Shown piece by piece: positions 1-64,000 of a DNA stretch of 64,000 nt. A program made the position numbers and the translations under genes. Where the stretch lies: contig JABHUE010000063.1 in NCBI GenBank assembly GCA_018672825.1, forward strand, positions 1 to 64,000, read 5' to 3'. Source of the DNA: Pseudomonadota bacterium (GTDB lineage: Bacteria; Pseudomonadota; Gammaproteobacteria; Arenicellales; UBA868). The notes beneath the pieces are model-generated. The model did no database searches. It worked only from the letters and a program-made list of their open reading frames with translations, and was not told the DNA's origin. Every line of letters begins with the position of its first letter. Within the stretch, counting starts at the first letter, position 1.

Positions 1-118
1 AAGCCGTACTTAAACCTGCCTCCGAAAGTCCCAAGCAGGATCTAAGTCCTGCCCCGCCTGCACCGACCACTACGACATCATGTTGGTGATGTTGAATCTT
101 ATAATTTCCAGTTGGCAT
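1..118 (-). CDS. sdhA: Succinate dehydrogenase flavoprotein subunit, N-terminal fragment (runs off window)
   Basis: Reverse-strand translation [42 protein letters not shown]-binding GxGGAG motif; follows sdhC and sdhD. Confidence 0.92.
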
Positions 119-129
119 TTATCCGGCCT

Positions 130-465
130 TTAAATCGTAAAAATCGAGGTAATGGTAGCAGCGAGAATTGCAATTCCAATAAATCGGGTGATTCGGATCA
201 AGGTTCGCTGAAGTGGATTTGCAATGTAATCTTCAATAACAACCTGAAGACCTAAAAGCGAATGCACTAGAAGCGCTATTAGCAATACGGTCATTGCAAA
301 TGAATTGAACATTGTCGCTAACCAAGAGATTACGGTCTGGTACTCGAAGTCAGGCAGCAATAGCATTTGGAAAATAAACCAAAGTCCAAAAGGGGTAAGG
401 ACCAAAGCTGACCCTCGTTGCCATCTCCAATGCTGAAGCCCCGGCTCGCTCGAAGGTGTGTTCAC
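130..465 (-). CDS. sdhD: Succinate dehydrogenase membrane anchor subunit; probable GTG start
   Basis: Hydrophobic anchor protein between sdhC and sdhA; the ORF-track ATG start would overlap sdhC heavily, a GTG at 463-465 fits better. Confidence 0.8.
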   Translation of the reverse strand: MNTPSSEPGLQHWRWQRGSALVLTPFGLWFIFQMLLLPDFEYQTVISWLATMFNSFAMTVLLIALLVHSLLGLQVVIEDYIANPLQRTLIRITRFIGIAILAATITSIFTI

Positions 466-488
466 GAGTTCGCGATCCAGATAATCAT

Positions 489-869
489 TTAAAGCGCGAT
501 CAGAATGGCAACAATCCCTGCCGTAATAGAGCACGCAACGACGATCCATCCGGACCGATAAACATTTTTGATGTCGTATCCATATCCCCGATCCCAACAA
601 AGATGACGGAGTCCATTAGCCAGGTGATAGAAGAAACCAAAAAGCCCTAGCGCGATGAGTCCCGTGCCGTAGCCGCTACTCAAAAATTGTTGGACGATCG
701 CAAAAACCGACTCCCCAAGCGCCAGTGTGATAACCCATCCGGCAAGTCCAACCGCGGCAGCACTAAGAAATAAACCAGATACTCGATGCAAACTCGACAG
801 TACAGCCGTTAACTGCGGTTTATAAATCTGCAAATGCGGCGAGATTGGTCTGGGTCTGGAGTTGGTCAT
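489..869 (-). CDS. sdhC: Succinate dehydrogenase cytochrome b556 subunit
   Basis: RPISPHLQIYKPQLTAVLSSLHRVSGLFL and HLANGLRHLCWDRGYG are SdhC signatures. Confidence 0.95.
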   Translation of the reverse strand: MTNSRPRPISPHLQIYKPQLTAVLSSLHRVSGLFLSAAAVGLAGWVITLALGESVFAIVQQFLSSGYGTGLIALGLFGFFYHLANGLRHLCWDRGYGYDIKNVYRSGWIVVACSITAGIVAILIAL

Positions 870-894
870 TTTTATTTCGAACAGAGGATAAAGA

Positions 895-1071
895 CTAAAA
901 GTCTATACAGCGCCCACGACGCTCCCAATCCCCGTAACGGGTTGGGTCCGGGTGAGATAACTCCTCCCGACGCTCTGTCGATGGGATTTCAATCTCGCTT
1001 TTTGACCCCGAGTCCGGACGAGGCGCTTCGGATTTCTTGATATCGGATATGGTAGATTTAGAGTCTGTCAT
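895..1071 (-). CDS. DUF1674 / SDHAF4-like small protein (succinate dehydrogenase assembly factor 4 family)
   Basis: C-terminus HPDPTRYGDWERRGRCIDF matches the DUF1674/SDHAF4 signature as recalled; 25 bp upstream of sdhC; start taken at internal Met (MTDSKS). Confidence 0.8.
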   Translation of the reverse strand: MTDSKSTISDIKKSEAPRPDSGSKSEIEIPSTERREELSHPDPTRYGDWERRGRCIDF

Positions 1072-1256
1072 TGATTTTATTGTGCGCCGCAACAATAGTG
1101 ATTTTGACGCTTGCGGGTTTCTGATGCAACCCGGATTTTTATTCATGTTGACGCGTAATCTTAATTCAAAAACAGTGAAATTTTCGTCAGATATCGGACC
1201 ACATCTGATCGCAATCTAAATTCGCTTCAACACCCTTTTTTTGGAGAGTCGCTAAG

Positions 1257-2141
1257 ATGGAAACCGTTGTGATCAGGTGTACCGGCGAAGATTCAACAAC
1301 TTTTTTACAGAATCAACTTACCGCAGACATCGAGTCAATTTCTCAAGAGCAATGGGGTTTTGCCGGTTACTGCTCAGCGAAAGGCCGGTTATTCGCCACC
1401 TTTGCTGTATTTCCAATCCCTGAAGGCTTCTATCTGGTCACTCACGCGAGTGTCGTGGAAGCCGTAGTCGCTCGATTCGAACTTTTTAGAATGAGATCTA
1501 AAGTCAATTTTACAGTTGAACACGATTGCCGAATGATTTGCGAATACTCCACCCGGCCGCAAACCCTACCGGAATCATTTGCTAAGTATATGAGAGCGAA
1601 TATTTCACAGCCGATCAAACTTGGCGTAGTCTCGCAAGCCTTAGTAACCAGTCAGTTAACCGCGGTAGAGATCGACGATGAAAATGTCTTGGACCAAAAT
1701 CTTGCAGTAGCACTCTCTGAGAATGGGATCGCGTGGGTCGAGCAAAGCATGACCGAAAGATTTCTTCCCCAGTCTCTTAATCTCGACCTTATCGGGGCTG
1801 TCAGTTTTAAGAAAGGATGCTACCCAGGGCAAGAGATCGTCGCACGAATTCGATATCGAGGAAAGCCCAAGCAACGCATGATCGCGGCTCAACTTCCGGC
1901 ATCCTTCGAGGGCGTGATTGGTGACGCGATCGATCTTGGAGATGACTCAGATAGCAGAAATGCAACGATCGTGTGCAGAACCTACGATTCTATTCAAGAT
2001 CGCATTCTGATGTTGGCAACCGTACCCATCTCAGCACTGGATTCAAACTTGACCCAGCACGCAATAGCCGATCGAATCTCAATTAAACGAATCGATTTAC
2101 CCTACACTGTGCCGACAGAAACGGTAGATGGCGCGGCATAA
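1257..2141 (+). CDS. ygfZ: tRNA-modifying / Fe-S maturation folate-binding protein YgfZ
   Basis: KGCYPGQEIVARIRYRGKPKQRM signature; GcvT-like fold start. Confidence 0.93.
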   Translation: METVVIRCTGEDSTTFLQNQLTADIESISQEQWGFAGYCSAKGRLFATFAVFPIPEGFYLVTHASVVEAVVARFELFRMRSKVNFTVEHDCRMICEYSTRPQTLPESFAKYMRANISQPIKLGVVSQALVTSQLTAVEIDDENVLDQNLAVALSENGIAWVEQSMTERFLPQSLNLDLIGAVSFKKGCYPGQEIVARIRYRGKPKQRMIAAQLPASFEGVIGDAIDLGDDSDSRNATIVCRTYDSIQDRILMLATVPISALDSNLTQHAIADRISIKRIDLPYTVPTETVDGAA

Positions 2142-2450
2142 TTAATCATTTGCAACACCGTCTGATGAATCGGGGGGTATGATTTGAAAGTAAGTCTCGC
2201 CCGGGAGAATAAGACCTAACTGCTCTCTCGCCCGGCCCTCAATCGCCTCCATCCGGTTTTTTATTTCGTTTACATCGGCATGCAGTTGATCATTCCGCTC
2301 TCGAAGCGTGATATTTTCAGCCTGCAAAGAACTCACCGTTTGTTGGAGACGAAAAAGATCTATGACATTGCTTTTCCCGAACCAAAGTGCGTATTGCAGA
2401 CCTAACACCAGCGCGCACAGTACAGAGATAAGCGTTCGGACCCACATCAA
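2142..2450 (-). CDS. ftsB: Cell division protein FtsB (DivIC family)
   Basis: Short TM plus coiled-coil protein directly downstream of eno. Confidence 0.9.
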   Translation of the reverse strand: MMWVRTLISVLCALVLGLQYALWFGKSNVIDLFRLQQTVSSLQAENITLRERNDQLHADVNEIKNRMEAIEGRAREQLGLILPGETYFQIIPPDSSDGVAND

Positions 2451-2467
2451 CTTGCGGCTACGACCAA

Positions 2468-3778
2468 TTAACTCGCCTGAAGATGCGCAAACGCATTCAG
2501 ACCCGCGTATCGGGCTTGATCACCCAACTCTCGCTCAATCCAGAGGAGCCGGTTGTATTTGGCCACACGCTCAGAGCGGCAGAGCGAACCCGTTTTGATT
2601 TGTTCCGCACCCACTCCAACAGCAAGATCAGCGATCGTCGTATCCTCTGTCTCCCCTGAGCGATGGGAAACAGTCACCCCATAATGATTAGCTTGCGCAA
2701 GACGTACCGTCGCCAGCGTTTCACTTAGCGTTCCTATTTGATTAACCTTGACCAGGATTGAGTTACCAACGCCCTGATCAATACCGCGCTCAAGAAATTT
2801 GGAATTAGTAACAAACAAATCATCTCCTGTCACTTGAACCCGCCCACCGAGCAGTTTAGTGAGCGCTGCCCAACCCTCCCAGTCATCTTCGGCTAGAGGG
2901 TCTTCTATCGAGATTATCGGGGCTCTGTCGATCCATTCTTTAATGAGATCAATAAATTCAATGGTTGAGTACGATTGATTGCTCGCGCCCAGAACATACT
3001 TTCCATCTTGATAAAATTCAGAACTCGCCAAATCTAACCCAAGAGCAATATCCTGTGGCAATTGATAACCGGTCTTTGAAATAGCATCCAAAATAATTTC
3101 CAGTCCAGCCTCGTTTGAGGGTAAATCGGGCGCGAAACCACCTTCATCTCCGACTCCAGTTTGACTTTTATTTTGAATCAACACTTTTCTGAGCTGATGG
3201 AAAATCTCAACGCCTGCGCGTAACGCATCACTAAAACTTGATAATCCAACGGGCAGCACCATGAACTCCTGAAAATCAATGCTATTGTCTGCATGCGCCC
3301 CGCCATTAAGAATGTTCATCTGGGGAACAGGTAATCGATCAGGGTTAGGATTGTCATGTAGTTCAGAAATATGACGAAACAACGGTATATTTTTCGCAAC
3401 CGACGCGGCGCGAGCCACTGCCAAGGAAGCCGAGAGAATCGCATTTGCGCCGAGTCTTTCCTTCGTGGGCGTACCATCAAGCCCAATCATTGCGCTGTCA
3501 ATATCCGGCTGAGCCATGGCATCTCGATCTCTCAGCAAACTGGCAATTTCAGTATTGACGTTAAAGACGGCCTGGGTGACCCCTTTTCCGTCGTAGCGAT
3601 CTGGATCCCTATCCCTTAACTCAAGCGCTTCTCGGCTACCCGTCGAGGCGCCGGACGGAACAGCCGCGCGTCCAATCGCGCCTCCAGCCAAATGCACCTC
3701 AGTTTCAATGGTTGGAAATCCCCGCGAATCAAGAATCTCTCGAGCTAAAATTTTAGAAATTTTTGCATTTGAGGGCAT
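2468..3778 (-). CDS. eno: Enolase
   Basis: [43 protein letters not shown]. Confidence 0.98.
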
Positions 3779-3786
3779 GAGAAAAC

Positions 3787-6380
<2,594 letters not shown>

Positions 6381-6407
6381 TTAACAGAACTCGAGGCGGG
6401 CGTAAAT

Positions 6408-7796
6408 TCAAAACTCACCTGATGCCTGAAAACCACTCAAATCTCGCAGCAAAAAATCAACTCCGGGCTGATTTTCGGTCGCCGCAAACTTAGCCTCGGT
6501 AACAACGCCCGGCATGCAAACAAATTGGTCACGGGCGTAAACCATTGGGATTCGCGCCCGCTCCCAACTGGGAATTCTCATCTCCTGAAGCAGGACTCGC
6601 AGGCTTCGCGTCCGGTGATTGGCGTGGGCCGGCCGAACTCTAATGTTGCCTCGTTTCCATCTCAATTCCAGCGAATAGTTACCCAGTGCTTCTATCGAAA
6701 CGCCTTTTCCAATTACCTGAACTGACCTGATTTCAAGATTCGATTCCGTCACTACCACCTCCTCACGCGGCCAATCCCATACCTTCAAATCTCGACAGAA
6801 CTCATCTATTCCGCCTGGCACAATGAAGATCCCTTCTTTGTTCACTCGAGCAAGGGCTGAATATTTTTCATGACGGAGAACAAGACGGGAGCCCGCAGCA
6901 CCCACTCTCACCTGTCGAAGAAATTCTTGCAGTGCTTTCTCGGTTGCTACATGGAATCCTTTGATACGAAACCAATATCTCAACAGGTTACTCTGCCGGT
7001 CGGTACTGAGACATAAAAAACGTGCCTTGCCCACCGATCCATCTATTTTAAGTCGACAGGAATGGTCGACGTGTCCGCAAAATTGAAGATCTTGGCTTGC
7101 TGTCTCATCCAAAATGTTCTGAATTTCACGAAATCCCTGACTCGTTCGCAAAACAACCGACTGGGTGTGCGGCCACCTTCGTTCGATACTTGGAATAACC
7201 TGATTTCTGATGTAATTTCGATCGTACGCATTATTGTCATTTGAGGAATCTTGCAGATAATTAATATTATAATTTTCAGCGTAGGCGTAGATTTCGTCGC
7301 GGGTGACCTTCAACATTGGTCGAATAACCCTCATTCCATACAATAATTGAATCTCACGCATCCCCCCAAGACCCAAGACTGATGCGCCCCTGAGTAATCG
7401 AAATAAAAAAGTCTCGAATTGATCATTAGCATGATGGGCCGTCAACAGAATAGCGTTTGGCCTCGACACTTTGGAAAACCATTGATAGCGATTTTCGCGG
7501 GCGATCGACTCAGAAGGTTTAGACCGGCTTTGCTCAACGAGTCGAATACTCTTAAATTTGATCTTAAGCGCTTCTGCTTGACGTCGACAGGACAACTCCC
7601 ATCGGTCCGAACCAGAAGACCAGCCATGGTTCACATGAAGCGCATGCACCGGACACGAAAATCGTCCTCGAAGATTGGCGCAGACATCCAAAAGCACGCT
7701 CGAATCAACCCCGCCACTAAATGCCACATTGATTTCCGACCCGCCATAATGATGAACTGCAGACCAAACTCTTTCTTCGATAACATTTTGCGGCAA
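6408..7796 (-). CDS. tilS: tRNA(Ile)-lysidine synthetase
   Basis: PP-loop FSGGVDSSVLLD; HHANDQFETFLFRLLRG. Confidence 0.95.
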   Translation of the reverse strand: MPQNVIEERVWSAVHHYGGSEINVAFSGGVDSSVLLDVCANLRGRFSCPVHALHVNHGWSSGSDRWELSCRRQAEALKIKFKSIRLVEQSRSKPSESIARENRYQWFSKVSRPNAILLTAHHANDQFETFLFRLLRGASVLGLGGMREIQLLYGMRVIRPMLKVTRDEIYAYAENYNINYLQDSSNDNNAYDRNYIRNQVIPSIERRWPHTQSVVLRTSQGFREIQNILDETASQDLQFCGHVDHSCRLKIDGSVGKARFLCLSTDRQSNLLRYWFRIKGFHVATEKALQEFLRQVRVGAAGSRLVLRHEKYSALARVNKEGIFIVPGGIDEFCRDLKVWDWPREEVVVTESNLEIRSVQVIGKGVSIEALGNYSLELRWKRGNIRVRPAHANHRTRSLRVLLQEMRIPSWERARIPMVYARDQFVCMPGVVTEAKFAATENQPGVDFLLRDLSGFQASGEF

Positions 7797-7809
7797 AACG
7801 TTTTTAACT

Positions 7810-8766
7810 TCAGGCGCCCTTGAACCGCCCGAACGACCTCAACTTGGTTTCTCGTTGATTCAATAATGTTTCTGGGGATAGGAGACTCAGATCTTCCAAA
7901 TGGCGGCTGAGACTCTCCTTTAGGCTGTATGCAGCCTGATCGAGATCCCGATGAGCACCGCCGAGAGGCTCTTTAATAACTTCATCGACCAGCTTATTTT
8001 CAAAAAGACTATCTGATGTAATTTTCATCGCTGCTGCTGCGGATTCCGCCTTGTCGGGGCTCTTCCATAAAATTGACGCGCAACCCTCGGGGCTGATTAC
8101 CGAGTATGTCGAGAATTCCAGCATAATCAAACGGTCACACACCCCTATTGCCAATGCGCCTCCAGATCCCCCTTCCCCAATGACCGCGGAAATAATCGGC
8201 ACCTTAAGACCCGCCATTACTGCAATCGTTCTTGCAATCGCCTCGCTTTGGCCCCGCTCCTCTGCGCCAATGCCGGGATAAGCCCCTGGGGTATCAATCA
8301 GCGTTACCACCGGCAGTTTAAACCGATCCGCAAGATTCATTAGTCTCTGGGCCTTTCGATATCCTTCGGGGCTTGGCATTCCAAAATTTCGTTTAACTTT
8401 ATTCTTGGTATCTCTTCCTTTCTGATGACCGATTAGGACAACGCCAACACCGCCGAGTCGCGCTAACCCGCCCACGATTGCCTGATCATCGGCATACATC
8501 CGATCTCCTGATAATTCCTGAAAATGGGTAAATACGTGAGGAATATAATCAAGCGTGTGTGGACGTTGAGGGTGACGAGCTAGTTGAGTCACCTGCCACG
8601 GGGTTAACGAAGAAAATACCTCTCGAGTGAGTTTTTGACTCTTTGTCTGAAGTCGAGAAATTTCTCGCTGCAGATCCAGCTCGCCATCCGAATCTACCCG
8701 CCTCAATTCTTCAATTTTGGCCTCAAGATCAACGATCGGCTGTTCGAAATCCAGAGAATTATTCAT
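7810..8766 (-). CDS. accA: Acetyl-CoA carboxylase carboxyltransferase subunit alpha
   Basis: [21 protein letters not shown]; located between dnaE and tilS. Confidence 0.98.
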
Positions 8767-8808
8767 GATTAACTTTACCTTCAGTAACTATGGAAAGCGC
8801 GTTGAAAA

Positions 8809-11800
8809 CTACGCCGCCAGGTTATCAATCTTTGACAGGTTCTGGGCAGTCAGAAGACTTGAACGATACAGAAACTTTACCCCAGACTCTCCCGCCAAAG
8901 TAAGAAGTGACTCAATTAGATCCTCGTCAGGTTGAACACGCCATTGATCCCCTAATGACATTGAAAGGCTGTCCCCTTCCTGATTTAGATACTCGATATT
9001 GATATTCGTTGGCCCGGGCACGAACTTCCGAAGCATCCCTTGCAGATCCTGGATAATTTTCGCGCCCGCTACTCCCTGTGGAAGCGAAACGGATAAACTC
9101 GTTAGCGCGCGTTCCCGAGCCTCTTTTAACGTCCAGATCCCTTCTATTTTTAACGATAAGAGGCCCGATCGATCGTCAACCCCGGTGAGCCCCCTCGTCA
9201 ACACGATTCCGTTACTGGAAAGCGCTGACCTAAATTGTCCATAGGTATCCGGAAAAACACTCACGTCTGCAAAACCTGTCCCATCATCCAATTGAAAAAA
9301 CGCCATGGTTTCACCACGACGATTCTGAAATGTCCGCAACCCCTGGACCAAGCCGCTCAGAGTAACCACGCGCTCCGGTGTTGGTCGAGTTTGCGCGATT
9401 GACTCCGAGACCAGCTGGGAAATTTCAGACCGGTGATGCGCCATCGGATGGCCAGTTAAATAAAATCCGAGGCTGTGCCGCTCCATCTCGAGCGCTTTCC
9501 GGGCAGTCCAGGTTGGAAAGCCGGACTTAAGCGAAACAATTTCTTCGGTCAGGGGAAGTCCAAACATATCATTTTGGCCTGAAGAGAGGTTTGCAATGTG
9601 TTGACCGGCGGCCTCCATCGCCTGAGGAAGCTGACCAAACAACTGGGATCGGGCAGAACTAAAGCTGTCGAGTGCGCCGGCACAAATGAGCGCCTCAAAT
9701 GTTTTCTTGTTCACTTTTTGCGAGTCAACTCGTCGACAAAAAGACATCAAATCGGTAAAGGCTCCATTTAGACTTCTTTCGTCGAGGATATTCTCGAGCG
9801 CCTTTTCGCCTACCCCTTTAACTGCCCCGAGTCCGTAAATAATGCTGCCGTCTGAATCTACTGCAAATTTTAAAGATCCCTGGTTTATATCTGGGGACTG
9901 AATAGAGAGCCCAAGCGCTTTGGCTTCGTTAATCAATATGACAACTTTATCGGTGTGCTCCATGTCGGCTGATAGCGCAGCCGACATAAACTGGGCCGGG
10001 TAGTGCTTTTTCAGCCATGCGGTCTGATAACTCAACAACGCATAGGCCGCTGAATGAGATTTATTAAACCCATAACCTGCAAACTTTTCGATCAGATCAA
10101 AAATGTGAACAGCATTTTCAGCCTTAACCCCTCGTTCTGTCGCGCCATCGATGAATATCTGCCGTTGCCGCTCCATCTCCTCAGGCTTCTTTTTGCCCAT
10201 CGCACGGCGCAGTAAATCTGCTGATCCCAGCGAAAAACCCGCCAGGGATCGCGCGATCTCCATAACCTGTTCTTGATAAAGAATAACGCCATAAGTAGGC
10301 TCTAAAACCGTTTTCAACATATCATGCAGATAGGACACGGGCTGCCGGCCATGTTTCCGGTCAATAAAATCATCCACCATCCCTGACTGGAGGGGTCCCG
10401 GACGAAACAGCGCAACCAAAGCCACTAACTCGTCAAATCGATCCGGGCGCAATCGTTGGATTAACTCCTGCATGCCTCTGGATTCCAACTGGAATAACGC
10501 TGTCGTCCGGCCCGTACAAATCAACTTATACACGTCAGGGTCATTAGGCTCTAACCGTTCAAGATCAAGCTCGGTTTCCCCTGCCTCGACACGATCATGA
10601 TTGATCAGTTTCACAGCCCAATCGATCACGGTCAGGGTTCGCAATCCTAGAAAGTCAAACTTCACAAGCCCGATAGATTCAAGATCATCTTTATCGAATT
10701 GGGTAACCGCCTGGCTCATGCCATGCTCCCAATAGAGTGGCGAAAACTCTGAGATTGGTTCTGGCGCGATGACAAGACCGCCCGCATGTTTACCCGCATT
10801 TCGCGGCATACCTTCAAGTCTTAGACCGTTCTCGATTAGTTGAGTCACTTCCGCTTCGTTTTTGAAACGCCGCCGCAGTTCATCGTCTTGCGCAAGCGCT
10901 TTTTCAAGCGTCATCCCCACTTCAAACGGAACCAGTTTGGCGAGCGTATCGCAGAACCCGTAGGGCATGCCCATCACACGCCCAACATCTCTCACAACGG
11001 CTCGAGCGGCCAATGTGTTGTAGGTAATGATCTGAGCAACCTTGTCTGCGCCATATTTCTGACTAACATAATCAATGACCCGATCTCGGCCAACCATGCA
11101 AAAATCAATATCAAAATCAGGCAATGAAACGCGATCGGGATTCAAAAATCGTTCAAACAGTAGTCCGTGATCGATAGGATCAAGGCGAGTAATCCCGAGC
11201 GCAAAAGCGACTAATGATCCTGCGCCCGAGCCCCTGCCAGGTCCAACCGGCACATCATTCTCTGTTGCCCACCGGACGAAATCAGCCACAATCAAAAAGT
11301 AGCCTGCGAATCCCATACGATTGATCGTGTCAGTTTCTATCTGCAGACGCTGGGCATATCTGTCGTCAACTCTTGCTGGCCAAAGCTCCCGGTATCGATC
11401 AAGCCCCTCATTTGATAGCCGAATCAATTCATCATCAGCGCTGACATTATCCGCTAAGGGATATCTCGGCATGTGCGTCGTTTCAAAATCTAAAAAAACA
11501 TTACACTTCTTGGCAATTTCTGAGGTGTTAATGATCGCACTTGGTAAATCATCGAAAAGTTTGGACATCTCTTCGCTGCTGCGAAGATATTGCTCGGCGG
11601 TGAAGTGCCGGGGCCGTCGCGGATCGTCTAGAATTCGACCTTGGTGAATGCAAGTTCGAATTTCATGAGCCTCAAAATCATCTGCCTTCAGAAAACGAAC
11701 CGCGTTCGTCGCAACTAACGGAATGTTTAGCTTTCGCGAAATCACCAAAGCCTCGTCTTCAAATACGGTTTCACCGGGCCTACCTGTGCGGGTGAGTTCA

Positions 11801-12303
11801 AAAAATATGCGATCTTTAAATACCTGAATCAGTTTTTCTGCGACTTGCAGACTTTCCGAGACGTGGCCTGACCGAATTAACGCGCCAATAGCGCCTTCGA
11901 ATCCTGTCAAGGCAATCACGTCATCGGCCACCGATTCAATTTGATTCAAACTGGCAATCAACTCCCGACCCTCTCTGGGTTGGGTATAAAGTTGAGTCAG
12001 TAATTCACTGACTCCTTTAAACCCGCGATTGCTCAAACAAAGCAGAATAATTTTCCCGCCCGGATCCACAGGCGTTACCGCGCCCAGCGTCAACTCGACT
12101 CCGAATAAAGGTTTCACGCCAGCGTTCAAGCACGACCGATAAAATTTAACCGCTGCGTAAAGATTATTAATATCAGTCATCGCCACTGCAGGCATCCCGG
12201 CCGAATGGACTTCAATAGCGAGATCTTTTATGCGCGCAATTCCCTCACTTAATGAATATTCGGTATGAACGTTCAAATGGACAAATTGGGGCGACGAAGT
12301 CAT
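8809..12303 (-). CDS. dnaE: DNA polymerase III subunit alpha
   Basis: PHP domain FVHLNVHTEYSLSEG; GPGRGSGAGSLVAFALGIT; PDFDIDFC; start set at internal MTSSPQ. Confidence 0.98.
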   Translation of the reverse strand: MTSSPQFVHLNVHTEYSLSEGIARIKDLAIEVHSAGMPAVAMTDINNLYAAVKFYRSCLNAGVKPLFGVELTLGAVTPVDPGGKIILLCLSNRGFKGVSELLTQLYTQPREGRELIASLNQIESVADDVIALTGFEGAIGALIRSGHVSESLQVAEKLIQVFKDRIFFELTRTGRPGETVFEDEALVISRKLNIPLVATNAVRFLKADDFEAHEIRTCIHQGRILDDPRRPRHFTAEQYLRSSEEMSKLFDDLPSAIINTSEIAKKCNVFLDFETTHMPRYPLADNVSADDELIRLSNEGLDRYRELWPARVDDRYAQRLQIETDTINRMGFAGYFLIVADFVRWATENDVPVGPGRGSGAGSLVAFALGITRLDPIDHGLLFERFLNPDRVSLPDFDIDFCMVGRDRVIDYVSQKYGADKVAQIITYNTLAARAVVRDVGRVMGMPYGFCDTLAKLVPFEVGMTLEKALAQDDELRRRFKNEAEVTQLIENGLRLEGMPRNAGKHAGGLVIAPEPISEFSPLYWEHGMSQAVTQFDKDDLESIGLVKFDFLGLRTLTVIDWAVKLINHDRVEAGETELDLERLEPNDPDVYKLICTGRTTALFQLESRGMQELIQRLRPDRFDELVALVALFRPGPLQSGMVDDFIDRKHGRQPVSYLHDMLKTVLEPTYGVILYQEQVMEIARSLAGFSLGSADLLRRAMGKKKPEEMERQRQIFIDGATERGVKAENAVHIFDLIEKFAGYGFNKSHSAAYALLSYQTAWLKKHYPAQFMSAALSADMEHTDKVVILINEAKALGLSIQSPDINQGSLKFAVDSDGSIIYGLGAVKGVGEKALENILDERSLNGAFTDLMSFCRRVDSQKVNKKTFEALICAGALDSFSSARSQLFGQLPQAMEAAGQHIANLSSGQNDMFGLPLTEEIVSLKSGFPTWTARKALEMERHSLGFYLTGHPMAHHRSEISQLVSESIAQTRPTPERVVTLSGLVQGLRTFQNRRGETMAFFQLDDGTGFADVSVFPDTYGQFRSALSSNGIVLTRGLTGVDDRSGLLSLKIEGIWTLKEARERALTSLSVSLPQGVAGAKIIQDLQGMLRKFVPGPTNINIEYLNQEGDSLSMSLGDQWRVQPDEDLIESLLTLAGESGVKFLYRSSLLTAQNLSKIDNLAA

Positions 12304-12323
12304 TTTCTTGCTTTCATTCCGAG

Positions 12324-12890
12324 CTAGGTAAGTACTGCTTTTACGGGAGCAAAAGAGCGGCGATGGACAGCGCAAGGTCCCAGCGACTGAAGTGCGTCCA
12401 AGTGAATCCGAGTAGGATAACCTTTGTGTCGCGCAAACGCATACCCCGGGAAAACACGGTCAATCCACTTCATATATTGGTCCCGATATACCTTGGCCAC
12501 AATTGATGCGGCGGAAATTGCTTCTTCTAACCCATCACCCCCCACAACAGCGCGACCCGGAATCTTTATGTCAGGCAAAAACTTGCCGTCGACCAGAATA
12601 AAATCAGGAAGCGTACTTAACCCGATAATGGCCCGACGCATCGCCAGTAACGTCGCATGATGGATATTCAATAAATCGACTTCGACGGGGCTTGCGGCGC
12701 CCAAAAACCAGGCCGTCGATATCCGACGAATTTCAGCTGACAGCCTGGATCGGCGTTTTTCAGTTAATTGCTTCGAGTCCCTGAAGACAATATCAGACAA
12801 TTCGCTTTTGTCTGGAAGGATGACTGCCGCCGCAACGACCGGGCCTGCCAAAGGTCCCCTTCCGACCTCGTCGACACCCGCAACGATCAA
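12324..12890 (-). CDS. rnhB: Ribonuclease HII
   Basis: VAGVDEVGRGPLAGPVVAAAVIL. Confidence 0.97.
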   Translation of the reverse strand: MIVAGVDEVGRGPLAGPVVAAAVILPDKSELSDIVFRDSKQLTEKRRSRLSAEIRRISTAWFLGAASPVEVDLLNIHHATLLAMRRAIIGLSTLPDFILVDGKFLPDIKIPGRAVVGGDGLEEAISAASIVAKVYRDQYMKWIDRVFPGYAFARHKGYPTRIHLDALQSLGPCAVHRRSFAPVKAVLT

Positions 12891-14038
12891 GTTTGAAATC
12901 CCCTCGCCGCAGTCAAGACTTCATCCGCAACTAAATTATTGGTATCCATGTCCAACTGGGTTTGAATTTTTAAAAGCGCGCACCTCATCGTTTCCGCCCG
13001 ACCCGGTTGATCCAATAGCTCCCTAACCGCGTTCATCAAATTACGCGGCGTGGCGTCGTGTTGAAGAAATTCCGGAACGATTGGTGAGTTCATAAGGTGG
13101 TTTGGCATGGATACAATGTTTGTTTTTGCCAATAGCCTCGCCAGACGATAAGACACGTTAGAGACTCTATAGGCCACGACCATCGGGCAACCAGCGAGCG
13201 CCGCTTCTAGTGCTGCCGTACCGGATGCGAGAAGCGCAACATCGCTTGCTGCAAGCGCCAAACGGGCTTGGCCATCAAGCATCCTAACGTTAGGACTGAT
13301 TTGATCTTGTGGGATATATTCAAAAAACAATTTCCGGACCCGCGAACTTGCGAAAGGTAGGACAAACTCTAACTCAGGGTCGGCGGCGGACAGCCTTCGG
13401 ATTGTGGCCATAAAAATTTCCCCTAGCCCTCGGATCTCAGACTCCCGACTGCCCGGCAAAACAGCCACTATTTTTTGGGTAGATTGAAACCCCAGTTGCG
13501 CGCGGGCAGAATGTTTATCAACCAATTTCATTTCAGCCGCAGCCGGATGTCCTACAAAGGTTGCCGGAACTCCGCGGGCAGAATAAAACGTCTCCTCGAA
13601 GGGAAACAGGACCAACATTCGATCAACGGCTTTACGGATTTTTCGGACTCGATATTGTCGCCACGCCCAAACAGTGGGGCTGACCAGATGGAGAGTCGGA
13701 TGACCCGCAATTTTCAATTTTCGTTCGAGTGACAGGTTAAAGTCAGGCGCGTCAATGCCAAGAAAGACATGGGGCGGATGGGCTATCAAATCACCCAATA
13801 ATTTTTGTCGTACATTGAATGCTTTCGGCAGTTTTCTAAAAACATCGTCGATACCCATCATGGACAGATCATGAATATCGCATCGACTGTTGAGACCCCT
13901 ATTGATCAACTCTGGTCCACCAATCCCAACGAGATCCAGGGATACACCTTTTCGACGCAAGGCGTCCACGACGCCCGCGCCAAGGCGGTCTCCAGAAGGC
14001 TCGGCCGCGACAAGGCCTAGACGAAGTATTGAATCCAA
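12887..14038 (-). CDS. lpxB: Lipid-A-disaccharide synthase
   Basis: AAEPSGDRLGAGV; HLVSPTVWAWRQ; VAVLPGSRESEI. Confidence 0.97.
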   Translation of the reverse strand: MDSILRLGLVAAEPSGDRLGAGVVDALRRKGVSLDLVGIGGPELINRGLNSRCDIHDLSMMGIDDVFRKLPKAFNVRQKLLGDLIAHPPHVFLGIDAPDFNLSLERKLKIAGHPTLHLVSPTVWAWRQYRVRKIRKAVDRMLVLFPFEETFYSARGVPATFVGHPAAAEMKLVDKHSARAQLGFQSTQKIVAVLPGSRESEIRGLGEIFMATIRRLSAADPELEFVLPFASSRVRKLFFEYIPQDQISPNVRMLDGQARLALAASDVALLASGTAALEAALAGCPMVVAYRVSNVSYRLARLLAKTNIVSMPNHLMNSPIVPEFLQHDATPRNLMNAVRELLDQPGRAETMRCALLKIQTQLDMDTNNLVADEVLTAARGFQT

Positions 14039-14050
14039 ATCCCCTCCCTT

Positions 14051-14827
14051 TTAACGAATAACCCCGCGATCAGAACGAGCGATAAACGTTTCAAGAAGCG
14101 CCGCATGATGGTCTAGCAGATCCGATGTAGTATTTTCAGAGTTGATTACCGAATCACCGGGGCGAGATCTGAAAAGCCTTTTATATGCTCTTTTCAAATC
14201 TGAAATTGACTCCTCAGAAAATTGACGGCGCCTTAATCCTCTTACGTTAACCCCGTAGGCCTTGGAAGGATTTCCGGCGACAATCAGATACGGCGGGACA
14301 TCCTTTAAACAGACCGTTCCGATACCGGTTAACGCGTGAGCGCCAACAACACAAAATTGGTGCACAAGAGTGAATCCACCCAGAATTGCGTAATCCCCCA
14401 CCTCGACGTGTCCTGCAAGACTGGCGCCGTTGGCGAAGATAATATGGTTCCCAAGCGTACTGTCATGGGCTACATGACTGTACGCCATAATAAAATTATG
14501 ATTCCCTATGGTCGTCGTGCCAGTACCCCTTGAAGAACTCGACCCGCGGTTTAATGTCACGTATTCCCGAATAATATTGTGATCGCCGATTTCAAGTCGA
14601 GTCGGCTCTCCCGCATAGCCAACGAACTGTGGATCTTCACCGATAGAGGCAAACGAATAGATCTTGTTTTCGACCCCAATTCGCGTACCGGACCGAATAA
14701 CCACATGGGATCCGATATCAGTGCCAGCGCCGATCTCAACATCAGATTCAATTACCGAGAAAGGTCCTACGGTAACATCTGCAGCCAAGTCCGCATTTTG
14801 ATCAATTACAGCCTTCGAATCGATCAC
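14051..14827 (-). CDS. lpxA: UDP-N-acetylglucosamine acyltransferase
   Basis: Left-handed beta-helix hexapeptides; NHNFIMAYSHVAHDSTLGNHI. Confidence 0.97.
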   Translation of the reverse strand: MIDSKAVIDQNADLAADVTVGPFSVIESDVEIGAGTDIGSHVVIRSGTRIGVENKIYSFASIGEDPQFVGYAGEPTRLEIGDHNIIREYVTLNRGSSSSRGTGTTTIGNHNFIMAYSHVAHDSTLGNHIIFANGASLAGHVEVGDYAILGGFTLVHQFCVVGAHALTGIGTVCLKDVPPYLIVAGNPSKAYGVNVRGLRRRQFSEESISDLKRAYKRLFRSRPGDSVINSENTTSDLLDHHAALLETFIARSDRGVIR

Positions 14828-15273
14828 TCAATTGGCCTATGGGTAAAAAGCACATCCGCGGAGCACACCGTATGACCGTCGACGGTGATTTTTCCAGAGC
14901 ATTTCCACAGTGCCCTGCGTTGAGCCTCCAAAGCAACTTCAATCAGTAACTGATCTCCAGGCTCAACGGGCGCCTTAAAGCGGGCTTTATCGACACCCGC
15001 AAAAAGGTAAACGTTTTTTTGACTGGCCTTTGCGTCGATAATCAAGCTCACAAGAATTGCAGATGCCTGAGCAATACTCTCGAGCATTAAAACACCCGGG
15101 AATACGGGACGGTAAGGAAAATGCCCGTCAAAAAAAGGTTCGTTCGCCGTTACATTCTTAACTGCAGTGAGTCGTTCTCCCGGCGTCAATGAGACCACAC
15201 GGTCGATTAACAGGAAAGGGTAGCGATGCGGAAGGATTTCCCGAATTCGGTGAATATCTATCTCTTTTTCCAA
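14824..15273 (-). CDS. fabZ: 3-hydroxyacyl-ACP dehydratase FabZ
   Basis: ILPHRYPFLLIDRV; GHFPYRPVFPGVLMLESIAQ. Confidence 0.98.
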   Translation of the reverse strand: MEKEIDIHRIREILPHRYPFLLIDRVVSLTPGERLTAVKNVTANEPFFDGHFPYRPVFPGVLMLESIAQASAILVSLIIDAKASQKNVYLFAGVDKARFKAPVEPGDQLLIEVALEAQRRALWKCSGKITVDGHTVCSADVLFTHRPIE

Positions 15274-15367
15274 TGGTTTTCCTCAATCACTGTCGCATCA
15301 GCGCGACGCTTCCAACGGCGTATTGGGAAAAAAGCATCCCAACCCCTCATGATGACAGGAGACCCAG

Positions 15368-15904
15368 TTAAGGGAGTTTCTCAAGGACTTCCAATACTTG
15401 ATCTGTAATGTCTACTGCGTCGCTAACATACACCGCTTGCTCAACCACCAAGTCAAAGCCTCGATCTCGAGCGAGATCGACGATAACCTGTCGAACCAGA
15501 GTCTGAAGTTTTGCAAGTTCCTCGTTTCGCCTGAGATTATAGTCCTCTCTGGCTTCTTGCTGAGAACGGGCAAGCCGACGTTTAAGATTTTCAATCTCCC
15601 GTTGTCTCGTCTGAGCGTCAGTCGCATCCATGACTAGGATATTTTTCTCTAGATCAGCTTCCATCGCCTGAACACGATCATGAAGATTCTTGAGTTCTTC
15701 ATCTCTCGTCCGGAACTCATCTTCCAGGCTTTCAAGCGCCTTCGCGCCTTGGGGCGCTTGCTCAATCAAGCGAACCGGGTCCACAAATCCAATTCGGGTA
15801 ACACTCTGGGCATTAACCGCGGGCAAAAGGACTGCCGCCAATAAAACAGCTGTAGACACCCTTCTCATAAACATAAAGATCAGTTTCATATTCATTCTCA
15901 TCAT
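15368..15904 (-). CDS. skp: OmpH/Skp-family periplasmic chaperone
   Basis: Signal peptide, coiled coil, position between bamA and fabZ. Confidence 0.93.
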   Translation of the reverse strand: MMRMNMKLIFMFMRRVSTAVLLAAVLLPAVNAQSVTRIGFVDPVRLIEQAPQGAKALESLEDEFRTRDEELKNLHDRVQAMEADLEKNILVMDATDAQTRQREIENLKRRLARSQQEAREDYNLRRNEELAKLQTLVRQVIVDLARDRGFDLVVEQAVYVSDAVDITDQVLEVLEKLP

Positions 15905-18204
15905 CGAACTAGACTTCCAAGCGTAAACTGGAACTTTTTCGTATCGTCACCTGCTTCATCATTGATGGGAAAGGCATATGTGAGGGAAATAGGTCCAACG
16001 GGTGAAAACCAATGGAATCCACCACCTAAGCTCAACCGAACGTCACCAACATCAAAGTCAGATGTTGATGCAAATACCTGGCCCGAATCAGCAAAAAGAC
16101 TCAGTCTTTTATCTTGTCCATCCGTGAAACCCGGTACGGGGAAAAATAACTCGGCATTAGCAACGGTCCTTAAGGCGCCACCGAGCGGCTCTTGATCCGC
16201 GCCCGAACTAATCGGCCCCAGCGATCTCGACTCAAATCCGCGCACCGTTGAGGCGCCACCCGCGTAGTAGTTCTTAAAAAATGGGAGCTCATTCAAATCG
16301 CCATATCCTGCCCCATAACCAAGATCTCCCCTCAGGTTCAAAATCAACTTTCCCACCAGATTTAGATAAAGACTCCCTTTTAGAGACAGTTTGTAATACT
16401 CGAGATCACTGCCGGGGACCGAAGCTTCGACCGACGCCCGGCGATAGAAGCCTCTTTGGGGGAAAAAGATGCTGTCGCGAGTATCCTTTGAAAAAGCGGA
16501 AGATAGGTTGAAATTTAAACTGTCCGGGTAACGATCGATAAATGATTGATATTCGGGAGGGGTGGTGGATGTGCCCTCGAGCTGAATATCTTCGGCTGCC
16601 AGACTAAGTGACAGCGAATTATATTCAGACATTGGAATACTGTATCGAAGTCCGCCCCCTGTCGTTTCAGAGATATAGTCTGCAGTTATGACTGAGTCGG
16701 TATCGGTTTTCGCTCGATTCACAAAAAGTGATCGACTGACGCCTGCGGCGGTTACATAAGGGTTTCGGTATTCAATGTCAAAAATTTGATCGGTTTTAGA
16801 CACCTCTGCATCAAACCTAATTTCTCGACCCGTGCCAAACAGATTACCCCGATGCACTTGAGCGACAATGAAAAGTCCATCCGAATCAGCATAGCCCGCT
16901 CCAAACATGAAATTACCGGTTGAACGTTCTTTCACAACCACTGCAAGATCGATCTGGTCGGTTGCGCCAGGCACAGGCACGACATCGATTCTTACGTCAT
17001 CAAAAAACCCAAGCCGGTTAATGCGCTCACGAGAGCGGCGGATCTTCTCGGCAGAAAAAACCGATGATTCAAGCTGGCGCATCTCACGCCGAATGGTCTC
17101 ATCAAGGGTCGACTGATTTCCGCCGATGTTAATCTTTCGAACATAAACTAAAGGTCCAGGGTCGACTGCGAAGATAAAATCGACTTCTCGAGTGGCTTCG
17201 TCAATTTCAGTGATCGCGTTAACATTCGCGAATGCGTAACCTTTTTCAGACAATAATGTTTCAATAGCCGTTCGCGAGGCGACAAGATCTCTCTGCGAGA
17301 ACGCCTCCCCAACTGGCATTGTAATTTTGGCTTTCAGGTCGTCTGCAGAAAACCCACCACCGCTTTCAACCTGGATATCACGAACCGTAAATAGGCTTCC
17401 TTCCGCAATCGATAATGAGATGAAAAGATCTTGCTTATTTTGGCTAATCGAGACGTCTGAAGACAGTAGATCAAAATCCATATAGCCCCGATCGAGATAG
17501 AAACTTCTTAACGTTTCAAGATCGGCTAGCAATTCCTCCTTGCTGTATTGGCCTGATTGCGACAGGAAACTATGCCAACTCTCCACTCCTAAAGTCATTT
17601 CCGACTTTAATTCCTTATCAGAAAAAATCTCGTTTCCAATAATATTGATCTCTCGAATTCGCGCAACCCTGCCCTCGTCAATCGTAATGGTAACCGCAAC
17701 CCGATTTAGATCCAGCGGTGTTACCACGGTGTCAACCTGAGCCGAATAACGACCCTTACTAAAATAGTTCTCTTCGATTGACTTAACCAATTGGTCCAAC
17801 AATGCCTCTCTAAACACCCGGCCCTCGATGACGCCTGCCTGACCAAGGACTTCTTGAATCTGCTCGTCTTTTATTTCCTTGTTTCCGGAAAATTCGATGC
17901 CAGCAATGGCAGGTCGCTCAGCCACTACGACAATTAGCGTCTCGCCATCGCGCCGTACTTCAACGTCTCTAAAGAATCCTGTTGCAAAAAGAGTTTTGAT
18001 GGCATCGTTGACTAGCGCATCATCAGCGAGATCGCCAACCTTGATCGGAAGATAGTTGAAAATCGTGCCCACTTCTATATTTTGGGCGCCTTCGACCCGA
18101 ATATCGCTGACCACAAAGTCCGCACGCGCGATATAACTTATTGACCAGAGCAGCCAAAGACAAAAAAGTCGAGCGATCCATTTTGATGAGGGACTTTTAA
18201 ACAT
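15901..18204 (-). CDS. bamA: Outer membrane protein assembly factor BamA
   Basis: POTRA repeats plus C-terminal barrel; VRGFESRSLGP; terminal QFTLGSLVR. Confidence 0.97.
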   Translation of the reverse strand: MFKSPSSKWIARLFCLWLLWSISYIARADFVVSDIRVEGAQNIEVGTIFNYLPIKVGDLADDALVNDAIKTLFATGFFRDVEVRRDGETLIVVVAERPAIAGIEFSGNKEIKDEQIQEVLGQAGVIEGRVFREALLDQLVKSIEENYFSKGRYSAQVDTVVTPLDLNRVAVTITIDEGRVARIREINIIGNEIFSDKELKSEMTLGVESWHSFLSQSGQYSKEELLADLETLRSFYLDRGYMDFDLLSSDVSISQNKQDLFISLSIAEGSLFTVRDIQVESGGGFSADDLKAKITMPVGEAFSQRDLVASRTAIETLLSEKGYAFANVNAITEIDEATREVDFIFAVDPGPLVYVRKINIGGNQSTLDETIRREMRQLESSVFSAEKIRRSRERINRLGFFDDVRIDVVPVPGATDQIDLAVVVKERSTGNFMFGAGYADSDGLFIVAQVHRGNLFGTGREIRFDAEVSKTDQIFDIEYRNPYVTAAGVSRSLFVNRAKTDTDSVITADYISETTGGGLRYSIPMSEYNSLSLSLAAEDIQLEGTSTTPPEYQSFIDRYPDSLNFNLSSAFSKDTRDSIFFPQRGFYRRASVEASVPGSDLEYYKLSLKGSLYLNLVGKLILNLRGDLGYGAGYGDLNELPFFKNYYAGGASTVRGFESRSLGPISSGADQEPLGGALRTVANAELFFPVPGFTDGQDKRLSLFADSGQVFASTSDFDVGDVRLSLGGGFHWFSPVGPISLTYAFPINDEAGDDTKKFQFTLGSLVR

Positions 18205-18209
18205 AACGA

Positions 18210-19571
18210 TTACCTAAAGAGGCTGATAAGGTCATTATAAAACGCAAGTCCCATCAGAAGGACAATTATCCCGATACCGATCTGCTGACCCCAATACATC
18301 ACGACTTCAGGCACCGGCCTCCGGGTAACCCCCTCAATGAGAAAATAGACTAAATGGCCGCCATCCAGCACTGGTATTGGCAGTAAATTAAGAATGCCAA
18401 GACTGACGCTTAAAACCGCAAGAAAGGCCAAAAATTGTGCGATTCCCAAATCTGCAGATTGACCCGCGTACCGGGCAATCGAGATCGGCCCGCTCAAGTG
18501 TTCCTTTGATGCGCCACCCGTCAGCATTTTTCCAAATAACTGCACCGTGACAGCACTCATTAGCCAGGTGGTATCAATTGCTCTAAAGATGCTTTCCAAT
18601 AATCCATACCGAACCGTCACCATAAACTCATCAAGCGGTGGCGGTGGCGGTGCAAACACACCAATACGCCCAATCGACCGCCCTTCATCCTGCATCGATT
18701 CGGGAACAACATTAATCAAGACACGTTCGCCTTGCCTCTGGATCGCCAAAGAAAGTGATTGCCCGGGTGAACCTGAAATCACACGAACAAAATCTCCCCA
18801 ATCCAGTACTGATTCATTGTCAATCGCTAGGATCCTGTCTCCTTTTTTAATTCCTGCGTTATCCGCAGGCCCGTCCGGTACCACGCCTCCCACTTTCGCT
18901 TCATAAACTGGCAACAGTGGTCCGATACCAATCAAATCTCTCAATACGGCTGGAGCAAATGTTTGCCGGGGCGCGCTCGAAAAATCAATCAAGATCTTCT
19001 CTTTTCGAGCATCGATTTTTTCGACATCAAAGACAACCACCTCTTGGTTGGCAGCGCGATCCAAAAGATAAAGACGTTGTTCTGACCAGCCATAAACAGA
19101 TCTGTCATCAATTTTAAGAATTCGATCTCCAATCTCAAACCCGGAATCAAGACCGATCGATTCCGCCTGAACGCGACCGACGACAGGATCTAGGTCCTCG
19201 CTTCCGATTATTCCGACCCCCCAGTAGAGTCCAATCGCAAGAAGAAGATTTGCCAAAGGGCCCGCGAGCACGATGAGGGAACGTCGAAACAGACTTTTCC
19301 GATTAAACGCCTGATCCCGAGCAGCAACCGATACCTCACCCTCCCGCTCATCGAGCATGCGAACATAACCCCCTAATGGAATTAATCCGATAACGTACTC
19401 AGTTGAATTCTCGTTTTTTTGCCATCGCCATAGTGTTCGGCCAAATCCGACGGAAAACCGAAGCACTCGCACTCCCATCCATCTGGCAACAATGAAATGA
19501 CCGAACTCATGAAAGCTCACCAGAATTGCGACTGCGATTAGAAAAAAAATAAGATTATTTAGAGGGTCCAT
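18210..19571 (-). CDS. rseP: Site-2 protease RseP, PDZ-containing
   Basis: HEFGHFIVARWMGV; LLPIPVLDGGHLVYFLIE. Confidence 0.96.
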   Translation of the reverse strand: MDPLNNLIFFLIAVAILVSFHEFGHFIVARWMGVRVLRFSVGFGRTLWRWQKNENSTEYVIGLIPLGGYVRMLDEREGEVSVAARDQAFNRKSLFRRSLIVLAGPLANLLLAIGLYWGVGIIGSEDLDPVVGRVQAESIGLDSGFEIGDRILKIDDRSVYGWSEQRLYLLDRAANQEVVVFDVEKIDARKEKILIDFSSAPRQTFAPAVLRDLIGIGPLLPVYEAKVGGVVPDGPADNAGIKKGDRILAIDNESVLDWGDFVRVISGSPGQSLSLAIQRQGERVLINVVPESMQDEGRSIGRIGVFAPPPPPLDEFMVTVRYGLLESIFRAIDTTWLMSAVTVQLFGKMLTGGASKEHLSGPISIARYAGQSADLGIAQFLAFLAVLSVSLGILNLLPIPVLDGGHLVYFLIEGVTRRPVPEVVMYWGQQIGIGIIVLLMGLAFYNDLISLFR

Positions 19572-19593
19572 TTTTATTTTGAGTTGACGAAGA

Positions 19594-20817
19594 TTAACTT
19601 TGAAACGTGTTCTTTAATACTTTGTATGCAATTTTTCGAGCCGATTGATCGACTAACAGCACTTCATCCAAATTGATCGGCACCTCAGGTGAAAATTTGT
19701 CCATCACTTTGGATATTAAACTCGGAATATCAATGAATCGAATTTTTTCATTGAGAAATGCGTCCACAGCGACCTCGTTCGCTGCATTTAAAACCGCCGG
19801 CATTGCGCCACCTGCCTCGGCAGCCTGTCTCGCGAGCGAGAGGCAAGGAAATCGGTCAAGATCGGGCGCCTCGAATTGAAGATTCGAAATCGAAACAACA
19901 TCGAGGGGCTTTGCACCAGAATCCACTCGATCAGGATACGATAGAGCGTGAGCGATTGGAATTCTCATATCCGCCTGCGCCAGATGCGCAAGAACAGATC
20001 CGTCGAGATAATGGACTAACGCGTGAATTACGCTTTGTGGATGAACAACAACCTCTACTTGATTTTGAGGCAAATCAAACAGCCGACAAGCTTCTATTAA
20101 TTCGAGCCCTTTGTTCATCAAGGTAGCGGAGTCAATCGTAATCTTTTCGCCCATTTTCCAGGTTGGATGCCTCAGTGCTTGGGTCTTTGTTACATGCTTG
20201 AGATCAGATGCCGGTGTACGCAAGAAAGGACCACCCGAAGCCGTCAGAGTAATTTGGATGACACTAGGGTCAAGTCCTTGCGTGACGCCAAAACTTTGAC
20301 TCACTCTTGTTTGATGATCCTCCGAGAGACACTGAAACACAGCGTTATGTTCACTATCAACTGGCAACAGAACAGCGTTGGATTTTCGAGCGACATCTTT
20401 AAGCAATTCCCCGCACATCACTAGCGGCTCTTTGTTTGCGATCAAGACCGTCTTGCCTGACGATAACGCTGAGAAAATGGGTTTAAGCCCCGCGGCACCA
20501 CTAATCCCAGCAACCACGATAGAGGCCTCTTTTTGCTGGGCAAGACACTCTGTACCCGCGCTACCTGAAACTATATTTTTAGCTAGGGCGCTTGGCAGTG
20601 CCTGACGTAAAGACGATTCTTTAACATCGGAAACCCCAATCATTTTGGGCCTGAACTCATTCGATAACGTCGCGATCCTCTCTATATTGGTCCATCCCCC
20701 GAGGCCCGATACCGAAAATTGTTCCGGGTGACGGCGAATAACATCAAGCGTGCTGAGCCCCACAGATCCAGTGGCGCCAAGGACAGCAACATTTCTTTTC
20801 TTTATGGCGACGGTCAA
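19594..20817 (-). CDS. dxr: 1-deoxy-D-xylulose 5-phosphate reductoisomerase
   Basis: LGATGSVGLSTLDV; TLMNKGLELIEACRLF. Confidence 0.97.
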   Translation of the reverse strand: MTVAIKKRNVAVLGATGSVGLSTLDVIRRHPEQFSVSGLGGWTNIERIATLSNEFRPKMIGVSDVKESSLRQALPSALAKNIVSGSAGTECLAQQKEASIVVAGISGAAGLKPIFSALSSGKTVLIANKEPLVMCGELLKDVARKSNAVLLPVDSEHNAVFQCLSEDHQTRVSQSFGVTQGLDPSVIQITLTASGGPFLRTPASDLKHVTKTQALRHPTWKMGEKITIDSATLMNKGLELIEACRLFDLPQNQVEVVVHPQSVIHALVHYLDGSVLAHLAQADMRIPIAHALSYPDRVDSGAKPLDVVSISNLQFEAPDLDRFPCLSLARQAAEAGGAMPAVLNAANEVAVDAFLNEKIRFIDIPSLISKVMDKFSPEVPINLDEVLLVDQSARKIAYKVLKNTFQS

Positions 20818-21635
20818 ACGCCCACCTTACTCGAGAGGATAAAAACCGCAAAAATAGGAAGGAACGCCAACATACTATCGATTCGGTCCAAAATCCCGCC
20901 ATGTCCAGGAAGAAGGTTACCGCTGTCTTTTTTCCCAGATGATCTTTTAAACATGCTCTCGAACAAATCCCCAATCACGCCGGCAGAAATCGAGATAATC
21001 AAGATTACAAACCAAGACAAATAAGGTATGCCGCCGTCATAAAACGCTCGAATAATTCCGAGGCCAGCCAGAAGGCCTAACAATAAGCCACCGCTGACAC
21101 CCTCCCAGGTTTTTCCGGGACTTACCTTAGGAGCTAACCGATACTTGCCCCATTTTCGTCCAGAAAAATAGGCGCCAGTATCGCTCCCCCAAATGGCGGC
21201 AAAAGCCGCTAACAAGACAATTGGTCCATTCGAATCCGTAGCGTGAATGACCGGAATTAACGCAATAGATGGGCAAATAATCAATGGCCCCACCAATCTC
21301 GCTCGACTCACGCTGCTCGTTTGACCGGATAATGCAATCAGACCAACCCAAACAAGAAGAACCGTCCAACCCAGACCGACTGCCCATACGGTCCAAGCTA
21401 TATTTTCAAATAGCCAAACAAATAAAAAGGTCACTAGGAGTGTCAAAATACCGGATACCAAAGTCTCTACGGTGCCTAACTTACCCACGCGAAGTGACTC
21501 CCACTCGAGGGTTGCCAAAATGGCCACCACGCCCGCAAGGGCCAATATGACCTTGGAAGGTGCATAAACAATCAAGCCTGTCGCACAGAAAGCGAGCGCC
21601 AGTCCAGTGGACACTCTTTTACTGAGTGTATCCAC
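20814..21635 (-). CDS. cdsA: Phosphatidate cytidylyltransferase
   Basis: SPGKTWEGVSGG; GDLFESMFKRSSGKKDSGNLLPGHGGILDRIDS. Confidence 0.97.
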   Translation of the reverse strand: MDTLSKRVSTGLALAFCATGLIVYAPSKVILALAGVVAILATLEWESLRVGKLGTVETLVSGILTLLVTFLFVWLFENIAWTVWAVGLGWTVLLVWVGLIALSGQTSSVSRARLVGPLIICPSIALIPVIHATDSNGPIVLLAAFAAIWGSDTGAYFSGRKWGKYRLAPKVSPGKTWEGVSGGLLLGLLAGLGIIRAFYDGGIPYLSWFVILIISISAGVIGDLFESMFKRSSGKKDSGNLLPGHGGILDRIDSMLAFLPIFAVFILSSKVGV

Positions 21636-21637
21636 GG

Positions 21638-22372
21638 CTACGATTTTTTGCCGACTTGCTCGCCGGTCTGGCCGAACCGACGCTGCCTCGAATTAAACGC
21701 TTCCAAAGCCTCGTTAAATACTGTTTCATCAAAATCTGGCCAAAGCGTATCTGTGAAAAACAATTCTGTGTACGCTAACTGCCAAAGCAAAAAGTTGCTA
21801 AGGCGAATCTCACCACCTGTCCGAATAAATAAATCCGGATCCGGAATACTTACGGTCGTTAGTCGGTCATTAACCAATGTTTCTGAGATATCTTCAGGCT
21901 TCAATTTTCCCGAGACACAGTCCATGGCAATATCTTTTGCAGCCGCAGAAATTTCCCATCGCGCGCCGTAATTCAGTGCGATCGTCAACGTGAGACCCGT
22001 ATTACCATCAGTCCTTTGCTTCGCGCTTTCGATATTTTTTTCCAGATGAGGTCCGAAAGGCGTGACATCGCCGATAACGTTGAGCCGGATGTTATTCTTG
22101 TGTAATCGATCAAATTCTTTCTCAAGCGAGGTTGCGAGCAGTTTTTTAAGAAACGTCACCTCATCTTGCGGTCGACGCCAATTTTCACTACTAAAGGCAA
22201 ACAGCGTCAGAAAAGATACTCCCGCTTTGGCGCAAAGACTCGTCACTTGCCTAACGACTTCAACGCCTCGCCGATGACCGTTAATTCTCACCTGACCTCT
22301 CGCCTGAGCCCAGCGACCGTTGCCGTCCATGACAATCGCAATATGTTCAGGAACCGCATTAGAAGTGTTCAT
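21638..22372 (-). CDS. uppS: Undecaprenyl diphosphate synthase
   Basis: IVMDGNGRWAQARG; DLFIRTGGEIRLSNFLLWQLAYTE. Confidence 0.97.
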   Translation of the reverse strand: MNTSNAVPEHIAIVMDGNGRWAQARGQVRINGHRRGVEVVRQVTSLCAKAGVSFLTLFAFSSENWRRPQDEVTFLKKLLATSLEKEFDRLHKNNIRLNVIGDVTPFGPHLEKNIESAKQRTDGNTGLTLTIALNYGARWEISAAAKDIAMDCVSGKLKPEDISETLVNDRLTTVSIPDPDLFIRTGGEIRLSNFLLWQLAYTELFFTDTLWPDFDETVFNEALEAFNSRQRRFGQTGEQVGKKS

Positions 22373-22421
22373 GGCCCTTATCCTCTATCTTGAGACTCTG
22401 ATGGGTAGGCTAGATGTTTAT

Positions 22422-22979
22422 CTAAACATCCATGACTTCCGCTTCTTTCTCGTTTACCTTTTCATCAATTCGAGAGACCGAGCGGTCGGTCAGAATTTGC
22501 ATCTGCGCCTCCGCTCTCTTTTCGTCATCCTCGCCAATCAGCTTTTCCTTAGATAGATCCCGTAGATCCCCCAGCGCATCACGGCGAATATTTCGGACAG
22601 CTATTTTTCCATTCTCACCCTCTTGTCGAACAATCTTGGTCATCTCTTTGCGACGCTCTTCAGTCAAAGCCGGCATCGGAATCCGCATGACCTCGCCCGC
22701 GGTAACGGGATTTAAACCCAGGTCAGATTCAATGATGGCCTTCTCGATTAGCGGAATCATCCCTTTCTCCCAAGCCTGAATCATAAGGGTTCTGGCATCG
22801 CCAACACTCACAGTAGCCGCCTGCGCGATCGGCACCCGACTTCCGTAATAGTCAACCGTAAGATGATCTAGTAAAGCAGTACTCGCGCGCCCTGTTCGAA
22901 TCCTCAAAAACTCCGTCGCGACTGCTTCAACACTTTTATTCATCCTGAGTTCGGCGTCTTTTAGTATGTCGTCAATCAT
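22422..22979 (-). CDS. frr: Ribosome recycling factor
   Basis: LRTGRASTALLDHLTVDYYGS-like N-terminal region (FLRIRTGRAS); located between pyrH and uppS. Confidence 0.97.
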   Translation of the reverse strand: MIDDILKDAELRMNKSVEAVATEFLRIRTGRASTALLDHLTVDYYGSRVPIAQAATVSVGDARTLMIQAWEKGMIPLIEKAIIESDLGLNPVTAGEVMRIPMPALTEERRKEMTKIVRQEGENGKIAVRNIRRDALGDLRDLSKEKLIGEDDEKRAEAQMQILTDRSVSRIDEKVNEKEAEVMDV

Positions 22980-22988
22980 TCATATTCC

Positions 22989-23714
22989 TTAATTTTCCAC
23001 AAGGGTCCCGATAGTCAAATCTGTCATTGCCTGAGAAAGGTTATCTTCAATTGCCAAATCAAGCACTCGCAGTCTCAGATTATGCTCTCGGCATAAAGCC
23101 AGCGCCGTGATATCAACGATCTTCAAGTCTTCCGAAATCGCCTGATCAAAACTCAGCCGATCATAGCGAACTGCGTCGGAATACCGCTCAGGATCGCGGT
23201 CATAGACCCCATCCACGCGGGTGGCTTTTATTACAGTCTCGGCGTCCAATTCCAATGCCCGTAAACAAGCGGTAGTGTCAGTTGTGAAGAAAGGGTTGCC
23301 CGTCCCGCCAGAAAGAATAACAATCTTGCCATCAGCGAGATCCCGCTTCGATCGCTCTGCGGAGAATGTGGGTAACACACCATCGATTCCAAATGCGCAA
23401 CTCACTGAAGCACCCACGCCGTGAGCGACAAGACAATCCCGAAGTAATAGACCATTCATCGCTGTGCCGAGCATGCCGGCTTGGTCCGCAACAACACGTT
23501 GGCCAGTCCAGGGTAAGGAGCCGGCCCCGCGAAAGAAATTGCCTCCACCAACGACGACAGCAAAAGCGTTTCCCACATTGAGCGCTTTTATTAACTCAAG
23601 CGCAATGAATTCAAACGCGCTGCCGTCTACACCGGAACCACTAGCGCCGCCGAGCGCTTCGCCCGACAATTTGATGAGACACCGGCCTTGGGGAAGGCGC
23701 GACCCCTCAACCAT
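22989..23714 (-). CDS. pyrH: UMP kinase
   Basis: LIKLSGEALGG; VVGGGNFFRG; FFTTDTTACLRALE. Confidence 0.97.
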   Translation of the reverse strand: MVEGSRLPQGRCLIKLSGEALGGASGSGVDGSAFEFIALELIKALNVGNAFAVVVGGGNFFRGAGSLPWTGQRVVADQAGMLGTAMNGLLLRDCLVAHGVGASVSCAFGIDGVLPTFSAERSKRDLADGKIVILSGGTGNPFFTTDTTACLRALELDAETVIKATRVDGVYDRDPERYSDAVRYDRLSFDQAISEDLKIVDITALALCREHNLRLRVLDLAIEDNLSQAMTDLTIGTLVEN

Positions 23715-23717
23715 AAC

Positions 23718-24593
23718 CTACTCGGCCTTGGCCTGAGCCATGACTTCCGCGACGAAATCATCGACCTTTTTCTCAAGGCCTTCACCCACCTCGAAACGGA
23801 GCATTCCGTCCATCGACGCATTACCCTGGGATAACAGTTCGGCCACTGAAATATCAGGGTTTTTCACAAAGGGCTGTCCGAGCAGCGTGTTTTCTTTAAG
23901 AAACTTCCTGACCCGTCCGTCCACCATCTTTTCAACAATCTCCGGGCTTTTGCCACTCTCGGCTGCCTGCGCGGTATAAATCTCTCGCTCGCGAGTTAAG
24001 ACATCCGAAGGCATATCAGCTTCACTGATGCAAACCGGGCGACTTGCTGCGATATGCATTGCTAAATCACGTCCAAGTTCTCCGACTGCAGAAGTACTCA
24101 CCAAGACTCCAATTCGGGACCCATGCATATATCCCGCAATTTTTCCCGATCCCACGACAAGTGTTTCAAATCGCCGTATCGAAATATTTTCTCCAATCTT
24201 GGCGATTAATTCCTGGCGCTCAGTTTCTACAGAGGTGCCACTTTCCATTGTCAAAGTGCTTAACGCCTCAACGTCAACCGGGTTCTGATCAACAATAAGC
24301 TGGGTCAAGGCTGCCACAAAACCGTTAAATGAGTCGTCTTTCGCAACAAAGTCAGTCTCGCAGTTGACCTCTAGTAGCGTTCCACAAGAAGCATCCTCGC
24401 TAATTAAAAGTTGCACGATACCTTCTGCCGCTATTCGTCCCGCTTTCTTTTCAGCACTCGCCGCGCCCTTCTTTCGAAGCAATGCTATTGCCTCATCAAG
24501 ATCACCGTTCGTCTCGCCCAATGCCTTTTTGCAATCCATCATTCCAGCTCCGGTTCGTTCCCGGAGCTCCTTTACTTGACCGGCAGTAATCAA
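23718..24593 (-). CDS. tsf: Elongation factor Ts
   Basis: VKELRERTGAGMMDCKKAL; EVNCETDFVAKDDSF. Confidence 0.98.
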   Translation of the reverse strand: MITAGQVKELRERTGAGMMDCKKALGETNGDLDEAIALLRKKGAASAEKKAGRIAAEGIVQLLISEDASCGTLLEVNCETDFVAKDDSFNGFVAALTQLIVDQNPVDVEALSTLTMESGTSVETERQELIAKIGENISIRRFETLVVGSGKIAGYMHGSRIGVLVSTSAVGELGRDLAMHIAASRPVCISEADMPSDVLTREREIYTAQAAESGKSPEIVEKMVDGRVRKFLKENTLLGQPFVKNPDISVAELLSQGNASMDGMLRFEVGEGLEKKVDDFVAEVMAQAKAE

Positions 24594-24646
24594 AATCTAT
24601 TCCTCGTCAAAAAATGAAAACAGTCTTTCGAAATCAACTAGTGACC

Positions 24647-25510
24647 TCATGCGTCGCGGGCAGTGGCGTCTTCAGCTACACTTTTCGAATCTGTAGCGTC
24701 CGCTCCACTTGCTGGAGTCGAATCTGGCTCGAGCGCCGCATCCGAAACTGGCTCAGCAGGCGTGTTGACGTTTTCCTCAGCGGGCACTTCAACATAATCG
24801 TCGGCATCTCCCTCTATTACAGGCGCCGAAGCCCCTCTTGCCTCAAGGATCGCGTCAGCTGCACCACTGAGATAAAGTTTAATTGCTCGGATTGCATCGT
24901 CGTTGCCTGGAATCGGATAATCAATGCCATCAGGAGAGCTGTTGGTATCACAAACGCCTACGACGGGGATTCCAAGTTTTCGAGCCTCTGACACCGCGAT
25001 TTTCTCGTGATCCACATCAATCACAAAAAGTGCGTCGGGCAGACCTTTCATTTCGCGAATTCCGGACAAACTGCGATCAAGCTTAACTCGCTCGCGTTCG
25101 AGCATTAACGCTTCTTTTTTTGTTAATCCTCGAGTTGCATCAGAAGCCGCCATCTCATCAAGCTCAACGAGTCGCGCAATAGAATTTTTAACAGTCTTGA
25201 AGTTAGTCAACATACCGCCGAGCCACCGATGATCGACGTATGGGCTATTACAACGTTTTGCCTCTTCACGAATCACCTTGCCCGCTTGACGCTTAGTGCC
25301 CACGAATAACACTTTGCCGCGGGCAGATGCCACGCTACCAATAAAATTCATAGCGTCGCGATAAAGCGGTAACGACTTCTCGAGATTGATAATGTGGATC
25401 TTGTTTCGGGCGCCAAAAATATAGGGTCCCATTTTGGGCGACCAGAAACGGGTTTGATGTCCGAAATGAACACCGGCCTCTAACATCTGCCGCATGGAAA
25501 CGTCAGCCAT
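24647..25510 (-). CDS. rpsB: 30S ribosomal protein S2 with long acidic C-terminal tail
   Basis: [36 protein letters not shown]; about 60-aa acidic/Ala/Pro tail after the conserved domain. Confidence 0.98.
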
Positions 25511-25640
25511 TTTGCACTCCTTGATTTGGGTTGTTGTTCAGCAAAGCCGCGGCCGCCAACCAGACTTAACGTCCGGCACCCAGACGACCATAGAGGGGCT
25601 ATTGCCAGGATTTAGGGGGTCGTATTCTACCTGACTAAAG
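25511..25640 (-). promoter_or_regulatory. rpsB promoter and structured 5' leader (candidate S2 autoregulatory region)
   Basis: Minus strand has TAGAAT (25624-25629) followed by GC-rich ACGACCCCC; hairpin CCGGAC-GTTAA-GTCTGG at 25560-25576; TTGACA at 25643-25648 is only 13 nt from TAGAAT, so exact -35/-10 pairing is uncertain. Confidence 0.4.
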
Positions 25641-25735
25641 ACTGTCAATCCACATCTTCATCTACAAAATGATCCCATCACTCAGCACGCCACGGTTTCG
25701 CTTAAAATTGGGAAAAAATTAGACCGAACACAGCT

Positions 25736-26494
25736 ATGGCTATACATCTTAAGAACGCAGAAGATCTCGAAAAAATGAGAATTGCAGGTCGATTGACTTC
25801 GCAAGTACTAGACATGATCGAACCCTATGTCCTCCCGGGAGTCACCACTCAAGCGCTCGATGAACGCTGTCACAATTTTATCGTTGATGAACTGAAGGCA
25901 ATACCCGCCCCGTTGAACTATCGAGGTTTCCCCAAGTCAATTTGTACCAGCGTCAATCATGTCGTCTGCCATGGTATTCCGGGAGAGAAAAAACTGAAAA
26001 ATGGCGACATCATCAATATTGATATCACCGTTATAAAGGATGGGTTTCATGGCGATTCGAGCCGGATGTTTACAGTGGGGCAACCCCCTATTCTTGCAAA
26101 ACGATTAATTGACACCACTAAACAATGTTTAATGAAGGGAATCGAGGCCGTGAAACCAGGCACTCGATTGGGAGATATCGGCGCCATCATTCAATCATTG
26201 GCAGAGGCCCAGGGATTCTCCGTGGTGCGCGAGTATTGCGGTCATGGTATTGGGCGTGGCTTTCATGAAGATCCACAAATTCTTCATTATGGCAAGCCTG
26301 GCGAAGGCATTGAAATAATGCCTGGCATGACCTTTACCATCGAGCCAATGATTAATGCCGGTCGAGCCCAAACAAAACTACTCTCCGACGGGTGGACGGT
26401 CGTCACAAAAGATCACTCCTTGAGCGCCCAATGGGAGCACACGATTGCAGTTACAGACAGTCGGGTCGAAATTTTGACCGTAACTTCGGATTAG
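25736..26494 (+). CDS. map: Methionine aminopeptidase type I
   Basis: Metal ligand motifs NIDITVIKDGFHGDSS, YCGHGIGRGFHEDP. Confidence 0.98.
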   Translation: MAIHLKNAEDLEKMRIAGRLTSQVLDMIEPYVLPGVTTQALDERCHNFIVDELKAIPAPLNYRGFPKSICTSVNHVVCHGIPGEKKLKNGDIINIDITVIKDGFHGDSSRMFTVGQPPILAKRLIDTTKQCLMKGIEAVKPGTRLGDIGAIIQSLAEAQGFSVVREYCGHGIGRGFHEDPQILHYGKPGEGIEIMPGMTFTIEPMINAGRAQTKLLSDGWTVVTKDHSLSAQWEHTIAVTDSRVEILTVTSD

Positions 26495-26528
26495 AAGAAC
26501 CGCCAGCAGCAGTTTCGCGGTAGACGCT

Positions 26529-29180
26529 TTGGAATCACCCGCAAATTATTCCTACGACGGCGATTGCACAATCGCTGACTTCAGGATGGCGCTCGCAGAT
26601 ACTCGTACTCAACTTAATCAAGCTCGCCTGAACGGACTATCGCCCTCCAAACTACTACAGAACCATTCCAAATTTATTGACTCTTTATTGATCAATGCTT
26701 GGCGCCATTTCTTTAAGGCGGTGCCAACTTCTCAGGCGCAGGAATTGATCGCCGTTGGCGGTTACGGGCGGCAGGAACTCCACCCCTATTCCGATATCGA
26801 TCTATTGGTTTTATTGCCAAAAATAGCGTCCGAACATCAAGAGCGTCAAATCACGGCGTTCATTAGATTTTTATGGGATATTGGACTCGAAGTAGGACAC
26901 AGTACTCGCGCCATTAAGGATTGCATCGAGTGGGCGCGTAAAGATATTACGGTCGTTACCAATTTGACTGAAGCGCGACTCATTGAAGGCTCTGGCAAGC
27001 TGCTGATCCGACTCCATGAGCACATTAGACCGTACAAAATGTGGTCTGCGAAAAAGTTCTTTGCAGCAAAAAGAGAGGAACAAGTTGCCCGCCACCTCCG
27101 CTATGGCGATACCGCCTACAATTTAGAACCTCAGATTAAAGAGGGGCCCGGCGGGTTAAGAGATATTCAAACTATCCAGTGGGTTGGCCATCGTTACTTT
27201 GGGAGTCCTGACCTATCCGCTCTGGCTAAAGAGGGTTTTCTTACCAATGACGAGATGTCAACGCTCGTGAAAGGTCGGGAACTGCTCTGGCGAATAAGGA
27301 ATGCATTGCATTTCACCGCAAATCGATGTGAAGACCGCCTCTTATTCGACTATCAGCGTGAGATCGCCGCTGAATTTGGCTATAAAGACACCGCACAACT
27401 TGCGGTGGAGAAGTTGATGAAGCGGTATTTTCGGACCGTCAAAGAGTTACGCCTTTTGAATGAGATTTTGCTTCAGCACTTTGAGGAAGCCATTCTTCAA
27501 CCTGAACAAAAACGAACGACTCAAATTAATAAGCGATTCCGGGTGGTCGAAGGGATGCTCGAGGTCTCTTCAAGCCGTGTATTCGCCCGACAGCCTTTTG
27601 CACTTTTGGAAGTTTTCTTACTGCTCGCACAACGACCTGATATCCGGGACATACGGGGAAACACAGTCCGATTAATTCGCACCCATGCCAAACTTATCAA
27701 TCCCGAATTCCGAAAAGATCTACGTTGTCGATCGCTGTTTATGGAAATTCTCCGGGCACCGTCGGGGCAAACGCACGCGTTACGGAAAATGGATGCCTAC
27801 GGGATCTTAGCCGCATACATTCCCGCTTTTGGCCGGGTAACGGGTCAAATGCAGCATGATCTTTTCCACGCGTATACGGTTGACGCCCATTTGCTTTTTG
27901 TTGTCAGAAATCTTCGCCGCTTTGATATACCGAAACATGATCATGAACTACCGGAGTGTAGTCAAATCATGCAGAGACTTTTCAAAAAACATCGTCTTTA
28001 TCTTGCAGCGATTTTTCATGATATCGCAAAAGGCAGGGGGGGCGACCACTCCAAACTGGGCGAAAGAGACGCATTTAGATTTTGCAAGCGACATGATCTC
28101 AGCGATTATGATGCTAACTTTGTTGCCTGGCTCGTCAGGGCACATTTGTTAATGTCCTGGTTCGCCCAGCGAGAGGATATATCTGATTCTTCCGTTATTG
28201 AACGATTTGCCAATGAGATTGGAGATCAAGAAAAGCTCGACAATCTTTATTTGCTAACTGCAGCAGACATGCGCGCAACCAGTCCCAAAGTCTGGAACGA
28301 CTGGAAAGGAAAATTGCTCAGCGACCTTTATCATCAGACATCTCGAGCGTTGCTACACGGTATAGGCAGCTCAATAGGCGCTGATGAAAAGATCAATGAG
28401 TTAAAAGGTGAGACACTTAAAATCCTTGAACGTGGCGATACCGTAGCCGTCGCAGCGCTCTGGAAATTGTTCGATCAAGACTACTTCCTTCGCAATAACC
28501 CGGATTCATTAGCATGGCATAGTTCTGTGCTCTTATCTCGCTCGGTAGCCGAACTCCCCACAGTCGAATGCCGGACCGATAAGGCATCCGGGAGTATTCG
28601 CTTTTTTGTGTGCAGCCCCGACTCCGAACGATTGTTAAGTGAAACCGCAGCAGGATTTGACCAGCTCAACTTGAATATTGTGGATGCAAGAGTGCATCAC
28701 CTTAACTCCAATCTCGTTATTCTTTCATTCGTGGTGCTGCTGTCGAATGGCACGAGCTCGATCGATCTCGATTTAGGATTAATCTCTAAAAAATTACGAC
28801 AGCAAATACTGGACCCTTTAAAAAACTTTAGACCCCGTCATAATCGACTATCTAGAGCCTCCAAAAACTTTCCCATTGCAACGACTGTCCGTTTTTCCAA
28901 AGCAGAAAGTCAAGAACTCACGTTAATGGAGGTCGTAGCCCAAGACCGGCCGGGGCTTCTCTACGCAGTTGCAAAAGCTTTACTTTCTTGCAAAATAAGA
29001 TTAGTGACTGCAAAAATCGCAACTTTTGGCGAGAAGGCTGAGGATATATTTTACATAACGGACCGCGATGGTCTGCCTGTTAACAATGAATCGCACCAGG
29101 ATGCACTCCGCGCCGCAATTCAGGATGCACTCCCTTCAGCCTCTGAACACTCATTTAAAAAAAACAGGGAAGACCTATGA
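26529..29180 (+). CDS. glnD: Bifunctional uridylyltransferase/uridylyl-removing enzyme GlnD (TTG start)
   Basis: Nucleotidyltransferase [19 protein letters not shown] domain [14 protein letters not shown]-terminal ACT repeats. Confidence 0.97.
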
Positions 29181-29995
29181 CCGATACCAAAGCAATAATT
29201 GAAGATGCGTTCGAGAATAAAACGGATTCAGATGTGCTCAAGTCTCCTGAGCTTCAGAAGGCGGTAACGGATACGCTTTCGAAACTTGATAATGGCGAAT
29301 TACGAGTGGCGAGTCCGTCAAACAAGGACTGGGTCGTTCATGAATGGTTAAAGAAGACCGTGCTCATCTCTTTCCTACTTCAGGATAATGAAGTGATCTC
29401 CGCCGCCGATACTCAATACTTCGATAAAGTACCTTCCAAATTTTTGAATCTGGGTAAAAATGATTTTGAGGCTGGCGGGTATCGTGTGGTCCCGCCCGCA
29501 ATGGTCCGGCGGGGAGTCTTCATCGGGAAGCGTGTCGTACTGATGCCGAGTTATGTAAATATTGGCGCTTATGTCGATGATGGAACAATGGTGGACACCT
29601 GGGCCACCGTCGGCTCCTGTGCCCAAATTGGAAAAAACGTGCATTTATCGGGCGGGGTCGGAATTGGCGGGGTGCTTGAGCCTCTGCAGGCGTCGCCGAC
29701 CATTATTGAGGATAACTGCTTCATTGGGGCTCGCAGTGAGGTGGTTGAGGGTGTCATCATCGAGAGAGACTCGGTTTTATCGATGGGTGTTTACATTGGG
29801 CAAAGTACACGCATTCTGGACAGAGCCACCGGAGAAATAAGCTATGGTCGAGTCCCTGCGGGGTCCGTTGTCGTCTCCGGATCCATCCCCTCTGCCGATG
29901 GATCCCACAGTCTCTACTGTGCGGTGATCGTAAAGAAGGTGGACGAAAAAACACGTGCCAAAGTCGGCATCAATGAATTACTGCGGGACATCTAA
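29177..29995 (+). CDS. dapD: 2,3,4,5-tetrahydropyridine-2,6-dicarboxylate N-succinyltransferase
   Basis: [49 protein letters not shown]. Confidence 0.98.
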
Positions 29996-30011
29996 CAACT
30001 TCTGTTTTCGG

Positions 30012-31394
30012 TCATACAATCTCATCTAGGACTGCTCTAAGATCTAGAGCGGTCCTAACTTCTCTAAGGTTAAGCGCAGGCGTGTCGCGACGAGTAACCG
30101 GATTAATATTTTGAATTTGATTTCCAGCGGAGAGAATGATATTAATGAAGCCTAGTTTCTGAGCTTCACGAACTCTATCCTCTCCTCGTGCAACTGGACG
30201 CACTTCTCCCGACAGCCCCAACTCCCCAAACAGTGCCGTATTCGCCGGAATGGGCTTATCGACAAAACTTGAAATAACAGCCGCGGCTACCGCTAGATCT
30301 GCCGCAGTCTCAGCTACACGAATTCCGCCCGCAACATTAACAAAGACATCCTGATCTAAAATATTAATTCCTGCGTGTCGATGAAGAATCGCGAGAATCA
30401 TGGCCAAACGGGTGCTGTCATAACCCACGCTCAAGCGGCGAGGATTTCCCAGGGTGCTCTGATCAACAAGCGCTTGGACCTCAACTAACAAGGGTCTGGA
30501 GCCATCTTGACTAATTAAAACCGCGCGACCCACGCACTCCTCGGACCCACCCGAGAGAAACATCGCAGACGGATTTTTCACCTCTTTTAACCCGCCCTCT
30601 GTCATGGCAAATACACCAACTTCATTAACCGTGCCAAATCTATTCTTCCAGGCACGTACCAATCTATACCGACTGGTGGCATCCCCCTCAAAATATAAAA
30701 CGGTATCGACTAAATGCTCTAGCGTCTTGGGGCCCGCGAGACCACCCTCCTTGGTGACATGTCCGATCAATATGATGGTAATTGATCTGCTCTTGGCCAA
30801 CTGAATCAGAACCTCGGCGCATTCCCGAACTTGCGACACGCTGCCTGGCGCCGAGTCAATATCACTCGTTCGCATCGTTTGGATGGAATCGATTACCACT
30901 AATGATGCTTTACTGCTTTCGATCGCCTCAATCACCGACGACAGTTCACCGGTAGAAATCGCCTCGAGATTGCCGCCCTGCAATTCGAGACGTTGGTATC
31001 GAAGCGCCAGTTGCTCTAGAGACTCCTCCGCACTCACGTACAAAGTGGGAGTGTCGTTTGCCATTTGAGCCATCGCTTGAATCGCGAGCGTGCTTTTCCC
31101 GATCCCGGGTTCGCCGCCCAATAAGACAACTGCGCCGGGCACTAGTCCGCCGCCGACAACTCGATCAAGCTCAGCCAACCCCGTATGCAAACGCGAGTAT
31201 CGCGATACCTCCACATCAGCTAGTCGGGCAGATTTAAAACTGACACCCTCTTTCCCCCTTTTCCCTCGACTAATTTGACTATTTTCAACCAATGTATTCC
31301 ATTCGCCACAGGTGCCACATTGACCTGTCCATTTTGCAGATTGGGCCTTACATTGGGTGCATAAAAAACGATGTTGGGATTTAATCTTGGGCAT
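30012..31394 (-). CDS. radA: DNA repair protein RadA
   Basis: Zn finger CTQC...CGTCG; Walker A GGEPGIGKST; KNRFG motif. Confidence 0.97.
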   Translation of the reverse strand: MPKIKSQHRFLCTQCKAQSAKWTGQCGTCGEWNTLVENSQISRGKRGKEGVSFKSARLADVEVSRYSRLHTGLAELDRVVGGGLVPGAVVLLGGEPGIGKSTLAIQAMAQMANDTPTLYVSAEESLEQLALRYQRLELQGGNLEAISTGELSSVIEAIESSKASLVVIDSIQTMRTSDIDSAPGSVSQVRECAEVLIQLAKSRSITIILIGHVTKEGGLAGPKTLEHLVDTVLYFEGDATSRYRLVRAWKNRFGTVNEVGVFAMTEGGLKEVKNPSAMFLSGGSEECVGRAVLISQDGSRPLLVEVQALVDQSTLGNPRRLSVGYDSTRLAMILAILHRHAGINILDQDVFVNVAGGIRVAETAADLAVAAAVISSFVDKPIPANTALFGELGLSGEVRPVARGEDRVREAQKLGFINIILSAGNQIQNINPVTRRDTPALNLREVRTALDLRAVLDEIV

Positions 31395-31562
31395 GTTTTA
31401 AATTCCTAGGAGGCAAGGTCTAGTCACTGAGTCGGTCCTGAAATCCTGGAAGCCTAATGATCGTTACACAGGGTGCACGTGCATAAAAATCGGTCTACCC
31501 CGAGCGTTTAGCGCCTCGACGAACTCAACTGCCAGCGTAAACCCTTACTGGCGTGGGTATTG

Positions 31563-32948
31563 TTAATAATCGGGCGTTTCGAACGGTGCAGCGTAGTTCT
31601 CAAAACGAGTAAATTCTCCGCGAAAAGTCAGTCGAACTGTGCCTATTGGCCCATTCCTCTGTTTGGCGACGATCAACTCCGCAGTTCCTTTTTCTGGACT
31701 ATCTTCGTTATAGACCTCGTCTCTATAAATAAACAAAATAAGGTCAGCGTCCTGCTCAATTGCGCCAGATTCTCTAAGATCCGACATGATGGGTCGCTTG
31801 TTAGGGCGTTGCTCGAGGCCGCGATTAAGCTGTGATAACACCGCAACGGGTACCCGGGCTTCTTTGGCGATAATCTTTAACGCACGAGTGATATTCGATA
31901 CTTCAACCGTTCTGTTCTCGGCGCTTTCACCAGTCTGCATTAACTGGAGATAATCAACAATAACCAAACCCAGCTTACCGTGCTCACGGGTCAGACGGCG
32001 AACTCGACTGCGAAGCTCGGATGGTGTTAATGCAGCCGAATCGTCCACAAAGATTGGAGCTTGATCAAGCAACCCCATTGCTGAGGTCAGCCGAGGCCAG
32101 TCGTCCTGGTGAAGCTGTCCGGTTCGAACGCGGTGAGCATTAATTCTTCCCAACGAAGATAACATTCTCATTGCCAACTGCTGCCCTGGCATCTCCATGC
32201 TAAAAACCGCTACGGGAAGTTTCGAGCCAACCGCCGCGTTCTCCGCGAGATTCATCGCCAACGATGTTTTCCCCATTGAAGGACGTCCTGCAATGACCAC
32301 TAAATCTGACTCCTGCAGGCCCGAAGTGAGATTGTCCAGATCCTTAAACCCGGTTGAGACCCCGGTGATACCAGCACCCGATTGAAACAATTCTTCAATT
32401 CGATCAACCGCTTGGGTCAGAAGGCCCTGAATATCTTGAAAGCCCGCTAGAGATCTTCGATCTGAATCAGAAATACTAAAAACAGCCTTCTCAGCGAAGT
32501 CGATTAATGCCTCGGTGTCCAGTCCCTCTGGCTGATAGGCCTTATCCGAAATTGCGGCCGCGGCGTCCAATAATGCTCGCAATACAGAACGCTCTCTGAC
32601 GATACGGGCATAGGCGGTAACGTTTGTCGTTCCTGGCGTCCTATTGGCGAGTTCTCCCAGATAGGCTAACCCACCTGACTGCTCAAGCGTTCCTTTATTT
32701 TTCAGCCATTCAGAAGTGGTAACAACATCAACCGGATGACCACCTTCCTGAAGCGTCTTAACCGCGAGAAAGATTTCTTTGTGGGCGCGCAGATAGAAAT
32801 CATCGCTCTTAACAAGATCAGCGACCTCATCCCACCGCCGCGTATCGACGAGTAGCCCACCGAGAACTGACTGCTCAGCCTCTGGTGCCTGAGGGGGCAA
32901 TCTAGAGGAGGAGACAACCTCACTAGGGCGAAAAAATTGCTGGGCCAT
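31563..32948 (-). CDS. dnaB: Replicative DNA helicase
   Basis: PPQAPEAEQSVLGGLL; Walker A AGRPSMGKTSLAMN. Confidence 0.98.
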   Translation of the reverse strand: MAQQFFRPSEVVSSSRLPPQAPEAEQSVLGGLLVDTRRWDEVADLVKSDDFYLRAHKEIFLAVKTLQEGGHPVDVVTTSEWLKNKGTLEQSGGLAYLGELANRTPGTTNVTAYARIVRERSVLRALLDAAAAISDKAYQPEGLDTEALIDFAEKAVFSISDSDRRSLAGFQDIQGLLTQAVDRIEELFQSGAGITGVSTGFKDLDNLTSGLQESDLVVIAGRPSMGKTSLAMNLAENAAVGSKLPVAVFSMEMPGQQLAMRMLSSLGRINAHRVRTGQLHQDDWPRLTSAMGLLDQAPIFVDDSAALTPSELRSRVRRLTREHGKLGLVIVDYLQLMQTGESAENRTVEVSNITRALKIIAKEARVPVAVLSQLNRGLEQRPNKRPIMSDLRESGAIEQDADLILFIYRDEVYNEDSPEKGTAELIVAKQRNGPIGTVRLTFRGEFTRFENYAAPFETPDY

Positions 32949-33089
32949 TACAAGAAAGGTCGCGTATCAGGGGCTAACAAGCGATCTATTCTAGACAACC
33001 TGGGCATCCTTTAACAGAGCACCACGATTACTCTTAAGAACGGGCCAGTCAGCGGAGTGTTTGGCAGAACTCGACCCCACTTTCGACCA

Positions 33090-33593
33090 TCACTCCGACG
33101 GCGTGCTCGCCTCTTCTAACGATCCATCAGATTCAGTGACACCATCCTGATTCTCAGCTTCAACTATTACTGCAAGCGAGGCGCTTACCTCAGGATGAAG
33201 CAGGACCATTACGCTATGTTCACCAAGGGTTTTGAGTGGGCCGTCCGGCATCGAAACCTCAGCTCGCTCAATCGAAATTTCAGCCGCTTGCAGCAGTTCT
33301 GCGATATCCCCGGGAGTAACAGAGCCAAACAACTTCCCCTCTTCTCCAGCGAGACGCTTCACCGTGAGTCTATCCGGCAGTAACGTTGCTTTAGCCTTTG
33401 CCGCGTCGAGCCGCTCAGAGTCAAGCTGCGCCAGTTCCCGACGACGCGCTTCAACTTTTTCTTTTGCATCTGAGCTTGCTGGAACTGCCTTACCTTGAGG
33501 AATAAGGAAATTTCGGCCGTAACCCGACTTTACGCTCACAATGTCACCCAGTTCCCCGAGGTTCTGAATGCGCTCAAGTAGTATTAAATCCAT
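33090..33593 (-). CDS. rplI: 50S ribosomal protein L9 with acidic C-terminal extension
   Basis: MDLILLERIQNLGELGDIVSVKSGYGRNFLIPQGKA; start set at internal Met. Confidence 0.97.
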   Translation of the reverse strand: MDLILLERIQNLGELGDIVSVKSGYGRNFLIPQGKAVPASSDAKEKVEARRRELAQLDSERLDAAKAKATLLPDRLTVKRLAGEEGKLFGSVTPGDIAELLQAAEISIERAEVSMPDGPLKTLGEHSVMVLLHPEVSASLAVIVEAENQDGVTESDGSLEEASTPSE

Positions 33594-33603
33594 CGTATCG
33601 CTC

Positions 33604-33828
33604 TCAGTGATGATCGGTATAGGGAAGAAGCGCAAGAAAGCGCGCCCGTTTTATCGCGGTCGCTAGCTGGCGCTGATATCGCGCTTTTGTGCCAGTATTT
33701 CGACTCGGCATAATCTTGCCCGTTTCGGTAATATAAGCATTCAGTGTGTCTAAATCCTTATAGTCAATTTCCTCCACGCCCAGCGCGGTGAACCTGCAAA
33801 ATTTTCTGCGTTTATTCATACGATTCAT
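33604..33828 (-). CDS. rpsR: 30S ribosomal protein S18
   Basis: [57 protein letters not shown]. Confidence 0.98.
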
Positions 33829-34313
33829 TGTTTGCTTTCTCCTTCACTATCTTCACTTTGAGTGGGCTCAACCGGCGCTTCGGTTGCGGTTTCATGAGTG
33901 GTGGCAACCGGCGCTTCGGTTGCGGCTTCATGAGTGGTGGCAACCGGGGTTGACTCCGCGGCTGGAGCAGACACTTCTGGCTCATCGCCATCATCGGAAG
34001 CATCTAACAAAGGTGATGCTGCTGTCACCGCTGAATCGCGACGCATGACCAGATTGCGAAGAACAGCATCGCTAAACTTAAACATACTGCTAATTTCGTC
34101 AAGCGTAGGCTGATCGCACTCGATATTCATCAGCACATAGTGGGCTTTATGAACTTTATCAATATTGTAGGCCAGGTGACGACGCCCCCAGTCTTCGAGC
34201 CGATGAACGACGCCACCGCTGCCTTCGATGACGCTTCGATACTTATCTACCATGGCGGGGACTTGCTCACTCTGATCCGGATGAACAAGAAAAACGACTT
34301 CATAATGTCGCAT
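33825..34313 (-). CDS. rpsF: 30S ribosomal protein S6 with extended repetitive C-terminus
   Basis: [45 protein letters not shown]. Confidence 0.97.
33869..33947. repeat. 36-bp in-frame tandem repeat (about 2.2 copies) inside rpsF
   Basis: caaccggcgcttcggttgcgg(t/c)ttcatgagtggtgg begins at 33869 and 33905, partial third copy at 33941; encodes PVATTHE(A/T)ATEA. Confidence 0.95.
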
Positions 34314-34336
34314 TAAAATCTCCTTTCGGTTAAAGC

Positions 34337-34420
34337 CTCCCGTCTAATTACGGTGAGACAAGGAGCAGGCGCTTAGCGCCGTGCGGGGCGTATTCTAGCG
34401 GTTGAACGGTAAAGCGACAA
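34337..34420 (-). promoter_or_regulatory. rpsF operon promoter and candidate S6:S18-binding leader hairpin
   Basis: TTGTCG-N17-TAGAAT (34415-34420 / 34392-34397) with GC-rich discriminator; leader hairpin CTCC-TT-GTCT-CACCGTAATT-AGAC-GGGAG carrying CCG in the loop (34337-34365), plus GGCGC-TAA-GCGCC (34368-34380). Confidence 0.65.
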
Positions 34421-34436
34421 GAATGTATCTCAATCC

Positions 34437-36374
34437 TTACAAAACTGCTCGATTCTCGATAAGCTGGTCAACCACTGCGGGCTCCGCCAGCGTTGATATA
34501 TCCCCAAGATTATCTAATTCATTTGCCGCGATCTTCCTCAGAATTCTACGCATAATCTTCCCAGAGCGGGTTTTAGGCAGACCGGGTGCCCACTGAATAA
34601 GATCAGGGCTCGCAATCGGACCAATTTCTGATCTGACCAAGGCGATTAACTCTACTCTTAATTCATCACTTGGCTCGATTCCGGCCATTAGCGTGACATA
34701 GGCATAGATTCCCTGCCCCTTAATATCATGGGGATAACCGACCACCGCCGCTTCAGCAACTTGGGCATGAAGCACCAATGCACTCTCGACCTCTGCGGTA
34801 CCCATTCGATGCCCCGAGACATTAATGACATCATCAACCCGACCGGTGATCCACCAGTATCCGTCTTCATCTCGCCTTGCGCCATCACCCGTCATATAAA
34901 ATCCGGGGTACGTTGAAAAATAAGTCTGAATAAATCGTTCGTGATCCCCGTATACCGTTCGCATTTGACCCGGCCACGAACGGGTAAGCACTAAGTTGCC
35001 CGAGTTGGGCCCTTCCAGCTCATTCCCGTCTGCATCGAGCAATGCAGGCTCGACTCCAAAAAATGGACGAGTTGCCGATCCTGGCTTCAAATCGGTTGCG
35101 CCCGGCAGAGGCGTGATCATGATGCCACCGGTTTCGGTTTGCCACCAGGTGTCGACAATTGGACAGCGCTGCTCACCCACGGTTTTAAAGTACCATTCCC
35201 ATGCTTCTGGATTGATCGGCTCCCCTACTGTACCCAGCAACCGGAGACTTTCTCTAGAGGTTGACGCCACCGGTCCATCCCCTTGGCTCATCAATGCCCG
35301 AATAGCCGTCGGCGCGGTGTAAAAAATATTAACCTGATGCTTATCGACAACTTGCCAGAATCGCGAAGCATCGGGGTAAGTCGGAACGCCCTCGAACATG
35401 AGCGTTGTCGCCCCATTTGCCAGCGGTCCATACAAGATATAACTGTGTCCTGTAATCCAACCAACGTCCGCGGTACACCAATAAATATCGCCAGGGTGAT
35501 AATCAAATACATAGTGGTGAGTCATTGCCGCGTAAAGTTGATACCCTCCAGTGGTATGCAAGACCCCTTTTGGTTTCCCCGTCGAACCTGAGGTATACAG
35601 GATAAAAAGGGGGTCTTCCGCGTCCATGGGTTCAGCGGGACACTCTGCTGATGCAGACGCTATCGCTTCCTGATACCAAACGTCCCGATCACCGCCTGAA
35701 GGCACATCATTACCTGTTCGACGAACAATCACCGTGGTATGCACATTAGCGCATCCTTCGAGCGCTTTTTCCACATTTGCCTTTAACGGAACTGGTTTCC
35801 CACCGCGAGGTCCCTCATCAGCTGTAATCACCACTTGACAGTCTGAATCTAGGATACGGTCTCTCAGCGCTTCCGGCGAAAAGCCCCCGAACACGACTGA
35901 ATGAACCGCACCGATTCGAGCGCACGCCAACATCGCGACAGCAGCTTCTGGAATCATCGGCATATAAATTGATACCCGATCACCCTTGGTCACCCCACGA
36001 CTTTTGAGGACATTCGAGAATCGACAAACCTCCTCATGCAGCTCGTGGTAACTTATTTTTCGATCTTCCGAGGGATCATCGCCCTCCCAAATGATTGCAA
36101 TTTGATCGCCTCGGGTCTCGAGATGGCGGTCAACACAGTTATAAGCCGCATTGACTTTTGCGCCTTCAAACCAGCGAATATCACCCTTGTAATAATCCCA
36201 AGAGCTAACAGTCTTCCAGGGGGAAAACCAAGTAACGAATTTTTCAGCCTGAGCAGCCCAGAACGAATCTGGATCGTCGATGGATTGTCGGTACATGACC
36301 TCGTATTGATCGGCATTCATATGTGAACGATCCGAAAATTTCGGTATTACTTTATAAACAGTTTCTTCACCCAC
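34437..36374 (-). CDS. acs: Acetyl-CoA synthetase
   Basis: [58 protein letters not shown]. Confidence 0.98.
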
Positions 36375-36490
36375 TCTATTTTCCTCACATAAATCTACGA
36401 GCGTCTTTATTTACGCTAGCAGTTGAACCAAAAGCATCCGCCCGCACACCTGATCACCCCTAACTGGCAATCCAGTATAACTTCGATCAC

Positions 36491-37174
36491 CTACCAAAGA
36501 CTTTTATTGCCGAGCAAGTCAATCCATTTCTGATGCGCTTCATTTTCATCAGCAGAGGCGCGAACAATCGGAAACGTGTCTTTCCTGTTTTTATATTTCG
36601 TCGAGGCGAGACTGGCTTTATTTGCGACTTCACGATGATCATTGAGGGAGAGTAGCGTCTGTCCACCCGTCATTGCGAGATAGACATCAGAAAGAATCTC
36701 GGCATCCAACAGTGCTCCATGAAGCTCGCGACCACTGTTGTCAACGCTATATCTACGGCATAACGCATCCAAACTGTTTCTCTGTCCCGGATGCATCTCG
36801 CGCGCCAGCCTGAGAGAGTCGGTGACGCGACAGATATCTTCAATTTTCTGATCCAAACCTAAAATCTCCAACTCGCGATTAAGAAATCCGATATCGAACG
36901 TCGCGTTATGGATAACGAGCTCATTTCCTTTTATAAACTCTAAAAAACTATCCGCTATTTCCGCAAAAACCGGCTTATCTGATAAAAATTCAGATGAAAT
37001 ACCGTGCACTTCTTGAGCGCCCGGGTCAATACTCCTTCCCGGATTCAGATAACTGTGAAATTTATGATCCGTATGCTTTCGTTGCCTAAGACAAACACAT
37101 CCCACCTCGATCACTCGATGACCTTCACCGACCTCAAGGCCCGTCGTTTCGGTATCTAGAACAATTAAATCCAT
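36491..37174 (-). CDS. dnaQ: DNA polymerase III epsilon subunit
   Basis: DTETTGLEVGEGHRVIEVGCV; HNATFDIGFLNRE; LHGALLDAEILSDVYLAMTGGQ. Confidence 0.97.
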   Translation of the reverse strand: MDLIVLDTETTGLEVGEGHRVIEVGCVCLRQRKHTDHKFHSYLNPGRSIDPGAQEVHGISSEFLSDKPVFAEIADSFLEFIKGNELVIHNATFDIGFLNRELEILGLDQKIEDICRVTDSLRLAREMHPGQRNSLDALCRRYSVDNSGRELHGALLDAEILSDVYLAMTGGQTLLSLNDHREVANKASLASTKYKNRKDTFPIVRASADENEAHQKWIDLLGNKSLW

Positions 37175-37178
37175 CTAA

Positions 37179-37625
37179 TTATGAAATCATCTCGTCGATC
37201 GCCAGATTTGCTAATGCATCTGCGCGCTCATTTTGTGGATGTCCGCTATGACCTTTAACCCAATGCCAACTTACAGCAAGACGTTGAGCCGCTGAATCTA
37301 ACGCCCGCCATAGATCTTGGTTCTTTACAGGCTTCTTGGCCGACGTTCGCCAACCGTTCGCCTTCCATGCCTTAATCCAACTTTCCAAACCATTTTTGAC
37401 ATATTGAGAATCCGTGTAGATTGCCACCGACGCTCCCGACTCTACCGCACCAAGCCCCTGAATCGCTGCGGTGAGTTCCATCCGGTTATTAGTTGTTTGT
37501 TCCTCGGCTCCGTAAAACTCTTGAGCCCCAGACTCGGCCAATATGAGCACGCCCCACCCGCCCGGTCCGGGATTACCACGACAGGCGCCGTCGGTGAAGA
37601 TCTGAATAGTCTTGTAATCGCTCAT
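37179..37625 (-). CDS. rnhA: Ribonuclease HI
   Basis: IFTDGACRGNPGPGGWGVL; NNRMELTAAI; WVKGHSGHPQNERADALA. Confidence 0.98.
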   Translation of the reverse strand: MSDYKTIQIFTDGACRGNPGPGGWGVLILAESGAQEFYGAEEQTTNNRMELTAAIQGLGAVESGASVAIYTDSQYVKNGLESWIKAWKANGWRTSAKKPVKNQDLWRALDSAAQRLAVSWHWVKGHSGHPQNERADALANLAIDEMIS

Positions 37626-38434
37626 ATGTATTTCTTATTTTCAGCTCTGCAATGTCGCGAGGTCATGGCCGCAACCGGCGTCGGGCTCGATTTTTTATGG
37701 TGGCTACGATATTCTGATATCCCGATTTTTGCGAGCGATTTTTTTTTCGCGACCACCACATAACTGCCGCCTGTCGATGGCCACCAACGGTCGCCGAACG
37801 CCTCGAGAAAACATAGTTTTTTGAGCACCGAGTTCGAGCTTGAAAGGGGGCGATAAAACGCTATTGCAGCGGAAACCAAGTCAAGGTCCAAGAGTTGAAT
37901 CCAATCCTGAATCCGTCCCACAGACATTAGCTTGCCAAGCGTCGCTCGCTGCCGCCAGCGCTCGTAAAAAAATCGCCGCAAGCCCCACAAGCTCCACTTA
38001 TTAAACCCGCAGATTACCAGATAACCCTCCGGAGCTAACGTCTCGAACGCCTCCCTAAGCACAGAGTGCGGCTCCGGCGTATATTCGAGAAGATAAGCGA
38101 GCACCAACAGGTTAATGCCATGACGGCTAAAAGGTAGCTCGCCCGGTTGTCCGACGACAACGCATTCGGTTCTATCCTGGCAGTCCACGCTTGACTTTAC
38201 AAAAATCGCCTGATCAACGCCTGATAACAGATCAACCGATGACAGACCCACCTGAACCCCAACCTCATAGTAGCCTTCAGGTAGAGAATCTTTAACTAAC
38301 TCTTGGGTCACGCGGGCGAGTTCCCGCCCGAGCGCATTCTCTGCAAAACTTGTTGGAATATCAGTTTGGTAGTCAGGCCTCGTAAAAAAAGGTGGCCCTT
38401 CATGAGCCTCAATAGTCATCACTTTATCGTTCAA
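37622..38434 (-). CDS. Class I SAM-dependent methyltransferase-like protein (YafS-type neighbourhood)
   Basis: Methyltransferase_11-like middle region (LLVLAYLLEYTPEPHSVLREAFETLAPEGYLVICGFN); linked to rnhA/dnaQ. Confidence 0.8.
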   Translation of the reverse strand: MNDKVMTIEAHEGPPFFTRPDYQTDIPTSFAENALGRELARVTQELVKDSLPEGYYEVGVQVGLSSVDLLSGVDQAIFVKSSVDCQDRTECVVVGQPGELPFSRHGINLLVLAYLLEYTPEPHSVLREAFETLAPEGYLVICGFNKWSLWGLRRFFYERWRQRATLGKLMSVGRIQDWIQLLDLDLVSAAIAFYRPLSSSNSVLKKLCFLEAFGDRWWPSTGGSYVVVAKKKSLAKIGISEYRSHHKKSSPTPVAAMTSRHCRAENKKYI

Positions 38435-38464
38435 TCTGAATTTTTCATTGGAGGAAAATTTAGT

Positions 38465-38938
38465 TTAGTCCGGCTTGAATTCAAGTGAAAGTACCAGAGC
38501 GTCTTCTTTCGCGGGTCGGCCATAATAATTGGGTCGCCTTCCCAGAAAACGGAAGTCTTTTTTCTGATAAAGCGCTCTGGCGCTACTGTTGCTGGGACGA
38601 ACCTCAAGAAACAATCGGTCTGCCCCTTCCTTTGCCGCCAAAGAAATAGCAAATTCCAAAAAAGAACTCCCAAATCCTCTGCCTTGAGAATCTGGATGAA
38701 TGGCGATATTGAGTAGATGCGATTCCTGGGCCGCTGAGGCAAAAATCAAATATCCAAACACTTCAGGAGATCGAAGAACCCAGCATTCATATCCCGCTTT
38801 CAAGCAGTCGGTGAAAATTGTTTTGCTCCAAGGTGTCGGTGAAACACTCTGCTCTAACGCCACAACCTCCGAGATGTCCGACAACATCATCCGTTCGGGT
38901 GAAAAAGCCCGGGTGAACTCCTCAGGCCGACGAGCCAT
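38465..38938 (-). CDS. rimI: Ribosomal protein S18-alanine N-acetyltransferase
   Basis: GNAT motif HLLNIAIHPDSQGRGFGSSFLEF; FLEVRPSNSSARALYQKKDF. Confidence 0.9.
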   Translation of the reverse strand: MARRPEEFTRAFSPERMMLSDISEVVALEQSVSPTPWSKTIFTDCLKAGYECWVLRSPEVFGYLIFASAAQESHLLNIAIHPDSQGRGFGSSFLEFAISLAAKEGADRLFLEVRPSNSSARALYQKKDFRFLGRRPNYYGRPAKEDALVLSLEFKPD

Positions 38939-39623
38939 TTATTAAAAGCTGTCGTGCGCGATAAAGATCTTTCCAGCTTTCTGGTTTCGCGGCCGGTGAT
39001 TGCAGAAGATACGCCGGATGGTAAGTCGCAATCACTGGCACTCCCGCAACTGCTCGCACCTGACCACTGTTGCGCAATTGACCAGGTGACTCGTTGGTCT
39101 CTAAGAGTGACTGCACTGCAACCTTACCCAGTGCCAAAATAACTTTCGGTTGAATTCGCTCAATCTGTTGGAGCAAGAATGGATTGCAATGGGCTAACTC
39201 TTCGGCTAACGGGTCCCGATCGTCCGGTGGACGACACTTTAGCGCATTTGCAATGTAAACATCTTCAAGCTTGAAGCCGATGCTAAAGAGCATCGAGGCA
39301 AGCAACTGACCGACCCGCCCGACAAATGGAATTCCTTGTCGATCATCCTCAGCACTCGGCGCTTCTCCAACAATCATCAGATTGGCCGGTATTGGGCCTA
39401 CACCAAAAACAGTCGTATACCTTGTGCGATGCAGTCCACACTGCCGACAGGTTTCAACTTGCGTTAACAAATCAGCCATAAGCTGATCATTCTGGATTAA
39501 GTCGCTCTCATCGGTGTTCAAATCCTGTGCAACACCGATCCCGGGCACAGAATGAAAACCAGCATCCCGACTGACCCATTGCGTAATCCCCATTTCCTGG
39601 AGATAGCGGCTTCGGGTATCCAT
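38922..39623 (-). CDS. Uracil-DNA glycosylase, family 4 type (Fe-S)
   Basis: [70 protein letters not shown]. Confidence 0.92.
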
Positions 39624-39635
39624 CTGATTATTTAC

Positions 39636-41183
39636 CTACACCGTCGCGCCACTTTGCGGATTCGTTCTTTTTTGCCCGCTCTGAAGCTTGTTAAGGCCGT
39701 TTACATACGCCTTCACCGAGGCGACGACAATATCCGTGTCTGCTCCCTGACCATTAACAACCCGATCCCCCTCTTGTAGTCGAACGCTTACCTCGCCCTG
39801 GGAATCAGAACCCGCGGTGATGGCATTCACTGAATATAAAAGAAGAATTCGGTCACCGGGAACAATCATTTCGACCGCTTTAAATGCAGCATCCACCAGT
39901 CCATCACCTGTCGCATGGGCGTGCAGGTTTTTACCGGAAGATTCAATCATGAGATCGGCAGTTGGTATCGCACCCGTTTCTGAAAATATTTTTAAACTGA
40001 CATACTTAAGTGATTCAACCCCGCTCCCGAAATCGCCTTCTCCCGCAAGCACTTGAAGGTCGTCGTCAAAAATTTCATGCTTTTTGTCCGCCAGCTCTTT
40101 AAATCGCTGAAACGCCTCACTCAAATCAGCATCATTTTCGAACTCAATATTTAGAGCTAACATCCGCTCCCGAAAAGCATTTCGTCCCGAATGCTTGCCC
40201 AACACAATTTGGTTCGCCGCCCAACCCACATCCTCCGCGCGCATGATCTCATAGGTGTCGCGCTGCTTCAGAACGCCATCCTGATGAATTCCAGCCTCAT
40301 GGGCGAAAGCGTTTGCGCCCACAATCGCTTTGTTCGGTTGCACAGGAAACCCGGTAATACTGGAGACCAGGCGACTTGCTGTCAAAATTTGCGTTGAATC
40401 AAGACGGGTGTCGCATGTAAAGACATCCTGACGAGTCCTGACCGCCATGACGATTTCCTCAAGTGACGCGTTTCCCGCGCGCTCGCCCAGTCCGTTGATC
40501 GTGCACTCCACCTGGCGCGCACCGCTTTGGACCGCAGCCAATGAATTCGCAACTGCGACACCGAGGTCGTTATGACAGTGAACTGAAAAAATGGCCTGAT
40601 CGGCGTTAGGTATTCGGTCTAGTAATCGCGCAAACATTTCGCCAAATTGATTGGGCATCGTGTAACCCACCGTATCCGGAACATTGATCGTACGCGCGCC
40701 AGCCGCGATCACAGCCTCAAATATCCGACACAGAAAATCTTCGTCCGATCGCCCTGCATCCTCCGCTGAGAACTCAACATCGTCAACGAGATTGCGAGCC
40801 TGCGTCACAGCAGAAACCGCCCTCTCAAGCACTTCATCTGGACTCATACGGAGTTTTGCCTTCATATGAATCGGTGAAGTCGCAATAAAGGTGTGGATTC
40901 TTCCGGCATTCGCTTTCCTAATTGCTTCCCCGGCCCGCGCCACATCAGATGGATTCGCTCTTGCAAGGCCACAAATTCGGCTATCAGCGACCTCAGCGGA
41001 CACCATCTCGACCGCTTCAAAATCACCTACGCTAGCCGCTGGAAAACCCGCCTCAATTACATCAACGCGAAGTTTTTCGAGTTGACGAGCAATACGAATT
41101 TTTTCCTGAGCAGTCATGGAGGCTCCAGGACTCTGCTCGCCGTCGCGAAGCGTTGTATCAAAAATTATTAAATGATCAGACAT
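39636..41183 (-). CDS. leuA: 2-isopropylmalate synthase
   Basis: [52 protein letters not shown]. Confidence 0.98.
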
Positions 41184-41270
41184 TATTTATCCCCTAATGA
41201 GCAACAACTATAGCTAAAGCAACAGATTCGAATTTGAATCAGCCGCCATATTTTTTTGAGAAGTTATTTT

Positions 41271-41387
41271 TTAGGAAAGAGATAGCGCCGGCAGGCGCAG
41301 TAGCGCCAGGATAGCCAGCACGAGAAGCCGCGACGGGATTGCATCCAAATTTGACGTCCGGAAAGCCATTTGATTACGCGAGATCAT
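41271..41387 (-). CDS. Candidate Leu-rich leader peptide (38 aa) of a leuA attenuator
   Basis: MISRNQMAFRTSNLDAIPSRLLVLAILALLRLPALSLS*; 9 Leu, 1 Ile and 1 Val in the last 18 residues; overlaps alternative GC hairpins; upstream of leuA. Confidence 0.65.
   Translation of the reverse strand: MISRNQMAFRTSNLDAIPSRLLVLAILALLRLPALSLS
41285..41307 (-). promoter_or_regulatory. Mutually exclusive hairpins of candidate leuA attenuator
   Basis: Minus-strand GGCGC-TACT-GCGCC-TGCC-GGCGC: segment 2 can pair with 1 or 3; followed by pyrimidine-rich TATCTCTTTCC. Confidence 0.5.
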
Positions 41388-41393
41388 CACCCC

Positions 41394-41422
41394 AGTATAC
41401 CGTTATCGTCGCTTTCCAGCAA
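41394..41422 (-). promoter_or_regulatory. Candidate sigma70 promoter for leuA leader
   Basis: TTGCTG (41417-41422) - 17 nt - TATACT (41394-41399) on minus strand. Confidence 0.6.
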
Positions 41423-41434
41423 AACCACTTCAAT

Positions 41435-42268
41435 CTAGTCCCGCCCGTCGGGCCCCGCACTATCCGAAGAAGGATCATTGACTGTTGAGGTGTTTTCAAC
41501 CTCGTCAGTTACCGGTTTGAATACATTTATTCCTTTTTTTCGAAGCAACGCCCATTCCACCGGGCCCGACAACGCGTAGGCCAGAAAAATGATGAATACA
41601 ACGAGCGGGGGATCAAAGGAGATCAACACGAATACAAGGACAAGCCCCAAAACAAAGATGAACGGCACGCGGTGCTTGAGATCTAGATCTTTAAAGCTTC
41701 GATACGGAAGGCTTGTCACCATCGCAAACGAAAGAGCGGCCATCACGACCATCGCAATGCCGCGAAACACCGGGTCAACGAGCATATAGGTATTTGCGGC
41801 CCAAATTGACGCTGCGACCAAGACGGCAGCTGCAGGACAAGGGAGGCCTTGGAAGTAACGCTTGCTGGGTGAGTCCATTGTATTAAAGCGGGCCAGGCGT
41901 AACGCCGTCGTCGCAACATATAAAAAGGCGACCAGCCAGCCGCTCTTCCCAAGCGCCTGCAAACCCCATTCAAAAAGAATAAGCGCAGGTGCGAGCCCAA
42001 ACGACACAAGATCAACAAGCGAGTCATACTCTTTTCCAAAATCGCTCACGGTATTTGTCAAACGGGCGACCCTACCATCAAGGGTATCAAGGATCGCGGC
42101 GACAATTATCGCCACGGCTGCATTTTCGAAATTTCCGACCGTTGCCTGGACGATGGCATAGAACGCCGCAAAAAGACTTGCGGTTGTAAAAAGATTGGGA
42201 AGGATGTAAACCCCTTTTGGAGGCCGATCAGAATCCCCGGAGCCCGAGATATTTTTAGACTGACTCAA
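41435..42268 (-). CDS. pssA: CDP-diacylglycerol--serine O-phosphatidyltransferase
   Basis: CDP-alcohol phosphotransferase motif DTLDGRVARLTNTVSDFGKEYDSLVDLVSFG. Confidence 0.96.
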   Translation of the reverse strand: MSQSKNISGSGDSDRPPKGVYILPNLFTTASLFAAFYAIVQATVGNFENAAVAIIVAAILDTLDGRVARLTNTVSDFGKEYDSLVDLVSFGLAPALILFEWGLQALGKSGWLVAFLYVATTALRLARFNTMDSPSKRYFQGLPCPAAAVLVAASIWAANTYMLVDPVFRGIAMVVMAALSFAMVTSLPYRSFKDLDLKHRVPFIFVLGLVLVFVLISFDPPLVVFIIFLAYALSGPVEWALLRKKGINVFKPVTDEVENTSTVNDPSSDSAGPDGRD

Positions 42269-42917
42269 CCGATGCCTCCCGAGAAGTCAGTTGGGCAATT
42301 GTATCGCTTCCCGAAAGCACCCACTTTCCCAACTTCGCGACGATCTTGGCGTCTTCAGGCACATAAATATCGACTCGGGAACCAAAACGTATAAATCCAT
42401 AACGTTGACCCGCAACAACCGTTTCACCGGGTTTCACGTAGGTCAGAATTCGACGAGCGACCCAACCGGCGATTTGCACGCTACTGACCTTGATACCCTC
42501 GGGTGTCGTAATCTGAATCCCACAGCGTTCATTTTGTGAGGAGGCCTTAGCTAAAGACGCATTAAAAAATCGGCCGCGGGTGTGCTTGATATCCGTGATT
42601 CTCCCGGCGATGGGAATGCGATTGGAATGGACGGAAAAAATATTCATAAAAACACTGATACGGACACACGCATCCCCGGAGAAAGGATCCTTATCGGGTT
42701 GAATACTGACTATTTTGCCATGAGCGGGGGAGACAATCAGATGATCGCCTTTCGGAACGCTCCGCGGCGGATCCCTGAAAAACTGCACCACCAGAACAAC
42801 AAGTACCCAGAAAGGGGCGGCCAGCCACCAACCAGCGAACCAATGGACCACGAGCGCCAGGATCAAAAAGCCAGAAATGCGGCTCCATCCTTCTCGTGCG
42901 ATGATCGGCGTACTCAC
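42255..42917 (-). CDS. psd: Phosphatidylserine decarboxylase, short form
   Basis: FFRDPPRSVP; VSPAHGKIVSI; IRFGSRVDIYVPEDA with autocleavage GS. Confidence 0.94.
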   Translation of the reverse strand: MSTPIIAREGWSRISGFLILALVVHWFAGWWLAAPFWVLVVLVVQFFRDPPRSVPKGDHLIVSPAHGKIVSIQPDKDPFSGDACVRISVFMNIFSVHSNRIPIAGRITDIKHTRGRFFNASLAKASSQNERCGIQITTPEGIKVSSVQIAGWVARRILTYVKPGETVVAGQRYGFIRFGSRVDIYVPEDAKIVAKLGKWVLSGSDTIAQLTSREASVESV

Positions 42918-42957
42918 CTTGGTCGGAATATCAGCATTATCAGTGAGTGAGAAACGT

Positions 42958-44516
<1,559 letters not shown>

Positions 44517-44521
44517 AATGG

Positions 44522-46258
44522 TTATGCCAATTCGCGTTCGAGGGGTTTGGCACCGCTGTCTGAAGGCTTCAATACCATTTCGTTGTGCCCTGCGCCTGCT
44601 GAGATCATGGGATAGACGTTCTCGCTCTGATCCGTAATGAAGTCCAGGAAAACTAACTGATCTTTCCGCGCAAAAGCGTCTCGTAGCGCATCTTCAACAT
44701 CCCCCGGCTTGTCAATTTGAATTCCCGTGTGACCAAAACTTGAGGCAAGTTCTACAAAGTCAGGTAAAGAATCCATATAGGAATGGGAGTAACGTCGGTC
44801 ATAAAAAAACTCCTGCCACTGCCGAACCATTCCCATATATCGGTTATTCAAATTTATGACTTTAATGGGCAAGCCATACTGCTTGCAGGTCGATAATTCT
44901 TGAATACACATCATAATACTCGCCTCCCCAGTGACGCAGGCGACTGCCGACTCAGGGTGCGCCAACTGGACGCCCATTGCTGATGGCAGTCCAAATCCCA
45001 TAGTTCCAAGACCCCCTGAGTTAATCCATCTTCGAGTCTTGTTGAATCCATAATATTGGGCGGCCCACATCTGATGCTGTCCCACATCAGAAGTCACATA
45101 GGCATCGCCCAGCGTCACTTCATGGAGCTTCTGCACGACAAACTGAGGTTTAATCAACTCATCACTGGAATCGTATCTCAAGGAATCTTTTCCTTTCCAC
45201 TCTTCGATTTGAGACCACCATGCCGCTAACGCATCACCGTTAGGGCTTGTTCCGCTCGAGCCAATTGCCTCCAACAGTTGATCCAGAACCGTCGTTGCAT
45301 CACCCACAATTGGGACCTCAACCCGCACATTCTTGCCGATGGATGCCGGGTCAATATCGATATGAATAATCTTCGCATTTGGCGAGAATTTAGTAAGATC
45401 GCCAGTTACACGGTCATCGAATCGGACACCCACTGCCAACATGACATCAGACTCGTACATGGCCATATTGGCTTCATAGGTCCCATGCATTCCCAGCATG
45501 CCGAGAAAACGCGGATGGTCCGATGGCAGCCCGCCCAAACCCATCAACGTATTAGTGCAAGGGTAGTCAAGCTTGTCGACAAGCGCGGTCAACTGACGTG
45601 CCGCATCCGAGAGCACAATTCCGCCCCCGGTATATATTATCGGCCGTTTTGCTCCTAACAATAAATGTGCCGCCCGATTAATCTGTTTCGAATGCCCTCG
45701 ACTGAGCGGCGCATACGAACGCATCCGAATTTCCTTCGGATAGGAATATTCGGTTCTGAGTGCAGTGACGTCCTTGGGAATATCAACAACCACTGGGCCA
45801 GGACGACCTGTGTTCGCGATATAAAAAGCTTTCTTAATCGTTGTTGCCAAATCTTTTACATCGCGAACCAAGAAATTATGTTTGACGCACGGTCGCGTGA
45901 TGCCAACAGTATCCACTTCCTGAAATGCATCATCTCCGATTAGGTGAGTCGGGACTTGAGCTGCAAGCACGACCATGGGAATGGAGTCCATGTAAGCAGT
46001 CGCTATTCCAGTAATCGTGTTGGTTACGCCAGGTCCAGAGGTCACGAGCACCACACCTGGTTTACCAGTCGCGCGAGCATAACCATCGGCCGCATGAGTA
46101 GCGGCCTGCTCATGGCGAACTAAAATGTGGCGAACATCTTCCTGGCTGTAAAGCGCGTCGTAAATATGTAACGCTGCTCCTCCAGGGTATCCGAACACAA
46201 GATCTACGCCTTCATCTTTAAGGCTTCGAACGACAATCTCAGCGCCGGTCAGCTCCAT
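44522..46258 (-). CDS. ilvI: Acetolactate synthase large subunit
   Basis: ThDP enzyme; VFGYPGGAALHIYDAL; VTSGPGVTNTITGIATAYMDSIPMV. Confidence 0.98.
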   Translation of the reverse strand: MELTGAEIVVRSLKDEGVDLVFGYPGGAALHIYDALYSQEDVRHILVRHEQAATHAADGYARATGKPGVVLVTSGPGVTNTITGIATAYMDSIPMVVLAAQVPTHLIGDDAFQEVDTVGITRPCVKHNFLVRDVKDLATTIKKAFYIANTGRPGPVVVDIPKDVTALRTEYSYPKEIRMRSYAPLSRGHSKQINRAAHLLLGAKRPIIYTGGGIVLSDAARQLTALVDKLDYPCTNTLMGLGGLPSDHPRFLGMLGMHGTYEANMAMYESDVMLAVGVRFDDRVTGDLTKFSPNAKIIHIDIDPASIGKNVRVEVPIVGDATTVLDQLLEAIGSSGTSPNGDALAAWWSQIEEWKGKDSLRYDSSDELIKPQFVVQKLHEVTLGDAYVTSDVGQHQMWAAQYYGFNKTRRWINSGGLGTMGFGLPSAMGVQLAHPESAVACVTGEASIMMCIQELSTCKQYGLPIKVINLNNRYMGMVRQWQEFFYDRRYSHSYMDSLPDFVELASSFGHTGIQIDKPGDVEDALRDAFARKDQLVFLDFITDQSENVYPMISAGAGHNEMVLKPSDSGAKPLERELA

Positions 46259-46323
46259 TAGCGAACCTCAATTAAAATTAGGTAAGAAAAATCTTAGGAA
46301 AAAACGAGAAATCCAGACGCGTA

Positions 46324-46353
46324 AGTATAAACAGTACAAGGGTAGCCTGTAAA
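46324..46353 (-). promoter_or_regulatory. Candidate ilvIHC promoter
   Basis: TTTACA (46348-46353) - 18 nt - TATACT (46324-46329) on minus strand. Confidence 0.5.
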
Positions 46354-46354
46354 T

Positions 46355-47785
46355 TCAACGCCGACGCCATTCACAGGTTCCGTCCGGCCGATCCTCAATC
46401 AGAACATTCAACGCCTCAAGCTCCTGGCGAATCGCATCGGCTCGATCAAAATCACGAGACAATCGCGCCGCTTGCCGTTGCTGCACCAAGGACTCAATGA
46501 GACTCGAATCTCCCTCAGGGCTCAAGGAATAATTCGAGCCAGAGATTCCGAGGAAAGCTGCCGGATTTAGATAAAGCAGGCCCAAAATATCAGCCAGGCG
46601 CTTCAATTCGGCGCCGTACGCTGCCGCCAATGAACTTTTCCCCTGGTCAATTGCTCGATTTATCTCTTTCGCAATATCGAAAAGCACGGCAATTGCCGAT
46701 GGGGTATTAAAGTCGTCATCCAGCGCCCGATCAAATGCCAGAGAAAACTGATCATTAATGAGTAGCGTCGTCGGTAAATCTCCAGTCACAGACTTTTGTA
46801 ATGCGGAGTACAGTCGTTCTAGCCCGGAGCGAGCCTGATCAAGGCCGCTATCAGAAAAATTAAGCGGGCTCCGGTAATGACTGAGGAGCATAAGAAACCT
46901 AACCACTTCACCCGCTCTTTCCGGACTTTGATCATTTTTGAGTATCTCTCGGATAGTAAAAAAATTACCTAATGACTTCGACATCTTTTCATGATCGATC
47001 TGAACGAAACCGTTATGCATCCAAAAATTGACAAACTTTTTTCCTGTCGCGCCCTCCGTCTGAGCGATCTCATTTTCGTGATGCGGAAAACGCAAATCCA
47101 TTCCACCACCATGAATATCAAAACTATCCCCTAAACATCGGGTCGACATCGCCGAACACTCTATATGCCATCCCGGTCGTCCATCACCCCAAGGAGACGG
47201 CCAGGCCGGTTCCCCGGCTTTCGCCGACTTCCAGAGAACAAAATCAAGCGGGTCATCCTTCGCCATGTCTTTATCAATTCGCGCACCGGATAACAATTCA
47301 TCAATCGAGCGGCCAGAGAGCAAACCGTATCCTGGAAACTGTCGAACACGAAAGAAAACGTCACCGTTTTTTCCTTGATAAGCAAGGTCTCGTGCCTGCA
47401 GAGTTTCAATCATCGAGATAATTTCTGTAATGTGTCCGGTTGCTCTCGGCTCCTCATCAGGCGGCATCACGTTGAGTACTGCCTCATCCTCATGCATTGC
47501 GGAAATAAATCTTTCGGTTAAAGAATCAAGTGGTTCGCCTATTTCAGTCGCACGGGCAATGATCTTGTCGTCGATATCTGTGATATTTCTGATGTATTTA
47601 ACATCGAAACCCTTGGCTCTAAGGACCCGCACAACCATATCGAAAACAACAAGGACGCGAGCGTGGCCAATATGACAAAAATCATATACTGTCATTCCAC
47701 ACACATATATGCCGACTTTTCCGGGCTCTTTGGGTTCAAAAAGCTCTTTATCTCGGCTTAAACTATTGTAAATTTGAATAGACAT
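46355..47785 (-). CDS. cysS: Cysteinyl-tRNA synthetase
   Basis: [41 protein letters not shown]; start set at internal MSIQIYN. Confidence 0.98.
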
Positions 47786-47891
47786 AAAAATGGCCACGCG
47801 AAGCGGTAGCGAATGTTACCGAAATGACTGAGTTAATCCAAATTTTTCTCTGATCGCTGTCTTGCCTAACTGAATCAAAAACTAACATTAC

Positions 47892-48629
47892 ATGATTTAT
47901 CTGATATCCGATCTTCATCTCAGCGCGACTGAGACCGACATTTTTCGTCGTTTCGAGCAATTCACCGCTCGGTTGGTTCCGGGAGATCAACTCTATATTT
48001 TGGGAGATCTTTTTGAATACTGGCTCGGAGACGACGCCGTCTTTTTTTTAGGTCATGAGAATACTTTTAACCTTCTCCGGATATTGACCGAAAAGCAAGT
48101 CAAAATCTTCTTTATGGCGGGTAACCGCGATTTTTTAGTGGGTCAAACTTTTTCCAAAGAGTGTGGAGTGACCTTACTCACCCAAGAGCATATTTTAGAA
48201 ATCGACTCTAGAAAATTACTATTAATGCACGGCGACAGTCTGTGCACGGACGACGCCCCCCACCAAGCTTTTCGCTCAATGGTTTTGGATGACACGTGGC
48301 AAAAGGGATTTTTAAGTAAAAGTATTGCCGAGCGTGATCAGTTAGCACGGTTGGCTAGGTACCGTAGTGATGACACAAAGACTGGCAAATCGATGGAAAT
48401 CATGGACGTTACTGACTCTGCGGTGTCCGCAATAGTGGAGAAACACTCGGTCCGCTTACTCATTCACGGCCACACTCACCGCCCAGCAATTCACTCGATC
48501 AATTGCCAGTTACCAAACTGTCACCGTATCGTTTTGGGAGACTGGGCGTCCTGCGAAAGTTGGATCACACTGACAAAGGATGAAATTTTGCTTCACCATC
48601 ACGGAATCACGGATCAACTCATACTTTAG
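47892..48629 (+). CDS. lpxH: UDP-2,3-diacylglucosamine hydrolase
   Basis: [48 protein letters not shown]. Confidence 0.97.
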
Positions 48630-50143
48630 TGGTAAGAGTTGATCTCGGCAAAATCAAGAGTTTCCGAAGACTGTCGCTTAACATCATCGCCGCGTTCACC
48701 GGCGTTTTGACTCAAAAATTTTTCAGTCACATCACCCGTGACATATTGCCCGTCAAAACACGAGGCATCTACAGTATGGATTTTAGAGTTTCCTTCCCGA
48801 ACCGCTGAAATCAAATCTTCCAAACGCTGGAAAATGAGTCGATCAGCTCCAATAAACTTACAGATTTCCTCTTCCGTTCGGCCACTAGCGACGAGTTCAG
48901 AAGGTGCAGGCATATCAATCCCGTAAACATTTGCATAACGAACCGGCGGTGCTGCTGATGCGAAATACACTTTTTTTGCGCCAGCTTCCCGCGCCATCTG
49001 AATTATCTGTTTGGAAGTAGTTCCTCGAACAATAGAATCGTCAACCAGGAGTACGTTCTTACCTCGAAATTCGAGGTCAATAGCGTTTAGTTTCTGCCTA
49101 ACTGATTTTTGCCGCTCCGCCTGTCCTGGCATAATGAAGGTTCGACCGATATAGCGATTCTTGATAAACCCTTCTCGGTACTTAAGCCCCATCAAGTTGG
49201 CAAGCTGCAGCGCAGAGGTCCGACTGGTATCCGGAATTGGGATGACAACATCCACATCGTGATCATTCCATTCGCTTATTATCTGTTCGGCGAGTTTCTC
49301 ACCCATCCGCAGTCGACTCTTATAGACCGCAACCTCATCGATAATTGAATCTGGCCGGGCAAGATAGACGTACTCAAAAAGACAAGGTGTCAGCCGGGTA
49401 TTAGGCGCGCAAATTCGACGCTCGATCTGCCCATTGGTTGAAATAAAAACGCCCTCGCCCGGCGCGATATCCCCGATCAGTTGGTAGTTAAGCAAATCCA
49501 TCGCGACGCTCTCAGAAGCAACCATGACAGACTGTCCCTGTTCGTCAGATCGTGTCCCGATAACGAGCGGACGAATTCCGCACGGGTCTCGAAAGGCAAC
49601 CAGTCCATATCCTACAATCATCGCCACTACTGCATAGGCCCCTTTGCACCGCTGATGCAATCGGGCCACTGCGTCAAAAATATCATCCGCTTGAAGTGTC
49701 CCGCCCTTCTCTCGGGCAGAAACCATTAACTCATGGGCAAACACGTTAAGCAGTACTTCTGAATCAGAGCCTGTGTTGAGTTGACGAAGGTCTCCTTGGA
49801 ACAATTCCTGGCTCAACGCTTCTGCGTTAATTAAATTACCGTTGTGCCCCAACGCGACCCCGAATGGGGAGTTCACGTAAAAAGGTTGGGCTTCTGAGCG
49901 ATTCTCCCCACCCGCGGTGGGATAGCGGGCGTGACCAATTCCCATATGCCCTCGTAGCTGAAGCATGTGACGCGCTGCGAATACATCTCGCACGAGGCCG
50001 CTGTCTTTTCTCAAAAAGACCCTCCCCTCCTCACACGTCATTATTCCCGCCGCGTCTTGGCCCCGATGCTGAACGACTGTCAACGCGTCATAGATTTCTT
50101 GATTAACCGGTGCATGTCCGACAATTCCAACGACTCCACACAT
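48626..50143 (-). CDS. purF: Amidophosphoribosyltransferase
   Basis: [51 protein letters not shown]. Confidence 0.98.
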
Positions 50144-50181
50144 ATTAGCGAGCTCCGATGATGGCTTCGATTAAATCGGGA

Positions 50182-50733
50182 TTAAAGGTCCTGATCACTT
50201 TCGCTTTCATCGACCTTGGTCGACACGGCGTCCTTCGAAAGAGAATCACTGACCTTTAACGAAAAACTATTTACCAAAGGATTAAAGTAGGGGATTAACT
50301 GCGCCCGAATATACCAATCCTGTTCCGGGATCGCGGTTAGTCGGAACGCTATCAGCAAGAATGTGATAACCGCGACCCCTCGCGCGACTCCGAAAATCCC
50401 GCCAAAAAATCGATCTGCGAGACTCAAGCCCGCTTTTTTGAAAGCTCGGTTAAGAAGACTGCTCAACAGCGTCAGCGCGATCAAGACACCGGCAAAAACA
50501 ACTACCGAGCCAATCACCGCTGAGAGCGTTGGATTTTTTATCACAGAATCTAGAGAGTCGCCCAAAATCAGACCGTATCGATAGGAGAGCCAAGCCGCTA
50601 ATATCCACGAGACAAGCGATAACACCTCTCTAATGAGTCCGCGAACGATTCCTAGAATCAGCGAGGACAGAATCAAAAGCCCGAGAGCGAGATCTGCCGG
50701 GGACATCGCAGTCAACTGATTAAAAATTTCCAT
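50182..50733 (-). CDS. cvpA: CvpA family membrane protein
   Basis: GIVRGLIREVLSLVSWILAAWLSYRYG; DRFFGGIFGVARG; next to purF. Confidence 0.95.
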   Translation of the reverse strand: MEIFNQLTAMSPADLALGLLILSSLILGIVRGLIREVLSLVSWILAAWLSYRYGLILGDSLDSVIKNPTLSAVIGSVVVFAGVLIALTLLSSLLNRAFKKAGLSLADRFFGGIFGVARGVAVITFLLIAFRLTAIPEQDWYIRAQLIPYFNPLVNSFSLKVSDSLSKDAVSTKVDESESDQDL

Positions 50734-50760
50734 ATTGGGTCCCGGAAAAAACCAAAAGGC

Positions 50761-51381
50761 TTAACCCTCTTCTGGAGTCACAACCGTCGGCTCGCCTGTT
50801 ATCAGAACCGCCTTGCCACTCTCTCGTTCAGCGGCTTCTTTCGTTTCGAATGGCCCTAATAACAGTCGCCAGACTGGCTTTTCCCCGATAACAATCTTCT
50901 CACGGCGCGCGGGCATATTATTTTCGGCTAAACGGGTTTCCAGCATTTTTAAATTCTCCTCGTCTTGGAACGCGCCAATTTGCACTAGCCAGCCGGGGTT
51001 GACCAGAACAACACTTTTATCCGTGTCTACTTCCTCGGGAGAAGCGCTAGGGTCATTGTTTTGATAAAGCGCTTTTTGCTCGATTGTCGTCTCTGAAACT
51101 CCCTTTTCTGAGTCCTGATCGGCCATGCCGTCTGAATTCACAGTCTGCTTCGCTGGCGACTCAGCTACGTTTGTTACGTCGGGGGCAAGTTCGCCGCCCC
51201 CGATAGTTGAAACAAATTGATCCGTAGGTCCAAAGCCTGGATCTTTTCCCGGGAGTTGGCGTGGCACGCCATTTCCACCCCCTAACAACCACGGCAGAAC
51301 AAGTATTGGCAAAACCAACAGGATAAAAGCTCCCATCAGCCGATGCTTAAGATTTACAGGAGAATTGCCTGACTCATCCAT
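50761..51381 (-). CDS. SPOR-domain protein (DedD-like)
   Basis: N-terminal TM; SPOR domain WLVQIGAFQDEENLKMLETRLAENNMPARRE; folC-dedD-cvpA-purF context. Confidence 0.9.
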   Translation of the reverse strand: MDESGNSPVNLKHRLMGAFILLVLPILVLPWLLGGGNGVPRQLPGKDPGFGPTDQFVSTIGGGELAPDVTNVAESPAKQTVNSDGMADQDSEKGVSETTIEQKALYQNNDPSASPEEVDTDKSVVLVNPGWLVQIGAFQDEENLKMLETRLAENNMPARREKIVIGEKPVWRLLLGPFETKEAAERESGKAVLITGEPTVVTPEEG

Positions 51382-52676
51382 TAAGAAAAAATTCTCTTGG
51401 CGTGCACATCCAGTATATCACCGACCAAATAAAACGAACCGAAAGCGACTATCCTATCTCCCGGTTCCGACGCCTCTAGTGCCTGGAAAAAAACGCTTGA
51501 AGGATTCTTTTGGCCCGCGGTCTCAGCCACATTAAGCGCCGGACATTTACCCTTGAGTTCCTGAATGGATATGGCGCGCGGCTCATTGAGCTCGGCAAGG
51601 AACCATTCATCAATTTGATTGTCTATCAGACTGATACACTGTCCAATATCCTTATCACCGAGCATTGCGAACACACCGCGTGTTTTTCCCTTTACGGATT
51701 CTTGTGCCAGTTCAGTTGCGAGACCTTCGATCGCTTGAATATTGTGACCCACATCCAGCCACAGACTCACCTCTCCTTCGATATGCTGTCGTCGGCCTGG
51801 TGTAATTGCAGCCAGCAAAGCATCGAGATCTTTGACTTCAATCGGCAGTCTGTCCTGCAGCGCATATACCGAAGCTAGGGCGCCTGATAAATTTCTAGCC
51901 CTAATCAAGCTACCGGTCGAGATCTGAACCTCCTCTGGTAGTCCAACTCCGAATGTCGCATCGCGAAAATGACGCCAATGCCAAACATTCTGGCCCGACA
52001 ACTTTACTTCAAAGTTTTTATAATGCTGTTGCGCCTCACACTGGAGAATAGTCAAGCGACTAATAACGCTAGACGGCGGATCCGGATCGGCTACCACCAC
52101 TTTACCGCGATATCTAAATATACCGGCCTTTTCGGCACCAATCTTCTCGCGCGTACTTCCCAGCCAAGCCTGATGATCGATATCGATCGTGCAAAGAATT
52201 GCGAGGTCTGGATTAAGCAGGTTAACCGCATCAAGTCGCCCGCCCATTCCGACCTCCAAAATCGCAACATCGATTCTCAGGTGCGAAAATATATAAAAAG
52301 CGGCGAGGGTTCCAAACTCAAAATAAGTCAGTGGAATATTCCCCCGCGCGTTGTCCACAGCCGAAAACGCTTCGCACAATAGTTCGGGACTGACATCCAG
52401 CCCTGAAAGACGAATCCGTTCACAGTACTTGATCAGATGTGGTGAGGTGTAGCAGCCAACGTTATACCCTGCAGAACGATAAGTGGCCTCAATCATCGAA
52501 ACCGTTGTCCCTTTACCATTGGTGCCCCCAACGGTAATGACGACTTCCGGCGTTTTGAGTTTCAACAGGTGAAGGACGCGCCGCGGGCGATCCAAACTAA
52601 GGTCGATCGTCCGAAAATGAATTGACTCGATATAAGAGAGCCAATTTTCGAGGCCTGCTGAAGTTCTTGACTCCAT
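51381..52676 (-). CDS. folC: Bifunctional folylpolyglutamate/dihydrofolate synthase
   Basis: VGGTNGKGTTVSMIEATYRSAGYNVGCYTSPHL; LEVGMGGRLDAVN. Confidence 0.97.
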   Translation of the reverse strand: MESRTSAGLENWLSYIESIHFRTIDLSLDRPRRVLHLLKLKTPEVVITVGGTNGKGTTVSMIEATYRSAGYNVGCYTSPHLIKYCERIRLSGLDVSPELLCEAFSAVDNARGNIPLTYFEFGTLAAFYIFSHLRIDVAILEVGMGGRLDAVNLLNPDLAILCTIDIDHQAWLGSTREKIGAEKAGIFRYRGKVVVADPDPPSSVISRLTILQCEAQQHYKNFEVKLSGQNVWHWRHFRDATFGVGLPEEVQISTGSLIRARNLSGALASVYALQDRLPIEVKDLDALLAAITPGRRQHIEGEVSLWLDVGHNIQAIEGLATELAQESVKGKTRGVFAMLGDKDIGQCISLIDNQIDEWFLAELNEPRAISIQELKGKCPALNVAETAGQKNPSSVFFQALEASEPGDRIVAFGSFYLVGDILDVHAKRIFS

Positions 52677-52701
52677 TAAATTAAAACAACGATCTCAGTT
52701 G

Positions 52702-53607
52702 CTAGATAACTTGATCAGGAATTAAAAGCTCAGCGTCAATCGCACGTACGGGTCCAAATCCCATCGTTTCCGCGGCCTCGGCGATAACCTCGCGAAGCTC
52801 TCCACGACTGACCACCATATCAATAGCGCCGTGCTCGAGAAGAAACTCTGAACGTTGAAACCCTTCCGGTAATTTTTCTCGTACGGTTTGCTCAATTACA
52901 CGGGGACCGGCGAAGCCAATGAGCGCATTGGGCTCCGCAATAATCAAATCACCGAGCATCGCGAGGCTCGCGGATACACCCCCCATCGTTGGATCAGTCA
53001 AAACAGAAATATAAGGAATGCCGTGGGCTGAGAGATTATTAAGTGCTGAAGTCGTCTTCGCCATCTGCATTAATGAGAACAATCCTTCCTGCATTCGAGC
53101 GCCGCCACTTGCAGAGAAACAAACCAGAGGGTTCTGATGCGCAAACGCATCATCGGCCGCCCGAACGAATTTCTCGCCCACTACTGATCCCATAGACCCG
53201 CCCATAAATCGAAATTCGAAAGCGACTGCGGTAAAAGGAGCGCCGTGGACCGAGCCCCGCCCCGCTACCAATGCCTCTTTTTCTTCGGACTCCTTTATCG
53301 CTTCGGACAGTCGCTCCCGATATCGGCGAGAATCTTTAAAGCCCAGAACATCGACGGCTTTCAAGTCGGCACCAATCTCGTCGAATTGGCCGTCATCAAA
53401 GAACGCGGCTAATCTTGCTCTGGCTGTAAGACGCAGATGGTGGCCGCACTTGGGACAGACCTGAATGCTGCGGTCTAGATCAGCTCCATAGAGCACTGAA
53501 CTGCAGTCGGAGCATTGCCGCCACAGTCCTTGGGGAACACCGCGACGAGTCGCTGCTGAAGCGACATCTTTTATTTTCGGTGGAATTAAACGATCAAACC
53601 AACTCAT
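52702..53607 (-). CDS. accD: Acetyl-CoA carboxylase carboxyltransferase subunit beta
   Basis: Zn ribbon CSDCSSVLY...[28 protein letters not shown]. Confidence 0.98.
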
Positions 53608-54266
53608 TAATGACTCATCCTTTCTGCCAAGTTATCGTGGCTATTACGATCCCATTCCCGGACCGCACGACAGAACGCCGCTATTTTTTGAGGATCCTTC
53701 ACGCCAGGGGTTTTTTCCACCCCGGAGCTCGTATCAACACCCCACGCGTTTGAGACTGACAATGCCATCCCGATGTTGTCAGCCGTCAAGCCTCCAGCCA
53801 AAATAATCGGTGAGGTCAGATTAGCGCGGGCTCGACTCCATTCAAAAGTCTCTCCCGTCCCACCATGGGCATCCGGATTAAAGGTGTCCAGCAAAAAAGC
53901 ACCCGCTTTCGGGTGGGTCAACGACTCCATTTCAGGGTCAATCTGGTCCGACATTCTCATCGCCTTAATATAGGGTTTCCCAAATCCTTCACAAAACTCT
54001 GCACTTTCATTGCCGTGAAACTGAAGAATGCTTAAGGGTGCTCGATCTAGCACCGCATTAACTTCTTCCTCTAGTGGGTCAACAAATACACCCACGAGAT
54101 CGACCAACGGTGGTACCTTTTCGGCAATCTCAATCACTTGTTGAATACTAACGAATCTTGAACTTCTTTTATAGAACATAAGCCCTATGCCGTCAGCGCC
54201 AGCATCAACGACAACGCTGGCATCTTCAGCGTTAGTAATTCCGCAGATTTTAATTCGAGTGCGCAC
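53607..54266 (-). CDS. trpF: Phosphoribosylanthranilate isomerase
   Basis: [58 protein letters not shown]. Confidence 0.98.
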
Positions 54267-54297
54267 TCCGCTATTGTAACGCGTCGGCCGAAATCAC

Positions 54298-55110
54298 TTA
54301 CCAAAACTTACAAGCAGGTGGTGGTAACGGGATATCGAAATGAGCCGAATAGCGTACCTCCGATAGGTAAAGGCCATCGGCAGACGCTGTTACGCCACCC
54401 TGTCTTCGATCGCGACTGTCCAACACTTTTTTTGCCCAGGATGTCGGTGCTTCACCCGATCCGATTGCCATCAACACGCCTGCGATGTTACGCACCATGT
54501 GATGCAGAAAGCCATCGGCGTCAATATCAATCCAAATCCAATCCCCGCGTCGGTTGATTGAAATTTTTTGAACATCACGGACGGGTTGATGAGACTGACA
54601 ACGCACCGATCGATACGCCGAGAAATCATGACAACCTACAAGATCGTCTGCGGCTGTAGTCATCAGATTCTCATCAAGATCAAGGTAGGTCCAGGTTACT
54701 TTTCGAGACAAGATCGCTGGGCTCACCTTCCGACAGAAGATAATGTAACGATAGGTTCGCCCAACCACACTAAATCGAGCATGGAAGTCTAAAGGTACTA
54801 ATCGCGCCCATGTCACCGCAACACTAGACGGCAGATTCGAATTCACACCTTTAATCCATGAATTGATCTGACGACTCACTTGGGTATCAAAATGGACTAC
54901 TTGACCAGTCGCATGAACACCGGTATCAGTTCTGCCTGCAGTCGTTGTCCGCACCGAATGATTTGCAACAGCGCTAATTGCGGTTTCCAAAGTCTGTTGG
55001 ACCGTAGCTACCCCTTTTTGCATCTGCCACCCGCAGAACTCGCTACCGTCATACTCAACACCCAGCGCATATCGGTTCAGTTGTTGCTGTAGATTTTTCT
55101 GATTATCCAT
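54298..55110 (-). CDS. truA: tRNA pseudouridine(38-40) synthase
   Basis: GVEYDGSEFCGWQMQ; AGRTDTGVHATGQVVHFDT; FLHHMVRNIAGVL. Confidence 0.98.
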   Translation of the reverse strand: MDNQKNLQQQLNRYALGVEYDGSEFCGWQMQKGVATVQQTLETAISAVANHSVRTTTAGRTDTGVHATGQVVHFDTQVSRQINSWIKGVNSNLPSSVAVTWARLVPLDFHARFSVVGRTYRYIIFCRKVSPAILSRKVTWTYLDLDENLMTTAADDLVGCHDFSAYRSVRCQSHQPVRDVQKISINRRGDWIWIDIDADGFLHHMVRNIAGVLMAIGSGEAPTSWAKKVLDSRDRRQGGVTASADGLYLSEVRYSAHFDIPLPPPACKFW

Positions 55111-55145
55111 ACGCCGAAAGCTTTTTCATAAGTTGTTGTAGAATT

Positions 55146-55159
55146 TACGGTCGACCGTA
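55146..55159. promoter_or_regulatory. Perfect palindrome TACGGTCGACCGTA in truA/trpB divergent region (possible operator)
   Basis: 14-nt perfect dyad just downstream of a TAGAAT -10-like hexamer (55139-55144). Confidence 0.4.
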
Positions 55160-55232
55160 GTGACTATTTTTCTTAACCGTTCCGAAGCCATCGATTGGCT
55201 CACCCCTTAACCTAGACTCAAAGAAAATCCTT

Positions 55233-56462
55233 ATGTCGTTAAATAATACGAACAACCCCCCGCTTGAATCCTACCGAAGCGGACCAGATGACCGCGGACA
55301 TTTTGGTATTTTTGGCGGACGATTTGTTGCCGAAACTTTAATGCCATTGATCCTGGAGTTAGAAGCGGCTTACGCTCAAGCGAAAAACTCTACCTCCTTT
55401 CAGGCAGACTTTGATTATTATGCGACCCACTATATTGGTCGACCTAGCCCACTTTACTTTGCAGAACGCCTTACAGAGCACCTTGGCGGAGCAAAGATTT
55501 ATTTTAAACGAGATGAGCTCAATCATACCGGCGCTCACAAAATTAATAACACGCTTGGACAGATTCTTCTCGCCAAGCAAATGGGGAAAACACGAATTAT
55601 TGCCGAAACGGGCGCTGGTCAGCACGGAGTTGCAACTGCGACGGTATGTGCGTTATTCGATTTACCTTGTGTCGTTTACATGGGGGCAACTGATATTGAA
55701 CGCCAAGCGCCTAACGTTTTTCGTATGAAGTTACTAGGGGCTGAAGTAATTCCTGTAACAAGTGGCACTGGCACGTTAAAAGACGCCATGAATGACGCGC
55801 TTCGCGATTGGGTGGCAAATGTTGAGAACACCTTCTACATTATTGGCACTGTCGCGGGTCCTCATCCCTACCCGATGATGGTTCGCGATTTCCAGAGTGT
55901 GATTGGAGTGGAGACTCGAGAACAAATAGAGCTAGCGGAAGGACGTCTACCGGATGCGCTGGTTGCCTGCATTGGTGGAGGATCAAATGCGATGGGCCTT
56001 TTTCATCCATTTTTAGATGAAAAAGTGAGAATTATTGGGGTTGAGGCTGGCGGACTTGGGGTCGATACGGACAAACACGCAGCCTCTTTAACGGGTGGTA
56101 ACCCAGGGGTATTGCACGGAAATCGTACCTACTTGCTACAGAATGAAGACGGGCAGATCACTGACGCACACTCAATCTCTGCTGGTCTTGACTATCCTGG
56201 CATTGGGCCGGAGCATGCATGGCTTCACGATCAGGGGAGAGTTGAATATGTCTCCGTAACCGATGAAGAAGCGCTCGAGGCATTCCAGCTTTGTTGTCGA
56301 ACCGAAGGGATCATTCCCGCGCTGGAGCCAGCCCATGCTCTTGCTCACGTTGTCAAGCTTGCGCCTGAAATGGATCGAGAACAGATTCTTGTGATGAATC
56401 TATGCGGTCGCGGTGATAAGGACATTTTCACTATCGCCGAATCCCTCGGAGTAAAAATATGA
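55233..56462 (+). CDS. trpB: Tryptophan synthase beta subunit
   Basis: [47 protein letters not shown]. Confidence 0.98.
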
Positions 56463-57286
56463 GCGACAATAAAGCGGACAGAATCGCATCGACGTTTAAC
56501 CGCCTCTCTAAAGACCATAGGGCAGGTCTTGTTACTTTCATCACAGCTGGGGATCCAAACCTTCAAACCAGTCTGGAGATTCTCCATCGGCTGCCATCTG
56601 CGGGTGCGGACATTATCGAGATCGGGATGCCTTTTTCAGATCCAATGGCCGACGGGCCGGCAATCCAAGCGGCCAGCTTACGATCATTGGCGAACGGCGG
56701 ATCACTTCGCGCAACTCTCGAAATGGTCAGAGCGTTTCGGAAAAAAAATAAAACCACCCCTCTGATTTTGATGGGGTACTTTAATCCTATCTATCAATAT
56801 GGCACCACCCAATTCGTTAACGATGCGGCAAGCGCTGGTGTTGATGGTCTGATTATGGTGGACCTACCCCCTGAAGAGGATGACGAACTTTGTGATCCCG
56901 CTCGAACCGCAGGGCTTCATTGGATTAGACTGGTCACGCCGACAACCAATAAGGACCGTTTAAGCGATGTTCTTGCCAATAGTAGCGGGTTTGTCTACTA
57001 CGTCTCGATTGCTGGAATAACGGGTACGCAATCAGCAGGTGCGGCTTCAATAGAAAAAGCAGTCCATCAAATTAAAACGAAATCAGATCTTCCCGTAGCC
57101 GTTGGCTTTGGCATCAAAACTCGTGAGCAGGTCAAAGAAATTGGAAATATTGCGGAAGGCGTAGTTGTGGGATCCGTGATTGTTAACGAAATTGAGCAAA
57201 ATCTCGACGCAAATGGCCAGCCGAAGGCAGGTCTTGTAGAGAGCGTTATCTCACTGGTCCGGTCTCTCGCCACAGATTCTATTTGA
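56459..57286 (+). CDS. trpA: Tryptophan synthase alpha subunit
   Basis: [39 protein letters not shown]; overlaps trpB by 4 bp. Confidence 0.98.
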
Positions 57287-57334
57287 TTTGGAACAGAAAC
57301 CTAGACCCATCAGTAACCCCGGTACGACGAGCAG

Positions 57335-59890
57335 TTAAAGCGTCTTAAGGATCCGGAGCGCTTTTCCCGCGCTCTCTTTATCCTCGCCATCGACTAAGAC
57401 TTGGAGTATGCGTCGCGCGCCTTCCTCGTCTCCAATCTGAATACAGGCTTGTGCGAGATCGATCTGTTCAGAGGCCTCAGTTTCATCTATCAAAACGAGA
57501 TTATCAAGATCTTCGTCGCTACGCTTTGGCTGCTCACTTAATCCTTCAAAAGATATCACGTCATCGGGCTCCACATCTGAGTCAATTTCAAAATTGATGT
57601 CGCCCTCACCGGATTCCCGCCCTGCATCGTCGCTACCTATTTGACTTTGCGCTCGCGTTAACTCACCACCCTGAGTGTCGCTTGCACTCTCGATCTCAAA
57701 CTCAATCTCTTCAAGATTCATTTTTGGCGATGGGGATCGGGGTGAACGTTCCTCAACTGACGCAGAGTCCATTTCCAAAGAATATGACGAGTCCACAGCC
57801 GAATGGTTCCCAGAAGCTCCAGAGACCGGATCAGATCCTGCTTTTATCTTTTTTGATAGCGCCTGAATATGAGCAAACTCAGCGGAGTCTTTATCGACCT
57901 CTTGAATCAAGCCTGCCATCAGCTCGTTAAATTCTGCTGGTTTATCGAGTGTTTGAAGAGCCTCTAACAACTTTAGTTTGAGTTCGAGTCGGTTCGGAAA
58001 TCGACTGATTGCGTCACGCAAGATTTTCTCTGCCTGGCTCGATCGACCATAGGCTATGTAAATCTCTGCTTCTGTAAGGGGATCAACCTCATCGCTTGTT
58101 ACCGCGACTCCTCTTTGTGTCTCCAATTCAGTTACAAAACCTGCGCCGATACTATCTTCAACAACCGTTGGCACGACGGGCTGAGAACCCTGAGAGTCAC
58201 CCGGAACCGAGTCTTGAAACACCGAACGACGCCCCGCGCTAGCGACCCTTGTCGCCTCGGAATCCGATGATAAATATCGGTGGGCGCGCCGTCGACGAAT
58301 TAACCACAGTATCAACAAAAGTACGATGACCAGTAGTCCAAATGATACCGCTGAGTCATCCATCAACAGAGACCCTGTATTACCCTCAACAACACCCAAT
58401 CCCGTACTGATAACGGTGGCCAATAGCCCGTAGAGCCAGATCGCACGATCCTTCATCCAATCCAAAGTCTGCGAAGGGTCACGCCAGGGCGCTGCGGGCA
58501 CGACTTTAGTATCTTCTGCTCCCGCTAACTGGCTATCCGGCTCTATCGATTGCTCTAGCGTGATTGAAGCGTCCAAACTATCCGGAAGTTGATTATTGTT
58601 GTCGCCAGAACCGTCCTCGACGACCTCTTCTGCAACAGGAATCCCTTGAGAGTCCATCGCATCTGGATCATTTGATAAGGTATCTGGTTGAACTAGATCG
58701 ATCTTCTGCCTTTCTGCGATCTGAAGTTCTGCCATTTTATCAAGCTGTTTTTGCGCAAGCGCCAACTGTGACTCTTGAAGCTCAATTAATTTCATCGTTT
58801 TTTCAAGCTGCGACTCGAGCAGACTGATCTGACGATTAAGAGTGTCGTTTTCTACCGTCTTCGACGCAAATGCTTCCTCAACTGCCGCAAGCCGATTACT
58901 TAATTCATCAACTTGCTGATCTTGCTGCACTTCTGGCGCATCAAGACTGGTTGACGCAATCGATGTCACCGACGACGATTCGGTCGCGCCGTCTCCGAGC
59001 GTACTCGCGGTCGACGTTGATTCTGCAGCTGAGACCGCTTCCCCGTTCGGAGACACAATTCGAAGCACATAACTTTGTCCAGTCAGTGCAGATCCATCAG
59101 TGTCAGGGAATGTTAAATCAGTGGCGGTCCAACCCTCGGTTGATGATGACTCGTCTTCATTCCGAGGAGAACGTTGGGTCCACGTCAGTAACTGCGTTTC
59201 ATAAATGTCTGCGACTTCATTCTTATCCAAAGCCCCCATCGATCGCTCAGAAGGTATTCGCAGGATCGCCCCTTGCCGCATTAAATTCATATTACCGTCT
59301 ATAAAAGCGTCAGGATTCTCATTGATCAACGCAACCATCTTCTGCTTCACGGTAATCACTGATGACGCCTCAATCGAACGCGCAATCTGCATTAACGTAT
59401 CACCTCTTTCGACGGGACCAAACCTGTCACCTGGGTACAATAGAGGCAGATTCACGGCTATTGTTTCGCTTCCCATCATGATCGGTTCTGGATTGCTAAT
59501 GACAACGGGATCCAACATGATGGTGTAATCCCGAAATACCTGCTGTTCGCCTGAGGTGAGTTGAACCAGAAAACGAATAAACGGCAGTGATAACGCCCGG
59601 TCGGTATGAACACGGATAAAAGATGATTGATTCGACGAGTCAAGAAAAAATTCAAGCTCTCCAAGGATTTCGTCGTAGACGATACCTGCCGCTTGATGCG
59701 CCTCACGTGACGCTAGGGCAACTACCAAGTCATCAGTGATTCCCGCAGATAGTTCTGACACGGAAATTTTAGCCGCCAGAGGCTCGTACAGATTCGACTG
59801 CACTTCAATCGAATCAAGTACCAATGCATTTACAGAACCACTGACCACGGAAAATAACCCGATCAGCAAAGCTGCTCGAATATTTTTCAT
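57335..59890 (-). CDS. FimV-like polar/peptidoglycan-associated protein (LysM and TPR-type C-terminus)
   Basis: N-terminal ALVLDSIEVQSNLYEPLAAKISV; LysM-like YGPVERGDTLMQIARSIEA region; C-terminal DLAQACIQIGDEEGARRILQVLVDGED; start set at MKNIRAALL. Confidence 0.9.
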   Translation of the reverse strand: MKNIRAALLIGLFSVVSGSVNALVLDSIEVQSNLYEPLAAKISVSELSAGITDDLVVALASREAHQAAGIVYDEILGELEFFLDSSNQSSFIRVHTDRALSLPFIRFLVQLTSGEQQVFRDYTIMLDPVVISNPEPIMMGSETIAVNLPLLYPGDRFGPVERGDTLMQIARSIEASSVITVKQKMVALINENPDAFIDGNMNLMRQGAILRIPSERSMGALDKNEVADIYETQLLTWTQRSPRNEDESSSTEGWTATDLTFPDTDGSALTGQSYVLRIVSPNGEAVSAAESTSTASTLGDGATESSSVTSIASTSLDAPEVQQDQQVDELSNRLAAVEEAFASKTVENDTLNRQISLLESQLEKTMKLIELQESQLALAQKQLDKMAELQIAERQKIDLVQPDTLSNDPDAMDSQGIPVAEEVVEDGSGDNNNQLPDSLDASITLEQSIEPDSQLAGAEDTKVVPAAPWRDPSQTLDWMKDRAIWLYGLLATVISTGLGVVEGNTGSLLMDDSAVSFGLLVIVLLLILWLIRRRRAHRYLSSDSEATRVASAGRRSVFQDSVPGDSQGSQPVVPTVVEDSIGAGFVTELETQRGVAVTSDEVDPLTEAEIYIAYGRSSQAEKILRDAISRFPNRLELKLKLLEALQTLDKPAEFNELMAGLIQEVDKDSAEFAHIQALSKKIKAGSDPVSGASGNHSAVDSSYSLEMDSASVEERSPRSPSPKMNLEEIEFEIESASDTQGGELTRAQSQIGSDDAGRESGEGDINFEIDSDVEPDDVISFEGLSEQPKRSDEDLDNLVLIDETEASEQIDLAQACIQIGDEEGARRILQVLVDGEDKESAGKALRILKTL

Positions 59891-60047
59891 CGGCGGCTCG
59901 ATAGTTAACCTGAAAAAAGGCGAGAGCGCTGTGAGCAAAAATTGAGTCGGCGTCATATGTCCATTATAGGAGGACGGCAGCCTTGAACCAATGCACGAAT
60001 TAAGGCGCTAGTTAATTAATCAAGGTTATAGAAAAAACGATCGTGAA

Positions 60048-60107
60048 ACCTCTCAGAACCGGGACAGTGTCTGTGGGATGATTGAATTGACCGGTAGGAA
60101 GAGAGGT
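60048..60107. promoter_or_regulatory. Nested inverted repeat between asd and fimV (terminator or structured leader)
   Basis: ACCTCTC-aga-ACCGG ... CCGGT-aggaa-GAGAGGT, inner ACAG-tgt-CTGT; on minus strand followed by TTTCACGATCGTTTTTTC. Confidence 0.5.
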
Positions 60108-60120
60108 GCCTTTTGCGCAA

Positions 60121-61143
60121 TTATTTAAGGGTCGATTGCACCGCCTCAGCAATCTGAATACTGTTTAACGCGGCACCTTTTCGGATATTATCAGCCACCA
60201 CCCAAAGGCATAATCCACGCTCGCACGAGATATCTTCCCTAATTCGACCCACAAACACCAGATCTGAGTTCGCCGCCTCTGTGACTGCGGTCGGATAACC
60301 GCCAGGCTGGCGATCATCGATAACACAGACCCCGGGCGCATTTTCAAGAAGTGATCGAGCTTGCTCTGCCGTTATTTTGTCACGGGTTTCGATATGCACG
60401 GCCTCTGAGTGGCCGAAAAAAACGGGGATTCGGACTGTAGTTGGATTCACTGCGATCTCATCATCTTCGAAAATCTTCTGGGTCTCCCAGACCATTTTCA
60501 TCTCTTCTCGTGTGTATCCGTTTTCTTGAAACGTATCAATATGTGGAATCGCATTGAAGGCGATCTGTTTAGGCATGACCCTGGGCGTGATCGGCTTAGC
60601 ATTAAGCAAATCAGCGGTCTGACCTGCCAATTCTTCGATCGCACTTTGTCCCGCCCCCGAGACAGCTTGGTAAGTGGCCACATTGATTCTTTTGATTCCA
60701 ACCGCGTCATACAATGGTTTTAATGCGACAACCATCTGAATGGTTGAGCAGTTTGGATTAGCAATAAGGCCCGAATGCCGCTCTAGCGCGTGCGGATTAA
60801 CTTCAGGAACCACTAATGGAATATTAGGATCTGTTCGAAAATGTGAGGTGTTATCGATTACGATGCATCCTGATTCAACTGCCTTTGGCGCATACTCTGC
60901 CGAGATACTGCCTCCCGCTGAAAACAGCCCAAATGAAACCTGGGCGAAATCGAACGTTGAAAGCGCCTGAACCCGGACTGCTTTTCCCCGAAACATCACG
61001 ACTTTACCGACCGACTTTTCACTCGCAAGCGGAAACAACTTTGCCACAGGAAAATTGCGTTCCTCTAAAATTTTTATCATGGTCTCGCCGACTGCACCAG
61101 TGGCCCCAACAACCGCAACATTCAATTCTTTCTCAGTGGTCAT
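60121..61143 (-). CDS. asd: Aspartate-semialdehyde dehydrogenase
   Basis: NVAVVGATGAVGETMIKILEERNFPV; catalytic IANPNCSTIQMVVALKPL. Confidence 0.97.
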   Translation of the reverse strand: MTTEKELNVAVVGATGAVGETMIKILEERNFPVAKLFPLASEKSVGKVVMFRGKAVRVQALSTFDFAQVSFGLFSAGGSISAEYAPKAVESGCIVIDNTSHFRTDPNIPLVVPEVNPHALERHSGLIANPNCSTIQMVVALKPLYDAVGIKRINVATYQAVSGAGQSAIEELAGQTADLLNAKPITPRVMPKQIAFNAIPHIDTFQENGYTREEMKMVWETQKIFEDDEIAVNPTTVRIPVFFGHSEAVHIETRDKITAEQARSLLENAPGVCVIDDRQPGGYPTAVTEAANSDLVFVGRIREDISCERGLCLWVVADNIRKGAALNSIQIAEAVQSTLK

Positions 61144-61173
61144 AGTCTTTGTAATTCTATCGAGCGCTTAAGC

Positions 61174-61824
61174 TTACAACTGCAAGTCAGGAAACAACCA
61201 TGGCGTTTCCTTGGCCCTTCGCGCCTCGTAGGCGTTGATATCTGACTCATGCTGCAGTGTTAGTCCAATGTCGTCTAGCCCCTCTATTAGGCAATGTTTT
61301 TTAAATTCATCAATCTCAAAACGATATACGTTACCGTCTTCAGACGTAAGCGCTTGACGCTCGAGATCGATCTCCATCGAGAACGCGCCCTGCTCATCAT
61401 CTCTTGCGAAGAGCCACTCAATATCAGCCAAAGGAAGCGCAATTGGCAACACTCCGTTTTTGAAACAATTATTGTGAAAAATATCAGCGAAACTTGCGGC
61501 AATTACCGTCCGGATACCAAAGTCACGCAACGCCCACACCGCATGTTCGCGAGAGGATCCGCAACCGAAATTTTCCCGCGCCAGCAAGAGTGAGCCGTCG
61601 CGATAGGGTTTGCGATTTAAAACGAATTCTTTATTTAATGGCCGATTACTGCAGTCAGCTCCGGGCTCACCCTGATCCTCATACCGCCAAGCATCAAATA
61701 AATTATCTCCAAAGCCGGATTTATCAACCGACTTCAAAAATTGCTTGGGAATAATTGCATCCGTATCAATATTATCTCTATTAATCGGGATGACCACGCC
61801 GGTGTACTTAATAAATTTTTTCAT
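61174..61824 (-). CDS. leuD: 3-isopropylmalate dehydratase small subunit
   Basis: NRDNIDTDAIIPKQFLKSV; LARENFGCGSSREHAVWAL. Confidence 0.98.
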   Translation of the reverse strand: MKKFIKYTGVVIPINRDNIDTDAIIPKQFLKSVDKSGFGDNLFDAWRYEDQGEPGADCSNRPLNKEFVLNRKPYRDGSLLLARENFGCGSSREHAVWALRDFGIRTVIAASFADIFHNNCFKNGVLPIALPLADIEWLFARDDEQGAFSMEIDLERQALTSEDGNVYRFEIDEFKKHCLIEGLDDIGLTLQHESDINAYEARRAKETPWLFPDLQL

Positions 61825-61835
61825 ACTGCACGCCC

Positions 61836-63239
61836 CTATAACTTGTTTGGATCAGCAAAGTGTCCTGCAATCGCAGCGGCTGCTGCCATTGCCGGAGAAA
61901 CGAGATGGGTCCGACCACCGTAACCCTGGCGCCCTTCGAAGTTACGGTTAGACGTCGCTGCACAACGCTCGCCCGGCTCAAGACGGTCTGCATTCATCGC
62001 TAGGCACATAGAGCAACCAGGCTCCCGCCACTCAAATCCGGCATCAATAAAAATCTGATCAAGACCTTCATCTTCGGCTTGTTTCTTTACCAGGCCTGAT
62101 CCTGGAACAACCAAGGCTTGCTTTATATTGGGGGCGACACAACGACCGCGTGCAATACTGGCCGCCGCTCGGAGATCTTCAATCCTGCCATTCGTACAAG
62201 CGCCTATAAAAACCTTGTCAACCTCAATTGAGCCGATTTGAGTTCCGGGCTCAAGCGCCATGTAATCCAACGCCCGCGACCAACCCTCTCGCTTACCCTC
62301 ATCTGGCGCATCCGCAGGATCGGGGATCACATCGTCGACACTCGCGACCATTTCCGGAGAAGTGCCCCATGTGACTTGAGGTCGCAAGTCAGATACATCA
62401 ATCACATGTTCCGCGTCGAAAACGGCATCATGATCCGAAATTAATTCACGCCATGCTTTAACTGCGAGATCAAACTGATCTCCACGCGGGGAATATGCGC
62501 GCCCCCGAAGGTAATCAACCGTCTTCTGGTCTACGGCGATAATGCCGGCACGAGCGCCCGCCTCTATGGCCATGTTGCATAAAGTCATCCGCGCCTCCAT
62601 GGAGGCATTTTCAACTGCCGACCCTGCAAATTCGATCGTGTAACCCGTGCCACCGGAGGTACCAATTTCTCCAATTACTGCAAGGATCATATCTTTTGAC
62701 GCAATTCCCTCAGCTAGAGCGCCGTTCAACACAATGCGCATATTCTTCATTTTGCGCGCCATCAGGCATTGGGTCGCCAGAACGTGTTCAACCTCTGATG
62801 TACCAATCCCAAATGCTAGCGCCCCTAGCGCGCCATGTGTCGCGGTGTGGGAGTCCCCACACACAATTGTCATTCCCGGTTGGGTGACGCCTTGCTCAGG
62901 CCCTACCACATGCACAATTCCTTGACGGGGATCGGTCATGTTGAATTCCGTAATACCGAACTCCACGCAATTTCGATCGAGTGTCTCGACCTGCAGTCGA
63001 GCAATAGGATCATCGATCCCAGCGCTACGATCTGTTGTGGGCACATTATGATCAGCCACGGCTAAGTTCGCCGCCAGGCGTCTAGGAACTCGTTTTGCAT
63101 CGCGCAAGCCGGCAAAGGCCTGGGGAGAGGTCACCTCGTGCAGAAGCTGTCTATCGATATAAATTAATGCGTCACCGCCGTCCGCATCCCGAACCAAATG
63201 CTGATTCCAAAGTTTGTCGTATAGGGTTTTTCCAGTCAT
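61836..63239 (-). CDS. leuC: 3-isopropylmalate dehydratase large subunit
   Basis: [46 protein letters not shown]; start set at internal MTGKTL. Confidence 0.98.
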
Positions 63240-63262
63240 ATTCCTTCTCCTGAGGGCGCCGG

Positions 63263-63290
63263 ATTTTACCATAGCGTTCAATAATTCCAA
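63263..63290 (-). promoter_or_regulatory. Candidate leuCD promoter
   Basis: TTGGAA (63285-63290) - 16 nt - extended -10 TGGTAAAAT (hexamer 63263-63268), minus strand. Confidence 0.5.
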
Positions 63291-63393
63291 CGATTGAGAC
63301 GAATCGACAGCCCTCGACTCATTTTTTTATTCTTACACTGTTACTATCGGATTTCTAACCCACATTCAGGCTGATCTCTAAATTAAAGGAATC

Positions 63394-63777
63394 ATGATCA
63401 ATTTTCGCCATTTATTTATCATGCTCGAGACAAACCTGGGTAAAGCATTATTGCCCGTGGACCAAAACACGGTCACTCCCGACCGTATTGTTACCTCACT
63501 AGCGAGCTATCCGAATCTTGCCAGACAAGCGGCGCTGGAGATTTTTAAGCATAACGGATGTCAGAAAATAGACGATCCGGTTACGCTTTTCCCAACCCTA
63601 GATGCGCTTGGATGGGTCAAACAAGATCATCAGAAACAAGGAACACTAGATCTAGCGGGTGCAGAACTATTAGAAGCAATCGGACGCCACGTCCTCGTCC
63701 TTATGAATGAAGATCAAAATACAAAGACGTTCGGTCAAAGCCCCGCGCCTAGTTCTGAATTCGAAACGCGTTACTAA
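63394..63777 (+). CDS. Hypothetical protein, 127 aa, no recognised family
   Basis: AAAGGA Shine-Dalgarno-like sequence a few nt before ATG; occupies the full leuC/aroC gap; soluble composition. Confidence 0.65.
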   Translation: MINFRHLFIMLETNLGKALLPVDQNTVTPDRIVTSLASYPNLARQAALEIFKHNGCQKIDDPVTLFPTLDALGWVKQDHQKQGTLDLAGAELLEAIGRHVLVLMNEDQNTKTFGQSPAPSSEFETRY

Positions 63778-63785
63778 AAAATCGC

Positions 63786-64000
63786 TCACGCTGCACTTGG
63801 AATATCAGGACCCGGTGTTCCATTTACACCAAGTGCTCGCTGACGCAGGAAATGATCCATCAACACGAGTGCCAACATCGCTTCAGCGATAGGTACGGCC
63901 CGAATCCCTACACAGGGATCATGCCTTCCGGTCGTGATGACCTCTGTTGGGGAACCGTCGATTTTAACTGTCTGACCTGCCGTGGGAATGCTGGATGTCG
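63786..64000 (-). CDS. aroC: Chorismate synthase, C-terminal fragment (runs off window)
   Basis: Reverse translation ...[52 protein letters not shown]. Confidence 0.95.

Follow-up and report, generated by a model that had tools for sequence, protein, structure and literature searches.

A conserved leucine-codon leader element, probably leaderless, upstream of leuA in Gammaproteobacteria

The 64,000-nucleotide stretch of DNA analysed here (the window) carries, directly upstream of leuA, a short leucine-rich ORF whose last leucine codon is overlapped by a small RNA hairpin, P1. Judged by comparison with related genomes, this leader element is real and conserved beyond chance. The reading that we favour, at a probability of roughly 0.7, is that of a leuA leader element that responds to leucine by way of the ribosome and has a leaderless leader peptide. 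Leucine-responsive control of leuA by a leader peptide is, as a part of this reading, very probable.

Organization of the locus

The minus strand of the window has the gene order cysS-ilvB-ilvN-ilvC-psd-pssA-leader-leuA (Table 1). The identities of the ilv genes, psd, pssA and leuA are backed by NCBIfam, while cysS is a putative assignment read from its ORF rather than from an NCBIfam match. A separate 30-residue ORF, with a TATACT inside it, is located at the cysS-ilvB junction (46278-46370, minus strand).

Table 1. Features of the leuA leader region in the window
Feature	Position	Strand	Basis
pssA	42268-41435	-	NCBIfam
Putative promoter: TTGCTG -35 (41422-41417), 17-nt spacer, TATACT -10 (41399-41394)	41394..41422	-	Sequence
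Predicted transcription start, the A of the leader ATG	41387	-	6-nt discriminator and spacing in relatives
38-codon ORF of the leader peptide, rich in Leu towards its end	41271..41387	-	Sequence and Leu gradient over 64 loci
GGCGC, lineage-specific, can pair with 41298-41294 (1:2 hairpin)	41303..41307	-	Window, L003 and L004 only
Leu-Leu pair (CTA CTG), conserved, at the P1 mouth	41298..41303	-	Alignment of relatives
Conserved hairpin P1, GCGCC-TGCC-GGCGC	41285..41298	-	Pairing and compensatory change
G-free 37-nt tract 3' of P1, weak rut-like candidate in the window	41248..41284	-	Composition
AGGGG Shine-Dalgarno of leuA	41191..41195	-	Sequence
leuA, 2-isopropylmalate synthase (regulated gene)	39636..41183	-	NCBIfam NF002087 equivalog, E 7e-257

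The leader peptide and its leucine codons

The leader peptide of the window, MISRNQMAFRTSNLDAIPSRLLVLAILALLRLPALSLS followed by a stop codon, has nine Leu residues in its last 18 codons together with one Ile and one Val. This 38-codon Leu-rich ORF had been described at 41387-41271 in an earlier reading of the sequence without database searches (the sequence-only reading), and both its sequence and its position hold. The arrangement is that of a short ORF rich in codons for the regulated amino acid, Leu, upstream of a biosynthetic gene, leuA. Over 64 related loci the share of Leu climbs from about 0.1 to 0.67 across the eight codons preceding a Leu-Leu pair; the pair itself was demanded by the finder, and the gradient was counted before it only. 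The first codon of the pair varies synonymously among relatives (CTG, CTA, CTT, CTC or TTG).

The peptides of the wider order mostly end in LLLRR and a stop, with the TAG within the hairpin loop. Within the window's genus, by contrast, the reading frame passes through P1 and stops 4-13 nt beyond it, and the extra residues are varied. The GGCGC nucleotides are conserved both where they are translated and where the stop precedes them, a pattern indicative of selection acting at this position on the RNA and not on the peptide.

Promoter and predicted leaderless start

The TTGCTG-N17-TATACT promoter proposed in the sequence-only reading is present in the window. Its -35 element is weak, and a strict promoter scan found no promoter. 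Downstream of TATACT, the 6-nt discriminator GGGGTG (41393-41388) leads directly to the ATG, and in relatives TATACT or a close -10 hexamer keeps a constant spacing to the leader ATG. After removal of loci more than 80% identical, 33 of the 64 non-redundant loci have a -10 hexamer 6 nt (23 loci) or 7 nt (ten loci) before an in-frame start, against a background of about 0-4 loci at most other spacings. Acidiferrobacterales-like loci with TAAGCT, also at 6 nt, were left out of this count. When ATGs 6-7 nt after a -10 hexamer were collected with no requirement on frame, 32 of 34 were in frame with the Leu codons (P = 1.4e-13, a value that ignores remaining relatedness), and all 32 ORFs are open as far as the hairpin. 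The suggestion, made from the window alone, that the leader is translated from a leaderless transcript is therefore supported by both the spacing and the frame, and it is highly likely on this comparative evidence that the leader ORF starts at the first base of the transcript. The longer 5' UTR of L020-L023, L026 and L132 indicates that a leaderless start is not universal.

A second, smaller accumulation of -10-like hexamers lies 27 nt (nine loci) and 28 nt (six loci) before in-frame starts. In the alphaproteobacterium Ensifer sp. LC163 (L257), a leaderless-looking, Leu-rich ORF ending in ASLLLLGLTRGCRVR and a stop is found upstream of leuA, its ATG 7 nt after a TATAGG.

Hairpin P1

Three GC segments are present in the window (GGCGC at 41307-41303, GCGCC at 41298-41294 and GGCGC at 41289-41285, followed by TATCTCTTTCC), and the sequence-only reading had proposed that they form alternative 1:2 and 2:3 hairpins. 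The two hairpins fold at approximately -10.2 and -9.5 kcal/mol, the 1:2 hairpin can be extended by pairing of 41321-41314 with 41292-41285, and the 210-nt leader folds better than its shuffles (z = -2.7). The conserved hairpin is 2:3 (P1), which overlaps the last Leu codon; the first segment, the partner needed for 1:2, was seen in no locus other than the window and L003 and L004, the relatives closest to it. The segments and the 2:3 hairpin of that proposal hold, and the 1:2 alternative is confined to these three loci.

In the alignment of the type ending in Leu-Leu-Arg, 98.6% of P1 cells are paired, but only one pair shows compensatory change, with both sides changed in three sequences. The 105 loci of the class and order sets contain 15 different five-pair P1 helices (GCGCC/GGCGC, CTGCC/GGCAG, GCCGC/GCGGC, GCCCT/AGGGC and others), and the Leu run is followed by Arg in 65 of them and by Pro in 39. 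This variety suggests that the RNA stem is kept, rather than the Arg or Pro residue. The pairs of P1 and of the second hairpin, P2, were counted by script, since a joint alignment of both misplaced P1 across types and gave no model. An RNA structure maintained by compensatory change thus lies over the regulatory codons. Aligning relatives for conserved Leu codons and compensatory hairpin changes had been put forward as a check on the original proposal; both are found, in relatives across the order and the class.

Conservation across the order, the class and beyond

Fifty relatives within the order were picked by leuA homology alone, and 46 of them have, upstream of leuA, a leader ORF ending in Leu-Leu-Arg over UGCGCC-N4-GGCGCA; the motif was not found in the other four (L024, L027, L028 and L121). 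A search of 85,462 species genomes with the 20-mer CTGCTGCGCCNNTAGGCGCA gave 54 matches, about 37 of them directly upstream of leuA at 100-235 nt. These leuA-linked matches belong to Arenicellales, Muproteobacteria/Acidiferrobacterales-like MAGs, Steroidobacteraceae-like MAGs and three Phycisphaerae. In the Steroidobacteraceae-like MAGs the element precedes the other type of leuA, which is 26% identical. The Phycisphaerae (Planctomycetota; L083, L093 and L100, of which L083 is a chromosome-level assembly) have an LLLR(R/L)-stop hairpin element before leuA, and these copies may reflect transfer or convergence. A match in Phytomonospora (L105) lies at the end of a larger gene and was rejected as chance, the probable explanation also for the remaining matches without leuA.

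For the class, 80 leuA upstream regions from nearly all different gammaproteobacterial families were chosen by leuA homology only and searched with a generic finder (two Leu codons, a hairpin starting in or just after them, a stop within 36 nt and an open ORF with a start). The same anatomy was recovered in 43 of the 80, compared with a mean of 0.6 in mononucleotide shuffles and one in the reverse complement, and the finder gave no match in the remaining 37 genomes. The finder requires a helix, so that the pairing rate is built in and the evidence is the contrast with the shuffles. The usual class form is Leu-Leu-Pro-stop over CUGCC-N4-GGCAG. A covariance model run on a sample of Pseudomonadota gave no leuA-linked match outside Gammaproteobacteria. 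Neither the window nor the 31 related loci searched had a relevant Rfam match at gathering or relaxed thresholds (only tRNAs, in L109).

The second hairpin, P2

Many relatives have a second hairpin, P2, of the form CCUGGCGAGG...ACGCA, found in 31 of the 80 class loci (a few of these matches being doubtful) and 13 loci of the order set. P2 is not in the window. The pair outside P2 varies (CG, GC, UA or AU), P2 is usually followed by ACGC or ACGU, and the P2 loop and the ACGCA are near-invariant in sequence. In 204 genomes the pattern CCTGGCGAGGN{3,9}ACGCA was found 29 times, with two control matches, and is almost specific to leuA, since 23 of the 29 lie upstream of this gene. Three of the others were inspected; one is an orphan leader copy and two are seemingly within coding sequence. 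A GACG loop together with ACGU in two related loci is suggestive of a loop-to-ACGY pseudoknot, which would be kept by this pair of changes.

An orphan second leuA-type leader with both P1 and P2 is present in L270 (G145:C96; its peptide ends RQLLPLRLPR-stop), with no leuA seen just downstream, and could be contamination or a moved copy. In four Steroidobacteraceae-like MAGs (L069, L072, L085 and L094), before the other leuA type, a different second hairpin, GCGCY-AWCGGUC-GGCGC, is followed by GACCG, whose complementarity to the hairpin loop makes it a candidate pseudoknot.

The region between P1 and leuA

The first 20 nt after P1 contain only 4-8% G across the 64 loci, and C exceeds G over the following 35 nt in all 64; the C-G excess here is above that of the region preceding the promoter (P = 1e-10, with relatedness ignored). 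The tract of the window is A-rich, and its best (C-G)/60 is only 0.10, a weak rut-like bubble. A rho gene is present in the window's genome. The intrinsic-terminator step of the sequence-only reading did not survive comparison. A U-tract intrinsic terminator between leader and leuA was found in only two of the 64 loci, the scan of the window gave one site against 0.6 in shuffles, which is chance level, and that site is weak (stem of 5, tail TATCTCTTTC); the TATCTCTTTCC after the third GC segment is not a U-tract terminator. The near-absence of intrinsic terminators and the excess of C over G favour Rho, and a Rho-dependent output is a tentative assignment that may well be wrong.

Proposed mechanism and alternatives

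In the mechanism that we propose, transcription would begin at the A of the leader ATG, and a ribosome would load on the leaderless transcript and translate the 38 codons, the last of them rich in Leu. With ample Leu-tRNA the ribosome would reach the stop and leave, P1 would fold over the last Leu codon, and transcription of leuA would mostly be aborted in the downstream leader, likeliest by Rho acting on ribosome-free, G-poor RNA. With scarce Leu-tRNA the ribosome would stall at the Leu codons and mask the 5' arm of P1; as P1 could then not form, the leader would refold and leuA would be transcribed. Four elements of this scheme are inferences: that leucine is what is sensed, that stalling senses it, that the output is at the level of transcription and not of translation, and that Rho takes part.

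The output could instead be translational, with no premature termination. In that case the leader ribosome, together with P1 and any P2, would change how the start region of leuA folds or how accessible it is, as has been proposed for the actinobacterial LEU element. The near-absence of intrinsic terminators (2/64), the conserved P2 with its possible pseudoknot in many relatives, and a Phytomonospora leuA leader (L256) in which the Leu run is complementary to the Shine-Dalgarno all speak for such control. We nevertheless consider it unlikely, since P1 is a local structure some 100-225 nt away from leuA, the window lacks P2, and no base pairing between the Leu run and the leuA Shine-Dalgarno is seen in the window's genus (as judged by eye, without scoring). 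The classical attenuator with an intrinsic terminator, as first proposed for this locus, is very improbable. Its Leu-codon leader peptide and leaderless start stand; its mutually exclusive hairpins and its terminator do not. The three GC segments do permit alternative hairpins and the window has one weak terminator-like site, but the site is at chance level, U-tract terminators are found at 2/64 loci, the first segment is limited to the window and two close relatives, and P1 is conserved where C-rich rather than U-rich RNA comes next.

Two further explanations each have only a slim chance of being correct. The ribosome might be stalled through nascent-chain arrest, as in TnaC, by the last residues of the peptide themselves (Leu-Leu-Arg or Leu-Leu-Pro, then the stop), and the Leu-Leu-Pro-stop and Leu-Leu-Arg-Arg-stop ends are indeed strikingly uniform across families. 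Against this, the Arg or Pro after Leu-Leu switches together with compensatory stem changes, and the window's genus has moved the stop past P1, with its residues varied and its nucleotides kept. Alternatively, P1 and P2 might bind a regulatory protein or an sRNA, the ORF merely keeping the RNA translated or open; the near-invariant P2 loop and ACGCA would fit, as would the helicase-domain partner suggested for the actinobacterial LEU element (PMC1262725), but the Leu-codon gradient, the coherence of the frame and the fixed spacing from the -10 to the ATG would be left unexplained.

Comparison with known systems

The closest parallels to the leucine-responsive element favoured here are actinobacterial. 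In the LEU element, a leuA leader peptide has a Leu run that pairs with the leuA Shine-Dalgarno, and a pseudoknot has been proposed (PMC1262725); LeuL1 of Streptomyces lividans is leaderless and without a typical Rho-independent terminator (PMC8079986). The element described here resembles them in its Leu-run leader peptide before leuA, its probably leaderless start (as in S. lividans), its lack of a typical Rho-independent terminator and, in relatives with P2, a possible further RNA structure. It differs in that a local hairpin lies on the last Leu codon and that most relatives have a peptide ending in LL-R-R or LL-P. The enzyme encoded by leuA also belongs to the other type, being about 26% identical to that of Steroidobacteraceae. 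As cited in PMC1262725, a leuA leader mutation in Streptomyces coelicolor did not have the effect expected of classical attenuation (Craster 1999), which counts against our model.

The leuL attenuator of enterobacteria and Shewanella (Rfam Leu leader; PMC2659441) likewise has a Leu-codon leader before leuA and presumed sensing by the ribosome. It relies on a competing antiterminator and an intrinsic terminator, whereas the conserved features here include neither and match no Rfam family. Transcripts that start at or near the leader-peptide AUG are also known from the leaderless trpL of Sinorhizobium meliloti, part of a transcription attenuator (PMC7298713), and, as cited in PMC13236596, from the leaderless polycysteine short ORFs of mycobacteria (Canestrari 2020). 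Those concern other amino acids and other bacterial groups. In the tna operon of E. coli, the TnaC leader ORF is followed by Rho-dependent termination after its stop (also cited in PMC1262725), and TnaC stalls before the stop codon. Termination past the stop is the likeness, here proposed only; tna is catabolic and induced by free Trp through nascent-chain arrest, which is the opposite logic.

Our search of the open literature found no description of the gammaproteobacterial element, and its novelty is provisional: attenuation by a leader peptide is already known, and what is added is a real and conserved leader-peptide element of leuA. More speculatively, the window may carry a variant of an undescribed gammaproteobacterial leuA RNA element, with a leaderless peptide, the stop-codon hairpin P1 and, elsewhere, a P2 with a GGCG loop that forms a pseudoknot with an ACGC further downstream; in such an element, leucine would be sensed by a ribosome-controlled, terminator-free switch that arose in parallel with the actinobacterial LEU element or shares its origin.

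Biological significance

Textbook leucine attenuation is that of E. coli leuL, with its intrinsic terminator. Many Gammaproteobacteria may regulate leuA otherwise, by a leaderless mini-mRNA and a small hairpin on its Leu codons, with no intrinsic terminator. The element accounts for an unannotated ORF before leuA in many genomes, and it is a natural and conserved system in which leaderless translation and attenuation without a terminator could be studied. For the cell, it probably provides a means to switch leuA on when leucine is short.
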